Position numbers and translations under genes: made by a program. Below the pieces are notes generated by a model. The model saw only the letters and a program-made list of their open reading frames with translations, was not told where the DNA came from and searched no databases. Below, one piece after another: positions 1 to 64,000 of a stretch of DNA of 64,000 nucleotides (position 1 is the first letter of the stretch; each line of letters opens with the position of its first letter). The DNA comes from Dyella dinghuensis. GTDB taxonomy: Bacteria > Pseudomonadota > Gammaproteobacteria > Xanthomonadales > Rhodanobacteraceae. The stretch is taken from NCBI RefSeq assembly GCF_003977615.1, contig NZ_RYZR01000007.1, positions 186,001 through 250,000 on the forward strand, given 5' to 3'.

Positions 1-2415
1 CACCCAATGCTGACCGACATTGGCGGCCAGGAAGAGGCTCAGATCGTAGTAATTGCCCAGCGGCTGCTGTTCGATCAGGTCGCCGTAGCGGTTGCCCACG
101 TATTCATACGTGATACCTCCGCGCAGGCTGCCCCAGCTGGTCGGCAAGGTATAGGCCGGCGTGAGGCGGAACTGCACGCGAGGCTGACGCTGTAGCACTT
201 TGCCATACATGCTGGCGAAGGCCGTCGCACCCGACTGCGTGGTGTATTCCTGCAAGCCGGTGTTGGAGTAGTAACCGTCCATGTAGTCGCCACTCAACGT
301 TACCGTGAAGTGCTCGAACGGCTTGAACGTCGTCGACAGATTCACGCCCTTGGTGTTGCTGCCGTAGAGCAGCGTGATCTGTTGACCCTGCGGATCGGTA
401 TAGGTGTACGGCACGCCGTAGAACAGGCGATGGTAAGCACTCACATCGAGATAGACCCAGTCCGACTGGTACTTGAAGCCAATTTCCTGGTTGTGGATCT
501 TCTCCACCGGAACGCTGTTGGGATATGCGCCGCGCAGATCGTCAAAGCCAGGGAAGTGCACGCCGTCGTTGAGTCGCACGTAGGCACTCATGTTCGGCGT
601 GAACTCGTAGTTGGCACCGATCGTCCACGATGGAGCGGTCTTCTGATACTTGATGTAGTTCAGACCGGGCGCGAGGACGCTCGAGCCATTGTTGTACAGC
701 GTGTACGGATTGTCGTCGAGATCTTTTGTTGTGTTGTTTTGAATACCACCGCTGGCCCGTTCGCGTTCGTCGCGGATACCCGCATCGAACAGCCAGTTGC
801 CCAGCTTCCATGTGTCAGTCAAGAAGAACGCCGTGTTGAAGCCATTCCAACGCTCATAGAGCGCGTACGTCGGTCCGCCGACGAAACCTTGATTGCTGCT
901 TAGCTGATACGTATTGGCGCCGTCGGCGAGGTCGACCACGATCGGGTTCGGGTTGCTGACTGCCTGCAGCAACATGTTGTTGCCCAGGTACCAGGTGTCG
1001 TGATCGTTGTAGACCGTGGTGAAGTTACCCACAGTCAGCGTGTTGCCTTCAAATAGTTCTTTGCTGATGTGGAATTCGTTGCTGATTGCGGCGATGTCCT
1101 TGTGGACGTACCACAAGCCCTGCGTGGTGACGTTCTGGTTCAGGCTTGCCGGTTGGCCATTGGTGTAGGTAGCCGTAACCGGAAGGCCGGCCGGCAACCC
1201 ATCGGCAGCTTCCGCGGTGGATATGTAATTACCCAATGTGGTCGGATTCGCACCAGTGCTGAAGAACGAGATGGTGTTCATCTGGCCGCCGGTGAAATTC
1301 AGCTTGTCCGACAGCGACCAGCCGTTACCGAAGTCCCAGTCGAAGTTGCCGCCGAACATGTGGATGTCGGCGCCGCGGCCCTTGGCCAGGTTTACCGGAA
1401 TGCCACCGGGCGTGCAGCCGGCGGTATAGCAAGGCGTGGTCTGGATAGTTTCATATTGATCGGCTTTGCTGCTAAACGTGCCGTAAAGCGGATTGAATCC
1501 GGGGTAGGCGGAAAAATTGCCTTGGCTCGGATTGAGAATGGGCGTATCCGTCACGAATTGGTTGTGATCTTTGAGCGCGCGCGCATAGAACATCAGCGAG
1601 CCGCTATCCCAGTCGCGCGTCAGCGTGGCAGCAAGCTGACCACCCTGGTCGGCGGTGAATTGCGGGTCGCGATAATCATCGCGGCGCCACCAGCCGCCGA
1701 TGCTTCCGTACCAGTTGTTGGCGATCTTGAAACCGAGGAAACCGTCGATGCGCTGCAAACCATCGGAGCCAGCCGTGTAGCCAATATCACCGGACGGTAC
1801 GTCGGTACCTTGCTTCTGGATAAAGTTTGCCGTGACGCCCGGCTGGCCGGTGCCATACAGCACTGCAGGGCCGCCCTGCACGATTTCCACGCGATCGATC
1901 GTGTCGTCGGGAATACGCGTCAATGACGACTGATCCAGGAAGGACAGAGCCATCGGATAGACCGGCGAACCGTCGATCTGGAACGTGACGTAAGGTGCAT
2001 CGCCGCCACCCGGGAAACCTGCGACTTCGATATTCGCACCCGTCTGGCCGCCGGACGATTCCGGATACACACCCGGCGACTGCTTCAGCAGGTCGGCGGC
2101 GCTGATCGGATTGGCTTCCTTGATCTGCTGCGAGGACAGCGAAGTGATCGAATACGCGGCATCGATCTTCTTCACGCCGCCGAACGTCGCGGTGCCGGTC
2201 ACGACGACCTGTTCCAGCGTCGAGGCGTTTTTCGCGTTTGCAGCTTGCTGTGCACCGGGGCTCGCCGGCGGCGTGGCGCTGGCAGGTGCCGTTGTGGTGG
2301 TCGAACTTTGAGTGGGCGTTGTCTGACTGGTTTGCTGCGCATACACGGTGCCGGACATCAGCGTGGCCGCGATCGCCGCTGGTAGTGCTAAACGAGTTAA
2401 AGACTTGCTGTTCAT
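1..2415 (-). CDS. TonB-dependent outer-membrane receptor, C-terminus cut by window edge
   Basis: The reading frame is open from the ATG at 2415 to the left edge (805 codons), so the end of the beta-barrel is missing. A signal peptide (residues 1-26, ending VYA) is followed by a Thr/Ala/Pro-rich linker, a TonB-box-like TLEQVVVTG (about 66-74), a plug domain (DLLKQSPGVY, later VEIVQGGPAVLYGTGQPG) and alternating beta-strand sequence. GGGGAGAA lies just before the start. Receptors of this type import ligands across the outer membrane with TonB/ExbBD energy. The gene lies 68 bases downstream of the GH65-PGM gene on the same strand, so it is probably co-transcribed and imports an oligosaccharide. 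The substrate is inferred from context only. Confidence 0.93.
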   Translation of the reverse strand, partial: MNSKSLTRLALPAAIAATLMSGTVYAQQTSQTTPTQSSTTTTAPASATPPASPGAQQAANAKNASTLEQVVVTGTATFGGVKKIDAAYSITSLSSQQIKEANPISAADLLKQSPGVYPESSGGQTGANIEVAGFPGGGDAPYVTFQIDGSPVYPMALSFLDQSSLTRIPDDTIDRVEIVQGGPAVLYGTGQPGVTANFIQKQGTDVPSGDIGYTAGSDGLQRIDGFLGFKIANNWYGSIGGWWRRDDYRDPQFTADQGGQLAATLTRDWDSGSLMFYARALKDHNQFVTDTPILNPSQGNFSAYPGFNPLYGTFSSKADQYETIQTTPCYTAGCTPGGIPVNLAKGRGADIHMFGGNFDWDFGNGWSLSDKLNFTGGQMNTISFFSTGANPTTLGNYISTAEAADGLPAGLPVTATYTNGQPASLNQNVTTQGLWYVHKDIAAISNEFHISKELFEGNTLTVGNFTTVYNDHDTWYLGNNMLLQAVSNPNPIVVDLADGANTYQLSSNQGFVGGPTYALYERWNGFNTAFFLTDTWKLGNWLFDAGIRDERERASGGIQNNTTKDLDDNPYTLYNNGSSVLAPGLNYIKYQKTAPSWTIGANYEFTPNMSAYVRLNDGVHFPGFDDLRGAYPNSVPVEKIHNQEIGFKYQSDWVYLDVSAYHRLFYGVPYTYTDPQGQQITLLYGSNTKGVNLSTTFKPFEHFTVTLSGDYMDGYYSNTGLQEYTTQSGATAFASMYGKVLQRQPRVQFRLTPAYTLPTSWGSLRGGITYEYVGNRYGDLIEQQPLGNYYDLSLFLAANVGQHWV

Positions 2416-2483
2416 CGATCGTTCTCCCCAAACGGTTTTTGTAGATGTTCGCGTGGCGCAAACCACGTCTGCTGTTGGCCGCT

Positions 2484-5400
2484 CTATGTCTTGAACAAGC
2501 TGATGTCGAACGCGGCAACGTTCGGCAACAGCACGTCTGCTCCGGCCAACGCTTGCGCGTGACCAATTCCCACCGCTTTCATTCCGGCTGAGTGGATGCT
2601 GGCAATGCCTGCCGCGGCGTCTTCCACGCCAAGGCATTCGCTCGGTGCCAGACCGAGGCCGCGTGCGGCGGCAAGGAAAATTTCTGGATCGGGTTTGGCG
2701 CGGCCGATGTGATTGGCGTCGACTACGTAGTCGAAAAGATCGGCGATGCCGAGCCGCTCCAGCAAAAGCGATGCATTGCGGCTGGCGGACGCCAGTGCCG
2801 TCTTCATACCCGCATGGCGTACCGATTCGATCGCCTTTCGCGCACCCGGCAGCAGGTTCTGCGGGCCGAAGCGTTCGATCTGTTCGCGGTAATAGGTGTT
2901 TTTGCGTGTAGCGAGCGCTTCTTTTTCGGCTTCGGAATACGTGCGCGCCGATTTCTCGAGAAGAATATCGAGCGAGCCGCGGCGATCCACACCTTTCAAA
3001 CGTTCGCCGACGCTATCGTCGAACGGAATACCCGCCTCCGACGCCAGCTTTTTCCAGGCCGCGTGATGCACCACGGCGGTGTCGGCGATGACACCATCGA
3101 GATCGAAAATGACTCCCTTCAACGTTGGCGACGGTAATGCAGTAGCTTGCAGCGGCATGCTGACGGTCTGTCCCGGGCTCAGTACCAAAAGCTTTCCGTG
3201 ATGCAGAATTTCCGTGGGCGTACCTTCGCGCAAGACGTAGTCCACACCACTTTTTGTGACGGACACGCGAATGTGACTGTTCCGCCAGCGAATGCCGAAT
3301 TGATAGCCGCGCCATGCAGCGGGAAGCGTGGGCGCGAAAGACGGGCGTCCATTCACTGAACGCATGCCACCAAATCCCCATGCGAAGGCGAGCCAACTGC
3401 CCGCCATGGCAGCCATGTGCACACCATGTGATGTATTGCCATGCAAGTTGTCCAGGTCCACGCGCAGTGTGTCGAGGAAATACTTGTACGCCTTGTCGGC
3501 ATAGCCAACTTCCGAGGCAACGATGCTGAATGTGGACGCCGACAGCGTGGAATCGTGCACGGTGACGCCTTCGTAGTAATCGAAGTTGCGTCGCTTGCTG
3601 TCTTTGTCGATGGCGTTGCCGGCCAGCACAAACGCTTGCAGCACATCGGCCTGCTTGCAGACCTGATGGCGATAGATGGTGAGCGGATGCAACTGCAACA
3701 GCAACGGACGATGACCGTGGGTGCTGTGTTGGGCAATCGCGAGCCGGGGCTTGTCGAGAAAATCGTCGTCCTGCGGAAAAATGTTCAGCGCAGGATCGAC
3801 CGGCAGATACATCGCGTCCGCAGCGGACAGCCACGCGGCGATTTCTTTTTCCGACAGATGGATGGACGCGGCGATGCGCGCGAATTCATCCGGATGGTCA
3901 TTCGCCAGCTGCGCAGCAACCACGGCGGCGTAACGCAGATGCTGTTGCGCCATGTGGTTGGTGTAGTAATTGTTGTCGACCAGTGCGGTGTATTCGTCCG
4001 GACCGGTGACCTGGCAAATGCAGAAGGCGTTGCCACGGCGCGGGTTATAGCTGCCGGCCTGCATCCAGATGCGCGCCATCTCGAACAGCACTTCCGCGCC
4101 GCCGTTGACGAGCAGGCCGGTATCGCCGGTTGCGTCGACATAAAGCCGTATCGCAAACGCGATGGCGCCGTTGATGTGGTATTGCGCCGAGCCGGACGGG
4201 AAATACGCGGAACATTCGTCGCCGCTGATGGTTCGCCACGCATATAGCGCGCCGAGCGGGTGATTCATTTCGCGTGCGTGAGCACGCGCGCGATCCAGCG
4301 TATTCACGCGGTATTGGAGCATGCTGCGCGCCTGCTCCGGTGACGTGAGCGCCAGCACAGGAAGGATGAAGGCTTCCGCATCCCAGAAATAATGACCTTC
4401 GTAGCCTTCGCCGGTGAGGCCTTTGGCGGCGGCGCTTCCGCTGCCGTCGCGTCCGGTCGACTGCAACAGATGGAATAGATTGAAGCGCAGCGCCTGTTCG
4501 ATGTCGGGGGCGCCGTCAATCGACACATCGGCTTCGCGCCAGAAGGTGTCGCAGGCATTGGCCTGGTCCGCGCGATGGGCATCGAAGCTTTGCGACAGTG
4601 CGTTTTCCAGCGTTGCAGCGACGTGGTGCAGCAGCGCTGTTTCCGTGTCCTTGCCTTCCGGCTGGCTCCACGCGTAGGCGACGTACTTTTCCAGCACCAC
4701 GCTGTCATGTGGTTGCATGTCCGCGGTGTAATGCTGCTGCACGCCTTGCCCGTCTTCGATGATCGCGCGTACGAAATGCAGGCCCTGCGCAATGCGATGA
4801 CGTTGCCCGCTGGCGAGCCGGATATGGCTGTTGCGCGTGCGTTGGCAGATCGATGCGAGCGTCTCGTCGGTGTCGGAGGCAGTGATGCTCAAGCCGCCTT
4901 CGATGCGTGCGCCGATACGCGGATCGTCGCCCTGTGCGGCGGCGACGTTATTGGCGACCAGGGCCGATTCCAGTGTGATGGGGCCACTGTAATCAATAGA
5001 GGTGACGCGAAAGCGGATGCACACGAGGGAGTGCGTGTGCAGGGGTACGATCCGCTCCGCGTCGAACTGCAAAGTCACGCCGGTGGGAGAGCGCCAGTGC
5101 AGTGTTCGTTGCAGGCAACCGGCGCGCAGATCGAGCGTCTGCTCGAACGACAGCCATTCGCCTTCGTTGAGATCCACCAGGGTTTCGCCAAGACGCACAC
5201 CAATGCGGGTGCCGTCGGGGACGGGCACGCGCGTGTCCGTTGTTCGGGCGAAGCCGGGAAAACGTTCGTGATATTCGATCGGGGTGCGTTCCCACACGCC
5301 GGTAAGAAAGCTGCCCTGGGTCGGACTGCGGCCTTCTTCGAGGCCGCCGCGTACGCCCAACGTGCCGTTGGCGAGCGCAAACAGACTCTCGAGCCTGGCT

Positions 5401-5504
5401 TGCTCGCTTTCGGTCGGGCGATGCGCAATCACCATCCGCCAGGGATCAATCGATGCCTGGCGAGCCGTGTCCGTGGCGTGTGATGGCACATCGTGGCTGA
5501 GCAC
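2484..5504 (-). CDS. Fused GH65 disaccharide phosphorylase / beta-phosphoglucomutase
   Basis: This 1006-residue two-enzyme fusion has an N-terminal GH65 beta-sandwich (about 20-290), an (alpha/alpha)6 catalytic domain (about 320-700) with FWDAE and the catalytic acid Glu504 in TGPDEY, and a small C-terminal domain. From about residue 795 it continues into a HAD-type beta-phosphoglucomutase starting FDLDGV (nucleophile Asp802, second Asp804) with the later AKPDPEIF motif. GH65 phosphorylases split maltose, trehalose, kojibiose or nigerose with phosphate to beta-glucose 1-phosphate, which the mutase turns into glucose 6-phosphate. The exact disaccharide cannot be told from sequence. I chose the GTG at 5504 because AAGGGGAG precedes it; an ATG at 5522 is in frame but lacks a good ribosome site. 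Confidence 0.93.
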   Translation of the reverse strand: MLSHDVPSHATDTARQASIDPWRMVIAHRPTESEQARLESLFALANGTLGVRGGLEEGRSPTQGSFLTGVWERTPIEYHERFPGFARTTDTRVPVPDGTRIGVRLGETLVDLNEGEWLSFEQTLDLRAGCLQRTLHWRSPTGVTLQFDAERIVPLHTHSLVCIRFRVTSIDYSGPITLESALVANNVAAAQGDDPRIGARIEGGLSITASDTDETLASICQRTRNSHIRLASGQRHRIAQGLHFVRAIIEDGQGVQQHYTADMQPHDSVVLEKYVAYAWSQPEGKDTETALLHHVAATLENALSQSFDAHRADQANACDTFWREADVSIDGAPDIEQALRFNLFHLLQSTGRDGSGSAAAKGLTGEGYEGHYFWDAEAFILPVLALTSPEQARSMLQYRVNTLDRARAHAREMNHPLGALYAWRTISGDECSAYFPSGSAQYHINGAIAFAIRLYVDATGDTGLLVNGGAEVLFEMARIWMQAGSYNPRRGNAFCICQVTGPDEYTALVDNNYYTNHMAQQHLRYAAVVAAQLANDHPDEFARIAASIHLSEKEIAAWLSAADAMYLPVDPALNIFPQDDDFLDKPRLAIAQHSTHGHRPLLLQLHPLTIYRHQVCKQADVLQAFVLAGNAIDKDSKRRNFDYYEGVTVHDSTLSASTFSIVASEVGYADKAYKYFLDTLRVDLDNLHGNTSHGVHMAAMAGSWLAFAWGFGGMRSVNGRPSFAPTLPAAWRGYQFGIRWRNSHIRVSVTKSGVDYVLREGTPTEILHHGKLLVLSPGQTVSMPLQATALPSPTLKGVIFDLDGVIADTAVVHHAAWKKLASEAGIPFDDSVGERLKGVDRRGSLDILLEKSARTYSEAEKEALATRKNTYYREQIERFGPQNLLPGARKAIESVRHAGMKTALASASRNASLLLERLGIADLFDYVVDANHIGRAKPDPEIFLAAARGLGLAPSECLGVEDAAAGIASIHSAGMKAVGIGHAQALAGADVLLPNVAAFDISLFKT

Positions 5505-5567
5505 GCTTTCTCCCCTTGGCATTTTCTGCTTGGTCTTTTCGTGGGCCTGGAGGGCCTGTCGGGGCCG

Positions 5568-5596
5568 AGCATAAGAGCGAATGATATCGATATCAA
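5568..5596 (-). promoter_or_regulatory. Predicted promoter of the GH65-PGM/receptor operon
   Basis: On the minus strand TTGATA (5596-5591) is followed after exactly 17 bases by TATGCT (5573-5568), a reasonable sigma-70 match. The -35 hexamer lies inside the palindromic operator, so a bound repressor would block polymerase. Prediction by eye only. Confidence 0.5.
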
Positions 5597-5610
5597 GATA
5601 TCGATATCAT
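5581..5610. promoter_or_regulatory. Tandem palindromic operator between GH65-PGM and lacI-type gene
   Basis: Two adjacent 14-bp sites, TGATATCGATATCA (5582-5595) and AGATATCGATATCA (5596-5609), together form a perfect 30-bp inverted repeat (14-bp arms, AA centre). A palindrome with a central CG is the usual form of LacI-family operators, and the site sits between the regulator and the genes it probably controls. The same motif recurs near 28562 and, degenerate, near 28705. Confidence 0.8.
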
Positions 5611-5731
5611 TGATGCAGAGCACCATTTGAAGCCAACGACAAGGAAGGGTGCCGGGCGTGCAATTGGACGTCTCGACGGCCACAGGCCACACTTGCCCAG
5701 CATCGCCCACTGTCATTCGAAGGTCTGCCGC

Positions 5732-6745
5732 TTGACGCACACCAAGAAGAAACAACCTGTCGCGCCACGAGCCAATCTGACCATGGCGGATCTGGCCGAG
5801 CTGGCGGGGGTCTCCAAGATCACGGTTTCCCGTGCGCTGAGCGAAAGCCCGTTGGTGAATGCCGAGACGCGCGAGCGGGTGCAGGCCCTGGCGCGCAAGC
5901 ACGGCTACAAGCTCAACGTCAGTGCGCGCAATCTGCGCTTGCGGCGCAGCCATACCGTGGCGGTGATCGTGGAGATGAAGCCGTCGTCCGGGCGCACGAT
6001 GTGGGATCCCTATCCGCTGTCGCTGCTCGGCGGTATTTCGCAAGAACTCACATCGGCCGGTTACAGCGTTCTGCTCACCACGCGGCAGGGCGCTACCGAT
6101 GCGCCGGTGCAGGCGGCGGACGGTATCATCCTGCTGGGTCAGGGTGCGCACCAGGATGCGGTGCGTTTCTATGATCGGCTCGGCATGCCGATGGTGGTGT
6201 GGGGTGCCGCTGAGCAGGGTGGCGATAACCATATCGTGGTCGGTAGCGATAACCGCCAGGGCGGCATCAGCGCGGCCGAGCGCTTCGTTTCCATCGGACG
6301 CCGCCATCCGGTGTTCATCGGCAATCCCGACCACCCGGAGATGGCGCAGCGCCTGTTCGGATTCGTCGACGAGCTGGCCAACCACGGCATCAAGCCGCTG
6401 TTGTTGCGACGGGCGGAATTTACGCTGGAATCGGGCATCGAAGCGGTGCGTTCGTTGTCGGACCGCAAAGTCCGCTTCGATGCCATTTTTGCGTGCAGCG
6501 ACTTGCTGGCGATGGGCGCGATTCGCGCGCTGGTGGAGTTGGGTCAGTCGGTGCCGAACGATGTATCGGTCATTGGTTATGACGACACGCCGCTGGGCGC
6601 GAGTTTTCTGCCGCCGTTGAGTACCGTGCGGCAGAACTGGCAGGAAGGCGGCGTGTTGCTCGCACGCAAGGTGCTCGCGCAGATTCATGGACAGACGGTG
6701 CAATCGCAGATGATGGCGACGACGTTGGTGGTGCGTGCGACCTAA
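5732..6745 (+). CDS. LacI-family transcriptional regulator
   Basis: An N-terminal helix-turn-helix (MADLAELAGVSKITVSRAL) is followed by a LacI hinge region (YKLNVSARNLR) and a periplasmic-binding-protein-like sensor domain ending in the family pattern VIGYDDTPLGASFLPPLSTV. From the TTG at 5732 the protein is 337 residues, the normal family size, and GAAGG lies 8 bases upstream. An in-frame ATG at 5783 would start directly in the helix-turn-helix, and starts further upstream add an Arg/His-rich stretch unlike the family. The gene is divergent from the GH65-PGM operon and probably represses it, with the disaccharide or a derivative as inducer. Confidence 0.9.
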   Translation: MTHTKKKQPVAPRANLTMADLAELAGVSKITVSRALSESPLVNAETRERVQALARKHGYKLNVSARNLRLRRSHTVAVIVEMKPSSGRTMWDPYPLSLLGGISQELTSAGYSVLLTTRQGATDAPVQAADGIILLGQGAHQDAVRFYDRLGMPMVVWGAAEQGGDNHIVVGSDNRQGGISAAERFVSIGRRHPVFIGNPDHPEMAQRLFGFVDELANHGIKPLLLRRAEFTLESGIEAVRSLSDRKVRFDAIFACSDLLAMGAIRALVELGQSVPNDVSVIGYDDTPLGASFLPPLSTVRQNWQEGGVLLARKVLAQIHGQTVQSQMMATTLVVRAT

Positions 6746-6766
6746 GGGTCGTCTTGCTTCGTCAAC

Positions 6767-8443
6767 TTATGTGGTCGGTTCGATGCGCACAGGCGGTGTC
6801 AGTACCAACCTGAAACAGCTTCCGCCGCCCGCTACGCGCACATATTCCAGTACGGCCTGATTGGCTTCCGCCATTTGCCTGGCGAGGTAAAGCCCCAGGC
6901 CTGTGCCGTATTCATGCGTGGTGTAAAACGGCTCGAAGATTTGCGCCGCTACCTTCGGTGCGATACCAGGACCGCGATCGATCACTTCCAGAATCGGTAC
7001 GCCATGTTCGCCGTGCCGCACTACCACCATCACACGCGCCGGTTCGCCGGGCATGCGTCCATAACGCAACGCGTTCTGCACGAGATTCCAGATCACCTGC
7101 TGCAATTGCTGCGGATCGGCGACAGCGGCAACCGGAGCAGGACTGTTGTCGATCACGCGCAGCGAGTCGGCGCCCAGATCGTTACCTTGCCGGTATTCCT
7201 CGACAAAACTGTGCGACCAATCGCCGAGATTGAGTGTCTCCGGACGCGAACGTTCGCGCCGCGACAACTGCAGGATATTCTCGATGATTTCGTTCAAGCG
7301 GCTGCAGTGATTGTTGATGATTTCCACCATGCGCAAGTCGGTGGGATTCATCTCAGTCGATTCGGCGAGCAGCTGTGCCGAATAGCGAATCGCTGCGAGC
7401 GGGTTGCGAATCTCATGTGCGATCGATGCGGAAAGCCGGCCCAGCGAACTGAGTGTCAGCTCTTCTGCGCGGCGCGACACGAGTGATGTGTCATCGAGGA
7501 AGATCAGCACCAGCGAATCGTCATTCGGTGCCAGACGGCTGAAACGGGGCACCACTTCGGGCATGCCATCGGCAAGTTGTGTCGCGGTTTCGTCCAGCTT
7601 GCCTGAGGTAATCCAGTGATAGAGGCGGCGCGACAACTCCGGCGCCACGCGGCCCAGGTCGCGCTGATCGGACGAAGGATTACCCAGCAGCATCCACGCC
7701 GATTCGTTGATCTGGTGAATGCGGTTTGCATCGTCCACCAGCAACACGCCGGTCTTCATGCGGCGAATGATCAGCTCGTTGACCTGCGCCAGATTGACCA
7801 GGTCGATGCTGCGTTGCTCGGCCAGCGCTTCGCTCGCGCGCAATTGGCGGCCGAGCACATTACACAGCACGACGATCGCGAAATAGGCCATGCCGAACAG
7901 GCCCGATTCGAGAAAGTCTCGATCGTCTGCCGTCGCGAGATGCGGCAGATTGAGCAGTGCCCGACCAAGCACGCCGAGTGTAGCGAGCGCAGCCAAAAAC
8001 AATGCCAGTCGCAGCGGCAGCAACAACGCGCCTGCCGCGAGGTTTACGGCGAGCATCATGGCAATGCCGATACGCGCATCGTTCATGGCGGAAATCGCCA
8101 GGACAGCGGCGACGATGTCGACCAGCAGCGTCGTGAGAATTGCCAGCCAGCCGAGCGTTCGTGTCACGTGTGTGACAGACACAATCGCGATGGCGAACAG
8201 CACAAACAGCACCGCGACGATGCGCGCGAGGCCGGCGTTGTCCAGGTGCGGCCAACCCACACCGATCGGCGTGAAGGCGAGTCCGACGTAAACCAGCGCC
8301 TGCGCCAGCCTGAAATAATTCAGGAACAACAATTCGTGGCGCGTCGTGGTGCTGTTGGCGGTATCGGTCAGCGCGCGATTGGTCACGGGTCGTGGCACTC
8401 GGCAACGGGGAGGCGGTTCAGTGTATCGGGAGCGGAGCCGCAC
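6767..8443 (-). CDS. pilS: PilS-like sensor histidine kinase
   Basis: Residues about 39-195 hold six hydrophobic helices, followed by a PAS-like domain (about 220-320) and a histidine kinase core: SIAHEIRNPLAAI with phospho-accepting His343, an N box (WNLVQNALRYG), DRGPGIA and GTGLGLYLA. The six-helix, PAS, NtrB-type kinase architecture matches PilS, which with PilR controls sigma-54-dependent pilin transcription. In Xanthomonads pilS lies beside sucCD, as here. The expected pilR is absent: downstream comes the stop codon of the convergent lacI-type gene after 21 bases. The first residues are uncertain; a GTG about 20 codons in is an alternative start. Confidence 0.82.
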   Translation of the reverse strand: MRLRSRYTEPPPRCRVPRPVTNRALTDTANSTTTRHELLFLNYFRLAQALVYVGLAFTPIGVGWPHLDNAGLARIVAVLFVLFAIAIVSVTHVTRTLGWLAILTTLLVDIVAAVLAISAMNDARIGIAMMLAVNLAAGALLLPLRLALFLAALATLGVLGRALLNLPHLATADDRDFLESGLFGMAYFAIVVLCNVLGRQLRASEALAEQRSIDLVNLAQVNELIIRRMKTGVLLVDDANRIHQINESAWMLLGNPSSDQRDLGRVAPELSRRLYHWITSGKLDETATQLADGMPEVVPRFSRLAPNDDSLVLIFLDDTSLVSRRAEELTLSSLGRLSASIAHEIRNPLAAIRYSAQLLAESTEMNPTDLRMVEIINNHCSRLNEIIENILQLSRRERSRPETLNLGDWSHSFVEEYRQGNDLGADSLRVIDNSPAPVAAVADPQQLQQVIWNLVQNALRYGRMPGEPARVMVVVRHGEHGVPILEVIDRGPGIAPKVAAQIFEPFYTTHEYGTGLGLYLARQMAEANQAVLEYVRVAGGGSCFRLVLTPPVRIEPTT

Positions 8444-8672
8444 CCGCCATGGGTGGCGCCTACGAAACCTTTTACGGCCAAGGACTTGGGCTGCCCCTTT
8501 CCATCGGGTCCGCCTGCTGCGAAAATACCGGGCCGTATTGCGCGGTTTACGTCATGTCGATGCATGGCTGCAGCGCACTGCACGCCGGCAGTGCCGTATC
8601 ACCGCCGTTATTCCCCGCCTGTGCTGATGCCACCGCGCAGGCCTTGTCTTCCCCATTCACTCGAGGTATCGA

Positions 8673-9833
8673 ATGAATTTCCACGAGTACCAGGCTAAAG
8701 AGCTGTTCGCGCAGTACGGCATCGCCGTGCCGCCGGGCAAAGTCGCCAATTCCCCCGACGCAGCCGTCGATGCCGCCAAGCACCTGGGCGGTTCGCAATG
8801 GATGGTCAAGGCCCAGATCCACGCAGGCGGTCGCGGCAAGGCCGGCGGCGTGAAGTTCTGCAAGAGCCTGGATGAGGTGCATGCCGCCGCCAAGGGCATG
8901 CTTGGCAAGAACATGGAAACCTACCAGTCTGCCGGCCGCGCGCTGCCGGTGAACCTGGTGCTGGTGACCGATGCCACCAACATCGCCAAAGAGCTGTACC
9001 TGTCGATTCTCGTCGACCGTGACAGCAAGGCCGTCACCTTCATCGCCTCCAAGCACGGCGGCGTGGACATTGAGCAGGTCGCCAAGGAAACGCCGGACGA
9101 CATCCACACCATCGTGGTGGACTTCATCGAAGGCCTGCAGCCCTACCAGTGCCGCCAGCTCGGCTTTGCGATGGATCTGACCGCCAAGCAGGTGACGCAG
9201 CTGACCAAGATCATGCTGGGCCTGTACAAGCTGTTCAACGAGAAAGACCTCTCGCTGGTCGAGCTCAACCCGCTGGCCATTCTCGAAGACGGCAACCTCG
9301 CCGCGCTCGACGGCAAGGTCAACTCCGACGACAACGCCGAGTTCCGTCATCCGGATCTGGCGAAAATGCGCGACCTCACGCAGGAAGACGCTGCTGAAGC
9401 GGCCGCCGTGCAGTACAACCTCAACTACGTGACCATGGACGGCAACATCGGCTGCATGGTCAACGGCGCAGGTCTGGCCATGGCCACGATGGACGTGATC
9501 AAGCTGGCAGGCGGCGAGCCGGCCAACTTCCTCGACGTCGGCGGCGGCGCGACGAAAGAGCGCGTCACCGAAGCGTTCAAACTGATTCTTTCCTCCGACA
9601 AGGTGAAGGCCATCCTGGTCAACATCTTCGGCGGCATCGTTCGCTGCGACCTCATCGCCGAAGGCATCATCGCCGCGGTGAAGGAAGTGGGTCTGAAGAT
9701 TCCGGTGGTGGTGCGCCTGCAGGGCACCAACGTGGAGAAGGGCCGCGAACTGCTGGCCAACTCCGGTCTGGCGATTACGCCGGCTGACGATCTCAACGAC
9801 GCGGCGAAGAAAGCCGTGGCCGCCGCGAAGTGA
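8673..9833 (+). CDS. sucC: Succinyl-CoA synthetase beta subunit
   Basis: This full-length 386-residue protein starts with the ATP-grasp segment [16 protein letters not shown] and has the nucleotide-binding loop [12 protein letters not shown], and LVELNPLAI plus [10 protein letters not shown] typical of SucC. With SucD it makes succinate, ATP (or GTP) and CoA from succinyl-CoA in the TCA cycle. GAGG precedes the ATG. The gene leads a two-gene operon with sucD, 14 bases downstream. Confidence 0.98.
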
Positions 9834-9847
9834 GGAGCATCTAAGTC

Positions 9848-10726
9848 ATGAGCGTTCTCGTTAATAAAAACACCAAGGTGATCGTGCAGGGCTTCACCGG
9901 CCAGCAGGGCACCTTTCACGCCGAACAGGCGATCGACTACGGCACCAAGGTGGTCGGCGGCGTAACCCCGGGCAAGGGCGGTACCGAGCACATCGGTCTG
10001 CCGGTCTTCAACAGCGTGGCCGAAGCGGTCGACGAAACCGGCGCCGATGCGTCGGTGATCTTCGTGCCGCCGCCGTTCGCGGCGGATTCGATCATGGAAG
10101 CGATCGACGCCGGCGTGCGCGTTATCGTCACCATCACCGAAGGCATCCCGGTGCTGGACATGCTGCGCGTGAAGAACGTGCTGGCGCAGCATCCGGAAAC
10201 CGTGCTGATCGGACCGAACTGCCCCGGCATCATCACCCCGGGCGAATGCAAGATCGGCATCATGCCGGGCCACATCCACAAGCCGGGCAAGGTCGGCATC
10301 GTCTCGCGCTCCGGCACGCTGACGTATGAAGCCGTGTTCCAGACCACCAACGAAGGCCTGGGCCAGTCCACCTGTATCGGTATCGGTGGCGACCCGATCA
10401 ACGGCCTGAGCTTCATCGACTGCCTGAAGCTGTTCCAGGACGATCCGCAGACCGAAGGCATCATCATGGTCGGCGAAATCGGCGGCAGCGCAGAAGAAGA
10501 AGCCGCTGAGTTCATTGGCGAATACGTCAAGAAGCCGGTGGTGTCCTTCATCGCAGGCGCGTCGGCTCCGGCCGGCAAGCGCATGGGCCATGCCGGCGCC
10601 ATCATCTCCGGTGGCAAGGGCACGGCGGCTGCCAAGTTCGCGGCGCTGGAAAAGGCTGGCGTGACGACGGTGAAGTCGCCTGCCGACCTGGGCAAGACGC
10701 TGGCTGGGTTGTTGAAGAAGAAGTAA
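9848..10726 (+). CDS. sucD: Succinyl-CoA synthetase alpha subunit
   Basis: This 292-residue protein has the CoA-binding Rossmann domain ([12 protein letters not shown]), [10 protein letters not shown], and the phospho-histidine region [18 protein letters not shown] with the active-site His in GHAGAI. It forms the phosphorylated-histidine subunit of succinyl-CoA synthetase with SucC. GAGGAGC sits before the ATG. A strong terminator follows, so the operon ends here. Confidence 0.98.
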
Positions 10727-10750
10727 TCCTTGTCGCTTCGGCGATAGTCA

Positions 10751-10779
10751 AAGGGCCGCGGAAACGCGGCCCTTTTTTT
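10751..10779 (+). terminator. Rho-independent terminator of sucCD
   Basis: A perfect 10-bp stem, AAGGGCCGCG and CGCGGCCCTT, closes a GAAA tetraloop (10761-10764) and runs directly into seven T residues. It lies 24 bases after the sucD stop. Confidence 0.95.
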
Positions 10780-10790
10780 GGCTTTTTTTG

Positions 10791-10886
10791 CCGTCATTCC
10801 AGCGGAGGCTGGAATCCAGTGCCTTTGCTTTTTGGCACTTTTCGAGGCCTGAAGTCACTGGATTCCAGCTTTCGCTGGAATGACGG
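10791..10886. repeat. REP-like inverted pair (GTCATTCCAGC family)
   Basis: Two 31-nt units in opposite orientation (10791-10821 and 10856-10886) share CCGTCATTCCAGC and GCTGGAATCCAGTG, each with an internal small palindrome (CCAGC..GCTGG). They form one long imperfect hairpin with a 34-nt loop. This matches a well-known class of dispersed extragenic repeats in proteobacteria. It sits between the sucCD terminator and the next transcription unit. Confidence 0.85.
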
Positions 10887-11002
10887 GCAAAAGCGAAAAG
10901 GGCCGCCTTCCTGAAACACGACAGACAAACAAAGTAAATCGACAACGGACGGCTTTCGTGTCAGCGTAATGCTCTACGCATGACGCATTGGGGGATGCTC
11001 GC

Positions 11003-11983
11003 ATGACCGCTGAGTCACGTCCGCCGTATATCTACGCACCCGGCTCGCCGCTGATGCACCCGACGCTTGCGCTGGATCAGGCGCGTCTCTACGGCTTCTG
11101 GGTTCCCGGAGATCTCGAAAAACTTCAGGCGAGTGTGGACCGCACACTTAACGCATGCAGCCGCGGAGAAATTCACTTCACCGTGCTCACGCATTACGTG
11201 CTGTTGAGCTTTGCCGAAATCACGCATGCGCACAGCGATTACCCGACCGATGTCGTCAAAGGCTGGGGCAAGGAAATCGACATCGTCGCCTGGGTGATGA
11301 TTGGCGGCACGAAGCCCGGCGACGTCTTTCCAACGTTCTACGCGTATCCATTGCATATCTGGATCGACGATTGCATGGCGCTCATCAACGGGCGCGAGTT
11401 GTACGGTTATCCGAAATACGAATGTGCTTATGCCATGCCGGGACCCGATCAGCCGCCATCGACATTCCGCCTCGCGGCAAAAGGCTTCCAGCCGTATTCG
11501 ATGGAAACGAAATTGGCGATCCATCCGCTGGTCGATCTGAATGCAACAGCGGGTGTGACGGATGAACCGTCCAAAGATGTGCTTGAGTGGCGCGAGGGTC
11601 TGATTTCATGCATGCATGAAACACCGGGTTTCTGGGACACGCATCCGGCGTGGCGAAAAAAATTCGACGAATGGTTCGATTTTTTTCCTGGCGTCGATCA
11701 GATTTTTCTCAAGCAATTTCCTGATGGCAGCGGTCATCGCGCCGTGTATCAGGCGATCGTGGTGGCCTCGGCGAAGGTCAAGGAAATTCGCAAACTGTCG
11801 CTGTTGGCCGGCCGCTACGATCTGACGCTGCATCCCTTCGAAAGTTTTCCGCTCAATCACACCTTGGGTTGGGCCATCGGCGAACAGCAGGCGCATTGCG
11901 GGTTCTACCTCGAATTCGACTTCGAGGTGAAGGAAGGCATTGAACTCGTCGATAACTCCAAACTGGATCAGGAGCACTCGTAA
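11003..11983 (+). CDS. Acetoacetate-decarboxylase-superfamily protein
   Basis: This 326-residue protein resembles the acetoacetate decarboxylase fold; the family motif is clear in NGRELYGYPKY, where Lys138 is in the position of the Schiff-base lysine. The second lysine of the classical pair is replaced by Tyr139, so substrate or chemistry may differ. The ATG at 11003 is preceded by GGGGGAT; a TTG at 10988 is possible but overlaps that ribosome site. The stop overlaps the start of the FAD protein (TAATG), so the two are translationally coupled and probably act on one pathway. The substrate is unknown. Confidence 0.75.
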   Translation: MTAESRPPYIYAPGSPLMHPTLALDQARLYGFWVPGDLEKLQASVDRTLNACSRGEIHFTVLTHYVLLSFAEITHAHSDYPTDVVKGWGKEIDIVAWVMIGGTKPGDVFPTFYAYPLHIWIDDCMALINGRELYGYPKYECAYAMPGPDQPPSTFRLAAKGFQPYSMETKLAIHPLVDLNATAGVTDEPSKDVLEWREGLISCMHETPGFWDTHPAWRKKFDEWFDFFPGVDQIFLKQFPDGSGHRAVYQAIVVASAKVKEIRKLSLLAGRYDLTLHPFESFPLNHTLGWAIGEQQAHCGFYLEFDFEVKEGIELVDNSKLDQEHS

Positions 11984-14166
11984 TGGCGACACAACCTCAA
12001 CGCATCGCCATTCTAGGTGGCGGTGTCGGAGCCATGACGGCAGCGTTCTGGTTGACGAGCAGCGAGAACTGGCAAGAGAACTATCAGATCGACGTGTATC
12101 AAATGGGTTGGCGTCTTGGCGGCAAGGGCGCTAGTGGCCGCAATGCCGAGATCGCGCAGCGCATCGAAGAGCATGGGCTGCACATCTGGTTCGGCTTTTA
12201 CGACAACGCTTTCAATTTGATGCAGCAGGCGTATAGCGAACTCGGCCGTCCGCCTGGCAGTCCGTTGGCGACGTGGACAGACGCGTTCAAGCCGCAACAC
12301 TACGTTTGCCTGTCCGAATTGATCGAAAGCACCTGGCGCGTGTGGCCGATCGAAACACCGGAGCTGCCCGGTACGCCCGGCACGCCGCGCGACCCGCAAA
12401 CGCTCGAGGCCATCATCGCGAAATTGCTGGATTGGCAGCGTTCGTGGTTCGAGTCCTGGGCGGTCGCGTACTTCGAACATCACGGGCGGCCGTTTCGGAT
12501 GGGGGAGCACAGCGAAAGCCGCTTGCACGATCTCGTGACGGCTGCGCGCGCAGGGTTGAAAGCGTATGAAGACGTGGGCGATCCGATCGTCGTCGCGCGC
12601 AAAGCGCGAGATCTGGCCCGACAGGCCGCGCAATCCCCCACGCCGATCGATGCCAAAGACTCGGTGTGGCCCGATGTGCTGAAGCTGCTGCAAGAGCTGC
12701 AGCGTGCGTTGCACGATGTCGGTCAACTCTTCGGCAATCCCGACACGTGGTCCGACGATTGGCGTCGTTTGTATCTTGCCATCGACCTGTCATTGGCCGT
12801 TGGCATCGGCATGATCACTGATGATGTCGTCGGTAAAGGTTTCGAGGCGATCAACCATATCGATTTCCGCGCATGGCTGACACGCAATGGTGCGCAGCCA
12901 GTGAGCGTTGACGGTGCACCTGTGCGCGGTTTCTACGATCTGGTGTTCGCCTACGAGAATGGCGATCCGGATAAGCCGAACATTGAAGCGGGGACGATGT
13001 TGCGCGGCATGCTCAAGGTCGGCCTCGGGTATCGCGGCGCGCTGATGTACAAGATGCAGGCCGGCATGGGTGACGTTGTTTTTGCGCCGATCTACGAAGT
13101 GCTCAAGCGCCGCGGCGTACGCTTTCATTACTTTCATAAGCTTTGCGAGTTGCGTGCGGATGCAAGCAACTCGCACGTTGCCGAAATCGACATCGAGCAG
13201 CAGGTAAGCTTGATCGGCGACGACTACGACCCGCTGGTGAACGTCAACGGTTTGCCATGCTGGCCGTCGGAGCCGCTTTACGATCAGATCGATCAAAAGC
13301 AAGCGGCGTGGCTGCGAACGAACGACATCAACCTGGAGAGTCATTGGTCCCGCTGGCCGGATATCTATCGGCAAGCGACGGGCTCTTCGTTGCTGCGCAA
13401 GACATTGCGTGTCGGCGTCGACTTCGATCAGGTCGTGTTCGGTTTGTCCGTGGCAAGTCTCGCGCACGTCGCGCAGCCGCTGTTGGCCATCAGCAAACCG
13501 TTGCAACAATGCAGCGAAAAAATCGCTGCGGTAGCGACGCAGGCGTATCAGGTTTGGATGAACAAGGATCTCCAGGGCATCGGCTGGAATTACCCAGGCG
13601 ATCATGGCGAAGAGCCCGTGCTTTCGGGCTTCACCGAGCCGTTCGATACCTGGGCTTCGATGGACCAGCTGTTGTGCCGCGAGACATGGCCGTCGGGCAA
13701 TGAGCCGAAGAATATTGGCTACTTCTGCAATGCGTTGGCGCTTGATGCTTATCCGCCTAGCGACAATTACGGATTTCCCAAGCAATGCGCCGACGCCGTC
13801 AAGGCAACTGCGATTCATCAATTGCAGACACAAGTCGGCGCCTTGTGGACGCGTGTGGGTGAAAAGGATTTTCCGTGGGATTGGCTGGTGGACCCGGCGA
13901 ATGGTTCCGGCGTCGCACGTTTCGACAGCCAGTTCTGGCGCGCGAACGTCGATCCGTCCGAACGCTACGTGTTGTCGCTGGTCGACACCAGCATCTATCG
14001 CTTGCACGCCGATCAATCCGGCTTCTCGAATCTTTTTCTCGCGGGCGACTGGTTGAAGACAGGCCTGGATGCAGGTTGCGTGGAAGGCGCCGTGATGGGT
14101 GGCATGCAGGCGAGCAGGGCGATCTGCGGCGTGCCGCTAACCATCCGTGGCGAACGCGGCTGGTAG
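11983..14166 (+). CDS. Large FAD-dependent amine-oxidase/phytoene-desaturase-like protein
   Basis: This 727-residue protein opens with a dinucleotide-binding motif (AILGGGVGAMTAAFWL) followed by QMGWRLGGKGASGRN and EEHGLHIWFGFYDN, as in carotenoid/squalene-type FAD oxidoreductases. Its C-terminus has the matching FAD-contact segment FLAGDWLKTGLDAGCVEGAV. A long middle insertion (about 110-350) makes it larger than typical desaturases. No signal peptide is visible. It overlaps the preceding decarboxylase-like gene by one base. I recognise the fold family, not the substrate; redox chemistry on a hydrophobic or polyketide-like molecule is only a guess. Confidence 0.8.
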   Translation: MATQPQRIAILGGGVGAMTAAFWLTSSENWQENYQIDVYQMGWRLGGKGASGRNAEIAQRIEEHGLHIWFGFYDNAFNLMQQAYSELGRPPGSPLATWTDAFKPQHYVCLSELIESTWRVWPIETPELPGTPGTPRDPQTLEAIIAKLLDWQRSWFESWAVAYFEHHGRPFRMGEHSESRLHDLVTAARAGLKAYEDVGDPIVVARKARDLARQAAQSPTPIDAKDSVWPDVLKLLQELQRALHDVGQLFGNPDTWSDDWRRLYLAIDLSLAVGIGMITDDVVGKGFEAINHIDFRAWLTRNGAQPVSVDGAPVRGFYDLVFAYENGDPDKPNIEAGTMLRGMLKVGLGYRGALMYKMQAGMGDVVFAPIYEVLKRRGVRFHYFHKLCELRADASNSHVAEIDIEQQVSLIGDDYDPLVNVNGLPCWPSEPLYDQIDQKQAAWLRTNDINLESHWSRWPDIYRQATGSSLLRKTLRVGVDFDQVVFGLSVASLAHVAQPLLAISKPLQQCSEKIAAVATQAYQVWMNKDLQGIGWNYPGDHGEEPVLSGFTEPFDTWASMDQLLCRETWPSGNEPKNIGYFCNALALDAYPPSDNYGFPKQCADAVKATAIHQLQTQVGALWTRVGEKDFPWDWLVDPANGSGVARFDSQFWRANVDPSERYVLSLVDTSIYRLHADQSGFSNLFLAGDWLKTGLDAGCVEGAVMGGMQASRAICGVPLTIRGERGW

Positions 14167-14181
14167 CGACAAAAGATAAGA

Positions 14182-16002
14182 CTAGTCGCCGCGCAACACG
14201 GTGACGGTTTGATCGGCAGGATGCGGGTCGGACACGCGTTGGGTGCGGCGCCGCGATTTGTGTGCGTACATGGCGCGGTCCGCTTCGCGCACGAGTTCGG
14301 CGAAGTCGGCATTGCTGAAACGCCGTTGATTGGCCGGTGCACTGCAAATGCCGTAGCTGATGCCGGCGTCAGGGAAATCGCTGCCACGCAGTCGCCGGTC
14401 GAGTTCTGCAAGCGCTTTTTCCAGGCGCTCCTGCGTGTGTTCGTCGCCGTAAGCGATGATCGCGAATTCGTCGCCGCCCAACCGGAAGGCGCGAATCAGA
14501 TCGCCAAGTCGTGCCAGTCCTTCGCCCACGGCGCTCAATAGATCGTCGCCGCGCTCGTGTCCCTGGCTGTCGTTGACGAGCTTCAAGCCGTCCAGATCGA
14601 TCATCGCGATCAACCATGTGCCCGCGGCGGGATCGACATTTTCGCGGCGCGTGATTTCTTCGATCATCACGTTGAAGGCCAAACGATTGCCGAGTCCGGT
14701 TAACGCATCGATCGACGCCTTCGCCACCGCTTCCTGCATGCCGCGCCGGAAGCGCTCGCGACCGTCCTCCACCAGCTTCACGTGATCGGCCAATGCAAAC
14801 GCCAGCAGCATCGCTTCGCAGCTATTGCCCATCAGCGTCATCAAGTCCGCGTTATCCACGATGCTGGGAATCAAACCGAAGTTGACCGGAAGAATGATCG
14901 AGCCGGGAATCAGCACGGCCATGTATGCCAGTGTGAAGAACCGCGCGCGACGTACTCCGCGCCACAACGACCAGATGCCCATGCTGGCCGAGAACAGCAC
15001 GACAGTGGAAACCAGGAACGTGGCGATCAGGAACGCCAGCGACGGGAAAATCAGCGAGATCGGCAACGCGATGATCGACGCGATGACAATGGCGTAACCC
15101 AGTCGCGCCATGCGCGGCGAATGCCGCCACAGTTCGAGAAAGCGAATCGTGAAGCGAACATGCACGACCGGCAGCAAAATAAACCACTGCGTGAAGTTGA
15201 CCGGGTCCGTGTTGATGCCCAGCCAGCCTTGCGGCACGCCGAAGAAGAATCCCCAACCGAGCACCAGGATCAGCGCCTGGCACCCATAGAGCGTGTAACT
15301 GCGATCCCTGATCCACAGCCCCACGAACATGATGAAAACGCCCAGCCCAAACAGCACGCCGAGCGAGCCAAGCATCAGTGCGGACTCGTTCGTGCGGCGT
15401 TTGTGGTACTCCGCGCGCGTTTGCACATCGATACGCGGTATCGCCGTGTAGAACTTCGAACTTACCTCGATGACCACGGCGTAGTGATGCCCTGGCGATA
15501 GCGACACGGCGGCGGTGCCGCGCGGCATGTCGTTCGTGGCGGTGGCTGCACCGGATTCAAATTGCCGGACAAGGCCATCATCGCCCAGTACAAGAATTCG
15601 CGCATTTTCGTAATACGTATTGTCGAACGTCACCACCCAGTCATTGCCTGGCTGATCGGGCGTGAACTGCGAAACCAACCAGAAATCGCCGCCAAGCATG
15701 TTCACCCGTGTTACCGGCGTGCGCTGGGCCGTCCACGATGCGACGTCGGCATAGTTGCCTGGCGCGCGTTCACCAGGCATCGCTTTGTATGTCGTAACAG
15801 CCGGCTCCTCGCACCTTGGGCCAAACAAGGGGTAGGGGTCGTTTGCCCAAGACGTTGGGCACGCAAGTACGGTGAGGAAAAAAAAGGCCAAAACCATCCA
15901 CCCGCGGCCCAATGACCGCGGCGACGCGGGTACTTTCGCGTGCGAGCGATAACGCAAATCAGCCCCTTTCCCCGTCTGCGTCTGGGGATGGTACACCGGC
16001 AT
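14182..16002 (-). CDS. 7TMR-DISM membrane diguanylate cyclase
   Basis: From the ATG at 16002 the protein has 606 residues: a cytoplasmic lead, a signal-anchor helix (about 36-50), an extracytoplasmic beta domain (about 55-200), seven hydrophobic helices (about 205-405) and a C-terminal GGDEF domain with DALTGLGNR and an intact GGDEF at 509-513. This is the 7TMR-DISM arrangement, where an outside signal controls c-di-GMP synthesis. The RxxD inhibitory site expected just before GGDEF is not present at the usual spacing. An in-frame upstream start at 16083 is less likely. The gene is convergent with the FAD protein gene. Confidence 0.88.
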   Translation of the reverse strand: MPVYHPQTQTGKGADLRYRSHAKVPASPRSLGRGWMVLAFFFLTVLACPTSWANDPYPLFGPRCEEPAVTTYKAMPGERAPGNYADVASWTAQRTPVTRVNMLGGDFWLVSQFTPDQPGNDWVVTFDNTYYENARILVLGDDGLVRQFESGAATATNDMPRGTAAVSLSPGHHYAVVIEVSSKFYTAIPRIDVQTRAEYHKRRTNESALMLGSLGVLFGLGVFIMFVGLWIRDRSYTLYGCQALILVLGWGFFFGVPQGWLGINTDPVNFTQWFILLPVVHVRFTIRFLELWRHSPRMARLGYAIVIASIIALPISLIFPSLAFLIATFLVSTVVLFSASMGIWSLWRGVRRARFFTLAYMAVLIPGSIILPVNFGLIPSIVDNADLMTLMGNSCEAMLLAFALADHVKLVEDGRERFRRGMQEAVAKASIDALTGLGNRLAFNVMIEEITRRENVDPAAGTWLIAMIDLDGLKLVNDSQGHERGDDLLSAVGEGLARLGDLIRAFRLGGDEFAIIAYGDEHTQERLEKALAELDRRLRGSDFPDAGISYGICSAPANQRRFSNADFAELVREADRAMYAHKSRRRTQRVSDPHPADQTVTVLRGD

Positions 16003-16179
16003 TATGGCGGCTGCGTAATAAATCAGGGGCCGCCCGGTCCTGCCAAAAGGCCATGACTTTCGACAGGCAGGGCATACCTGCACACGCCGAAAACCCTCTC
16101 TTCGAGGTCGGTTGCCACCCCTTGTTCCGGACCTCTTCCACTACCATTTAGCACCGGACGAACATGGATACGTAGAAAG

Positions 16180-17820
16180 ATGGCTGCCCTTCGCCTGGCC
16201 TTGGCTCAATTCGATTTTCCGGTCGGCGCCGTCGCCGCCAACGCCGCCAAAGTGCGAGACCTCATGGCTCAGGCACGCGCCGGCCATGCCTCGTTGGCGG
16301 TCTTTCCCGAACTGACTATCAGCGGATATCCCCCCGAAGATTTGTTGTTGCGGCCGAGTTTTCTGGCCGCTTGCCAGGATGCGGTAAACGATCTGGCGCG
16401 TGACACGAACGGTCTGAAAGCGATCGTAGGTTTTCCGCACAGTCAGGGCGAGGTATTCAACGCCGCCGCATTCCTGAGCGATGGCGAAGTGATGCAGATC
16501 ACGCACAAGCAGGCATTGCCCAACTACGGCGTGTTTGACGACAAACGTTACTTTCGTCCGGGCCGTACCACTGCCGTGGCGGTGGTCGATGGCGTGCGCG
16601 TGGGTTATCTCATTTGCGAAGACATCTGGCAGGCCGAGCCGGCTGCGAAAGCGGCCGATGCCGGTGCCGAACTCATCGTAGTGATCAATGCATCGCCCTG
16701 GGACGATGCCAAGCAAACCGTACGCGAAGACATCCTCATTCAGCGTGCCAAGGAAACCGGATGCGCCATGGTGTATCTCAACCTGGTTGGCGGTCAGGAT
16801 GAAGTGGTGTACGACGGTGCATCGTTGCTCGTGAATGCGGACGGTCGCGTTGCCGGTCGCGCGCCCGCGTTTGTCGATGCCTTGCTCTGGGCCGATTTCG
16901 ATCCATCGGATCGCACCTTGCATCCACGCGACTGGCCCACCGCGAAAGACACCTCGCGCGAAGCCACGCTTTACTCGGCACTCGTGCGTGGCGTTCGTGA
17001 CTACATCGACAAGAACGGATTTGGCGGCGTGTTGCTGGGTCTTTCCGGTGGTATCGACTCAGGCCTTACGCTTGCGTTGGCCGTCGATGCACTCGGCCCC
17101 GAGCGCGTAACCGCCGTAATGATGCCGATGCGCTACACCTCGCAGCTTTCGCTCGATGGTGCGCGTGAGCAGGCCGAGCGGCTTGGCGTGGACTATCACG
17201 TCATCAGCATCGAGCCGACGTACGAATCGTTCATGACGGCGCTGTCGCCGCTGTTCGGCGGCAAGAAGCCCGATACAACCGAAGAAAACCTGCAATCGCG
17301 CACACGCGGCGTGATGTTGATGGCCTTGTCGAACAAGCATGGCCGCCTCTTGCTCGCCACTGGCAACAAGAGCGAGATGGCCGTCGGTTACGCCACGCTA
17401 TACGGCGATATGTGCGGCGCCTACGCGCCACTCAAGGATGTGTACAAGACCGAGGTCTATCGTCTTTCCCGCTGGCGCAACGATGCGGAGCGGCGCGAAA
17501 GCGGCGATATGACGGCGTGGGCGATTCCTCCAGCCGTGATCGAACGACCGCCGTCGGCGGAGTTGCGCGACAACCAGACCGATCAGGATTCGCTGCCGCC
17601 CTACGACGAGCTCGATGCGATCCTCGCGCGCTTTATCGAAGACGAGCAATCGCAGGCGGAAATCATCGCCGCCGGTTACGACGAAAATACCGTGCACCGT
17701 GTGGTTCGCCTGGTGCTGGTCAACGAATTCAAACGCCGCCAGTCGGCGCCGGGTCCCCGCGTGACGACACGCGCGTTTGGTCGCGAGCGCCGCTATCCGA
17801 TCACGTCCGGTTGGAAGTAG
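16180..17820 (+). CDS. nadE: Glutamine-dependent NAD+ synthetase
   Basis: This 546-residue two-domain enzyme has an N-terminal nitrilase-type glutaminase with the Glu44-Lys110-Cys147 triad (FPEL, THKQALPNYG, LICEDIW) and a C-terminal NAD synthetase with the PP-loop SGGIDS (289-294). It amidates nicotinate adenine dinucleotide to NAD+ using ammonia channelled from glutamine. The ribosome site is weak (AGAAAG). A terminator follows 27 bases after the stop. Confidence 0.96.
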   Translation: MAALRLALAQFDFPVGAVAANAAKVRDLMAQARAGHASLAVFPELTISGYPPEDLLLRPSFLAACQDAVNDLARDTNGLKAIVGFPHSQGEVFNAAAFLSDGEVMQITHKQALPNYGVFDDKRYFRPGRTTAVAVVDGVRVGYLICEDIWQAEPAAKAADAGAELIVVINASPWDDAKQTVREDILIQRAKETGCAMVYLNLVGGQDEVVYDGASLLVNADGRVAGRAPAFVDALLWADFDPSDRTLHPRDWPTAKDTSREATLYSALVRGVRDYIDKNGFGGVLLGLSGGIDSGLTLALAVDALGPERVTAVMMPMRYTSQLSLDGAREQAERLGVDYHVISIEPTYESFMTALSPLFGGKKPDTTEENLQSRTRGVMLMALSNKHGRLLLATGNKSEMAVGYATLYGDMCGAYAPLKDVYKTEVYRLSRWRNDAERRESGDMTAWAIPPAVIERPPSAELRDNQTDQDSLPPYDELDAILARFIEDEQSQAEIIAAGYDENTVHRVVRLVLVNEFKRRQSAPGPRVTTRAFGRERRYPITSGWK

Positions 17821-17846
17821 TCCGCTATCTTTCAAACAGCCAAGAA

Positions 17847-17880
17847 AAAAGCCGGTGGCCTGAGGCACACCGGCTTTCTT
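17847..17880. terminator. Bidirectional terminator between nadE and bamD
   Basis: The 10-bp stem AAAGCCGGTG/CACCGGCTTT has a 10-nt loop (17858-17867), with A-rich sequence on the left and T-rich sequence on the right. It can therefore stop transcription from both convergent genes. Confidence 0.85.
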
Positions 17881-17903
17881 TTGTCTTGGTGATGATCTGA
17901 CGC

Positions 17904-18764
17904 TTAGTAGTGACCCGAGAACGGAATCATGCGGCGCAGAATCGACGGACGATGCGGCCAGTTCGGATCTTTCAGATACGGATGGTTCGGATAGTTCAGT
18001 GCAAGCACCTGACGCGTCTGCTCGGCCAGATCCTTCTGTCCCAGCGCCAGATAGCTGCGCGTCATGATGGCCAGCGCGTCGCCGGCTTCTGGCGCTTCCT
18101 GATAGTGCTCGATCACGTACTGGGCACGGTCGGCGGCAGCGACGTAGGCCTTGTTGCGAAGATAGAAATCGGCCACGTTGATTTCGAACTGCGCCAGGAT
18201 GTTGCGCAGGTAGATCATGCGCTGACGTGCATCGGCGGCGTAGGCGCTATCCGGGAAGCGGCGGCTCAGTTCCGAGAAATCGTCGAACGACTTCAGGTTG
18301 TAGCCCTGATCGCGGCGCGACTGCGCACCGGTGCGCTCGCCGGCGAATGCACGCTCGACAACGCCCGTCGTGCGATCGAAATTGATCAGACCGCGCAAGT
18401 AATAGGCATAATCCACATGAGGGCTGAGCGGATTGGTCTTGATGAAGCGGTTGATCGTGGAATACGCATCATCCGGCTTGTTGTTCTTGTATTGCGCGTA
18501 AGCCAGTTCCAACTGGGCCTGCTGATTGAACGGGCCAGATGGGAAGCGGGCGATCAAGCGCTGATATGCTTTCTCAGCCGCCGAATAATCGGAATGCATC
18601 AGATCGGTGTGTGCCTTGGCGTAAAGCTGAGGCAGCGGCAACGTGTCGAGCGGATCCCCTTTGCGGTGGAACCACGAGCAGGCGCTCATCGTCATCGCCA
18701 GGACGAGCACGATAAGTACTTTCAAAACAGGCGTCGAGATGACCGGCAGCTTGGTTACGCGCAT
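17904..18764 (-). CDS. bamD: Outer-membrane assembly lipoprotein BamD
   Basis: This 286-residue lipoprotein has a signal peptide with lipobox MSAC, giving Cys29 as the lipidated residue. It continues with tetratricopeptide-like helices typical of BamD/ComL (DYSAAEKAYQRLIARFPSGPF, then AYAQYKNNKPDDA and NPLSPHVDYAYYLRGL). BamD is an essential part of the BAM complex that inserts beta-barrel proteins. The ATG at 18764 gives a clean signal peptide; upstream in-frame starts would add about 33 unlikely residues. It is divergent from rluD, with the twin-hairpin element between them. Confidence 0.95.
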   Translation of the reverse strand: MRVTKLPVISTPVLKVLIVLVLAMTMSACSWFHRKGDPLDTLPLPQLYAKAHTDLMHSDYSAAEKAYQRLIARFPSGPFNQQAQLELAYAQYKNNKPDDAYSTINRFIKTNPLSPHVDYAYYLRGLINFDRTTGVVERAFAGERTGAQSRRDQGYNLKSFDDFSELSRRFPDSAYAADARQRMIYLRNILAQFEINVADFYLRNKAYVAAADRAQYVIEHYQEAPEAGDALAIMTRSYLALGQKDLAEQTRQVLALNYPNHPYLKDPNWPHRPSILRRMIPFSGHY

Positions 18765-18828
18765 GAGTAAGGGGTTCAGATGATTGAGCAAAAAGGGATG
18801 ATAGCCGAAACCGGCCTCCAGCCGGGGA

Positions 18829-19121
18829 TAAGGATGCTCTGATGAATTCTGTGCAGGTGGCATGATGTCCAGAAGGCTTGCGGGGTGTGGTGCGCGGCGC
18901 CGGGAAGACTGGCTGTCTTGCCAAGCCGCGCGGCGCAGCCTGCGAGCCTTCTGGACATCACCCCATCCTTTAAGTTCAGCATGTTGGGGCCGGCTTTATC
19001 CGTTCGCATCCCTTCGGTCCATCGTCTCGACAGACGGCCAGTCTGCCTTCGCCGATGGTCCTGTGGGCTGCGAACGGATAAAACCGGTGACACCTGCACA
19101 GAATTCATCAGAGCATCCTTA
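18829..19121. repeat. 293-bp pseudo-symmetric twin-hairpin element in the bamD-rluD gap
   Basis: Outer arms 18829-18859 and 19091-19121 are a perfect 31-bp inverted repeat. Inside, each separated from its arm by 3 bases, lie two hairpins of exactly 98 nt: A (18863-18960) and B (18990-19087), around a 29-nt centre that itself has CCCCA/TGGGG ends. A pairs over 16 perfect outer bases (TGATGTCCAGAAGGCT), B over 18 of 19 (CCGGCTTTATCCGTTCGCA). Their stems are unrelated in sequence, but both carry AGACTGGC(T/C)GTCT at the tip, at the same offset (44-56) when B is read on the opposite strand. The whole 360-base bamD-rluD gap has no coding potential. No flanking target duplication was seen. Confidence 0.9.
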
Positions 19122-19124
19122 AGC

Positions 19125-20099
19125 ATGACCACCATTCGTCACGAGGCAATCGTCCCCTTGTCGGCCGCAGGTCGGAGGTTCGACCAGGCATTGGCCGAGA
19201 TGTTCCCGGATTACTCCCGTTCCCGCCTGACGTCCTGGGTGAAGGACGGCGCGGTGACGCTGGACGGGGCCCCGGCCGCGCCACGCCATCTGCTGCGCGG
19301 GGGCGAGAAAGTGCAGCTGGAGGTGGAACTTGAGACCGAGGTGGCCAGCGCGCCGGAGGCGATCGCGCTGGATATCGTCTACGAGGACCCGCACCTGCTG
19401 GTGATGAACAAACCGGCTGGGCTCGTCGTGCACCCCGGTGCCGGCAACCCGGCGGGCACCGTGCTCAACGCGTTGCTGCATCACGACCCGAAGCTGGCGG
19501 AGCTCCCGCGCGGCGGCATCGTCCATCGACTGGACAAGGAGACCTCGGGCCTGATGGTGGTGGCGAAAACACTGGCGACCCACACGGCGCTGGTCGCGAT
19601 GCTGTCCCGGCACGACGTGGAACGGCAGTACGAGGCCATCGTGCTCGGCACGATGATCGCCGGCGGCACCATCGACGCGCCGATCGGCCGCCATATGGGC
19701 GATCGGCTGCGGCAGGCGGTGCGCGACGAAGAAGACGGCAAGCACGCCGTCACGCACTATCGTCTGCGCGAGCGTTTCCGTGCGCACATGCTTCTTCAGT
19801 GCAACCTCGAAACGGGGCGCACGCACCAGATCCGCGTCCATCTGTCGCACATCGGCCATCCGCTGATCGGCGATCCCCTCTACGGCGGCGGACTGAAGCT
19901 GCCCAAGCGCGCAACGCCGGAACTGGTTGCCGCGTTGCGCGGTTTCCGCCGACAGGCGCTGCACGCGGAGCGCTTGGCGTTCGAGCATCCCGTGACCGGC
20001 GAGCCGATGAGTTTCCAGGTACCGCGTCCGGCCGATATGGATGCGTTGATCGCGGCACTTCGCGAAGATCTTGCGGTCAATGGCCCGGACGATCATTGA
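19125..20099 (+). CDS. rluD: 23S rRNA pseudouridine synthase RluD
   Basis: This 324-residue protein has an N-terminal S4 RNA-binding domain ([19 protein letters not shown]) and a pseudouridine synthase domain with the catalytic motif HRLDKETSG (Asp137), followed by [10 protein letters not shown]. It modifies helix 69 of 23S rRNA at positions equivalent to 1911, 1915 and 1917 in E. coli. The ATG at 19125 matches the usual N-terminal length but has no visible Shine-Dalgarno: it begins 3 bases after the inverted repeat element, whose right arm would be its 5' leader. Confidence 0.96.
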
Positions 20100-20121
20100 C
20101 CTCGCGATCATTAATCCAACG

Positions 20122-20880
20122 ATGGTGCCGATGAACGACGCATGGATCTTCCCCGATTGGCCTGCGCCGAGCCGCGTGCATGCGGCCGTGACCACGCGTC
20201 ATGGCCCGGGCATTTCGCAGGCACCTTTCGAGCGTTTCAACCTCGGCTTGCGCAGTGGGGATGACGAACAAGCCGTGCGCAGCAATCGCAGCGCCCTGCG
20301 CCAGTCGCTGGATCTTCCCGCCGACCCCCGCTGGCTGCGGCAAGTGCACGGCACGGTCGCGGCGGAATTGGGGCCGCTGCCCAGCCGGGAAGAACCCGAG
20401 GCCGACGCCGCGGTATCGCGTGTGCCCGGCACGGTGCTGGCGATCCTCACGGCCGACTGTCTGCCCGTTTTGTTCTGCGCGGATGATGGCAACACCATCG
20501 GCGCTGCCCATGCCGGCTGGCGCGGACTGGCCGCCGGTGTGCTTGAGCAGACCATCGAGCAGATGCAGCGCCCGGCGTGCAAATTGATGGCGTGGATGGG
20601 GCCCTGTATCGGGGCCACGTCTTATGAAGTGGGCGATGAAGTCCGAAAGACCTTCATCGAACAAAACGCCGCGGCGAGTGACGCGTTCGTCGCGACGCGT
20701 CCGGGCCATTGGCAATGCGATTTGGCGGTACTGGCAAAACAGCGTCTTACCGCTGCCGGCATCACCCGTATCCACGGCGGCGGTTTCGACACCCGCACCG
20801 ACGAGCGCTTTTACTCCTATCGCGGCGAGGGCGCCCGCAGCGGCCGTTTTGCCAGCCTGATCTGGCTCGCCCAGAGCTAA
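20122..20880 (+). CDS. pgeF: Laccase-domain protein PgeF (YfiH), peptidoglycan editing
   Basis: This protein of about 252 residues belongs to the YfiH/PgeF family, with the metal-site motifs LTADCLPVLFC and HAGWRGLAAGV and the pattern MGPCIGATSYEVGDEV. Family members clear misincorporated L-Ser from peptidoglycan precursors; older names call them multicopper polyphenol oxidases. It follows rluD closely, an arrangement common in gammaproteobacteria. The start is uncertain: ATG codons at 20122 and 20131 are both possible and neither has a good ribosome site. Confidence 0.92.
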   Translation: MVPMNDAWIFPDWPAPSRVHAAVTTRHGPGISQAPFERFNLGLRSGDDEQAVRSNRSALRQSLDLPADPRWLRQVHGTVAAELGPLPSREEPEADAAVSRVPGTVLAILTADCLPVLFCADDGNTIGAAHAGWRGLAAGVLEQTIEQMQRPACKLMAWMGPCIGATSYEVGDEVRKTFIEQNAAASDAFVATRPGHWQCDLAVLAKQRLTAAGITRIHGGGFDTRTDERFYSYRGEGARSGRFASLIWLAQS

Positions 20881-20934
20881 AGTGCGGTCCCCTGCTATTG
20901 GCTGAAGCCATGCCGGGGTGCATCCTAGCCGTCG

Positions 20935-20962
20935 CTTGAATCAACCCGCGCTGTCCGCATCT
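20935..20962 (+). promoter_or_regulatory. Predicted sigma-32 heat-shock promoter of clpB
   Basis: CTTGAAT (20935-20941) and CCGCATCT (20955-20962) lie 13 bases apart, close to the sigma-32 pattern CTTGAAA-N11-16-CCCCATNT, and about 50 bases before the clpB start. The position just ahead of a chaperone gene supports it. Confidence 0.65.
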
Positions 20963-21010
20963 CTTCGGGCAGTGGCGGCGTGTCCGCCAAACCTTTTTGG
21001 GGATACTCCG

Positions 21011-23593
21011 ATGCGAATGGACAAACTCACATCGCGTTTCCAGCAAGCGCTTGCCGATGCCCAGTCATTGGCCGTGGGACGCGACAACAACATGCTCGAG
21101 CCGGTGCACGTGATGGCAGCGCTGCTCGATCAGCAAGGCGGCTCGACCGGGCCGCTGCTCACCCAGGCTCAGGTGAACGTTCCGGCCCTGCGCCAGCGCG
21201 TGAATGAATTGCTTGAGCGGCTGCCCAAAGTCAGCGGGCAGGAAGGCAATATCCATGCGGGCAACGAGCTGACGCGGTTGCTCAATCTCACCGACAAACT
21301 CGCACAGCAGCGCGGCGATCAATTCATCGCGAGCGAGCTTTTCGTGCTCGCTGCGCTGGAAGACAAAGGCGAAGTCGGCGCTGCGCTGAAAGCCGCTGGC
21401 GCCACCAAGCAGCATCTTGAAGCGGCGATCGAAAAACTGCGCGGCGGTGAAAAAGTGCAGAGCGAAAATGCCGAAGAGCAGCGTCAGGCGCTGGAAAAAT
21501 ACTGCGTCGATCTGACCGCGCGCGCGGAAAGCGGCAAGCTCGATCCCGTGATCGGCCGCGATGAAGAGATCCGCCGCACGATTCAGGTGCTGCAACGTCG
21601 CACCAAGAACAACCCCGTGCTGATCGGCGAACCCGGCGTGGGCAAGACGGCGATTGTGGAAGGCCTCGCGCAGCGCATCGTCAAAGGCGAAGTGCCCGAA
21701 GGCTTGCGCGATCGCCGCGTGCTTGCGCTCGACATGGGTGCGTTGATCGCCGGCGCCAAATTCCGCGGCGAATTTGAAGAGCGTTTGAAGGCCGTGCTCA
21801 ATGACCTGGCCAAGAACGAAGGCCAGATCATCCTGTTTATCGACGAACTGCACACGATGGTCGGCGCCGGCAAAGCCGATGGTGCGATGGACGCAGGCAA
21901 CATGCTCAAGCCTGCGCTGGCGCGCGGTGAGCTGCATTGCATCGGCGCGACCACGCTCGACGAATATCGCAAATACATTGAGAAAGATGCCGCGCTGGAG
22001 CGTCGCTTCCAGAAAGTGTTCGTGGGCGAGCCGAGCGTGGAAGATACGATTGCGATTCTGCGCGGCCTGAAGGAACGCTACGCCGTGCACCATGGCGTGG
22101 AAATCACCGATCCCGCCATCGTCGCTGCCGCCACGCTTTCCAATCGCTACATCACCGATCGTCAGTTGCCGGACAAGGCCATCGATTTGATGGACGAGGC
22201 GGCCTCGCGCATCCGTATGGAGATCGACTCCAAGCCGGAAGAGCTGGATCGCCTGGAGCGTCGCCTGATTCAATTGAAGATTCAGCGCGAGATGCTGAAG
22301 AAGGAAAAAGACGAGGCATCGAAAAAGCGTCTCGCGGATCTCGAAACCGATATCAGCAAGCTCGAGCGCGAATTTTCCGATCTCAACGAAATCTGGAAAT
22401 CGGAAAAAGCCGCGCTGCAGGGCGCGACCAAGGTCAAGGAGCAGATCGAGCAGGCGCGGCTTGAACTCGAAGCGGCGCAGCGTCGGCAGGATTACGCAAA
22501 GATGAGCGAAATCCAGTACGGCAAGTTGCCGGAGCTGGAAAAGCAGCTCGCGGTAGCACAGGCGGCCGAGACGCAAGAGTTCAAGCTCGTGCAGGATCGC
22601 GTGACCGAAGAAGAAATCGCCGAGGTCGTTTCGCGCTGGACCGGTATTCCTGTCACCAAGATGCTGGAAGGCGAGCGCGACAAGTTGCTGAACATGGAAT
22701 CGGCGTTGCACAAGCGCGTGGTCGGTCAGGACGAAGCGGTGCGCGCGGTATCCGATGCCATTCGCCGTGCGCGTGCGGGTCTTTCCGATCCGAATCGTCC
22801 CTACGGTTCGTTCCTGTTCCTCGGCCCCACGGGCGTCGGCAAGACGGAACTGTGCAAAGCGCTGGCAGAATTCCTGTTCGACACGCAGGATGCAATGGTG
22901 CGCATCGACATGAGCGAGTTCATGGAGAAACATTCCGTGAGCCGTCTGATCGGTGCACCTCCGGGTTACGTGGGTTACGAAGAAGGCGGTTACCTCACCG
23001 AAGCGGTGCGTCGTCGCCCGTACAGCGTGATCCTGCTGGACGAAGTGGAGAAGGCGCATCCGGATGTGTTCAACATCTTGTTGCAGGTGCTCGACGATGG
23101 TCGCCTGACCGATGGTCAAGGCCGCACGGTGGATTTCCGCAACACCGTCATCGTGATGACGTCGAATCTCGGCTCGCAGTTGATCCAGGAACAGGCTGGC
23201 GATTCCGAGGCCGATTACATGCAGATGAAGGCGTCCGTACTTGGTGTGGTGCAGGCGCACTTCCGCCCGGAATTCATCAATCGTCTGGATGAGCTGGTGG
23301 TGTTCCGTCCGTTGCAGAAGACGCAGATCCGTTCCATCGCCAAGATTCAGCTCGCCTATTTGGAGAAGCGTTTGGCGGAGCGTCACTTGAAGCTGGAAAT
23401 TGGCGACAAGGCGCTGGATCTGTTGGGCAACGTCGGGTTCGATCCGGTGTACGGTGCGCGTCCGCTGAAGCGTGCGATTCAGCAGCAGCTGGAAAATCCG
23501 TTGGCGAAGGAAATACTGGAAGGACGCTTTGCTCCTGGCGCGACCATTGTGGTCGAGGCGGAGCATGGGCATTTGAGCTTCCATCAGCGCTGA
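21011..23593 (+). CDS. clpB: ATP-dependent disaggregase ClpB
   Basis: The 860-residue Hsp100 protein begins [18 protein letters not shown], with an N-terminal Clp repeat domain, first AAA+ module (GEPGVGKT, then LFIDELH), the coiled-coil middle domain that distinguishes ClpB (about 400-530) and a second AAA+ module ([23 protein letters not shown]). With DnaK it rescues aggregated proteins. GGGGA lies 8 bases before the ATG at 21011. A heat-shock promoter is predicted just upstream. Confidence 0.98.
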
Positions 23594-23663
23594 GCGTGCA
23601 TCCCTTCTCTCTCTGGGAGAACGCGGGGAGAGCACATGGATGTGCTCGGCTTTGAGGAGCGAG

Positions 23664-23766
23664 GAAGGTGCCCGAAGGGCGGATGAGGGTGCGAGCGAAG
23701 CGCGGTACTCAATTCCTGCACAAGACTCGTACCCTCACCCCAACCCCTCTCCCGGAGGGAGAGGGG
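23664..23766. repeat. Composite dispersed repeat, copy 1
   Basis: The 190-base gap after clpB holds GAAGGTGCC..GGCGGATGAGGGTGCGAG and then ACCCTCACCCCAACCCCTCT with the hairpin CTCTCCCGGAGGGAGAG. The same two modules occur in inverse orientation after aspS (39697-39815), so this is a mobile or amplified extragenic repeat. Confidence 0.8.
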
Positions 23767-23784
23767 CTATAGGCAACCGCAAGT

Positions 23785-25875
23785 TCAGTTTGTATGCGGC
23801 CCTTCCGTCATGCTGGCCAAACCGTTCTCCATATGCCCGCAAAGGCGTCGTGACCAGCTGCTGAGACCGGACACCGTCGCGTTGAGGTCATACCAGTTGT
23901 TGCTGCTGCTGAGATTCCATGTATCGCTCACGCTGCCGTTTGCAGGCACGGTGTAGGTGCGCACATCCGAAGCGTTGTAACCGTTGGTCACCGTCATCGT
24001 GCAAGGGCTGGTGCCGGTATTGCTCATCTTCAATTCGACCGTGCCGGCGCTGGCGTTATACGTGATCGCCGTTTCCGGCATCACCGATGCAGGCTCGGCA
24101 CTCCCTTGATAGTGGCGCATGAAGCCATTCGGGCCATGCACTTCCAGCGCATAAATCGCACCGCTGAACACGCTGCCGTTCCAGTAATCGGAAACGCTAT
24201 CGCTGGCGCCGACGGTATACGTCCACGGGCCGGTGTAACTGCTGCGGTTGTAGCAGTAGACCTGGAATACCGCACCCACCGTGCCGTTGTTGATGAAATT
24301 GATATCGAACTGGTTTGCGGAGGTGTTGATGCTGCCTTGCGCATCCAGAACGTAAGGCAATGGACAGGCCGGGCAGACGCCCGCTGCGCCGGTCGGCATG
24401 ACTTGCGTCTTGGGCACCGTCGGCGCTGGGTTGTCATCGCATTCCGTGGTGGATGTCGCGACATACGTGGAGGTCGAAGGCAGGCTTGGCCACGTCGTAT
24501 TGGTGCCGCTGAAATTGAACGCCGAGAGCAGATTGCCGCATACCGCGCGACGCCACGCGCTGATGTTGGGTTCGGTCACGCCCGTTACCTGCTCAAGGAA
24601 CATCAGCACCGAGGTGTGATCGAACAGCTGCGAGCAAACCTGTGGACTGCCGCTCACGGGTGAAACCGTCCACGGCGAAACGATGATCATCGGTACGCGG
24701 TAACCCAAACCGATCGGCGAGGAACTGATGGTGCCGCCGCTTTCGTTGACGGTGGTGAGCTCACCCGACGTGCTGACGGTGGAGGTGCCTCCGGTAATGG
24801 CGGATGGCGGGCAAGGCGACGGCATGTGATCGAAGAAGCCGCCGTTTTCGTCGTAATTGAGAATGAAGACAGTGTTGGCGTAAACGGCCGGATTGGAGGC
24901 CAGCGCTGCGAGCAGCTGCGCGGTGAGATTTTCGCCGTCCGGCGGCTGATAGTCCGGATGCTCCGACAACGTACTGGGCGCGACGATCCACGACACCGCG
25001 GGCAGCGTATTGTTGGTGACGTCGTTCTGGAACGCGGTGACGATGTTCGACACCGTCGCTACACCGTTGGTGTACAACGGCGAACTTTCAGACGCGTTCA
25101 TGAAGTTCTGGAACCACTCCAAGGGGTTGTCCTCGAAGTTGTCCTCTTCCTGATAGACCTTCCAGCTGATGCCCGCATCCTGCAGTCGTTCGGCGTAGGT
25201 GGTCCAGGTCAGGCCCGCGCTTGGCTGCGTATCGTCGAGCTGCACCGGCGTGTAATCCACCGACAAACCATTGCTGCCGGTAAACAGGAACAAGCGATTG
25301 GGGTTGGTGTCGGTTAGCGTGGAGCAGAAGTAGTTGTCGCAGATGGTGAAGTTTTCGGCCAGCGCGTAATAGAAGGGCAGGTCGCTGCTGTTGTAGAAAC
25401 CCATGCCCATGCCCGCCGTACGCGAGGTGTTCCAGGCATTGAACTTGCCGCCGTTGTTGATCGCCAGGTCGTCGGTGTAGCCAAACGCCGATGCATTGAC
25501 GCAGGTGGAGCTGGTCGTTGCCATCGGCATGTGGAACGGCAGCATGTATTTCGTGGTCGGACTGGACGTGCTGGTGGGTTGATACCACACGCTGTTTCCG
25601 GTCGACGTGCTGCTGGGCAATGGATGCGGCACCGGGTCGTTGAAACCGCGCACACCGGCCAGACTGCCGAAGTAATGATCGAACGAGCGGTTCTCCTGCA
25701 TGAAAATCACAACGTGTTTCACGCTACTGATGCTGCCGCCGCTCGACGTGGCTGCCGATGCAGCCATCGCCTGACGGATAGCGGGCGGCAACATCGATAG
25801 CGCAGTAAGCCCTCCGGCCGCGCCTGCCGTCATTTTCAGGAACCGCCGCCGCTTGATATCGTCGATCTCGCTCAT
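23785..25875 (-). CDS. Tat-exported phospholipase C, phosphocholine-specific type
   Basis: The 696-residue protein has a twin-arginine signal (IKRRRFLKMTAGAAGG) and then the phosphoesterase domain starting VKHVVIFMQENRSFDHYFG, the hallmark of bacterial non-haemolytic/haemolytic phospholipase C and related acid phosphatases. The C-terminal part contains two repeated beta domains (from about 505) as in PlcN/PlcH. It would hydrolyse phospholipids outside the cytoplasm, releasing phosphocholine and diacylglycerol; exact head-group preference cannot be read. GGGGAGA precedes the ATG. It stands alone, with a terminator of the next upstream gene behind it. Confidence 0.92.
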   Translation of the reverse strand: MSEIDDIKRRRFLKMTAGAAGGLTALSMLPPAIRQAMAASAATSSGGSISSVKHVVIFMQENRSFDHYFGSLAGVRGFNDPVPHPLPSSTSTGNSVWYQPTSTSSPTTKYMLPFHMPMATTSSTCVNASAFGYTDDLAINNGGKFNAWNTSRTAGMGMGFYNSSDLPFYYALAENFTICDNYFCSTLTDTNPNRLFLFTGSNGLSVDYTPVQLDDTQPSAGLTWTTYAERLQDAGISWKVYQEEDNFEDNPLEWFQNFMNASESSPLYTNGVATVSNIVTAFQNDVTNNTLPAVSWIVAPSTLSEHPDYQPPDGENLTAQLLAALASNPAVYANTVFILNYDENGGFFDHMPSPCPPSAITGGTSTVSTSGELTTVNESGGTISSSPIGLGYRVPMIIVSPWTVSPVSGSPQVCSQLFDHTSVLMFLEQVTGVTEPNISAWRRAVCGNLLSAFNFSGTNTTWPSLPSTSTYVATSTTECDDNPAPTVPKTQVMPTGAAGVCPACPLPYVLDAQGSINTSANQFDINFINNGTVGAVFQVYCYNRSSYTGPWTYTVGASDSVSDYWNGSVFSGAIYALEVHGPNGFMRHYQGSAEPASVMPETAITYNASAGTVELKMSNTGTSPCTMTVTNGYNASDVRTYTVPANGSVSDTWNLSSSNNWYDLNATVSGLSSWSRRLCGHMENGLASMTEGPHTN

Positions 25876-26054
25876 GCCGATCTCCCCACGTTATGCCGGC
25901 CCACGCCGGCCCACGCATAGCTCAACGCGAAGCTGTTGCAGCGGCTTGCCAACGGGGGGACAGCTGCCGGACATAAAGTGGATGGGGACGTGCCGCTGTC
26001 TGTTGTCCTCGACAACTCGCGCAGGCATTCACGGCATTTGCACGGACACGATCA

Positions 26055-26082
26055 CAAAAAAAATCCCGGCCGGAGCCGGGAT
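26055..26082 (-). terminator. Rho-independent terminator of the second TonB receptor gene
   Basis: Read on the minus strand, stem ATCCCGGC/GCCGGGAT closes a 4-base loop (26071-26074) and runs into eight T residues. It lies about 40 bases beyond the receptor stop. Confidence 0.92.
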
Positions 26083-26122
26083 GTTCGATGCGATGCATCG
26101 CAGAGGTTGGCAGTGGGTCGAA

Positions 26123-28600
26123 TCACCAGTGATAGATCACTTTGGTGTAATAGTAGCGCCCATTGAAGCCGTCGGGTGAAAATTCTGAATAAGGAATCGT
26201 CCCATTGTTGTTATTCGCGGCGATCACCTTGTCCGGATAACTGTTCGTCGCATTGTCCACGCCCAATGTGAAGGTCCAGTTGTCGAGGTTGTAGCTGCCC
26301 GCAAGATCCAGCACCCACTGCGGACTGAACGTCTGATTGAGCAGATACGTTTCATTGCTGTACGCGGTGAAGCTGCCGTAGCGGGTGAGATTGCCGTTGA
26401 ACACCCAATGGCCGAGTGTGTAGTTCTCGTTGAAGATGAGTTTGCTGCGCGGCGTGGAGTTGGCCAGCAAGCCCTTCACGTCGCGATAGCTGACGCGTTC
26501 GAGTTGCAGGCCAAGCGCATCCAGCTGCGGCGGATTAGGCTCGACACCGCTCACCTGCGTGCGGTTGTAGTTGTAGCTGATGGTGCTGTTCAGCACGCCG
26601 TCGTTGCCGAAATCGGAGCGGTAGCTGCCCACCAGATCGCCGCCTTGCGTGCGCGTATTCACCGCATTGGTGAAATATTGCGCCGAGCTGTACGCCACGT
26701 CGGTAATGCCGTGGGACGCCAGGTAATCGACCACCACCGGATCGTTCAGGCCGCTTAGCGTGCTGGAAAGCACGATGCGGTTGTAGATCTGAATCTGATA
26801 GATGTCGAAGGTCAGCGTCAGCGCATCGATCGGATTGAACACCGCGCCGATCGTATAGTTGTGCGATTTCTCTGGCCGCAATGCCTGCGCGCCAAGCAAC
26901 TGCGCCACCGGGTTGTCGACGGGCAACAGGCCCGTCTGGTAAATGCCCGGCGCGATGCCCGGGCCGGCGCTGCTGGGCGTCAAATACAGCGAACCGATCT
27001 GCGAGTAATCCTCCTGCGCTAGCGATGGCGCGCGGAAACCCGTGGACGCACTGGCACGCAATGCGAAGCGATCGGTGAAGTCGTAACGTGCTGCCAGCGC
27101 ACCGGAGACGGTATTGCCGAAGTCGTTGTAGTCCTCATGCCGAACCGAGACCGAGGTGCCGAGCTTGTCCGTCAGATTGGTTTCGAGGCTGACGTATTCG
27201 GCGATATCGCTGCGGCTCCACGAACCGGTGTTCACTGGGCTGTAGCCGCTGAAACCCTGCGCACCGCCGCTCACGCCCGAGGTGCCGACGTAATAGGAAC
27301 TCGGATCGCCGGCGCCGATGCTGTACGTGTCGCGCAAATACTCCGCGCCGAACGCGAGCGTGACCGAGTTGGGCAGCCAGCCGACATTGAGATCCTTGGC
27401 GATATCCACATCCACCGCTTGCTGTGCGGCGGACACCGTGCCATCGAAGAATGACGTCGGCGTATATCCGAAGTCGTGGAGAAAGGCGTAGTTCGCGGTG
27501 TTAATAGTGTCCAGCGACACACGATTGCCGCCGTAATTCGCGCTCACGTCCCAACGCCAACCATCCGGCGTCGTGCCGCGCACGCCTGCCACCAACGCCT
27601 GATCGGTGCTGTGCGCTTGCAGGAGCGGTTGGTAGCCATTCGGATAAATCGCGCTGATCGCCGGTGCGATGGCAGACGAATACAGGTACGGATTGCGGTA
27701 AAGCTCATCCGAAATCGCATCCCGCTCGTGATAGCTGCCGAACGCGTAGAACTGCACGTTGTTGGTGATGTCGTATTGCGAGTTCAGAAACAGGTTGTGC
27801 TGGCTCACCGAGGGATCGCCAAACACCTGTTTCTCGCCCAGCTGCGGATAACGCACGTCCGCGCCGCCGTGATTCGTCGGATCCTGATGGCCATCATCCA
27901 CACTGATGCGCAGCCAGCCTTTATCGCCAGCCAGCGGAATGCCGAAATTGGCCGAGCCCAGCCACTGACGTCCGCCACCCTTGTCGTATTGACCGCCGTC
28001 GAGCTCGATCGAACCGCCCTGTGCGCCGTGCTTGAGGATGATGTTGATCACGCCCGCGATCGCATCGGAGCCGTATTGCGCCGACGCGCCGTCGCGCAGC
28101 ACTTCGATGTGATCGATCGCCGATAACGGAATCGTATTGAGATCGACCGGCGCCGAGCCGCGGCCGATGCTGCCATCGGTATTCACCAGCGCACTGGTGT
28201 GCCAGCGCTTGCCATCCACCAGCACCAGTACTTCGTCCGGCGCGAGACCGCGCAGCTGCGCGGGGCGTTGCGAGTCAGTGGTGTCCGTCGCGGCAGGGCG
28301 CGGAAAGTTGAGCGATGGAATCAATCGCGCGAGCGCAGTCGCCAGTTCATTCGTGCCCGTGCTTTGCAGCGCGGTAGCGGGAATCACATCGATCGGCGAG
28401 AGCGATGTGCTGTCCGTGCGGTTCTGCGCGCGGGTACCCGTGACGATCACGGCTTGCAGATTCTTGGGATTGTTGGGCGGGAGAGGGTTTTGCGTGGTGT
28501 CTTGCGCGGCGGCTGGGGAGCCAAGGGCAAGCAGGAGAGCGGTACTCAGGGCAGTCGTGACTGATATCGATATCTTTTTATGCAACGATTTTTTCTTCAT
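26123..28600 (-). CDS. TonB-dependent outer-membrane receptor
   Basis: The complete 825-residue receptor has a signal peptide (about 1-32, ending PAAAQ), a TonB-box-like region (NLQAVIVTGTRAQ), a plug with LRGLAPDEVLVLVDGKRWH and IEVLRDGASAQYGSDAIAGVIN, and a barrel ending in aromatic YHW as needed for outer-membrane insertion. AGGGGAT precedes the ATG. It is divergent from the cobalamin operon, but its own leader shows no riboswitch, so B12 uptake is not implied. Candidate LacI-type sites (28562-28575 and 28705-28718) suggest sugar-responsive control instead. Confidence 0.95.
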   Translation of the reverse strand: MKKKSLHKKISISVTTALSTALLLALGSPAAAQDTTQNPLPPNNPKNLQAVIVTGTRAQNRTDSTSLSPIDVIPATALQSTGTNELATALARLIPSLNFPRPAATDTTDSQRPAQLRGLAPDEVLVLVDGKRWHTSALVNTDGSIGRGSAPVDLNTIPLSAIDHIEVLRDGASAQYGSDAIAGVINIILKHGAQGGSIELDGGQYDKGGGRQWLGSANFGIPLAGDKGWLRISVDDGHQDPTNHGGADVRYPQLGEKQVFGDPSVSQHNLFLNSQYDITNNVQFYAFGSYHERDAISDELYRNPYLYSSAIAPAISAIYPNGYQPLLQAHSTDQALVAGVRGTTPDGWRWDVSANYGGNRVSLDTINTANYAFLHDFGYTPTSFFDGTVSAAQQAVDVDIAKDLNVGWLPNSVTLAFGAEYLRDTYSIGAGDPSSYYVGTSGVSGGAQGFSGYSPVNTGSWSRSDIAEYVSLETNLTDKLGTSVSVRHEDYNDFGNTVSGALAARYDFTDRFALRASASTGFRAPSLAQEDYSQIGSLYLTPSSAGPGIAPGIYQTGLLPVDNPVAQLLGAQALRPEKSHNYTIGAVFNPIDALTLTFDIYQIQIYNRIVLSSTLSGLNDPVVVDYLASHGITDVAYSSAQYFTNAVNTRTQGGDLVGSYRSDFGNDGVLNSTISYNYNRTQVSGVEPNPPQLDALGLQLERVSYRDVKGLLANSTPRSKLIFNENYTLGHWVFNGNLTRYGSFTAYSNETYLLNQTFSPQWVLDLAGSYNLDNWTFTLGVDNATNSYPDKVIAANNNNGTIPYSEFSPDGFNGRYYYTKVIYHW
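28562..28575. promoter_or_regulatory. Candidate operator copy inside the second TonB receptor gene start
   Basis: TGATATCGATATCT matches 13 of 14 bases of the operator at 5582-5595 and lies over codons 9-13 of the receptor gene. Such internal sites can act as a roadblock. The sequence match is certain, the function inferred. Confidence 0.45.
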
Positions 28601-28704
28601 GCGGTATATCCCCTAGCGGACTTTGTTGCTACGCAGCAATTTCAGATTAATGACAGAAGGGCGCGCATATCAAACGAAGTTTGGGCGTCTAAAAGTCCAA
28701 TTAA

Positions 28705-28718
28705 GAATATCGATAACA
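28705..28718. promoter_or_regulatory. Degenerate operator copy upstream of the second TonB receptor
   Basis: GAATATCGATAACA matches the 5582-5595 operator at 11 of 14 positions, including the central TATCGATA core. It lies about 105 bases upstream of the receptor ATG and 143 bases from the internal copy, in the promoter-proximal region. Confidence 0.35.
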
Positions 28719-28854
28719 AACATATGCTTATTGGCGCTTTTTTGGTGATGAGGCCGTGAAAAACATGGCCTTCCAGAGACGCTGAGTGACCAATGGGCGG
28801 TGTATGCGTACTCCGGCGCCGGACTAGGCGCTCCAGGAATCAGGCACTAACATG

Positions 28855-29068
28855 CCTCGGCCTGAGGTGAGTGCTGGCGTCGAGCCAGCAGCTAAAACGG
28901 GAATCCGGTGCGTTCGCAGCTCGCTGCGCAATTACTCCGGAGCTGCCCCCGCAACGGTAAGCGAGCAACGCGGTCCACCAGCAAGCCACTGTGCGTGATG
29001 CATGGGAAGGCGTGGGCCGGAAAAGGTTCAACGCCTTCGCTCGCGAGCCCGGAGACCGGCCTCAAGGC
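28855..29068 (+). promoter_or_regulatory. Cobalamin (adenosylcobalamin) riboswitch
   Basis: The conserved blocks appear in order: GCTAAAACGGGAATCCGGTG (28891-28910), then the B12 box GCCCCCGCAACGGTAAGCGAG (28944-28964, one base more than fits here being implied), AAGCCACTG, and GAGCCCGGAGACCGGCC near the 3' end (29045-29061). GCCTGAGG at the 5' side and CCTCAAGGC at the 3' side can form P1. It lies upstream of cobO on the same strand and would reduce cob expression when the coenzyme is plentiful. Together with the leader it fills the 28601-29173 gap. Confidence 0.95.
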
Positions 29069-29126
29069 GCAACCGGACAGGCGGAGGGCCAATGTCGGGA
29101 ACCGCTGCGTCAGCAACCGGTGCCTC

Positions 29127-29165
29127 ACTCCTTCACCTGCCTTGATGTCGGGCGCACGAAGGAGT
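29127..29165 (+). promoter_or_regulatory. Ribosome-site sequestering hairpin after the riboswitch
   Basis: ACTCCTTC (29127-29134) is exactly complementary to GAAGGAGT (29158-29165), which contains the Shine-Dalgarno of the leader ORF. This 8-bp stem with a 23-nt loop is a plausible expression platform controlling translation; there is no T-run, so it is not a terminator. Confidence 0.7.
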
Positions 29166-29173
29166 CTCGAACC

Positions 29174-29218
29174 ATGCACTCATCCCTGTTTGTTCGCCTG
29201 CAAGAGCTACGCGCATGA
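29174..29218 (+). CDS. 14-codon leader ORF coupled to cobO
   Basis: An ATG at 29174, 9 bases after GAAGGAG, opens a 14-codon frame (MHSSLFVRLQELRA) whose TGA overlaps the ATG of cobO as ATGA. cobO itself has only a weak purine stretch before it, whereas the leader has a strong one that the preceding hairpin can hide. The likely role is to pass riboswitch-controlled translation on to cobO by coupling. The peptide shows no recognisable domain and may have no function itself. Confidence 0.6.
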   Translation: MHSSLFVRLQELRA

Positions 29219-29844
29219 GCGATTCATCGTCCCGCGACGCCATGACGCCCGAAGAGCGTCATCGCGAACGCATGCAGCGAAAAAAAGAACTGGTCGATCG
29301 CAAGATTGCCCGCGCGACGATCGACCGCGGTGTGCTGGTGGTGAACACCGGCAACGGCAAAGGTAAAAGTTCATCCGGATTCGGCATGCTCGCCCGTTCG
29401 TTGGGTCACGGCTTCAAATGCGGTGTCGTGCAATTCATCAAAGGCACGTTTTCCACTGGCGAAGAAGCGTTCTTCCGTCACTTCGAAGGTGATCAGCTCG
29501 ATTACTACGTGATGGGCGAAGGGTTTACCTGGGAAACGCAGGACAAGGCGCGTGACATCGCCGCTGCGCAAGCCGCATGGGACGTGGCCGCTGGCATGCT
29601 GGCCAATCCCGATTACGATTTCGTCTTGCTCGACGAACTCAACATCGCGCTGGTCAAGCAGTACGTGCAGCTGGAGCAGGTTATTGCTGCGGTGACGTCG
29701 CGGCCGCCTCGACAGCATTTGGTGATCACCGGACGTGGTGCGCCGGATGGCCTCGTCGCGGTCGCCGATACGGTGACGGAAATGCGTGTCGTCAAACATG
29801 CTTTCGATGCAGGGATCAAGGCGCAGAAGGGCGTGGAGCTGTGA
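29215..29844 (+). CDS. cobO: Cob(I)alamin adenosyltransferase, CobO type
   Basis: The 209-residue protein has the P-loop NTGNGKGKSSSGFG, then GVVQFIKGTF and the DFVLLDELNIAL segment of the CobA/CobO/BtuR family. It attaches the adenosyl group to the cobalt of corrinoids using ATP. It is the first gene of the cob operon, translated through the overlap with the leader ORF. Its stop overlaps the GTG of cobB (GTGA). Confidence 0.97.
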   Translation: MSDSSSRDAMTPEERHRERMQRKKELVDRKIARATIDRGVLVVNTGNGKGKSSSGFGMLARSLGHGFKCGVVQFIKGTFSTGEEAFFRHFEGDQLDYYVMGEGFTWETQDKARDIAAAQAAWDVAAGMLANPDYDFVLLDELNIALVKQYVQLEQVIAAVTSRPPRQHLVITGRGAPDGLVAVADTVTEMRVVKHAFDAGIKAQKGVEL

Positions 29845-31136
29845 CGAAGACGCGCGAGTGTCCTGCGTTGCTTGTATCGGCACCTGCATCGGGGCAGGGC
29901 AAGACCTCTGTCACGGCCGCACTCGCGCGCTGGCACACCAAACAGGGGCGGCGCGTTCGTGTCTTCAAGACCGGGCCGGATTTTCTCGATCCGATGGTGC
30001 TGGAGCGCGCGTCGGGTACGCCTGCCTATCAGCTCGATCTGTGGATGTGCGGCGAGGCCGATGTTCGTCAACGATTGTTCGACGCGGCAGGTGCCTGCGA
30101 TCTGATTCTCGTCGAAGGCGTGATGGGTTTGTTCGACGGTGATCCTTCGAGCGCGGATCTCGCACAAGAACTCGGCTTGCCGGTGATGACGGTCATTGAT
30201 GGATCTGCCATGGCGCAGACCTTTGGCGCCGTCGCATGCGGTATGGCGAGCTATCGCAAAAAGCTCTCGATGTACGGTGTGGCAGCCAATCGCGTCGGTA
30301 GCGATTACCACGCGAAGTTGTTGAAGGAAAGTCTTCCCGCATCGCTGCACTGGCTCGGGGCGCTGCCGCGTGACGAGGCGCTTGTCTTGCCGGAGCGTCA
30401 CTTGGGTCTGATCGCGGCGGCCGAGTTGGATGATATCGACGCCCGGCTCGATGCTCTGGCGAATGCCTGGTCCCAGCATGCTTCGACAGAGCTTCCAACG
30501 CCTACGCGTTTCAAAGAGCAGCACATTGATCCCGTGCCCATGCAATTGCATAAGCAACGCATTGCCATCGCGCGCGATGCGGCGTTTTGCTTTATCTATC
30601 AAGCGAACCTCGATTTGCTCAGTGAAGCTGGCGCCGAATTGCGGTTCTTCTCGCCGCTGGCCGGCGATTCGCTACCCGAATGCGATGCGGTGTGGCTGCC
30701 GGGCGGCTATCCCGAATTGCACTTGAGTACGCTGTCCGCGCGGCGTGATTTGCATAAGGCGCTGCGCGATCATCGCGACGCCGATAAACCCATCCTCGCC
30801 GAGTGCGGCGGCTTGCTGTTCGGGCTGGAATCGCTGGCCGACCGCGATGGCAACGAAGCACCCATGGCCGGCTTGCTGGCGGGACGTGCCGTCATGCAAT
30901 CGCGACTTGCAGCGCTTGGAATGCAAAGCGTGGAGTTGCCGGAAGGCAAGCTTCGCGGTCATACATTCCACTATGCGCGTGCATGGATCGACGAAAAGCC
31001 GCTCGCGCATGCTGCCAATCCGAACAACGGTCCGTGTCAGGAAGCGGTGTACCGCGATCGCGGTTTGACGGCCAGCTTCGTGCATCTTTACTTTCCTTCC
31101 AATCCGCTCGCGGCGCAGCGGTTGTTCTTGCCATGA
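29841..31136 (+). CDS. cobB: Cobyrinate a,c-diamide synthase
   Basis: This 431-residue enzyme has an N-terminal P-loop-like amidotransferase domain ([21 protein letters not shown]) and a C-terminal class I glutaminase-like domain with the nucleophile Cys in [11 protein letters not shown]. It amidates the a and c side chains of the corrin ring using glutamine and ATP. The GTG start at 29841 overlaps cobO, and the stop overlaps the ATG of cbiB. Belongs to the CobB/CbiA family; which of the aerobic or anaerobic substrates is used cannot be told. Confidence 0.95.
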
Positions 31137-32053
31137 CAACGGCGCTGATCATGCTGGCCGCTTTGTTGCTGGACCTTTGGCTTGGCGAGCCGCGCCGCGC
31201 GCATCCCCTGGTTGCTTTTGGGCGCGTGGCGGTTTGGATAGAAGATCGCACGCATGCCGATCGACGCGTAAACGGTGCGATGGCGTGGCTGCTTGCAGTC
31301 GGTCCGTTGGTGATGGCGCTGTGGTTCGTGCAAAGCGTGGTGCCCGTTTGGATCTCATCGCCCGTCGCCGCGCTCGTGCTGTACGCAACACTCGGCCTGC
31401 GCAGCCTGGGCGAACACGCGCAGCCGGTAGCAGCAGCACTGGAGACGGGTGATCTCGACGAAGCACGGCGCTCCGTCGGCCGCATGGTCAGTCGTGATAC
31501 GGCGGCGTTGAATGTCAACCAAGTCGCTGCGGCAGCGACGGAATCCGTGCTGGAAAACGGCAACGATGCCGTCTTCGGCGCGTTGTTCTGGTTTGCGTTG
31601 CTGGGCGCGCCAGGCGCATTGCTATATCGACTGGCCAACACACTCGATGCCATGTGGGGTTACCGAACCACGCACTACGAACGTTTTGGTTGGGCCGCCG
31701 CGCGTATCGACGATGTCTTGAATTTTATTCCAGCGCGGTTAACGGCATTGACCTATGCGTTGTGTGGGAACTTTGCTGTCGCATGGCGCTGCTGGCGCAC
31801 TCAAGCGCGCCAATGGGATAGCCCGAACGCCGGCCCCGTTATGGCGGCTGGTGCTGGAGCCGTGAACGTACGTCTAGGCGGCGCGGCGCCTTATCACGGC
31901 GTTTGGGAAGAGCGCCCTGCGCTGGGCGACGGTGAATTGCCCGACGCGACGTCGATTGTCCGTGCGCTTCGTCTTGTGCGCACCGGTGTCGTTCTCTGGC
32001 TGGTGATCGCGTTTGTTGTCGCGTTCGCGATACAGGGACTCGCCCATGCTTGA
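31133..32053 (+). CDS. cbiB: Adenosylcobinamide-phosphate synthase CbiB
   Basis: The 306-residue membrane protein begins [20 protein letters not shown], followed by [14 protein letters not shown], both typical of CbiB/CobD, and has several hydrophobic helices. It joins aminopropanol (or its phosphate) to adenosylcobyric acid. The ATG overlaps the cobB stop as ATGA, and the 3' end overlaps the next gene by 8 bases. Confidence 0.95.
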
Positions 32054-33029
32054 ACACGGCGGCCGTCTGCATCGTGCTGCTCGCGAGTACGGCATTCCTT
32101 TGGAGGAATGGCTGGACCTGTCCACGGGCATCAGTCCGTTTGGCTGGCCTGTTCCTGCCATTCCGGTGTCGGCATGGCAACGGTTGCCCGAAGATGACGA
32201 TGGCTTGGTCGAAGCGGGGAAGACGTACTACGAGGCGCCCCATGTGCTGCCCGTCGCCGGATCGCAGGCGGCCATTCAAGCGTTGCCATGGCTGCGGCCG
32301 CGCGCGCGCGTTGGCATCCTCTCGCCGGGTTACGCCGAGCACGCTCACGCGTGGCGAAGCGCGGGTCACGATGTAGATGAGCAGTCTGCCGATGCGTTGT
32401 TGGATCATGCGAAACCATGGGATGTGATCGTGCTGATTCATCCCAATAATCCGGGTGGGGAACTCTTCGATCCGCAGGACCTGTTGCGCCTGCATGCCGA
32501 ATTGGCGTCGCGCGGTGGCTGGTTGATCGTCGATGAGGCGTTCATGGATGCCACGCCGCAGCAAAGTCTGTGTCGTTATACGGAGCGCGAAGGGCTGATC
32601 GTATTGCGTTCGGCCGGCAAGTTTTTTGGGCTGGCGGGAGCGCGCGCTGGTTTTGTCTGCGCATCCAGTGACATCGTGCGTGCATTACAACGGAAGCTTG
32701 GTCCGTGGACGTTGAACGGGCCGGCACGATTCGTGTTGCAGCATGCTTTGAAAGACCAAGCGTGGCATGTTCAAGCACGTTCGCGTTTGCAGTCAGAGAG
32801 CCTGCGGCTTGCAACGCTGTTGTCCACGCGTGAATTGCATACCACCGCAAGTACTGCATTCTTTCAATGGTGCAAGCATGAAGATGCGTCCATGCTGCAT
32901 CGGGAGTTCGCTCGACGAGGCATTCTCGTGCGCTTGTTTGAGACGCCTGCGAGTCTGCGATTTGGATTGCTTCCGGACGATGCGGCCTTTACGCGCCTGA
33001 ATGACGCGCTTAATGAGGTGTTGCGATGA
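32046..33029 (+). CDS. cobD: L-threonine-O-3-phosphate decarboxylase, PLP-dependent
   Basis: This 327-residue fold-type I PLP enzyme starts [16 protein letters not shown] and has [28 protein letters not shown], and the PLP lysine in [16 protein letters not shown]. It makes (R)-1-amino-2-propanol phosphate for the nucleotide loop of cobalamin. The start overlaps cbiB by 8 bases and the stop overlaps cobQ. In the Pseudomonas naming this protein is CobC, not to be confused with the phosphatase downstream. Confidence 0.93.
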
Positions 33030-34498
33030 CGGCGCACGTGCTGATGGTGCAAGGCTGCACATCGGATGCCGGCAAAAGCACACTGGTTGCCGCGCTGTGT
33101 CGTTGGGCGCGTCGCCGTGGTGCACACGTCGCACCGTTCAAACCACAAAACATGGCACTCAATTCCGCGGTGACCGTGGATGGTGGTGAAATCGGTCGTG
33201 CGCAGGCGGTGCAGGCGCAGGCATGCGGATTGGAACCGCTGATCGATTTTAATCCGGTGCTGCTGAAACCAAGCAGCGATATCGGTGCGCAGGTGATCGT
33301 GCATGGTCGCCCTGTCGCCAATATGGATGCGCGCCACTATCACGATTACAAGCGGATCGCGTTCGATGCCGTGATGGCCTCGCACTCGCGATTGATTGCG
33401 GCATACGACGCGGTCATTGTCGAAGGCGCAGGCAGTCCGGCCGAAATCAATCTGCGCGATCGCGACATTGCGAACATGGGCTACGCCGAAGCGGTGGATT
33501 GCCCGGTGATCCTGGTGGCCGACATCGATCGTGGTGGCGTATTCGCACATCTGGTCGGAACGCTTGCATTGCTCTCGGAGACTGAAAGGGCGCGCATCGC
33601 GGGTTTTGTCATCAATCGTTTTCGCGGCGATATCTCGCTTCTGCAATCCGGCCTCGATTGGCTTGAACACGAGACGGGCAAACCGGTGCTCGGTGTCTTG
33701 CCGTATCTGCACGGATTGCATCTGGAAGCCGAGGATGCGCTGCCGCGCGATCGCGGCGAAAAGTCTGGTGCGCTATTGCGTGTGGCGGTGCCCACGCTAC
33801 CGCGCATCAGCAATCACACGGATTTCGATGCGCTGCGCGCGCATCCGCAAGTCGATGTGCACATCGTCGCACCTAGCGATGTGCCGCCGCCGTGCGATCT
33901 GATCATTCTGCCGGGCTCCAAAGCCACACGCGCCGATCTGGCGTGGTTGCGCGCACAAGGATGGGATGCCGCTCTTGCGAAGCATCTACGCTATGGCGGC
34001 AAGGTGATCGGCATCTGCGGCGGATTGCAGATGTTGGGACGGGCCGTACACGATCCGGAAGGTGTCGAAGGCGAGCCCGGCAGCAGCGAAGGGTTGGGTT
34101 GGCTGGACATTGAAACGACGCTCGAATCACACAAGCAGTTACATCGAACGCATGGCCGGATGACGTTTGCCGATGCCAATGTGCAAGGTTATGAAATTCA
34201 TTGCGGTGTGAGCAGCGGCAAAGGCTTGCTGACTCCTTTTGCTTATCTGCAGGACGGCCGCGCCGACGGTGTTCGCTCCGCCGACGGTCAGATTCTTGGC
34301 AGCTATCTGCACGGTCTTTTCGACGATCCGCAGGCGTTGCGCGCATTGCTCGCATGGGCCGGGCTGCGTGATGCCGCGACGGTCGACATCCGCGCCTTGC
34401 GGGAAGCGAGCATCGATCGTCTGGCCGATGCGGTGGAAGCCCATCTGGACACCGCTACACTGGAGCGATGGCTAGGGATAACGGCATGCGTACCTTGA
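33026..34498 (+). CDS. cobQ: Cobyric acid synthase CobQ
   Basis: This 490-residue protein has the P-loop-like start [22 protein letters not shown] with [11 protein letters not shown], a middle region ([20 protein letters not shown]) and a C-terminal glutaminase domain with Cys in [10 protein letters not shown]. It amidates side chains b, d, e and g of adenosylcobyrinic acid a,c-diamide. ATGA overlap with cobD; the end overlaps cobU by 13 bases. Confidence 0.97.
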
Positions 34499-35004
34499 TT
34501 CTGGGTGGCGCCCGCTCGGGCAAAAGCGCGTTGGCCGAACGGCTTGCCGGGGAGAGTGGCGACGTCGTTTACGTCGCTACCGCGCAGCCGGGTGACGAAG
34601 AGATGTCGGCGCGCATCGCGCATCACCGTGAGCGGCGCCCATCATCGTGGCTGAGCGTGGAAGAGCCCGTACATCTCGCCGCTGTCTTGCGCGAGCACGC
34701 TCGACCCGGTCGTTGCCTGCTCGTCGACTGCCTCACGCTGTGGCTCAGCAATCTGCTGGGCAACCCCGATGAAGCGAGTTTCCAACACGAACGTAATCTG
34801 TTGCTTGATACATTGCCGACCTTATCCGGCGAGGTGGTGATGGTGAGCAATGAGGTCGGTCTCGGAATTGTACCCATGGGCGCATTGACGCGTCGCTTCG
34901 TCGACGAAGCAGGTCGATTGCACCAATCCGTCGCTGCCGTCAGCGAGCGAGTCATTTTTGTTGCGGCAGGTTTGCCGCTGGTTATGAAAGGAACCTTGTC
35001 ATGA
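34486..35004 (+). CDS. cobU: Adenosylcobinamide kinase/guanylyltransferase
   Basis: The 172-residue enzyme has the P-loop [39 protein letters not shown] and [12 protein letters not shown] as in CobU/CobP. It phosphorylates adenosylcobinamide and adds GMP to give AdoCbi-GDP. I chose the ATG at 34486, preceded by AGGGA; an ATG six codons earlier at 34468 is less typical. The stop overlaps cobT as ATGA. Confidence 0.95.
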
Positions 35005-36047
35005 GTCTCGATTGGCTCTCCACGCCTTGCGCGCAACCGGACGGCACGCAGCTCGAAGTGGCAGCTGCACGGCAGATGCAATTGACGAAACCGCCGGGTT
35101 CGCTCGGTCAACTGGAAGCGCTGGCGATTGAGCTGGCGTCGTTGCAGCACACGTCCACACCTGCGGTGGACCGCGTGTGGATCAGCGTGTTTGCGGCCGA
35201 TCACGGTGTGGCAGAAGAGAACGTCTCTGCTTATCCGCAAGTGGTGACCGGCGAGATGGTGCGCAACTTTGCCACGGGCGGCGCCGCCATCAGCGTGCTT
35301 GCGCGCACGCTCGGTGCGAATCTGGAAGTTGTGAATCTCGGCACGGTAAATGATCCGGGCGAGATTCCGGGTGTGCGCCGCGCGATCATTGCTTCGTCCA
35401 CAGCAAACTTTTGCGTGGAGCCAGCCATGACATCCGAACAGCTCGAAAAAGCGCTCGCGTTCGGCGCAGATAGCGTGCGTGCCGCGAAGAAGGCGAATGC
35501 GCAGCTGTTTATCGGCGGCGAGATGGGTATTGCCAACACGACTGCTGCCGCTGCGCTGGCGAGTGCATTGCTGGAAGAGCCGCCGTCGTGTCTCGCTGGC
35601 GCGGGCACCGGTCTGGATTCGGCAGGCATCCAGCACAAAGTCAGCGTGCTTGAACGTGCTCTTGCAAAACATGCCAATGCGAACACGCCGCTGGAGCAGT
35701 TGCGCTGCCTCGGTGGCTTCGAGATCGCCGCGCTCGCTGGCGCCTTCATTGCCGCCGCGCAAGCAGGACTTCCGATTCTGGTCGATGGTTTTATCACCAC
35801 GACAGCGGCATTGACTGCCGTGCGCATCCAACCGGATGTGCGCAAATGGTTGCTGTTCGCACATCGTTCCAAGGAACACGGGCACGCCCGCGTGCTCAAT
35901 GGACTGAACGCAGAGCCGTTGCTCGATCTGAATATGCGGTTGGGCGAAGCCAGTGGTGCCGCCACTGCGGTGCCGCTATTGCGTCTTGCGTGTGCGCTTC
36001 ACAATGGCATGGCGACCTTCGAGCAAGCAGGCGTGTCGACCGCATGA
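35001..36047 (+). CDS. cobT: Nicotinate-nucleotide-dimethylbenzimidazole phosphoribosyltransferase
   Basis: The 348-residue protein shows the CobT hallmarks [30 protein letters not shown] and GEMGIANTT, with the catalytic Glu expected near the C-terminus ([12 protein letters not shown] region follows). It activates the lower ligand base dimethylbenzimidazole by making alpha-ribazole phosphate. Overlaps both neighbours as ATGA. Confidence 0.96.
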
Positions 36048-36601
36048 AGCTGTCTATCGATTTGTTGCGTCATGGCGACACCGGGCAACGCAGTTATCGC
36101 GGGCAGCTTGACGACGCGTTGAGCGAGCAGGGTTGGACGCAGCTGCGTAATGCGGTGAAAGGTCATGATTGGGATATCGTCGTGTCCTCGTCATTGCAGC
36201 GTTGCGCGGCGTTCGCGCAAGAGTTGGCGCTTGCGCGTGGTTTGCCATTGCGTCTGGATGCGCGTCTGGCCGAATACCATTTCGGTCGTTGGCAAGGCGT
36301 GCCGATCGAAGACATTGCGAAAGTGCAGGGCGATGCGCTGGCGAACTTCTGGGCTGATCCGGTGGCGCATCCGCCGCCGGGTGGCGAGACGTTCGATGCG
36401 TTTCGCTCTCGCTTGAGTGCGGCGCTCGATGATGTGGCGAGCGAAGCGGTCGATCAGCGCGTGTTGGTCGTCACGCACGGGGGCGCGATTCGCTTGCTGC
36501 GTTGTCTCGTTGAGAAGCGCAGCTATGGCGATATGGCGAACATCGACGTGCCACACGCATCCTTGCATCGTCTTCGCTGGCCTGTTTCCGTCAACGCCTG
36601 A
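36044..36601 (+). CDS. cobC: Alpha-ribazole phosphatase, histidine phosphatase family
   Basis: This 185-residue phosphoglycerate-mutase-like phosphatase starts [15 protein letters not shown], where the RHG motif carries the phospho-accepting His, with a second active-site His in VVTHGGAIR. It dephosphorylates alpha-ribazole 5'-phosphate or cobalamin 5'-phosphate. Its stop overlaps the cobS start as TGATG. Substrate assignment rests on the operon position. Confidence 0.9.
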
Positions 36602-37323
36602 TGCGCAGCCTGCTCGTCGCCATCGGTTTTCTCACGCGCTTGCCGGTGCCGGCGAGCGTTTACGACGATGCGCGTGCGAAGTCCGAGTCGCTGGCGTGGT
36701 ATCCCGCCGTCGGTCTTTTGCTCGGCGCATTGCTGTTTGCGTTCGCGTGGTTGCTGCGCAACACGTCGCCATTGTTGGCGTCGAGTCTTGTCGTGCTGGT
36801 GTGGGTAGCATTGACCGGCGCGCTCCATCTCGACGGACTTGCCGACAGCGCCGATGCATGGATTGGCGGTATGGGCGATCGCGAGAAGACCCTGACGATC
36901 ATGAAAGATCCGCGCTGCGGACCGGCAGGCGTGGTGGCGCTGGTATTGGTGTTGCTGTTGAAGTTTGCCGCGCTTGCCAGCGTCGATAACCTTCCGTGGA
37001 TAGCGCTTTTGTTGGCGCCCATGTTGGCGCGCGCCAGTTTGACGACGTTGTTTTTGACCACGCCTTATGTCCGCAGCGGCGGCATCGGAGCGGGATTGAC
37101 CGACGCACCGCGCAGCACGTGTGTGCTGGCGCTGGCCGTGAGCGCTGCGCTTTGCGTGTTCTGCGGATGGAGCGGGGTGCTCGCGTTGGTAGTCGCGATA
37201 TTGGTGTTTGCACTGTGGCGGCATGCCTGCCTTAACCGGCTGGGCGGATTCACCGGGGACACCGCCGGAGCCTTGGCCGAGATGATCGAAGTGGCCGTGC
37301 TGGTTGCGCTGGCGGTGCGTTAA
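36601..37323 (+). CDS. cobS: Cobalamin 5'-phosphate synthase CobS
   Basis: The 240-residue membrane protein begins [17 protein letters not shown] and contains LHLDGLADSADAWIGG, the Asp-rich active-site segment of CobS, plus several hydrophobic helices. It joins AdoCbi-GDP and alpha-ribazole (phosphate), closing the nucleotide loop. It is the last gene of the cob chain. No clear terminator follows. Confidence 0.95.
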   Translation: MRSLLVAIGFLTRLPVPASVYDDARAKSESLAWYPAVGLLLGALLFAFAWLLRNTSPLLASSLVVLVWVALTGALHLDGLADSADAWIGGMGDREKTLTIMKDPRCGPAGVVALVLVLLLKFAALASVDNLPWIALLLAPMLARASLTTLFLTTPYVRSGGIGAGLTDAPRSTCVLALAVSAALCVFCGWSGVLALVVAILVFALWRHACLNRLGGFTGDTAGALAEMIEVAVLVALAVR

Positions 37324-37422
37324 ACGCGTCGGATTCGACGCTGCGCTGTTGAAATCCGGCCTTACGGCCCGATAATGACGGACTGCCACGGCTACGGCCG
37401 GTGGCAAGAGCGGAGTCGATCG

Positions 37423-37719
37423 ATGCCCATTTACGAATTCCAATGCAACGCCTGCGGTCATCGCTTCGACCGGCTGCAGAAGTTGTCCGATGCCGATCCG
37501 TCGGTATGCCCCAGCTGCGGTGCGCCCCAGGTGCAGCGTCAGATCAGCGCGCCATCGTTCCGGCTTGCTGGCGGCGGCTGGTACGAGACCGACTTCAAGA
37601 AAGACGGCGACAAGAAGCGGAATCTGGCGGGTGAGGGTGCAACCAGCAAGCCGGCCGAAAGCCCTGCAGCTGCTTCACCGGCGCCGGCGCCTGAAAGCAA
37701 GCCCGCTGCCTCAAGCTGA
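37423..37719 (+). CDS. FmdB-family zinc-ribbon protein
   Basis: This 98-residue protein starts MPIYEFQCNACGHRFD and has two Cys pairs (CNAC, CPSC) of an FmdB/CxxC regulatory zinc ribbon, then an Ala/Pro/Lys-rich disordered tail. The biochemical role of this family is poorly known. GCGGAG lies before the ATG at 37423. In Xanthomonads this gene commonly precedes aspS, as here. Confidence 0.9.
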   Translation: MPIYEFQCNACGHRFDRLQKLSDADPSVCPSCGAPQVQRQISAPSFRLAGGGWYETDFKKDGDKKRNLAGEGATSKPAESPAAASPAPAPESKPAASS

Positions 37720-37740
37720 CAAAATTCTCTCCCTCCCCGA

Positions 37741-37840
37741 CGTGCAGTAGGGGGGGGGCGGGGTGGGGTCGAGCCCCCACTTTGCCGCAAGCGCAAACCA
37801 CCCCCTCCCAACCTCCCCCTGCTTCGGCAGGGGGAGGGGT
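37741..37840. repeat. GC-rich dispersed hairpin repeats before aspS
   Basis: The gap contains a G-run region (37750-37766) and a perfect hairpin at 37812-37837: CCTCCCCCTGC and GCAGGGGGAGG around a TTCG tetraloop, flanked by CCAA/TTGG. It looks related to, but different from, the copies near 23664 and 39697. No T-run follows, so terminator function is doubtful. Confidence 0.65.
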
Positions 37841-37914
37841 TGGCGCGCAAGGGTGTTAACATTCCGGGTCTTTTCCACGCTTTTGCCGCCTGGGCGGCCC
37901 GGAGTTTCAAGCGC

Positions 37915-39687
<1,773 letters not shown>

Positions 39688-39696
39688 TGCCGATAG

Positions 39697-39815
39697 CCCC
39701 TCTCCCGTCGGGAGAGAGGTTGGGGTGAGGGTGCGATACTTGCGTCAGGGTTCGGTGTATCGCTTCGGCCGGACCCTCATCCGCCTGCCGGCACCTTCTC
39801 CCGGAGGGAGAAGGG
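39697..39815. repeat. Composite dispersed repeat, copy 2
   Basis: This holds CTCTCCCGTCGGGAGAG then GAGGTTGGGGTGAGGGTGCG, and on the right ACCCTCATCCGCC..GGCACC with the perfect hairpin CCTTCTCCC-GGA-GGGAGAAGG (39794-39814). Both modules match those at 23664-23766 in inverse orientation. It fills the aspS-hydrolase gap. Confidence 0.8.
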
Positions 39816-39857
39816 ATCACATGTTGGGCTTGATCGCATAGCGGAACGTTTTAGTCG

Positions 39858-40499
39858 ATGACCGAACACATCATTCTTCTGCACGGCCTGTGGATGCGCG
39901 GTTTCGCGCTGGGCTTCCTGCATTGGCGATTGATGGAAGAGGGCTATCGCGTTCATCGCTTCGACTACATGAGCGTGGCCGCGACGCAGCAGCACATCCT
40001 CGCGCGATTGCGCGCGGGCATGACCGAATACGGGCCGGAGCCGGTGCATCTCGTCGGGCACAGTCTTGGTGGTCTGCTTGCACTTCGCGCCTGCCTGGAT
40101 GCGAAAGATCTTCCGCCCGGCCGCATCGTCTGCCTCGGCTCGCCGCTCAAGGGCAGTTCGGCGGCGCGTGCGTTCGCCAGCTGGGGGCGCGGTAGCGAGG
40201 TGTTGCTGGGTCACAACCGGGATCTACTCGAACAGGGGTTCGATGCCTGGAGCGGTCCGCGCGAAGTGGGCATGGTGGCTGGCCGGATGCCGATCGGGCT
40301 GGGTGCGATGCTCAGCCATATCGAAGGCGAGCACGATGGCACCGTGGCGGTGGACGAGACCCGTCTGCCGGGCCTGACTGGCCACTGCGTGGTCGAAACC
40401 AGCCACACCGGCTTGCTCCTATCGGCCGATGTGGTGCGGCTTACGACCCAATTTCTGCGCGAAGGCCGCTTCGATCCGTCCGTCCTGGCCGCGGTCTGA
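39858..40499 (+). CDS. Alpha/beta hydrolase, lipase-like
   Basis: This 213-residue protein has an oxyanion-hole segment (ILLHGLWMRG) and the nucleophile elbow GHSLGG with Ser at about residue 68; the catalytic His is likely in VETSHTGLL. No signal peptide is visible, so it is probably cytoplasmic. Substrate unknown. Confidence 0.85.
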   Translation: MTEHIILLHGLWMRGFALGFLHWRLMEEGYRVHRFDYMSVAATQQHILARLRAGMTEYGPEPVHLVGHSLGGLLALRACLDAKDLPPGRIVCLGSPLKGSSAARAFASWGRGSEVLLGHNRDLLEQGFDAWSGPREVGMVAGRMPIGLGAMLSHIEGEHDGTVAVDETRLPGLTGHCVVETSHTGLLLSADVVRLTTQFLREGRFDPSVLAAV

Positions 40500-40575
40500 C
40501 GCCCGAATTGCCGAGTCACCCCTCGGGATGAAGTAAAATCGCCCGCTTGTCATTGGATCTCAGTCAGGAATCGTC

Positions 40576-41310
40576 ATGGGTAGAGGCCCGTCCATCGAAG
40601 GTCGCAAGAACGCTGAAGACGCCAAGCGCGCCAAGGTGTTTACCAAGCTGATCCGCGAAATTACCGTTGCCACCCGCGCTGGCGTGGCCGATCCGAACCT
40701 CAATCCGCGCCTGCGCGCGGCCGTGGACAAGGCGCTGACCGCCAATATGTCCAAGGACACGATCGAGCGCGCGATCAAGCGCGGTTCGGGCGCCGATGGC
40801 GGCGCGAAGATGGAAGAGCTCCGCTACGAAGGCTACGGCCCGGCGGGTACTGCGCTCATCATCGAATGCTTTACCGACAACCCGACACGCACTGTCGCTG
40901 ACGTGCGCCATGCGCTGACAAAGCACGGTGGCAATCTCGGCACCAACGGTTCCGTAGCGTTTCAGTTCACCCGTTGCGGCGAACTGGTATTCGCCACGCA
41001 CGGAAACGAAGCGGCCGAAGAGAAAGTGCTGGAAGCGGCGCTCGAAGCAGGTGCCGATGATGTGATCAACGAAAACGGCGAAAGCACCGTGTTGTGCTCG
41101 CCGGAAAGTTTTGAAACCGTGCAGCAGGCGCTGATCGAAGCGAAGCTGGATGCGCAGCATGCCGGTGTTGTGATGCGTCCGAACAATCGCGTTGCCGTGA
41201 CCGGCGAAGCATTGGAAACGCTGAACGATTTGCTTGAAAAGCTCGATTCGCTCGACGACGTGAGCGAGGTTTATCACAACGCCGCGTTGCCGGTTGAGGC
41301 GGCGGGTTGA
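40576..41310 (+). CDS. YebC/PmpR-family protein
   Basis: This 244-residue protein has the family start [20 protein letters not shown] and the core [14 protein letters not shown]. YebC proteins act as DNA-binding regulators or, as recent work shows, help ribosomes through proline stretches. It sits directly upstream of ruvC, the usual place in many bacteria. AGGAAT precedes the ATG. Confidence 0.95.
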
Positions 41311-41347
41311 TCGGCTGCCTCAGCTTTCCACGCCGACTTCTCAAGCA

Positions 41348-41869
41348 ATGATCCGCATCATAGGCATCGATCCAGGCAGTCAGCGCACCGGCGTCGGTAT
41401 TATCGACGTCGATGCGGCCGGCAAGCTGTCACATGTTTTTCATGATGCGCTGGTCGTCGTAGGCGAAGAGACGTTTCCCCTTCGCCTGAAACGCATTTTT
41501 GATGGCATCAGTGACATCATTGCGGAGCATCGTCCGGTCGAATGCGGTATCGAGCGCGTCTTCATGGCGCGCAATGCCGATTCGGCCCTGAAACTCGGGC
41601 AGGCGAGAGGCGCCGCGATTTGCGCGGTGGTCAACAAGGGGATCGCAGTGCACGAATACGCGGCAACGGAAGTGAAGAAATCGGTCGTGGGTGGCGGTCG
41701 CAGCGACAAGACCCAGGTGCAGCACATGATCGGCGTTCTGCTCGGCTTGAAAGGGCCGCTCCAGGCCGACGCCGCGGACGCACTGGCCATTGCCGTCGCA
41801 CATGCGCATACACGTTCCAGCCTCGAGCGCGTGGGTATTCCGCGCACGGCATGGAGACGCCGCCGATGA
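41348..41869 (+). CDS. ruvC: Holliday junction resolvase RuvC
   Basis: The 173-residue nuclease starts [20 protein letters not shown], giving the first catalytic Asp in [13 protein letters not shown] and the C-terminal [12 protein letters not shown] carry the other acidic residues. It cuts Holliday junctions bound by RuvAB. The stop overlaps ruvA as ATGA. Confidence 0.97.
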
Positions 41870-42462
41870 TCGGCCGGCTTCGTGGCATTCTCATTTCCAA
41901 GCAACCGCCGTGGTTGCTGGTGGAAGTCGGTGGTGTGGGTTATGAGCTTGAAGCGCCCATGTCGACCATTTACGACCTTCCGCAAACCGGCAAGGAAGTC
42001 ACGCTGCTCACGCACTATGCGGTGAAGGAAGACAGCGTGGCGCTGTACGGTTTTCTGCACGAATCCGAGCGCACATTATTCCGCAATCTGCAAAAAGTTA
42101 GCGGTATCGGCGCAAAAATATCGCTGGCCGTGTTGTCCGGTGTTTCCACGCAGGATTTCGCGCGATTGGTGCAGGCTGGCGACGTGGTGGCGCTCACCAA
42201 GATTCCCGGCATCGGCAAGAAAACGGCCGAGCGCATCGTGGTTGAATTGCGCGATCGCGTGGATGCGCTTGGAACACATGTTTCGGGGCTTGCCTCGGCA
42301 TCTAGCGCGCCGCTCGATCCTGCCGGCGAAGCCACCGTGGCGCTGCAACAGCTTGGCTACAAGCCGGCCGAAGTTACCCGATTGGTGCAGAAGGTCGCCG
42401 CTCAAGGTGACAGCGCCGAAACCATTATCCGTAAGGCGCTGCGCGCCGCACTCGGGAGTTAA
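41866..42462 (+). CDS. ruvA: Holliday junction helicase subunit RuvA
   Basis: The 198-residue protein starts [21 protein letters not shown], has the helix-hairpin-helix regions [15 protein letters not shown] and [16 protein letters not shown], and a C-terminal domain III that contacts RuvB. It binds the four-way junction. The ATG overlaps ruvC; kup begins three bases after the stop. Confidence 0.97.
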
Positions 42463-42465
42463 TAC

Positions 42466-44367
42466 GTGGGTCACGACACTCAACAAGGCATAAGCGACGC
42501 GGATTCGAAGCGTCGATTGGCCACCCTGGCATTGGGCGCAATTGGCGTCGTGTACGGCGATATCGGTACGAGTCCGCTTTATACCTTGCAGACGACGCTG
42601 AGCCACGATGGCATGCATCCGACGCCGGAAAGCATCTACGGCGTGCTGTCGTTGATCTTCTGGGCGCAGATCATCGTGGTCTCGCTGAAGTACGTCACCT
42701 TCATCATGCGCGCGGACAACAAAGGTGAAGGCGGCATCATGGCGTTGATGGCGCTTGCGCTGCGCGCCGTGCGCGATAAGCCAAGAACGCGCTGGTTGCT
42801 GGCGATTGTCGGTATTTTCGGTGCGTCGTTGTTCTACGGCGACGGTGTGATCACGCCCGCGATTTCGGTGTTGTCTGCGGTAGAAGGCGTGAAGGTTGCG
42901 GCGCCCGGCCTTGCGCATTGGATTGTGCCGGTGACGGCGGTGATTCTGTTCTTTCTGTTTGCTGTTCAGCGTCACGGCACTGAACATGTGGGGCGTATGT
43001 TCGGTCCGGTCATGGTGATCTGGTTCATCACGATTGCGGTGCTGGGTGGCCGGATGGTGCTGGATAACCCACATGTTTTATATGCCATCAATCCGATGTA
43101 CGGCGTGCGCTTCTTCTTTACGCATGGTGTGAAGGCGTACATCGCGCTCGGTGGTGTCGTGCTGGCACTGACTGGTGCCGAAGCGCTCTATGCGGATATG
43201 GGACATTTCGGCAAACGTCCGATTCGTCTTGCATGGTTCAACTTTGTATTGCCCGCACTGATCCTCAATTATTTCGGTCAGGGTGCGTTGTTGCTGGCGC
43301 ATCCGGATGCGATCGACAATCCGTTCTTCAAGACGGTGCCGTCGGTGTTGCTCTATCCGATGATTGCGCTCGCAACGGCGGCGACGGTCATCGCATCGCA
43401 AGCAGTTATTTCCGGTGCGTTCTCGATGACGCGCGAAGCGATGTCGCTGGGTTACTCCCCGCGCATGCCGGTCGTGCATACCTCGCGTGAAATGTCCGGC
43501 CAGATCTTCGTGCCATGGGTGAACAGTTTCCTGCTGGTGATGGTGTTGGTGGCGGTGATCGGCTTCCGCAGCTCCGACAGCCTCAGTGCGGCATACGGCA
43601 TCGCCGTGACGGGCACGATGACGATCACGACGGTGCTGGCGCTGTTCGTGGCGCGGCATCAGTGGCGTTGGAGCATGCCAGTGGTGATCATCGCCGGTAC
43701 GGTTCTGTTGATCATCGACATGTCCTTCTTTACCGCCAACCTCATCAAGGTCGAATACGGCGGCTGGTTCCCGCTGGTGCTGGGTCTTGCCGTGTTCATC
43801 GTGATGACGACCTGGCGCCGCGGCCGTGAACTGGTGGTGCGCGAAATCAAGCAGGGTGGTCTGGCGCTGGTTCCGTTTATCGAGAACATCACCGAACATC
43901 CGCCCCTACGCGTGCCGGGCACGGCGGCGTTCCTTACGGCGAATCAGAATTCGGTGCCGCACGCTTTGCTGCACAATCTCAAGCACAACAAAGTGCTGCA
44001 TGAGCGAAATGTCATGCTGACGGTGGAAGTTCTGGAAACACCGGTTGCGGATGCCGAGGAACGCATCCATCTGACAACGATGGATGGCAACTTCTACGGT
44101 CTGGAGCTTCGCTTCGGTTTTGCCGAAGATCCGAATATTCCGCTCGCGCTTTCTCGTTGTGCAAAGAGCGGTCTGCCGTTCGATTTGATGGATACGACAT
44201 TCTTCCTCTCGCGCGAGAACGTCGTCGCCGACAAGCGCCGTCCTGGCATGGCGCTGTGGCGCGATCGGCTGTTCGCCTTCATGTCGCGCAATGCGTTGCC
44301 TGCCACGGCGTTCTTCCAGATTCCCGGCAACCGTCTGATCGAGCTGGGAACGCAGGTCGAGATCTGA
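42466..44367 (+). CDS. kup: Kup-family potassium uptake protein
   Basis: This 633-residue membrane protein with about 12 hydrophobic helices has GAIGVVYGDIGTSPLYTLQ and ADNKGEGGIMALMALA, diagnostic of Kup/HAK/KT transporters, and a soluble C-terminal part (from about 460). It imports K+, probably with protons. It uses a GTG start three bases after ruvA and separates ruvA from ruvB. Confidence 0.96.
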   Translation: MGHDTQQGISDADSKRRLATLALGAIGVVYGDIGTSPLYTLQTTLSHDGMHPTPESIYGVLSLIFWAQIIVVSLKYVTFIMRADNKGEGGIMALMALALRAVRDKPRTRWLLAIVGIFGASLFYGDGVITPAISVLSAVEGVKVAAPGLAHWIVPVTAVILFFLFAVQRHGTEHVGRMFGPVMVIWFITIAVLGGRMVLDNPHVLYAINPMYGVRFFFTHGVKAYIALGGVVLALTGAEALYADMGHFGKRPIRLAWFNFVLPALILNYFGQGALLLAHPDAIDNPFFKTVPSVLLYPMIALATAATVIASQAVISGAFSMTREAMSLGYSPRMPVVHTSREMSGQIFVPWVNSFLLVMVLVAVIGFRSSDSLSAAYGIAVTGTMTITTVLALFVARHQWRWSMPVVIIAGTVLLIIDMSFFTANLIKVEYGGWFPLVLGLAVFIVMTTWRRGRELVVREIKQGGLALVPFIENITEHPPLRVPGTAAFLTANQNSVPHALLHNLKHNKVLHERNVMLTVEVLETPVADAEERIHLTTMDGNFYGLELRFGFAEDPNIPLALSRCAKSGLPFDLMDTTFFLSRENVVADKRRPGMALWRDRLFAFMSRNALPATAFFQIPGNRLIELGTQVEI

Positions 44368-44496
44368 CAAGAAGCTGCGAATCGCCGGGCTATTGAGGGC
44401 ATGCGCATCGTGCATGCCTTCACGCCATCGCTACCGCAGACATTGCGCAGGTCATCCTGACGGGCAGCGTTCGCCATCACCTGCCATAATGTCCCC

Positions 44497-45546
44497 ATGA
44501 CCGAGCATCGCATCATCACCTCAGCCGCCCAGCTCGACGACGAGGCGTTAGAGGCGTCTATCCGTCCGAAACGGTTGAGCGAATACCTCGGCCAGCAGGC
44601 GGTGCGCGAGCAGCTGTCGATTTACATCGAGGCGGCGAAAAAGCGCGGTGGTGCACTCGATCATGTGCTGATCTTCGGGCCACCGGGCCTCGGCAAGACA
44701 ACACTCAGTCACGTCATCGCCAACGAGCTTGGCGTGAATGTGCGCTCGACGTCGGGCCCCGTGCTGGAACGCGCCGGCGATCTGGCCGCGCTGCTGACCA
44801 ACCTCGAAGCGCACGACGTACTGTTCGTCGACGAAATTCATCGCCTTTCGCCGGTAGTGGAGGAAGTGCTGTATCCGGCGATGGAAGATTTCCAGATCGA
44901 CATCATGATCGGCGAAGGCCCTGCCGCACGCTCGATCAAGCTCGATCTGCCGCCTTTCACGCTGATCGGCGCCACCACGCGCGCCGGCTTGCTGACCGCG
45001 CCGCTGCGCGACCGCTTCGGCATCGTGTTGCGCCTGGAGTTCTATTCGCCGGAAGAGTTGACCGCCATCGTGCGTCGTTCGGCGCGCATTCTTGGCATCG
45101 CTTGCGAATTGGATGGCGCACAGGAAATCGCGCGCCGTTCGCGTGGCACGCCGCGTATCGCCAATCGCTTGCTGCGTCGCGTGCGCGACTACGCAGAAGT
45201 GCGCGCAAACGGTCATATCACGTATGACGTCGCACAAGCGGCCATGAATATGCTGAAGGTCGATGCGGAAGGTTTCGACGAACTGGATCGTCGTCTGCTC
45301 AACATCATCATCGAAAATTTCGACGGGGGCCCGGTGGGTGTCGAGTCGCTGGCGGCTGCACTCAGCGAAGATCGCGGCACGCTGGAAGATGTGGTGGAAC
45401 CGTATCTGATCCAGCAGGGTTTCCTGGTGCGCACGGCCCGCGGTCGCATGGCGAGCGCGAAAGCCTGGCGTCACCTTGGCCTCACGCCGCCGCCCCGTCA
45501 GCCGCAGGCTGCCGATCTGTTTGGCTCTGGCGACAATGACGTCTGA
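44497..45546 (+). CDS. ruvB: Holliday junction branch migration ATPase RuvB
   Basis: The 349-residue AAA+ protein has [11 protein letters not shown], Walker [12 protein letters not shown], Walker [10 protein letters not shown] and the C-terminal winged helix. It powers branch migration with RuvA. The ribosome site before the ATG is weak. ybgC begins inside its last codons (11-base overlap). Confidence 0.97.
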
Positions 45547-45949
45547 GACGGCTGGCAATGTTTTCGCCTGGCCGGTCCGCGTCTATTGGGAAGACACGGA
45601 TGCCGGCGGCGTGGTCTACCACGCGAGCTATTTGCGCTTTCTCGAGCGTGCCCGCACCGAGTGGCTGCGTGGGCTTGGCGTGGACCAATTGGCGTTCAAA
45701 CAAGCCACCGGGCTGGCTTTCATGGTCCACCGGATGGAAATCGACTTCCTCCGGCCAGCCCTGCTAGATGATGAACTGACGGTTACGGTGGAAGTCAAAG
45801 AGAAGCGTTCAGCCAGTATCCTGTTCACCCAAACGATAAGCAGGGCGACGGATGGAACGCGACTTATCGAGGCGCAAGTGCGTGCGGCGTGCGTGGATCT
45901 CAAACGTATGCGGCCCGCTCCCATTCCGGCCGGCCTGATCCGGGATTGA
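45536..45949 (+). CDS. ybgC: Tol-Pal-associated acyl-CoA thioesterase YbgC
   Basis: The 137-residue hotdog-fold enzyme has [33 protein letters not shown] motif (active Asp in DTDAGG, YHASY). YbgC hydrolyses acyl-CoA or acyl-ACP and is regularly the first gene of the tol-pal operon. The ATG at 45536 overlaps ruvB. Confidence 0.95.
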
Positions 45950-46004
45950 CCCCGATCCCGAACCAACGCTTTTACATATCAATGTGGTGGAGAACCCCCA
46001 AACC

Positions 46005-46694
46005 ATGAACAGTGGACTGAACATATTTGAGCTGCTCCGAGACGCGAGCTTGCCGGTGCTAGGGGTGCTGCTGGTGCTGCTGTTCTTCTCCTTCATGTCG
46101 TGGGTGATCATCATCCGCAAGTATTCGCAGCTGAAAGCTGCGATGGAGAACGCCGAATCGTTCGAAGAACGCTTCTGGTCCGGCGCCGATCTCGCACAGC
46201 TGTTCCGTGAAGTGAGCAACAACGGCGGCGACAACGGCGGCATGGAAAACATCTTCGAGTCGGGCTTCCGCGAATTCGTCCGTCAGCGTCAGCGCCGTGG
46301 CCTGGACATGCGCACGGTGGTGGAAGGTTCCGAACGTGCAATGCGCGTGACCGGTACCAAGGAAATCGGCGCGCTGGAACGCAATCTGGAATTTCTCGCC
46401 AACGTCGGTTCGATCAGTCCGTACGTCGGTCTGTTCGGTACGGTGTGGGGCATCATGGGTGCGTTCCAGGGCCTGGGCGAGATGAAGGACGTCACCATCG
46501 CCGTGGTGGCGCCGCACATCTCCGAAGCGCTGATCGCTACCGCGATGGGTCTGTTCGCCGCGATTCCCGCGGTGTGGGCGTACAACCGCTATGCCAACAA
46601 GGTCGAGCGCGTTGCCTCGCGCTACGAAGTGTTCCAGGAAGAGTTCTCGTCGGTGCTGCAGCGTCAGATCCAGATCGACGACGCGACCAACTAA
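46005..46694 (+). CDS. tolQ: Tol-Pal system inner-membrane protein TolQ
   Basis: This protein of about 229 residues has three transmembrane helices and the MotA/TolQ/ExbB segment GSISPYVGLFGTVWGIMGAF. With TolR it forms a proton-driven motor for envelope constriction. The ATG at 46005 is used here; a GTG seven codons earlier (45984) is also possible. Confidence 0.95.
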   Translation: MNSGLNIFELLRDASLPVLGVLLVLLFFSFMSWVIIIRKYSQLKAAMENAESFEERFWSGADLAQLFREVSNNGGDNGGMENIFESGFREFVRQRQRRGLDMRTVVEGSERAMRVTGTKEIGALERNLEFLANVGSISPYVGLFGTVWGIMGAFQGLGEMKDVTIAVVAPHISEALIATAMGLFAAIPAVWAYNRYANKVERVASRYEVFQEEFSSVLQRQIQIDDATN

Positions 46695-46709
46695 GCGGAG
46701 AGTGCGGTC

Positions 46710-47156
46710 ATGCGTAGTTCTGCCCGTCACAAGCGCTTCAAGCTGAAGTCGGAGATCAACGTCGTTCCCTACATCGACGTGATGCTGGTGCTGTTGATCA
46801 TCTTCATGGTCACCGCGCCCATGCTCAACGCGAACGTGGACGTCAATCTGCCACAGGCGAATGCCAAGTCGCTGCACGACAAGAAAGATCCGGTGATCGT
46901 TTCGGTCGACAGCCAGGGACAGATGTACCTGACTCTGGGCACCGAAAAGAAAGAGCCGATCGATGCGGATGCGCTGAAAGTCAAAGTTAGTGCGTTCGTG
47001 CAGCAAAATCCGGACGTCAGTGTGCTCGTCGCCGGTGATCGCGACGGCAAGTACCAAGGCGTGTATCAGGTATTGGCCTTGCTGCAGCAGGCAGGCGTGG
47101 CCAAGGTGGGTTTGATGAGCGCGCCGGAGTCGGGCAATCCGAATGGACGACCGTAA
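46710..47156 (+). CDS. tolR: Tol-Pal system protein TolR
   Basis: The 148-residue protein has one N-terminal helix with the proton-path Asp in VPYIDVMLVLLIIFMVTAPM and a periplasmic ExbD/TolR domain. It is a partner of TolQ. GGAGAG precedes the ATG. Its 3' end overlaps tolA by 14 bases. Confidence 0.96.
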   Translation: MRSSARHKRFKLKSEINVVPYIDVMLVLLIIFMVTAPMLNANVDVNLPQANAKSLHDKKDPVIVSVDSQGQMYLTLGTEKKEPIDADALKVKVSAFVQQNPDVSVLVAGDRDGKYQGVYQVLALLQQAGVAKVGLMSAPESGNPNGRP

Positions 47157-48084
47157 CGCCAAGGGCACCCCGCTTGCGGTGGTGCTTTCTGCCGTCCTTC
47201 ACCTGGGCATCGTCGCGTTTCTGTTTCTTGCGACGCTGTCGTGCACGTCGTATGACGCGTTCCTGACGGCATTGCATCTGCCCAACCCAATCACGTGCAC
47301 GCCGCCTCCTTTGCAATTGACAGGCAAGCCGATCGAGGCGACGTTGATCGGCAATACAGCCGCGCCGCCGCCGAAGTCTGCCAACGTCAAACCGGTTCCC
47401 AACACGGTACCGCCGCCACCGGCCGTGCCGCCGCCGCCGATTCCGCAGCCGCAAACGCCCAAGGTCCAGCAGTTGCCGCCGCCGCCCCAGCATCCGGATG
47501 TCACGGATCAGGAGCGTGTGGTGCAGGACGCCTTGCAGAAAGCCGACGACGCCAAGAAAGAACAGGAAGAGAAGGAACGTCAGCGCCAGGCCGATCTGGA
47601 CGCCCAGGCGGCCAAGCGCAAGGAAGAGCAGGAAAAGGTCGATCAGCTGTTCAAGCAGATGGATCAGGCGCAAGCGCAGACGCAGAAGGCGGACAGCAAA
47701 GCCAAGCAGGCCAAACAGCAGCTGGCGGACCTGAAAAACGCTCAGCCCAACGGTAGGCCCGACTTGCCCAATGCCGATCAACCTCAGAGCGGCAACAACG
47801 CTGCAAACAGCGATCTGAGGTCCCAATACGCGGCGGCTATTCAGAACGCCGTCACACAGAATTGGACTCGGCCGGATAACATGCCGAACGTTCCGTGCAC
47901 CGTGGACATCGTGCAGCTGCCCGGCGGCAACGTCATGAGCGCGAAAGTCGTCGGCAATTGCCCGTATGACGATGCCGGCAAACGTTCCGTGGAAAATGCC
48001 GTGCTGCGTGCGCAGCCGTTGCCTTACAAAGGTTTTGAAAGCGTATTCCAGCGTGAAATTACTTTCACCTTCACCCCGCAGTGA
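47143..48084 (+). CDS. tolA: Cell-envelope integrity protein TolA
   Basis: This 313-residue protein has an N-terminal membrane helix, a proline-rich stretch (about 65-120), a charged Lys/Glu/Gln-rich helical domain (about 120-205) and a C-terminal TonB/TolA domain (QYAAAIQNAVTQNWTRPD onward). It spans the periplasm and links TolQR to TolB/Pal. The stop overlaps tolB. Confidence 0.95.
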   Translation: MDDRNAKGTPLAVVLSAVLHLGIVAFLFLATLSCTSYDAFLTALHLPNPITCTPPPLQLTGKPIEATLIGNTAAPPPKSANVKPVPNTVPPPPAVPPPPIPQPQTPKVQQLPPPPQHPDVTDQERVVQDALQKADDAKKEQEEKERQRQADLDAQAAKRKEEQEKVDQLFKQMDQAQAQTQKADSKAKQAKQQLADLKNAQPNGRPDLPNADQPQSGNNAANSDLRSQYAAAIQNAVTQNWTRPDNMPNVPCTVDIVQLPGGNVMSAKVVGNCPYDDAGKRSVENAVLRAQPLPYKGFESVFQREITFTFTPQ

Positions 48085-49412
48085 GTAAGCCCATGCGCAG
48101 ATCATTTCGATCGATGTTTTCCCTCGTCCTGCTGTTGATGGCAGGCCTTGTCGCGGGCCCCGCCGTGGCACAGACGCTCAACGTGCAGATCGTCGGCGGC
48201 CTGAAAACAGCAACACCCGTCGCGGTGGTGCCGTTCGCTCAGCAAGGCGGTTCGCCGCTGCCGACCGACGTGGCCGACGTAATTCGCAACGACCTCAACC
48301 GCTGCGGCAAATTCCGCTCGCTGGCGGTGAGCGAAATCGTCGAACAACCCAGCCAGGGTTCGGACATCAAGTTCGCCACCTGGCGTTTGCTCAAGCAGGA
48401 TTACATCGTCATCGGCCGCATCAAGGATGCGGGCAACGGTGCAGTCTCCGTTGAATACGAACTGTGGGATGTGAACCGCCAGCAGCGTTTGCTCGGTAAC
48501 GCCATGCCGCCGGCACAGGTCAGCGATCTGCGCAGCGTCGCGCATCAGATTGCCGATGCCATCTATCAGCAGATCGAAAATGTTCCGGGCGCATTCTGGA
48601 CGCGTATTGCCTACATCACCTCGGTAGGCACGGGTGCCAACCAGACTTACTCGCTGATCGTGGCCGACTCCGATGGCTACAACCCGCAGGTGGTGGCGCG
48701 TTCGCACGAGGCATTGCTGTCGCCGAAGTGGTCGCCGGATGGCTCGCGTATTGCTTACGTATCGTTTGAAAGCGGCAATTCGGCCGTCTATATCCAGAAC
48801 ATCCTGACCGGTGCACGCCAGCTGGTTTCCGGCCGCGCCAAGGGCATCAACAGTGCGCCCGCCTGGTCGCCGGATGGCACCAAGCTTGCGTTGTCGCTGT
48901 CCTACACGGGCAACCCCGAGATTTACGTAATGGACCTGGGTTCCCGCGCGGAAACGCGTCTCACTCAAGGTCTGGCCATCAATACCGAGCCGGTCTGGTC
49001 GCCGGATGGCCAAAGCATCTATTTCACTTCCGACCGTTCGGGCCGCCCGCAGATCTATCGCGTTTCGGCTGGCGGCGGTTCGCCGGAGCGCGTCAGCTTC
49101 CAGGGTCAGCAAAATCTCAATGCTGCCGTCAGCTATGACGGCAAGCAGATCGCCATGGTGCAGGCCGATGGGAACGTGTATCGTATTGCCATTATGGATC
49201 AGAGCCTTGGCGGCCAGGTGCGTTTCATCTCTACCGGCCCGATCGATGAATCGCCGAGCTTCGCACCCAATGCCAGCATGCTGATCTACGCCGCCGACGG
49301 ATCTCCGGACGTGCTTTATGCCGTGTCGGATGACGGCATGGTCCGGCAGCGTCTGGTCTTGGCCAATGGCGATGTTCGCCAGCCGGCGTGGGGTCCCTAT
49401 CGCAAAAACTGA
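48081..49412 (+). CDS. tolB: Tol-Pal system periplasmic protein TolB
   Basis: The protein of about 443 residues has a signal peptide, an N-terminal alpha/beta domain (VVPFAQQGGSPLPTDVADVI) and a six-bladed propeller with repeated WSPDG motifs (SPKWSPDGSRIAYVS, PAWSPDGTKLA, PVWSPDGQSIYFTSDRSG). It binds Pal. A GTG at 48081 overlaps tolA; an ATG at 48093 is an alternative. Confidence 0.97.
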   Translation: MSKPMRRSFRSMFSLVLLLMAGLVAGPAVAQTLNVQIVGGLKTATPVAVVPFAQQGGSPLPTDVADVIRNDLNRCGKFRSLAVSEIVEQPSQGSDIKFATWRLLKQDYIVIGRIKDAGNGAVSVEYELWDVNRQQRLLGNAMPPAQVSDLRSVAHQIADAIYQQIENVPGAFWTRIAYITSVGTGANQTYSLIVADSDGYNPQVVARSHEALLSPKWSPDGSRIAYVSFESGNSAVYIQNILTGARQLVSGRAKGINSAPAWSPDGTKLALSLSYTGNPEIYVMDLGSRAETRLTQGLAINTEPVWSPDGQSIYFTSDRSGRPQIYRVSAGGGSPERVSFQGQQNLNAAVSYDGKQIAMVQADGNVYRIAIMDQSLGGQVRFISTGPIDESPSFAPNASMLIYAADGSPDVLYAVSDDGMVRQRLVLANGDVRQPAWGPYRKN

Positions 49413-49671
49413 ACTTTTGTCCGGCTGCGCCCCCGAAGGGTCGTAACCGGATGACCCGAGGAGGGGTCCGGGACGCCTTAGTTTGTGTTCCGGCCATAGG
49501 GAGCGGTGCTTTTGCATCGCCCCCTTTACTGGCCTGTGCAGTACAATGCGTGGCCGTAAGTTGAAGCTGTAAGAAAAATAATCAGAACAGCCGGTCCACC
49601 GGCGAAAACTGTCCCGTAACCGCAATCGTCATTGACTGTCGGAAATCAAACCCGTTTGAAGGAACGTCACC

Positions 49672-50181
49672 ATGAATAAGACCGTTCGTATCGCACTGGT
49701 CGCTCTGCTCTGCGTGGGCGCGGCCGCATGTAGCAAGAAGCAGGAAGTTAAGCCCCAGCCGCAGGAACAGCCGGCAGTTGAGCAAGCCCCGGCCAACAGC
49801 GGCGCCGGCAAGTACACCCCGGCTGACCTCGACACTGACGCTTGCCTGCGTCAGCGCGTTGTCTACTTCGACTTCGACAAGGACGAAGTGAAGCCGGAAT
49901 TCCAGCAGATCATGCAGTGCCATGCCAAGTATCTGCAGGATCGCCCGACGTCCCAGATGCGTCTGGAAGGCAACACCGACGAGCGCGGTACGCGCGAATA
50001 CAACCTGGGCCTCGGCGAGCGCCGTGGCAACGCTGTCTCCAGCGCGCTCCAGGCTAACGGTGGTTCGGCCAGCCAGATCTCCGTCATCAGCTACGGCAAA
50101 GAAAAGCCGGTTTGCCGCGAACACAACGAGGATTGCTGGAGCAAGAATCGTCGCGTCAATATCGTCTATACCGCTGAGTAA
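49672..50181 (+). CDS. pal: Peptidoglycan-associated lipoprotein Pal
   Basis: The 169-residue lipoprotein has a signal peptide ending in the lipobox GAAAC (lipidated Cys20), a Gln/Pro linker and an OmpA-like peptidoglycan-binding domain (YFDFDKDEVKP, LEGNTDERGTREYNLGLGE, RRVNIVY). A 259-base gap after tolB suggests its own promoter. The stop overlaps cpoB (TAATG). Confidence 0.97.
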   Translation: MNKTVRIALVALLCVGAAACSKKQEVKPQPQEQPAVEQAPANSGAGKYTPADLDTDACLRQRVVYFDFDKDEVKPEFQQIMQCHAKYLQDRPTSQMRLEGNTDERGTREYNLGLGERRGNAVSSALQANGGSASQISVISYGKEKPVCREHNEDCWSKNRRVNIVYTAE

Positions 50182-51050
50182 TGACGTTTAAGCTGGCCCA
50201 ACGCTTCACGGTCAGCATCGGCATGGCGGGCGCCTTGGCGTCCGCCATGTTGTTTATGGCCTCCGCGCATGCGCAGGATTCCTCGCCGCTGAGTCTGTCC
50301 GACCGGGTTGCCCGGCTTGAACAGCAATCGCAAGGCCAGAACCAGACGCGCATGGCCCAGGTCAACCAGCTGCAGCAGATGCAATCGCAAATGCAGCAGA
50401 TGCAAGGCCAGATCGAAGAACTGCAGCATCAGTTGCAGCAGTTGCAGGATCAGAGCAAGGCGCAGTACACCGATCTGGATAGCCGCGTCGGCCGTCTGGA
50501 AAAAGGTGGTGCTTCTGCCAATCCGGCGCCTGCTGCGAACGGACCCGCATCGGCCGCGACGACACCCGTTGCCACGACCCCTGGCGCTCCAGTCGCAGGT
50601 CCTGCACCGGCAACGCCACCTCCTGCGCCAACGGCTCCCGCCGAATCGGCCGCGGACAAGGCTGGCGCCACGACCTCCTACAACGCCGCTTTCAAATCTC
50701 TCAAGGCGGGCGATTACGTCGCGTCGTCCCGGGGATTTCGCGAATTCATCCAGAAATACCCGAACGATTCGCTCACCCCCAACGCCTTTTACTGGCTGGG
50801 CGAGTCGTACTACGCCACGACCAACTACCAGGTCGCGGTGGAAGCCTTCAATCATCTGTTGAGCCAATATCCGCAGAGCGACAAAGCACCCGATGCGTTG
50901 CTCAAGCTCGGTTACAGCCAATTGCAGATGAAGCAAACCGACGCGGGTGCCGCGACACTGAAATCCGTGATCGCCAAGTATCCCAGCTCCAATGCTGCCA
51001 AGCTCGCTCAGGAACGACTGACCCGGCTTTCGCAGCAACCGGCACACTGA
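50181..51050 (+). CDS. cpoB: Cell division coordinator CpoB (YbgF)
   Basis: The 289-residue periplasmic protein has a signal peptide (cleavage after AHA), a coiled coil of Gln-rich heptads (about 40-105), an Ala/Pro linker and C-terminal tetratricopeptide repeats (YNAAFKSLKAGDY, SQYPQSDKAPDALLKLG). CpoB links septal peptidoglycan synthesis with Tol-Pal constriction. Overlaps pal by one base. Confidence 0.95.
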   Translation: MTFKLAQRFTVSIGMAGALASAMLFMASAHAQDSSPLSLSDRVARLEQQSQGQNQTRMAQVNQLQQMQSQMQQMQGQIEELQHQLQQLQDQSKAQYTDLDSRVGRLEKGGASANPAPAANGPASAATTPVATTPGAPVAGPAPATPPPAPTAPAESAADKAGATTSYNAAFKSLKAGDYVASSRGFREFIQKYPNDSLTPNAFYWLGESYYATTNYQVAVEAFNHLLSQYPQSDKAPDALLKLGYSQLQMKQTDAGAATLKSVIAKYPSSNAAKLAQERLTRLSQQPAH

Positions 51051-51054
51051 GGTC

Positions 51055-51753
51055 ATGGCCGTGAATGCGAGTGACGCAAACGTGGCAAACACCACGTCGG
51101 CTGCATCCGCCGCCGAGCGTTTGCGCATCACCGAAATCTTCCACTCGATTCAAGGCGAGGCCGATGCGATCGGCTGGCGCACCGTGTTCGTGCGTCTCAC
51201 CGGTTGTCCGCTGCGCTGCGTGTGGTGCGATACCGAATATTCGTTCTACGGTGGGGATTGGCGCGATATCGACGACATTCTCGCCGAGGTCGCTTCGCAC
51301 GGCGCGAAGCACGTATGTGTCACCGGCGGCGAGCCGCTCGCGCAGAAGCGTTGCCTGATCCTGTTGCGAAAACTTTGCGACGAAGGTTACGAAGTATCGC
51401 TGGAAACATCCGGAGCCATCGACGTTTCCGATGTCGATCCTCGCGTGCGCAAAGTGATGGATCTGAAGGCACCCGATTCCGGCGAGAGCAAACGCAATCT
51501 CTGGACCAACCTCAATCATCTGCTGCCGCACGATCAGGTAAAGATCGTGATTGCCAGCCGCGCCGATTACGAATGGTCGCGCGATGTCGTCGCCGAACAC
51601 GCGATCGACAAACGTTGCATGGTGCTGTTCTCGCCAGTGCACGGCGCCGTCGAGCCGCGCGCGCTGGCCGAATGGATTATCGAAGACAAATTGCCGGTAC
51701 GTTTCCAGCTGCAGCTGCACAAGCTGCTGTGGCAGGACGCACCGGGACACTGA
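51055..51753 (+). CDS. queE: 7-carboxy-7-deazaguanine synthase QueE
   Basis: The 232-residue radical SAM enzyme starts its domain with IFHSIQGEADAIGWRTVFVR and has the cluster motif CPLRCVWC. It makes 7-carboxy-7-deazaguanine in the pathway to queuosine in tRNA. It is 4 bases after cpoB and upstream of queC. Confidence 0.95.
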   Translation: MAVNASDANVANTTSAASAAERLRITEIFHSIQGEADAIGWRTVFVRLTGCPLRCVWCDTEYSFYGGDWRDIDDILAEVASHGAKHVCVTGGEPLAQKRCLILLRKLCDEGYEVSLETSGAIDVSDVDPRVRKVMDLKAPDSGESKRNLWTNLNHLLPHDQVKIVIASRADYEWSRDVVAEHAIDKRCMVLFSPVHGAVEPRALAEWIIEDKLPVRFQLQLHKLLWQDAPGH

Positions 51754-51839
51754 TTTACCCGTTTAACGCGCATCGGCCTGTGTTGCCGGTAGCGCTTCCC
51801 GGCCGGTGACCGGTCGATTCAGTCGCTTGGAATTTACCC

Positions 51840-52520
51840 ATGTCAGGAACTCATCCTCGCAAGGCCGTCATCCTCGTTTCTGGAGGCATGGACTCGGCCG
51901 TCACACTGGCCATCGCCAAGCAGCAGGGCTATCAGATTCATGCCTTGAGCGTTGCCTACGGACAACGCCACAGTTCGGAACTGGAAGCGGCCGCACGCGT
52001 CGCGCACATGCTTGGCGCGGTCGAACATAAAACCGTGCACGTGGATTTGCGCAGCATCGGCGGTTCCGCGCTCACCGCGGATATCGACGTACCGGAAGAG
52101 GGCGGCGAGGGCATTCCGGTCACTTACGTGCCCGCGCGCAACACCATCATGCTGTCGATTGCGCTCGGCTGGGCCGAAGTGCTTGGTTCCACAGACATCT
52201 GGTGTGGCGTGAATGCCGTGGATTATTCGGGTTATCCCGACTGCCGTCCCGCGTTCATCGAATCCTTCGAAAAACTCGCCAACGTCGCGACCAAGGCGGG
52301 CGTGGAAGGTGCGGGCATCCGCATTCACGCACCCCTGATGGCCATGAGCAAAGCCGATATCGCCCGCGAAGGCCAGCGCCTGGGCGTGGATTTCACCGAG
52401 ACCGTCAGCTGCTATCAGGCCGATGCCCAAGGCCGCGCCTGCGGTCATTGCGATGCCTGCCGACTGCGCGCACAGGGTTTTCGCGAGGCAGGGCTGCCCG
52501 ATCCAACGCGGTATGCGTGA
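51840..52520 (+). CDS. queC: 7-cyano-7-deazaguanine synthase QueC
   Basis: The 226-residue enzyme has the PP-loop [14 protein letters not shown] and a C-terminal zinc site [20 protein letters not shown]. It converts 7-carboxy-7-deazaguanine into preQ0 with ammonia and ATP, the step after QueE. The 86-base gap before it shows no riboswitch that I recognise. Confidence 0.97.
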
Positions 52521-52525
52521 TTTGC

Positions 52526-52554
52526 TTGTGCCCTCGGCAGCCAGACCTTAAAAT
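52526..52554 (+). promoter_or_regulatory. Predicted promoter of the tRNA-Lys gene
   Basis: TTGTGC (52526-52531) and TAAAAT (52549-52554) lie 17 bases apart, 42 bases before the tRNA. Prediction by eye only. Confidence 0.5.
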
Positions 52555-52596
52555 AGTGGGCTAGCTATTTTTCAAGTAGCCGATCCACCCGCTTTC

Positions 52597-52672
52597 GGGC
52601 CGTTAGCTCAGTCGGTAGAGCAGTAGACTTTTAATCTATTGGTCGACAGTTCGAATCTGTCACGGCCCACCA
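52597..52672 (+). tRNA. tRNA-Lys (anticodon TTT)
   Basis: The 76-nt cloverleaf has the acceptor stem GGGCCGT/ACGGCCC, D arm with TAGCTCAGTCGGTAGAGCA, anticodon loop CTTTTAA with TTT at 52630-52632, T arm with GTTCGAATC, and an encoded CCA end. TTT reads lysine codons AAA and AAG. Confidence 0.98.
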
Positions 52673-52677
52673 ATTCG

Positions 52678-52712
52678 AAACCCGCAGAGCGCTTGGCTTT
52701 GCGGGTTTTTTT
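52678..52712 (+). terminator. Terminator of tRNA-Lys
   Basis: Stem AAACCCGCA/TGCGGGTTT with a 13-nt loop runs into a T-run, a few bases after the tRNA. Confidence 0.9.
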
Positions 52713-52902
52713 ATGTCCGACATGCGGCCCCGACGGGCAGCGCGTGATTGGGAACAGGTGCTTCGCAACATAGGCGTCGAAGATGACGTCGCGATACCAA
52801 AGCGTCATAGACGGTCACCCTCGGATTAGCGCAGGCTCTCGGAAGCGTCTGTTGACGCACAAGACCGTCGGCCCACCGAAGAATCGAAGGAGGGTTATCG
52901 TC

Positions 52903-54294
52903 ATGGTTTCAGAGTTGAAGCGATCGAATCGTTTTCTATTTCTGGCAGTGCCCGCGATTGCCGGTGCGATCAGTATTTTCCAGCCGACCATGGCGCCCGC
53001 CGCTGGTCCGCCCATGCAAAGTGGCGCGTCGACAGGTAACGAAGTCACTTCAGTCTTGGCGATGGGTGCCGGTGCGAGTGGTCAAGCGGCCGCCACGCAA
53101 TCACCCGATGACACATCCATCCGGCCTTTTCCAAAAATCCACATATCGGACGCGGCACTCGCGGATTTGCATCGTCGGATTGCCGCAACACGGTGGCCCG
53201 ACAAGGAGACCGTCACGGATGCGTCGCAAGGCGTGCAGCTCGCCACCATGAAGAAACTCGCCAGCTATTGGCAGTCGAGTTACAACTGGCGCAAGGTCGA
53301 AGCGAGATTGAATGCGTTGCCGCAATTCGTGACAACCATCGACGGCGTGGACATTCAATTCATCTACGTTCGTTCGAAGAACAAGAACGCATTGCCGATC
53401 ATCATCACCCACGGTTGGCCGGGTTCGATCATCGAGCAGATGAAGGTCATCGATCCGTTGGTGAACCCAACGGCTCACGGGGGCAACGCATCAGACTCAT
53501 TTGACGTAGTGATACCGTCGCTCCCCGGCTACGGATTTTCAGGGAAACCCACAACTACCGGTTGGGACCCGCAGCATATTGCGCGCGCATGGACGGTGCT
53601 GATGAAGCGCTTGGGATACAAGCATTTTGTGGCGCAAGGAGGCGATTGGGGTGATGCAGTAACCGAACAGATGGCCGTGCAGGCGCCGCCAGAATTGCTC
53701 GCCATTCACACCAATATGCCTGCCACCGTGCCGGACGACATCGCCAAGGACCTTGCGGCGGGTGGACCGCCACCAGCCGGTCTTTCACCCGACGAGAAGC
53801 ATGCGTACGAGCAGCTTGATTTCTTTTATAAGCACGGGCTGGGGTATGCGCAGGAGATGACGAATCGCCCGCAAACGCTCTATGGACTCGAAGATTCGCC
53901 GGTCGGCCTTGCCGCCTGGATGCTCGATCATGATGCGGCCAGCTACGCGCTCATCACGCGCGTCTTTGACGGTCAAACCGAAGGTCTTTCGAAGGATGAC
54001 ATTCTCGACAACATCACCCTCTATTGGCTGACGAATACCGCAGTGTCGTCGGCCCGTCTTTACTGGGAAAACAAGCTCGCCTTTTTCGAGCCGAAGCACG
54101 TCATGATCCCGGTTGCGGTGAGTGTATTCCCGGATGAAATTTATGCGGCGCCGAAGAGCTGGGCAGAGAAGGCATATCCCAAACTCATTCATTACAACCG
54201 TCTTGACAAGGGCGGCCACTTTGCAGCGTGGGAACAGCCGCAGCTGTTCGTCGACGAAATCAGGACGTCATTCAGGCCGTTGCGAGAAAAATAG
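52903..54294 (+). CDS. Epoxide hydrolase with N-terminal EHN domain
   Basis: This 463-residue protein has an N-terminal signal-anchor-like stretch (about 10-30) and then the epoxide-hydrolase N-terminal domain and alpha/beta hydrolase core. The oxyanion hole is HGWPG (His170), the nucleophile Asp248 in QGGDWG, and the catalytic His in KGGHFAAWEQP. GGAGGG before the ATG at 52903 decides the start. It opens epoxides to diols; the substrate is unknown. Convergent with the alpha-glucuronidase gene. Confidence 0.9.
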   Translation: MVSELKRSNRFLFLAVPAIAGAISIFQPTMAPAAGPPMQSGASTGNEVTSVLAMGAGASGQAAATQSPDDTSIRPFPKIHISDAALADLHRRIAATRWPDKETVTDASQGVQLATMKKLASYWQSSYNWRKVEARLNALPQFVTTIDGVDIQFIYVRSKNKNALPIIITHGWPGSIIEQMKVIDPLVNPTAHGGNASDSFDVVIPSLPGYGFSGKPTTTGWDPQHIARAWTVLMKRLGYKHFVAQGGDWGDAVTEQMAVQAPPELLAIHTNMPATVPDDIAKDLAAGGPPPAGLSPDEKHAYEQLDFFYKHGLGYAQEMTNRPQTLYGLEDSPVGLAAWMLDHDAASYALITRVFDGQTEGLSKDDILDNITLYWLTNTAVSSARLYWENKLAFFEPKHVMIPVAVSVFPDEIYAAPKSWAEKAYPKLIHYNRLDKGGHFAAWEQPQLFVDEIRTSFRPLREK

Positions 54295-54328
54295 TGGTGA
54301 ACGAGCGTCGTCGGCAGAGTTCGAGCTC

Positions 54329-56512
54329 TCAATGCCCCGGTACATAGGGAAATGAAAGGGACTCGTAGTATTTGAGTGAGTGCTGCGGCGGTGCGAAGCC
54401 CGGCGGTAGCGGGCGGCCGGAAATACTCTGGAAGTAGGCGATGCAGGCGTCACGCCACCACTGCGCTTCTCTTTCCTGGATGGCGAGGAAGGTTGCGGTC
54501 TGTTGGTATCGCTCTGTATCGATATAGCCGTCCAAACGACTCCAGGTTTCGCGCATTTGCATCACGTGGTCGACGCCTTGCGTGTAATGCGCCACCAGCT
54601 CGTACCACAGCGTTTGACCAGAGCGCATGCGGTAGTCCCATGAGACATGATGGAACCAGAGCAGCAGCTCTTCGGGCGTCTGCTTCACATCGTTGAATTG
54701 TGCAGCGATTGAGGGTTCGTATTGGTCTACGGCATCGCTGCCGCTTCGGGTTCGATCAAAACCGATGCCTTCGCTGTCGGCGCGATGGTAGTAAACGGGC
54801 CGCCAATCCGCGCGCGGTTCACTCGCATCCCACGGGGCAGGGCCGTAGTGGTGGCCGGGGCCCATCAGGTGATGCAGGCCAAGCGGCGTCATGTAATCGA
54901 CAGCTGCCTCGCGCGAACCCATCATCATGTCGACCACGGGTTTGACGAAGGCAACGTCGTTGGTGAACGTCATCCGCACCCAATCGTCGGCGATGGCACG
55001 CGATGACTGCGTGGGATTCCACGCCAGACGGCCGAACACGTACCAGTTCGCCTGATTGAAAACCGAGCCGCTCCAGTTCTGGTCGGTGCCGATGTTGGCG
55101 ACGCCAGCGATGCCCGATAACGTGTGGTTATCCAGCGTGCCGTCGATCACCTTCGCGACGGTGGAGCCCTTGCCGTGCGTCATGGTGTCGGCCGATAGCA
55201 CCTCTTCGTACAACGGGCCCAGATAGACCAGATGCGTCGCGAAGCCGAGGTATTCCTTCGTGATCTGGAACTCCATCATCAGCGGCGTCTTCGGCATCGC
55301 ACCGAACAGCGGGTTGAAGGGTTCTCTCGGTTGAAAATCGATCGGCCCGTTCTTCACTTGCAACAACACGTTGGCGCGGAAGTGACCGTCGAGCGATTTG
55401 AACTCGTCGTACGCCTGTTTGGCGCGGTCTGCCGAAGCGGACTGTGAATACACAAAGGCCCGCCACATCACGACACCACCGTGTGGTGCGAGCGCATCGG
55501 CAAGCATGTTGGCGCCATCGGCATGCGTGCGCCCGTAGTCCTGCGGGCCGGGTTGACCTTCGGAGTTGGCCTTGACGAGGAAACCGCCGAAGTCGGGAAT
55601 CAGTTTGTAGATTTCGCCCGCTTTCGTGCGCCACCATTGTTGTACTTGCGGATCGAGCGGATCGGCGGTCTTCAATCCACCTATTTCAATCGGCGCACTG
55701 AAGCGAGCGCTGAGATAGACGCGGATGCCATAGGGTCGAAATACGTTGGCCAGCGCCGCCACCTTTTCCAGATACACGGGCGTAAGGATCTGAGGTGTGG
55801 CGTTGACGTTGTTCAGCACCACGCCATTGATGCCGATCGATGCATTCGCGCGTGCATAGTCGGTGTAGCGCGGAGCGAGCCAATCGGGAAGTTTGAACCA
55901 ATCCCAGATCGAGGTGCCGGCATAGCCGCGTTCGACACTGCCGTCCAGATTGTCCCAGTGGTCGAGCACGCGCAGTTTCACGCGTGGCGAGTCGCGCAGG
56001 TCGAGATGGGCGATGGGCTGATCGGTCTGCAGCAGACGCAGAAAATGGAACGCGCCGTACAGCGCACCGATGTCGTCATTTGCAATGATGACGGTTGCGG
56101 CGTGACCGTCCACGTTTACGTGGCGGATCAAATAACCTTCATGTCCCAGATCGGCGGTATCCAGCCGCAGGCGCGCGATTAGCGGTGACGATGCGGGCGT
56201 GCCGACAATGATCGCGCCATCACGTGTGACGGTATCGGAGAGGGACGGAGCCTGCCCAAGCAATCCAAGCAAGCCGCGCTGCAATTCTTCGCGGGTAACC
56301 CTTTGAGTCGGTGTCGCGGAACCCATGACCAATTGCGAAGCGTCGATGCGGTAGATAGTTGCCTGCCCGGCGGTGAGCGGGTGATAGCGCAGCCACAGTT
56401 CGTAGCCGTCTTCAGCTCGCGCAGACGTCACATGCAGAACGGAGGCAACGATCAATATGGCGAGCGCGAAGGCTCGGGACAGCCAGCGATGACGAGGGGA
56501 TTTATTTCGCAT
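54329..56512 (-). CDS. aguA: GH67 alpha-glucuronidase
   Basis: From the ATG at 56512 the protein has 727 residues: a signal peptide (MRNKSPRHRWLSRAFALAIL through SARA), an N-terminal beta domain, and a GH67 barrel with DYARANASIGINGVVLNNVNA, KANSEGQPGPQDYGRTHADG and the acidic catalytic region. It removes 4-O-methyl-glucuronic acid from xylo-oligosaccharides. A GTG at 56560 is in frame but would spoil the signal peptide. No other xylan genes are beside it, but an exact xyl-box lies about 270 bases upstream. Confidence 0.94.
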   Translation of the reverse strand: MRNKSPRHRWLSRAFALAILIVASVLHVTSARAEDGYELWLRYHPLTAGQATIYRIDASQLVMGSATPTQRVTREELQRGLLGLLGQAPSLSDTVTRDGAIIVGTPASSPLIARLRLDTADLGHEGYLIRHVNVDGHAATVIIANDDIGALYGAFHFLRLLQTDQPIAHLDLRDSPRVKLRVLDHWDNLDGSVERGYAGTSIWDWFKLPDWLAPRYTDYARANASIGINGVVLNNVNATPQILTPVYLEKVAALANVFRPYGIRVYLSARFSAPIEIGGLKTADPLDPQVQQWWRTKAGEIYKLIPDFGGFLVKANSEGQPGPQDYGRTHADGANMLADALAPHGGVVMWRAFVYSQSASADRAKQAYDEFKSLDGHFRANVLLQVKNGPIDFQPREPFNPLFGAMPKTPLMMEFQITKEYLGFATHLVYLGPLYEEVLSADTMTHGKGSTVAKVIDGTLDNHTLSGIAGVANIGTDQNWSGSVFNQANWYVFGRLAWNPTQSSRAIADDWVRMTFTNDVAFVKPVVDMMMGSREAAVDYMTPLGLHHLMGPGHHYGPAPWDASEPRADWRPVYYHRADSEGIGFDRTRSGSDAVDQYEPSIAAQFNDVKQTPEELLLWFHHVSWDYRMRSGQTLWYELVAHYTQGVDHVMQMRETWSRLDGYIDTERYQQTATFLAIQEREAQWWRDACIAYFQSISGRPLPPGFAPPQHSLKYYESLSFPYVPGH

Positions 56513-56926
56513 GGGATTGCCGCTGCCCAGGGCTTTGACCGCTGGCGACGATCGGTGCACGAAAATCGGCGTCCAACTTTATAAAGCACTCGCGAACCGC
56601 CTCAAGGCACCATTCGGATTTTTGCGCAGGGCCGGCATCGTCGTTCGCGATCATTGTGAGCGACGGGATCTCAGCGGCAATGCCTGGACGAGCCTCAGCA
56701 TGGTGCGCGAAAGGCTCGACGTTCTGAGTGCCATCATCGAGTCCGACAACAGGGCCCATACATCCCTCGTGGATGGTTATGTTAGCGCTACCATTTAAAT
56801 TACCGGGGAACCATCGCGCTGACAAGGATGCCATCTAGCTGTTTGCAGATGAGGAAGGGTAAATAGGGCTCACTGCTTGTGCGTTAGCGAAGGCTATGCC
56901 GCAATGGACCGTGTGACACAGCGCTA
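56513..56926. other. Non-coding gap with xyl-box leader
   Basis: I see no convincing gene in these 414 bases. The short open frames on both strands lack ribosome sites and recognisable motifs. Apart from the xyl-box and an AT-rich TTTAAAT beside it nothing stands out; the long stretch between xyl-box and aguA would be leader or hold a nearer promoter. Confidence 0.6.
56780..56793 (-). promoter_or_regulatory. xyl-box (XylR operator)
   Basis: On the minus strand the sequence is TGGTAGCGCTAACA, identical over 14 bases to the xyl-box described for the Xanthomonas XylR xylan regulon. It lies upstream of the alpha-glucuronidase gene on the matching strand, as in that regulon. Confidence 0.85.
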
Positions 56927-57646
56927 TCAGTTGGAACGGTTAGCGCTTTGCTCGTTACCCCAAGCCTGCAGCAGCGTGCGCGTCTGATTGAGTATGGCCG
57001 TCTTGATCAATGCGGCTTTGGCGGCATCGATTTCTTTCCATCCCAACATGTCCAGGCAAGCACCCGGCGGATGATAGAACGGCATGATCTGACCTTTCAG
57101 CGCAAGCAATCGGATGCGTGTCAACGGATCATTGGGACCGGTGCCAGTAATGCGCGAAAGCAAGGTGATGATCAGTTTGTTCAGCGGTTGCTTCAAGCGC
57201 CGATGCAGCATCTTGGAAGCCATGGACGGCTCTTCATCACCGAGCTCGCGGGCGACGAACAGGCGCCGGTTCGACGCGAAGGGTTGCATGAGCACGGAGT
57301 CCAACATCGCCGCATGGATGGCGACGTAGGCGTCGATCATCGCATCCATGCCGGCATCGCTCTTCAGCGCATCGCTGGCCTGGCGCATGGCTGGTGCGAA
57401 GCGGGCTTTGAGATCGTTGGTGATGTACTCGGCGCAGGCCTTATAAACCCCCTCTTTGTTCTCGAAGTAATACTGCAGGGCTGGCGCGTTGACGCCAGCG
57501 GCAGTGGCGATATCGCGTGTCGAGGCGCCGGCGAAGCCATGCTCGCCGAATAGTTTTACCGCCGCAGTAATGATCCGCTGGCGCGTTTCGTCGCCGCGTG
57601 CATAGCCGCCGGCCGGTGGGCGACGGGGGCGCTTGGTTTGGCTCAT
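56927..57646 (-). CDS. TetR-family repressor of the efflux operon
   Basis: This 239-residue protein has an N-terminal TetR helix-turn-helix (ASTRDIATAAGVNAPALQYYFENKEGVY) and a ligand-binding C-terminal domain like that of CecR/YbiH (DUF1956). It is divergent from the three-gene efflux operon and the gap holds palindromes, so it probably represses that operon and itself until an effector binds. Confidence 0.9.
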   Translation of the reverse strand: MSQTKRPRRPPAGGYARGDETRQRIITAAVKLFGEHGFAGASTRDIATAAGVNAPALQYYFENKEGVYKACAEYITNDLKARFAPAMRQASDALKSDAGMDAMIDAYVAIHAAMLDSVLMQPFASNRRLFVARELGDEEPSMASKMLHRRLKQPLNKLIITLLSRITGTGPNDPLTRIRLLALKGQIMPFYHPPGACLDMLGWKEIDAAKAALIKTAILNQTRTLLQAWGNEQSANRSN

Positions 57647-57682
57647 TCGGCTTCTCTACGGCTCACTCGACAAAGATATCAT

Positions 57683-57726
57683 TTGACAAATATATTCCAA
57701 TCGGAATAAATATTCCACTTGGTATA
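57683..57726 (+). promoter_or_regulatory. Efflux operon promoter with two operator-like palindromes
   Basis: TTGACA (57683-57688) and TAAATA (57707-57712) are 18 bases apart. The palindrome TATTCCAATCGGAATA (57693-57708) lies in the spacer and a similar, less perfect TATTCCACTTGGTATA (57711-57726) follows it. They are spaced by 18 bases, fitting two TetR-type dimers. Confidence 0.65.
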
Positions 57727-57743
57727 ATTTTGGACGATCAGGC

Positions 57744-58883
57744 ATGCCCGCACCCACTGGAACCACCTCAGGCGATGCAACGAAGGACAATGCTGCGCCA
57801 CCGGCGCGGCGGTCGAACGTGCGCCGCTTTCTTCTGCCGATCGGCATCGTGGTGCTGATCGCGGGCGTGCTGGCATTGGCCTACTGGTGGCTCGTCGGCC
57901 GTTTCATGCAGAGCACGGACGACGCGTATCTACAGGCGGACAGCGTCACCGTGGCGCCCAAAGTCAGCGGCTACATCACGGATGTCTACGTGGGCGACAA
58001 CGTGACCGTGAAGCCGGGCGACCCGCTCGTGCGGCTCGATAGCCGGCAATACCAGGCTGCACTGGACCAGGCGCAGGCGACTGTCGATGCGCGCGAGGCA
58101 GATATTCAGCGAGCCCAAGCCGGTATCCAGCAACAGCGTGCCGCCATCGAACAGGCCAAGGCGCAATTGCTGGTTGCGCAAGTCGCCAGCCGCCACGCGG
58201 AAGACGAAGTGCGCCGTTACGCGCCGTTGGCGACCACCGGCGCCGAGAGCGGCGATCAGTTGTCGGTACTGACCAGCAACCGCGATCAGGCTCGCGCAAC
58301 GCTTGCTGCCGATACCGCTGCGGTCGATCAGGCACAGGCGAGAATCACCGACCTGACCGCGCAGATCGCCCAGGCGCGCGCGCAGTTGGAAGCAGCGCAG
58401 GCATCCGCGCGGCAATCACAGCTCGACATGCAGGACACGCTGGTACGCAGCACGTTGGCGGGCAGGGTGGGCGATCGCACGGTGCGCGTCGGACAATACG
58501 CGCAACCGGGCACGCGTTTGATGACGATCGTGCCCGTGCAGAACGTCTATCTCACCGCCAACTTCAAGGAAACGCAGATCGGCCGGATGCGCGCGGGCCA
58601 GCACGCGACTATCCATGTCGATGCGTTGCCGGATGCGGATATCCACGGTGTCGTCGACAGCTTTGCGCCGGGCACCGGTTCGGAATTCGCACTGTTGCCG
58701 CCGGAGAATGCAACCGGCAACTTCACCAAGATCGTGCAGCGCGTCCCCGTGCGCATTCGTCTCGATACGAATGATCAAACACGCAAATTGCTGGTGCCCG
58801 GATTGTCGGTAACCGTGGACGTGGACACGCGCTCATCGACCGATAACGCACAGCCCGAGACGGCGGACAATCATCATGGCTGA
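57744..58883 (+). CDS. HlyD/EmrA-type membrane fusion protein
   Basis: The 379-residue adaptor has one N-terminal transmembrane helix (about 32-50), biotinyl-lipoyl-like halves (ADSVTVAPKVSGYITDVYVGDNVTVKPGDPL) flanking a long alpha-helical hairpin (about 95-230) and a beta-barrel domain. It bridges the inner-membrane pump to the outer-membrane channel. It overlaps the pump gene by 8 bases. Confidence 0.94.
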   Translation: MPAPTGTTSGDATKDNAAPPARRSNVRRFLLPIGIVVLIAGVLALAYWWLVGRFMQSTDDAYLQADSVTVAPKVSGYITDVYVGDNVTVKPGDPLVRLDSRQYQAALDQAQATVDAREADIQRAQAGIQQQRAAIEQAKAQLLVAQVASRHAEDEVRRYAPLATTGAESGDQLSVLTSNRDQARATLAADTAAVDQAQARITDLTAQIAQARAQLEAAQASARQSQLDMQDTLVRSTLAGRVGDRTVRVGQYAQPGTRLMTIVPVQNVYLTANFKETQIGRMRAGQHATIHVDALPDADIHGVVDSFAPGTGSEFALLPPENATGNFTKIVQRVPVRIRLDTNDQTRKLLVPGLSVTVDVDTRSSTDNAQPETADNHHG

Positions 58884-60456
58884 GGCGGCCGCTGCATCGG
58901 CCCACCATCCTGAACGTGCCAGCGCGGCGGATTGGATCGCCGTGGCGGCAGGTTCGCTTGGCGCATTGATGGCCACGCTGGACATCTCGATCACCAATTC
59001 CGCTTTGCCGCAGATCCAGGGAGAAATCGGCGCCACGGGCACCGAGGGTACGTGGATTTCGACCGGCTATCTGATGTCGGAGATCGTGATCATTCCGCTT
59101 GCCGCGTGGTTGACGCGCGTATTCGGCTTGCGAAATTTTTTGCTTAGCGCCTCGATACTTTTCATTCTTTTTTCGATGATGTGCGGCCTGTCGCACACGT
59201 TGACGGCGATGATCATCGGCCGCATCGGTCAGGGCCTGACGGGCGGCGCGATGATTCCCACCGGTCAGACCATCATTCGCAGTCGTCTGCCGATGTCGCA
59301 GTTGCCGGTGGGCATGACGATCTTCGGCTTGATCGTGCTGCTGGGTCCGCTGCTCGGTCCCGTGTTGGGCGGCTGGCTTACGGAAAATATCAGCTGGAGC
59401 TGGTGTTTCTTCATCAACCTGCCGGTGTGCCTGGGACTGATTGCGTTGTTGCTGATCGGCCTTCCGTCGGATCGCCCGCATTGGGATGCGGTGCGGCAAG
59501 CCGATTGGGTGGGCATCGTCGGACTCTCTGCCGGTCTCAGCTCGTTGACCGTCGTGCTGGAAGAAGGTCAACGCGAACGCTGGTTCGAATCCAACATGAT
59601 CGTGTGGCTCAGCGTGCTGTCGTTCGCTGGCATGGTGTTGATCGCGATCTCGCAATTCACCGCGAAGAAGCCGGTGATGCGCTTGAGCCTGCTGCGCAAT
59701 CCACGCTACGCCAGCGTCATCACCATCGTGACGATTGTTGGTGGCGTGTTCTATTCGGTGATCTATTTGATTCCGCAATTTCTCGGCTTGATCGCGGGAT
59801 ACAACGCCGAACAGTCCGGCTGGATCATGTTGATGTCCGGATTGCCGGCCTTTTTGGTCATGCCCTTGTTGCCGAGACTATTGGGCAGAGTCGATTTCCG
59901 CATATTGTGCATCATCGGCCTGCTGTGTTTCGTCGTGAGTTGCCTGTTGGATATTCATCTGACAGCGCAAAGCGTCGGCCACGATTTCGTGTGGTCGCAG
60001 CTGATTCGCGGTTCGGGTCAGATGCTGGTATTCATGCCGTTGAATCAAGCTTCGATGGCTGCCGTATCGCGAGAAGAAGCAGGCGACGCGGCGGGTGTCT
60101 ACAACATGGCGCGCAATCTCGGCGGTTCGATCGGTTTGGCCATCATCGGTACGGTGATCGATCGGCGCAACACGTTTCATGTTGCTGCGATACGCGAGTC
60201 ATTGACCGCCAATTCGCTGCTGGGACAGGAGCGCATCGCGGCTTACGCAGCCAATTGGTTCGCGCGTACCGGCGACATGGCGTATTCGAAAATGCGTGCA
60301 CTAGGTCAAATCGCCGCGCAGATCCAGCAGCAGGCCATGGTGATCACCTTTTCGGAAACCTTTTACGTGCTCGCCATTGCATTGGCGCTGTGCATACCGC
60401 TTGCGTTGCTGCTGAAGACGCCGACTTATCACGCGCCGGCGTCTGGAGGGCATTAA
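58876..60456 (+). CDS. MFS multidrug efflux pump, DHA2/EmrB type
   Basis: The 526-residue protein has about 14 hydrophobic helices and the DHA2 motifs ATLDISITNSALPQI and GRIGQGLTGGAMIPTGQTII. It exports drugs or other hydrophobic compounds with proton counterflow. With the neighbours it makes a complete tripartite system. Substrates unknown. Confidence 0.95.
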   Translation: MAEAAAASAHHPERASAADWIAVAAGSLGALMATLDISITNSALPQIQGEIGATGTEGTWISTGYLMSEIVIIPLAAWLTRVFGLRNFLLSASILFILFSMMCGLSHTLTAMIIGRIGQGLTGGAMIPTGQTIIRSRLPMSQLPVGMTIFGLIVLLGPLLGPVLGGWLTENISWSWCFFINLPVCLGLIALLLIGLPSDRPHWDAVRQADWVGIVGLSAGLSSLTVVLEEGQRERWFESNMIVWLSVLSFAGMVLIAISQFTAKKPVMRLSLLRNPRYASVITIVTIVGGVFYSVIYLIPQFLGLIAGYNAEQSGWIMLMSGLPAFLVMPLLPRLLGRVDFRILCIIGLLCFVVSCLLDIHLTAQSVGHDFVWSQLIRGSGQMLVFMPLNQASMAAVSREEAGDAAGVYNMARNLGGSIGLAIIGTVIDRRNTFHVAAIRESLTANSLLGQERIAAYAANWFARTGDMAYSKMRALGQIAAQIQQQAMVITFSETFYVLAIALALCIPLALLLKTPTYHAPASGGH

Positions 60457-60458
60457 GG

Positions 60459-61970
60459 ATGTTTGTTATGTCTAGGACTCATTCGTCCTCCTCGCGCGTG
60501 GCACTGATCGCATTGGTGACCGCGGCCACTACGCTTTCTGGTTGCACGGTCGGCCCTGATTACCACGGTGCACCACAGGTAGCGAACGACGCCGTGCATG
60601 CGCATACCTTCGTGCGTGCGCCGGTCGGTGGTGTGACGCAGGCACATGCGCCAAGCAAATGGTGGACGACGCTGGACGACGCCAAGCTGGATGCGTTGAT
60701 CGATGCCGCGCTGGCACACAATCAGGATCTGCAAGCGGCGCAGGCACGCCTGCGGGAATCGCGCGCGCAGTTGCAGCAGCAGCGTGCCCAGGAACTGCCG
60801 ACCGTTTCGGCCGATGCAGCGGCGCTGCGTATGCGTGAGCCGGATTTATCCGGTCTGCAGTCATTGCAGCAATCGAACAGCAACACGGCCTCGACAGGAC
60901 AAACCGCAAACACGTCGCACGGCCAAGGTCCGTTGCAACTGTATTCCGCGGGCTTCGATGCGTCCTGGGAAATCGATTTGTTTGGCGGCACGCGCCGCGC
61001 AGTCGAATCTGCTTCCGCCCAAGCCGAGGCGGTCGATGCCGACCTCGCCGACACGCAGGTGTCGCTGGCCGCCGAAGTGGCACAGGCATACATCGGTTTG
61101 CGCGATCAGCAACAGCGTCTCGCCTTGGCCAATCGGTCCGCTGAACTGGAGCAGCAGACGCTCGCGCTGATCAGGCAACGCCGTGCGCGTGGCGTCGGTA
61201 CCGATGCGGATGTCGAACGTCAGACCACGCAAGTTGAAAACACGCGGGCGACATTGATTCCGCTCGACGAGCAAATCACCGAATCGCTGGATCAGCTTGC
61301 CTTGCTCACGGGGCAGGCGCCAGGTGCGTTGGACAACGAATTGTCGGCACCGGGATCGCTACCGACACTGCCCGAGACCGTGGCAATCGATGATCCCGCG
61401 ACGATGCTTCAGCAGCGCCCGGATATCCGCGCCGCGGAACGCCGGCTTGCATCGAGCAATGCGCAGATTGGCGAACACACGGCCGATCTGTTTCCCAAGG
61501 TGACGATGCTTGGCTTCATCGGCTCAAACGCCTCCGATCCAGGACATCTCACGCGGAAAAGCTCGCTCACCTGGCTGGGCGTGCCTTATCTGCAATGGGA
61601 TGTGCTTGATTTCGGCCGCACGCGAGGCGCCATCCGTCAGGCGGAAGCCGGTCGTGACGAAGCGACGGCGCGTTACACGCAGACTGTGCTCGCCGCCTTG
61701 CAAGATGCCAACAACGCGCTATCCCGTTACGGACATCAGCGCGACACCGTGGCGCGCCTTCAGCAGATCGAAGCATCGGCCGATCGTTCCGCGACGCTGA
61801 TGCATCAACGTTACGATGCGGGTGCATCCTCGTTGATCGACCTGCTGGATACCGAGCGCCAGCAGTTCAGCGCGCAACAGAATCGGGTCGAAGGTCAGGC
61901 GGATTTGCTAAAGGACTTTGTATCGTTGCAGAAGAGTCTGGGACTCGGTTGGGTCCCCGCGCAACGATGA
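60459..61970 (+). CDS. Outer-membrane efflux channel lipoprotein, NodT/OprM type
   Basis: The 503-residue protein has a signal peptide with lipobox LSGC and GCTVGPDYH, characteristic of NodT-type RND/MFS outer-membrane factors, and two coiled-coil repeats with WEIDLFGGTRRAVESA and the RPDIRAAERRLA motif. GGAGGG lies 8 bases before the ATG at 60459; an ATG at 60468 is also possible. It forms the exit duct of the efflux system. Confidence 0.94.
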   Translation: MFVMSRTHSSSSRVALIALVTAATTLSGCTVGPDYHGAPQVANDAVHAHTFVRAPVGGVTQAHAPSKWWTTLDDAKLDALIDAALAHNQDLQAAQARLRESRAQLQQQRAQELPTVSADAAALRMREPDLSGLQSLQQSNSNTASTGQTANTSHGQGPLQLYSAGFDASWEIDLFGGTRRAVESASAQAEAVDADLADTQVSLAAEVAQAYIGLRDQQQRLALANRSAELEQQTLALIRQRRARGVGTDADVERQTTQVENTRATLIPLDEQITESLDQLALLTGQAPGALDNELSAPGSLPTLPETVAIDDPATMLQQRPDIRAAERRLASSNAQIGEHTADLFPKVTMLGFIGSNASDPGHLTRKSSLTWLGVPYLQWDVLDFGRTRGAIRQAEAGRDEATARYTQTVLAALQDANNALSRYGHQRDTVARLQQIEASADRSATLMHQRYDAGASSLIDLLDTERQQFSAQQNRVEGQADLLKDFVSLQKSLGLGWVPAQR

Positions 61971-62105
61971 GCGTTCGGCCCGGCAAGCGCTCATTGCAAA
62001 TATAGCGCCCGCTTTGGGCTCGAAGTGGGTGGGCATGCCAAGGCTGGCCTTCCACAATCCTTCAGCGGCTACAATCATTCCGATGAGCACAACGAGCCGG
62101 TATCG

Positions 62106-64000
62106 ATGATCACCTCTCTGCGACGCCGCGGCGTATTCGCGCTGGCGGCGTTGTTGATGTGTGTGTCTTTCGCTCACGCGAATAGCGACCTGCAGCTTCA
62201 ATCGCTCACGACTGACCGCCAGACGCAGCCGTTGTCGATCGACACCCCATCGCCGTTCTTCGCGTGGATGGTGGTCAATGCGCCACGCGGAACAACGCCC
62301 CAGGGTTATCGAATCGAAGTCGCGCGCAGTCTGGCCGCGTTAGCGGCGGATCGCCCCGACATATGGGATAGCGGCCGCATTGCCGGCGATGCCTCGTTCG
62401 ATATTCCTTACGCGGGACCGCCGCTGGCGCCATCGAGCCGGTATTACTGGAAAGTGATCGCGCATACTTCCGCCGGTGACGCGAACGCTACGTCATGGTT
62501 CGAAACGGGGCCGTCGTTGCAGCAATGGTCGCAAGCGCAGTGGATTGGCAAAGCTCCGGGCGGTACGTTGGCCGCGCCATTGTTGCGGCATGTCTTCATC
62601 GTGAAGCGTGGCCTGGAATCCGCGAGGTTGTATGTCGCTGCGGGCGGCTATGCCGACGTGTCGATCAATGCGCAACCCGCAAGCGATGCGGTGCTTTCGC
62701 CCGATTTCACCGACTACGACAAACGTGTTCTTTACCTCGCCCACGACGTCACCGCTTTGTTGCGGCCCGGATCAGCCAATGCCATCGGCATCGAGCTCGG
62801 GCGCGGCTATTACGGGCTCACCAATCCCGATGTGTGGCATTGGGAAAAGGCGCCATGGCACGGCGAACCACGCGTGCGCCTGCTTTTGAAGTTGTGCTAC
62901 GCAGGCGGTCATTGCGAATTCGAAGGTACCGATGCAACGTGGCGCATTCATGACGGGCCAACCTTGCTGGATGACGTGTACGGCGGCGAGAACTACGACG
63001 CGCGTCGCGCACAAGCGGGTTTCGACACCGCGACCTTTGACGATCGCGACTGGTGTGCGGCAGCTGTGCTACCCGCGCCTAAAGGCGTGTTGCAAGCGCA
63101 ACGCGAACCTCCGGTGCGCGTGGCGCAAACTTTGCAGGCGACTTCAGTAACCAAACTGCACGATGGCAGCTACGTGTTCGCGTTTCCGCGTGTCATCGCG
63201 GGGTGGGCAACATTAGCCGTGCAGGCACATGCCGGCAACACGATCGTTTTGCACTACGGCGAAAAGCTTTTGCCCGATGGCAGCGTCGACGACCGCGACG
63301 GTCATCATTACTTCGCGCACGGCCTGCAGACAGACCGCATCACGCTCGCCGACAAAGGCATCGAGCACTGGCATTCGCATTTTTCCTGGAAAGGATTTCG
63401 CTACGTACAAGTGGATGCTTGGCCTGGTGCTGCCCCGTCGCCTGATGCGGTGACTGCTCAGGTCGTGCACTCGGATGTTCCGGTGACCGGTCACTTCAGC
63501 AGCAGCAATCCGTTGCTCGATTGGATTCACACCACTGCCGTCGACACCGTGCTCAACAATCTCTACGGCATACCCACCGACACGCCGATGTACGAGAAGA
63601 ACGGCTGGACCGGCGACGGCATGCTCGGTGCGGACATGATGCTGCGCAACGTGGATGCCGGCACGCTGCTCTCCAAATGGGTGCAGGACATCGACGATGC
63701 GCGTAACGCCGACGGCGCGCCGCTGCTGATCGCACCCAATCCGGGTTGGGGCGATGTGCGCGCGCCACCGTGGCACGCAGCGTATGTGTTGGTTCCGTGG
63801 TCGTTGTACTGGCAGCGCGGTGATCGTCGCGTCTTGGTCGAACACGTCGCTGGCATGGCGCGTTACGTCGACCTTGAATATGCGCGTTCCCCCGGAGGCA
63901 TCGCAAACACGGAGCTGGGCGATTGGGTCAGCCCGAACACCCCAGCCGATGGCGGCAACGCACCGGAGGACAAACGCATCGCCGCAACGGCCTACCTCTA
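62106..64000 (+). CDS. GH78 alpha-L-rhamnosidase, C-terminus cut by window edge
   Basis: The frame runs open from the ATG at 62106 to the right edge (631 codons plus two bases). A signal peptide (about 1-25, ending SFAHA) is followed by Ig-like and carbohydrate-binding beta domains (PFFAWMVVNAPRG, YYWKVIAH) and the start of the catalytic helical barrel with DTPMYEKNGWTGDG, in which Glu is the general acid. It releases terminal L-rhamnose from plant glycosides or pectin. It starts 135 bases after the efflux gene, in a gap without a clear terminator. Confidence 0.92.
   Translation, partial: MITSLRRRGVFALAALLMCVSFAHANSDLQLQSLTTDRQTQPLSIDTPSPFFAWMVVNAPRGTTPQGYRIEVARSLAALAADRPDIWDSGRIAGDASFDIPYAGPPLAPSSRYYWKVIAHTSAGDANATSWFETGPSLQQWSQAQWIGKAPGGTLAAPLLRHVFIVKRGLESARLYVAAGGYADVSINAQPASDAVLSPDFTDYDKRVLYLAHDVTALLRPGSANAIGIELGRGYYGLTNPDVWHWEKAPWHGEPRVRLLLKLCYAGGHCEFEGTDATWRIHDGPTLLDDVYGGENYDARRAQAGFDTATFDDRDWCAAAVLPAPKGVLQAQREPPVRVAQTLQATSVTKLHDGSYVFAFPRVIAGWATLAVQAHAGNTIVLHYGEKLLPDGSVDDRDGHHYFAHGLQTDRITLADKGIEHWHSHFSWKGFRYVQVDAWPGAAPSPDAVTAQVVHSDVPVTGHFSSSNPLLDWIHTTAVDTVLNNLYGIPTDTPMYEKNGWTGDGMLGADMMLRNVDAGTLLSKWVQDIDDARNADGAPLLIAPNPGWGDVRAPPWHAAYVLVPWSLYWQRGDRRVLVEHVAGMARYVDLEYARSPGGIANTELGDWVSPNTPADGGNAPEDKRIAATAYL

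Follow-up and report, generated by a model that had tools for sequence, protein, structure and literature searches.

Between bamD and rluD of Dyella dinghuensis lies a 293-bp element that, judged from its sequence, is a gene-less MITE with the ends of an IS5-family IS found in relatives. The stretch in which it was detected, hereafter the window, comprises 64,000 nucleotides of contig NZ_RYZR01000007.1 (positions 186,001 to 250,000). Inside its ends, the element is built from two 98-nt hairpins on opposite strands, and this folded two-hairpin core itself seems to be what is kept when elements with different end sequences are compared. The reading that best accounts for the data as a whole, to which we assign a probability of roughly 75%, is an IS5-mobilised MITE with a conserved twin-hairpin core, in whose stems matching is renewed in place.

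The window copy reads, in order, 31-bp arm, 3-nt linker, hairpin A, 29-nt spacer, hairpin B, 3-nt linker and 31-bp arm. The left terminal inverted repeat (18829..18859, plus strand) is the perfect complement of the right one (19091..19121, minus strand), which stops 3 bases short of the rluD ATG at 19125, with no clear Shine-Dalgarno sequence just upstream of that ATG, as originally described. Within the left arm, the IS5-type end proper begins at the GG at 18832, and this type of end is also carried by IS5-family IS of relatives. The left target-site 4-mer, ATAA (18828..18831), has TTAA (19119-19122) as its counterpart, an imperfect pair in this copy. The linkers (18860-18862 and 19088-19090) connect the arms to hairpin A (18863..18960, plus strand; self-match at query positions 35-132), which is the half used to build wider searches, and to its pseudo-symmetric opposite-strand counterpart, hairpin B (18990..19087, minus strand; query positions 162-259). 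The apical motif of A, AGACTGGCTGTCT, was read directly and in alignment A1 at 18906..18918 on the plus strand (offset 44-56 of the hairpin); that of B, also read directly, occupies the same offset on the minus strand (19032..19044). Between the hairpins, the spacer (18961..18989) has a small stem of its own, and its position is taken in shorter copies and far relatives by CCC-TNCG-GGG or CCCGAAGGG. The 293 bases have a folding energy of -205.6 kcal/mol, whereas shuffled sequences average -110.0 (z -17.0), none of 200 reaching so low a value. The two open reading frames of the element (86 and 118 aa) match no Pfam family above cut-off, so there is no transposase gene inside. The neighbours are bamD, divergent, at 17904..18761 on the minus strand (TIGR03302, E 1.3e-75), and rluD, downstream, at 19125..20099 on the plus strand (NF008385, E 5e-127); the gene after rluD (20071-20877) encodes a multi-copper polyphenol oxidoreductase (PF02578, E 8.2e-71). 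The original prediction, made from the window letters, had described the perfect arms, the paired 98-nt hairpins, the linkers and the shared tip on opposite strands, all of which hold on direct reading; its layout omitted the 29-nt spacer with its small stem. Its statement that the stems are of unrelated sequence is correct for the window copy, but in wider relatives the minus-strand B often repeats the core of A.

Copies of the element are found well beyond the window. The D. dinghuensis genome yields 21 matches at E<=0.001, many of which are opposite-strand matches of the same copies; six copies, the window copy included, span at least 267 bp at 80-100% identity, and a seventh match (L007) has quite different arms. 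A search of related genomes with the 293-bp sequence, proposed together with the original prediction, returned matches in 24 of 61 genomes by blastn: the D. dinghuensis genome itself, all 15 of the other genus genomes, one of them (G008) through a single weak match (E 3.6e-4) and with no type I end, and 8 of 21 genomes from the family's other genera; none of 24 genomes from other families matched. The start of hairpin A was found in 48 stretches from Dyella, Rhodanobacter, Frateuria and bins, including one labelled Eremiobacteraeota. Copies in the same genome and in all genus genomes rule out a local palindromic accident. Plasmid and phage sequences contained no match for the window element; no match was found for the far element L290 in plasmids or phages, or for the far element L271 in plasmids. 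One IMG/VR contig of 46 kb contains the core pattern (L300:1108-1141).

Insertion sites were analysed by locating 106 end pairs in the fetched loci and scoring their flanking 4-mers. Perfect target duplications flank 28 of the 106 (14 CTAG/CTAG and 14 TTAA/TTAA), and identical 4-mers of any kind flank 30, leaving 76 without, the window copy (ATAA/TTAA) among them; identical 5-mers flank a single pair. Checking the orthologous bamD-rluD gaps, another step put forward with the original prediction, revealed the element upstream of rluD in only 1 of 16 genus genomes (blastn). The start of bamD is seen upstream of rluD in 11 genus loci, with a gap of ~70 nt, and element-free gaps carry CCGGGG shortly before the rluD start (e.g. 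L159-L162); in the window copy, the CCGGGG-bearing stretch is displaced 293 bases from rluD by the element. Two loci (L157 and L169) differ in sequence upstream of rluD, and two more (L158 and L166) were left out of this reading. Comparison of sites with and without the element indicates that it is an inserted, dispersed mobile element. Across species, the same intergenic gaps hold inverted or other-end copies (L024/L045, L062/L084, L064/L071), as if some gaps get reused. Two loci of genome G003 (L145:1986-2048 and L140 near 204) are reduced to the two terminal repeats back to back, forming short near-perfect palindromes.

The ends of the element point to its mobiliser. Of 16 genus genomes, 10 contain transposases of the PF01609 family; the D. 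dinghuensis genome gave no PF01609 match, so that its mobiliser is either absent or of a different type. Autonomous partners whose ends match were recovered from relatives as L172 (1141 bp), L174 (1204 bp) and L173 (1159 bp, end GGGAAACTCTGA), together with the shorter IS copies L182 (931 bp) and L189 (928 bp). The end sequence GGGATGCTCTGA, or one near it, is present at both ends of L172, L174, L182 and L189 and was seen at one end in L177, L181 and L194. The tested proteins of L172, L173 and L177 belong to the IS5 family (NF033581). Identical TTAG flanks L182 and L189 on both sides, and L172 and L174 have TTAG on one flank and CTAG on the other; some of the partner transposase genes are frameshifted or stop-containing. 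These IS resemble the element in their GGGATGCTCTGA-type ends and YTAR-type flanks, and in G003 an IS end matches the end of a MITE of the same genome (L072) over ~21 bases and once more at GGCATG. They differ in their interior, where R2, a covariance model of hairpin A described below, finds no A-type hairpin (15 loci; the one match is a separate element in L178). That A-type hairpin (L178:2561-2654, genome G007; 54.4 bits with R2) has a type I-like end and shares its locus with a PF01609 transposase of a 397-aa frame.

Carriers were found for type I ends, and none for types II, III and IV or the far elements. Searches with type II ends gave partial copies in G003 and no type II carrier; of the 161-aa PF01609 repeats in that genome (around L202 and L205), the L202 copy has one type II end ~0.3 kb away, pointing away from it. 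The element has the attributes of a MITE: it is short and multi-copy, is bounded by terminal inverted repeats and target duplications, lacks a transposase gene and has ends in common with an autonomous element. The same ends and YTAR target in relatives (L172, L173, L177; L182, L189) mark it as an IS5 derivative. Insertion of IS5 at CTAA or CTAG is stated in the consulted portion of one report (PMC11677980). The closest described counterpart, MITEPsy1 of Pseudomonas syringae pv. phaseolicola, is likewise an IS5-type MITE, with TCTGA in its terminal repeats, a 4-nt duplication, insertion at CTAG or YTAA and reported transposition; unlike the present element, it is 100 nt long, and the consulted portion of its report describes no twin-hairpin core (PMC3189936). 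The possibility of a mobile hairpin element, raised at the outset, is thus borne out by the copies, the target duplications, the element-free sites and the ends common to IS5-family IS.

The same core was found inside other ends with two covariance models of hairpin A, a search proposed in outline with the original prediction. R1 was built from 40 sequences (alignment A2, 40 of the 78 copies in A1) and R2 from 39 varied A hairpins (alignment A3), 10 of them of types I-III from A1. The window hairpin A (18860-18962), a member of both training sets, scores 113 bits with R1 and 106.9 bits with R2. Beyond the known copies, R1 identified five hairpins in D. dinghuensis (72-86 bits), which lie inside 266-268 bp elements with arms AGAGCC(T/A)G..., a different B and a central part reading CCCGAAGGG in three, CCCTTCGGG in one and CCCTACGGG in one. 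R1 matches 32 of 59 family genomes (19 of 26 genera). Across the order it matches 18 of 81 genomes, ten of which belong to other families; loci were read from six of these ten (all but G040, G111, G117 and G138). R2 matches 63 of 369 Gammaproteobacteria genomes, that of D. dinghuensis included, in 50 of 272 genera (E<=1e-4, with E-values that are rough owing to a short calibration), and the other 62 genomes all come from other orders.

Of 29 newly fetched far loci, 24 were read, from 24 of the 63 genomes; in the other five (L275, L281, L283, L297, L299) the match lies near a contig end. An outer exact inverted repeat of at least 10 bases encloses the core in 23 of the 24 (21 of 24 by a second method), in several unrelated-looking sequences, and the far element measures 259-272 bp in 14 of these 23. 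Different ends thus surround the same core in types I, II, III and IV, in other families of the order and in the far loci. Hairpin A contains both CAAGG(C/A) and AAG...AAC in all 24 far loci, against 0.5% of shuffles with the two together, a presence that is partly due to selection, since the core is contained in R2; the two patterns were, besides, composed with the sequences already in view. Hairpin B lay outside the search query, and its minus strand has both motifs in 15 of the 24. In 16 of 24, R2 also matches an opposite-strand B that adjoins A or follows it closely (E<=0.02). In the window, this model of A hairpins only matches B (18991-19087, minus strand) at 32.1 bits (E 2.6e-4), against 47.7 bits for the plain complement of A; palindromicity alone therefore contributes to such scores. 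Across the varied A hairpins, the core positions of the internal loops and of the apex are conserved. Of the 24 far loci, 19 have a central hairpin of the form CCC(2-4)GGG, whose loop is TNCG in 14, GAA in 4 and TGA in 1. Since UNCG tetraloops are very stable in RNA, as are GNA triloops in DNA, the central loop decides neither for RNA nor for DNA. No description of a twin-hairpin core, or of its carriage by different ends, was found in the titles and abstract openings searched, a scope outside which most subscription papers fall.

Pairing in the stems is maintained while their sequence changes. Alignment A1 comprises 78 full copies from 86 located loci; it leaves out L008, L068, L069, L081, L083 and L085 (duplicate, truncated or diverged) and L051 and L059 (insertions). 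RNAalifold predicts 104 pairs, of which 82 show changes on both sides, and 97.8% of cells are paired, figures favoured by the derivation of the structure from the same alignment; related copies are, moreover, not independent. On none of the five measures does any of 500 shuffles reach the observed value; with the partners slid by 1-3 columns, only 32.6-38.6% of cells stay paired. Covariation between copies, the proposed touchstone, is strong, and structure kept under differing sequence with opposite-strand pseudo-symmetry extends well beyond the window copy. Copies of one genome differ from one another, each being matched within itself. At three insertions with orthologous flanks (L009/L035, L014/L040, L018/L030), 25 double changes keep pairing, 2 break it and 22 changes are one-sided; matching has thus been renewed after insertion. 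In sister copies, double changes are adjacent 20 times against 11.2 expected, a value equal to the maximum of 500 simulations, to which uneven rates along the stems could contribute.

Renewed matching can arise by selection on a structure or by correction of one stem half from the other, and template-switch correction of inverted repeats is a mechanism described in the consulted part of a published study (PMC8794818). Reading covariation as proof of functional RNA is a long-standing difficulty, for which wobble polarity offers a way forward where many natural copies exist: selection on RNA pairing should bias one-sided changes on the functional strand towards G·U rather than A·C, a preference that DNA correction lacks. 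Events were counted by parsimony on a FastTree tree as one-sided changes from Watson-Crick states. The terminal repeats, with 187 double changes, show 29 GT against 22 AC events and look like products of template-switch correction in this lack of polarity. They serve as a warning that strong covariation can arise in transposon arms without an RNA-strand signal. In hairpin A, 92 GT events stand against 9 AC (outer A 26 vs 5; inner A 66 vs 4, the 66 being inflated by three pairs with U-G as commonest state, for which Watson-Crick-preferring parsimony adds GT gains), and this hairpin looks selected on the plus strand in the Dyella set. Hairpin B has 18 GT against 23 AC events in its outer and 2 against 13 in its inner part, so that inner B leans to the minus strand. 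Arm mismatches in the 24 far loci lack polarity (A, GT 51 vs AC 65; B, GT 38 vs AC 59) in a cruder form of the test that also counted conserved loop positions. RNA polarity is therefore not supported as a general rule, and the structured RNA that had been considered finds partial backing in hairpin A of the Dyella set but not in the far loci.

These counts bear directly on the rival that survives best, in which the core has no function beyond carriage, the stems are matched by template-switch correction only and the motif is shared by common descent. Terminal-repeat pairs that change in both halves without polarity, the clustering of double changes, the lack of polarity in the far loci and the published correction mechanism (PMC8794818, as far as consulted) all suit it. 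Correction alone, however, would not keep the conserved internal-loop and apical core positions unpaired, and the polarity of hairpin A in Dyella, outer A included, runs against it; we regard this rival as somewhat unlikely.

Unlikely, too, is a role of the twin hairpins in transposition itself, by which a cruciform, or binding of a host factor or the transposase, would raise mobility and be kept by selection. The two-fold pseudo-symmetry would suit a DNA complex, and the presence of the core within several terminal repeats agrees with such a role, as does the 259-272 bp length of 14 of 23 far elements. Against it, no more than 56-250 bp lie between the ends in 13 of the 106 pairs, in some cases with one hairpin or none, so the core is not strictly needed, unless these short forms are later deletions, which they may also be.

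For the MITE with a conserved core, the following sequence of events can be proposed. An IS5-family transposase would recognise outer ends of the GG(G)ATGCTCTGA type and insert the element into CTAG/TTAA (YTAR) sites. Within these ends, A and its opposite-strand counterpart B flank a small central hairpin, and in many relatives an A-type hairpin is the first to be met in the 5' to 3' direction on either strand. Given the several unrelated-looking terminal repeats, the core is probably carried by different transposases; ends may be exchanged between elements, the one carrier identified being that of type I. Stem halves would be re-matched in place, mostly via template switching during replication, and in Dyella the wobble polarity suggests that the A strand is additionally under selection, either as RNA or as single-stranded DNA. 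As to the role of the core, we tentatively suggest that a neighbouring transcript would yield one and the same hairpin, processed or shielding, whichever side it enters from, and that insertion beside genes would for this reason be tolerated in either orientation. It is also conceivable, at a similarly tentative level, that the elements form a class-wide gene-less superfamily whose heritable unit is the pseudo-symmetric core, swapping between transposase ends and working in cis, whichever way round it is inserted, as a device made of RNA or single-stranded DNA. Were the core indeed the conserved unit, some bacterial MITEs would carry a structured payload and be more than decayed IS ends, and this payload would persist across a whole class while its carriers change.

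Gene context was examined for class Ia, which holds 63 of 82 classed copies. With genes called by a simple codon model rather than taken from annotation, and with three orthologous site pairs among the copies, the orientation of the flanking genes across the element is plus in 24 cases and minus in 7. Of 49 right flanks in which a gene begins, 13 have an ATG at 0-5 nt from the right end; the corresponding figure for the left end is 2 of 28. We treat this orientation and ATG bias as a lead. Classes Ib and II (9 copies each) have no clear bias, and the flanks of different copies are mostly unrelated, few site pairs matching. Around the window element, no sigma-70 promoter or intrinsic terminator was found; a TGGACA-N17-TTCAAT-like stretch noticed by eye in the consensus spacer was dropped, as a scan of the window copy gave it no support. 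Kissing between loops A and B was also rejected: loop complementarity does occur in some copies, a consequence of the tips being inverted copies of each other, and variants such as L030 and L047 in A1 break it. No Rfam family reached its gathering score in the stretches tried, where only miRNA models appeared, far below it. A structured leader dedicated to the control of rluD or of a regulon, another early suggestion, could draw on the right arm stopping 3 bases before the ATG and on the class Ia start-codon bias, but the element's detection at rluD in 1 of 16 genus genomes, its target duplications and the mostly unrelated flanks make such a leader very improbable.

Least plausible of all is a REP/BIME-type element moved by a Y1 (RAYT) transposase, for which the inverted hairpin pairs and one Y1 transposase-like PF01797 match in D. 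dinghuensis (L250, G000:C1:144043-144315) could be invoked, but against which stand the long terminal repeats with 4-bp target duplications, hairpins of ~100 nt, ends common to IS5-family elements and the failure of R2 to find an A-type hairpin in 3.3 kb around the Y1 gene. REP/BIME repeats measure 20-40 bp and are not known to have terminal repeats with target duplication, and 98-nt hairpins inside 31-bp arms fall outside that group; Correia/NEMIS, ERIC, BOX and RUP elements differ from the twin-hairpin element in ends and targets. REP/BIME are alike in their paired hairpins of alternating orientation (PMC2817692, PMC3733652). Correia/NEMIS, ERIC, BOX and RUP are alike as short non-coding repeats with stable folds beside genes, and a core common to unrelated terminal repeats is not described for them in the portions consulted (PMC10969869, PMC2229807).

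In genome G012, four contig ends (L148, L149, L150 and L153) fall inside palindromic elements; draft assemblies can therefore break there, and copy numbers may be low. Repeats located at contig ends and right at start codons matter for both assembly and annotation.
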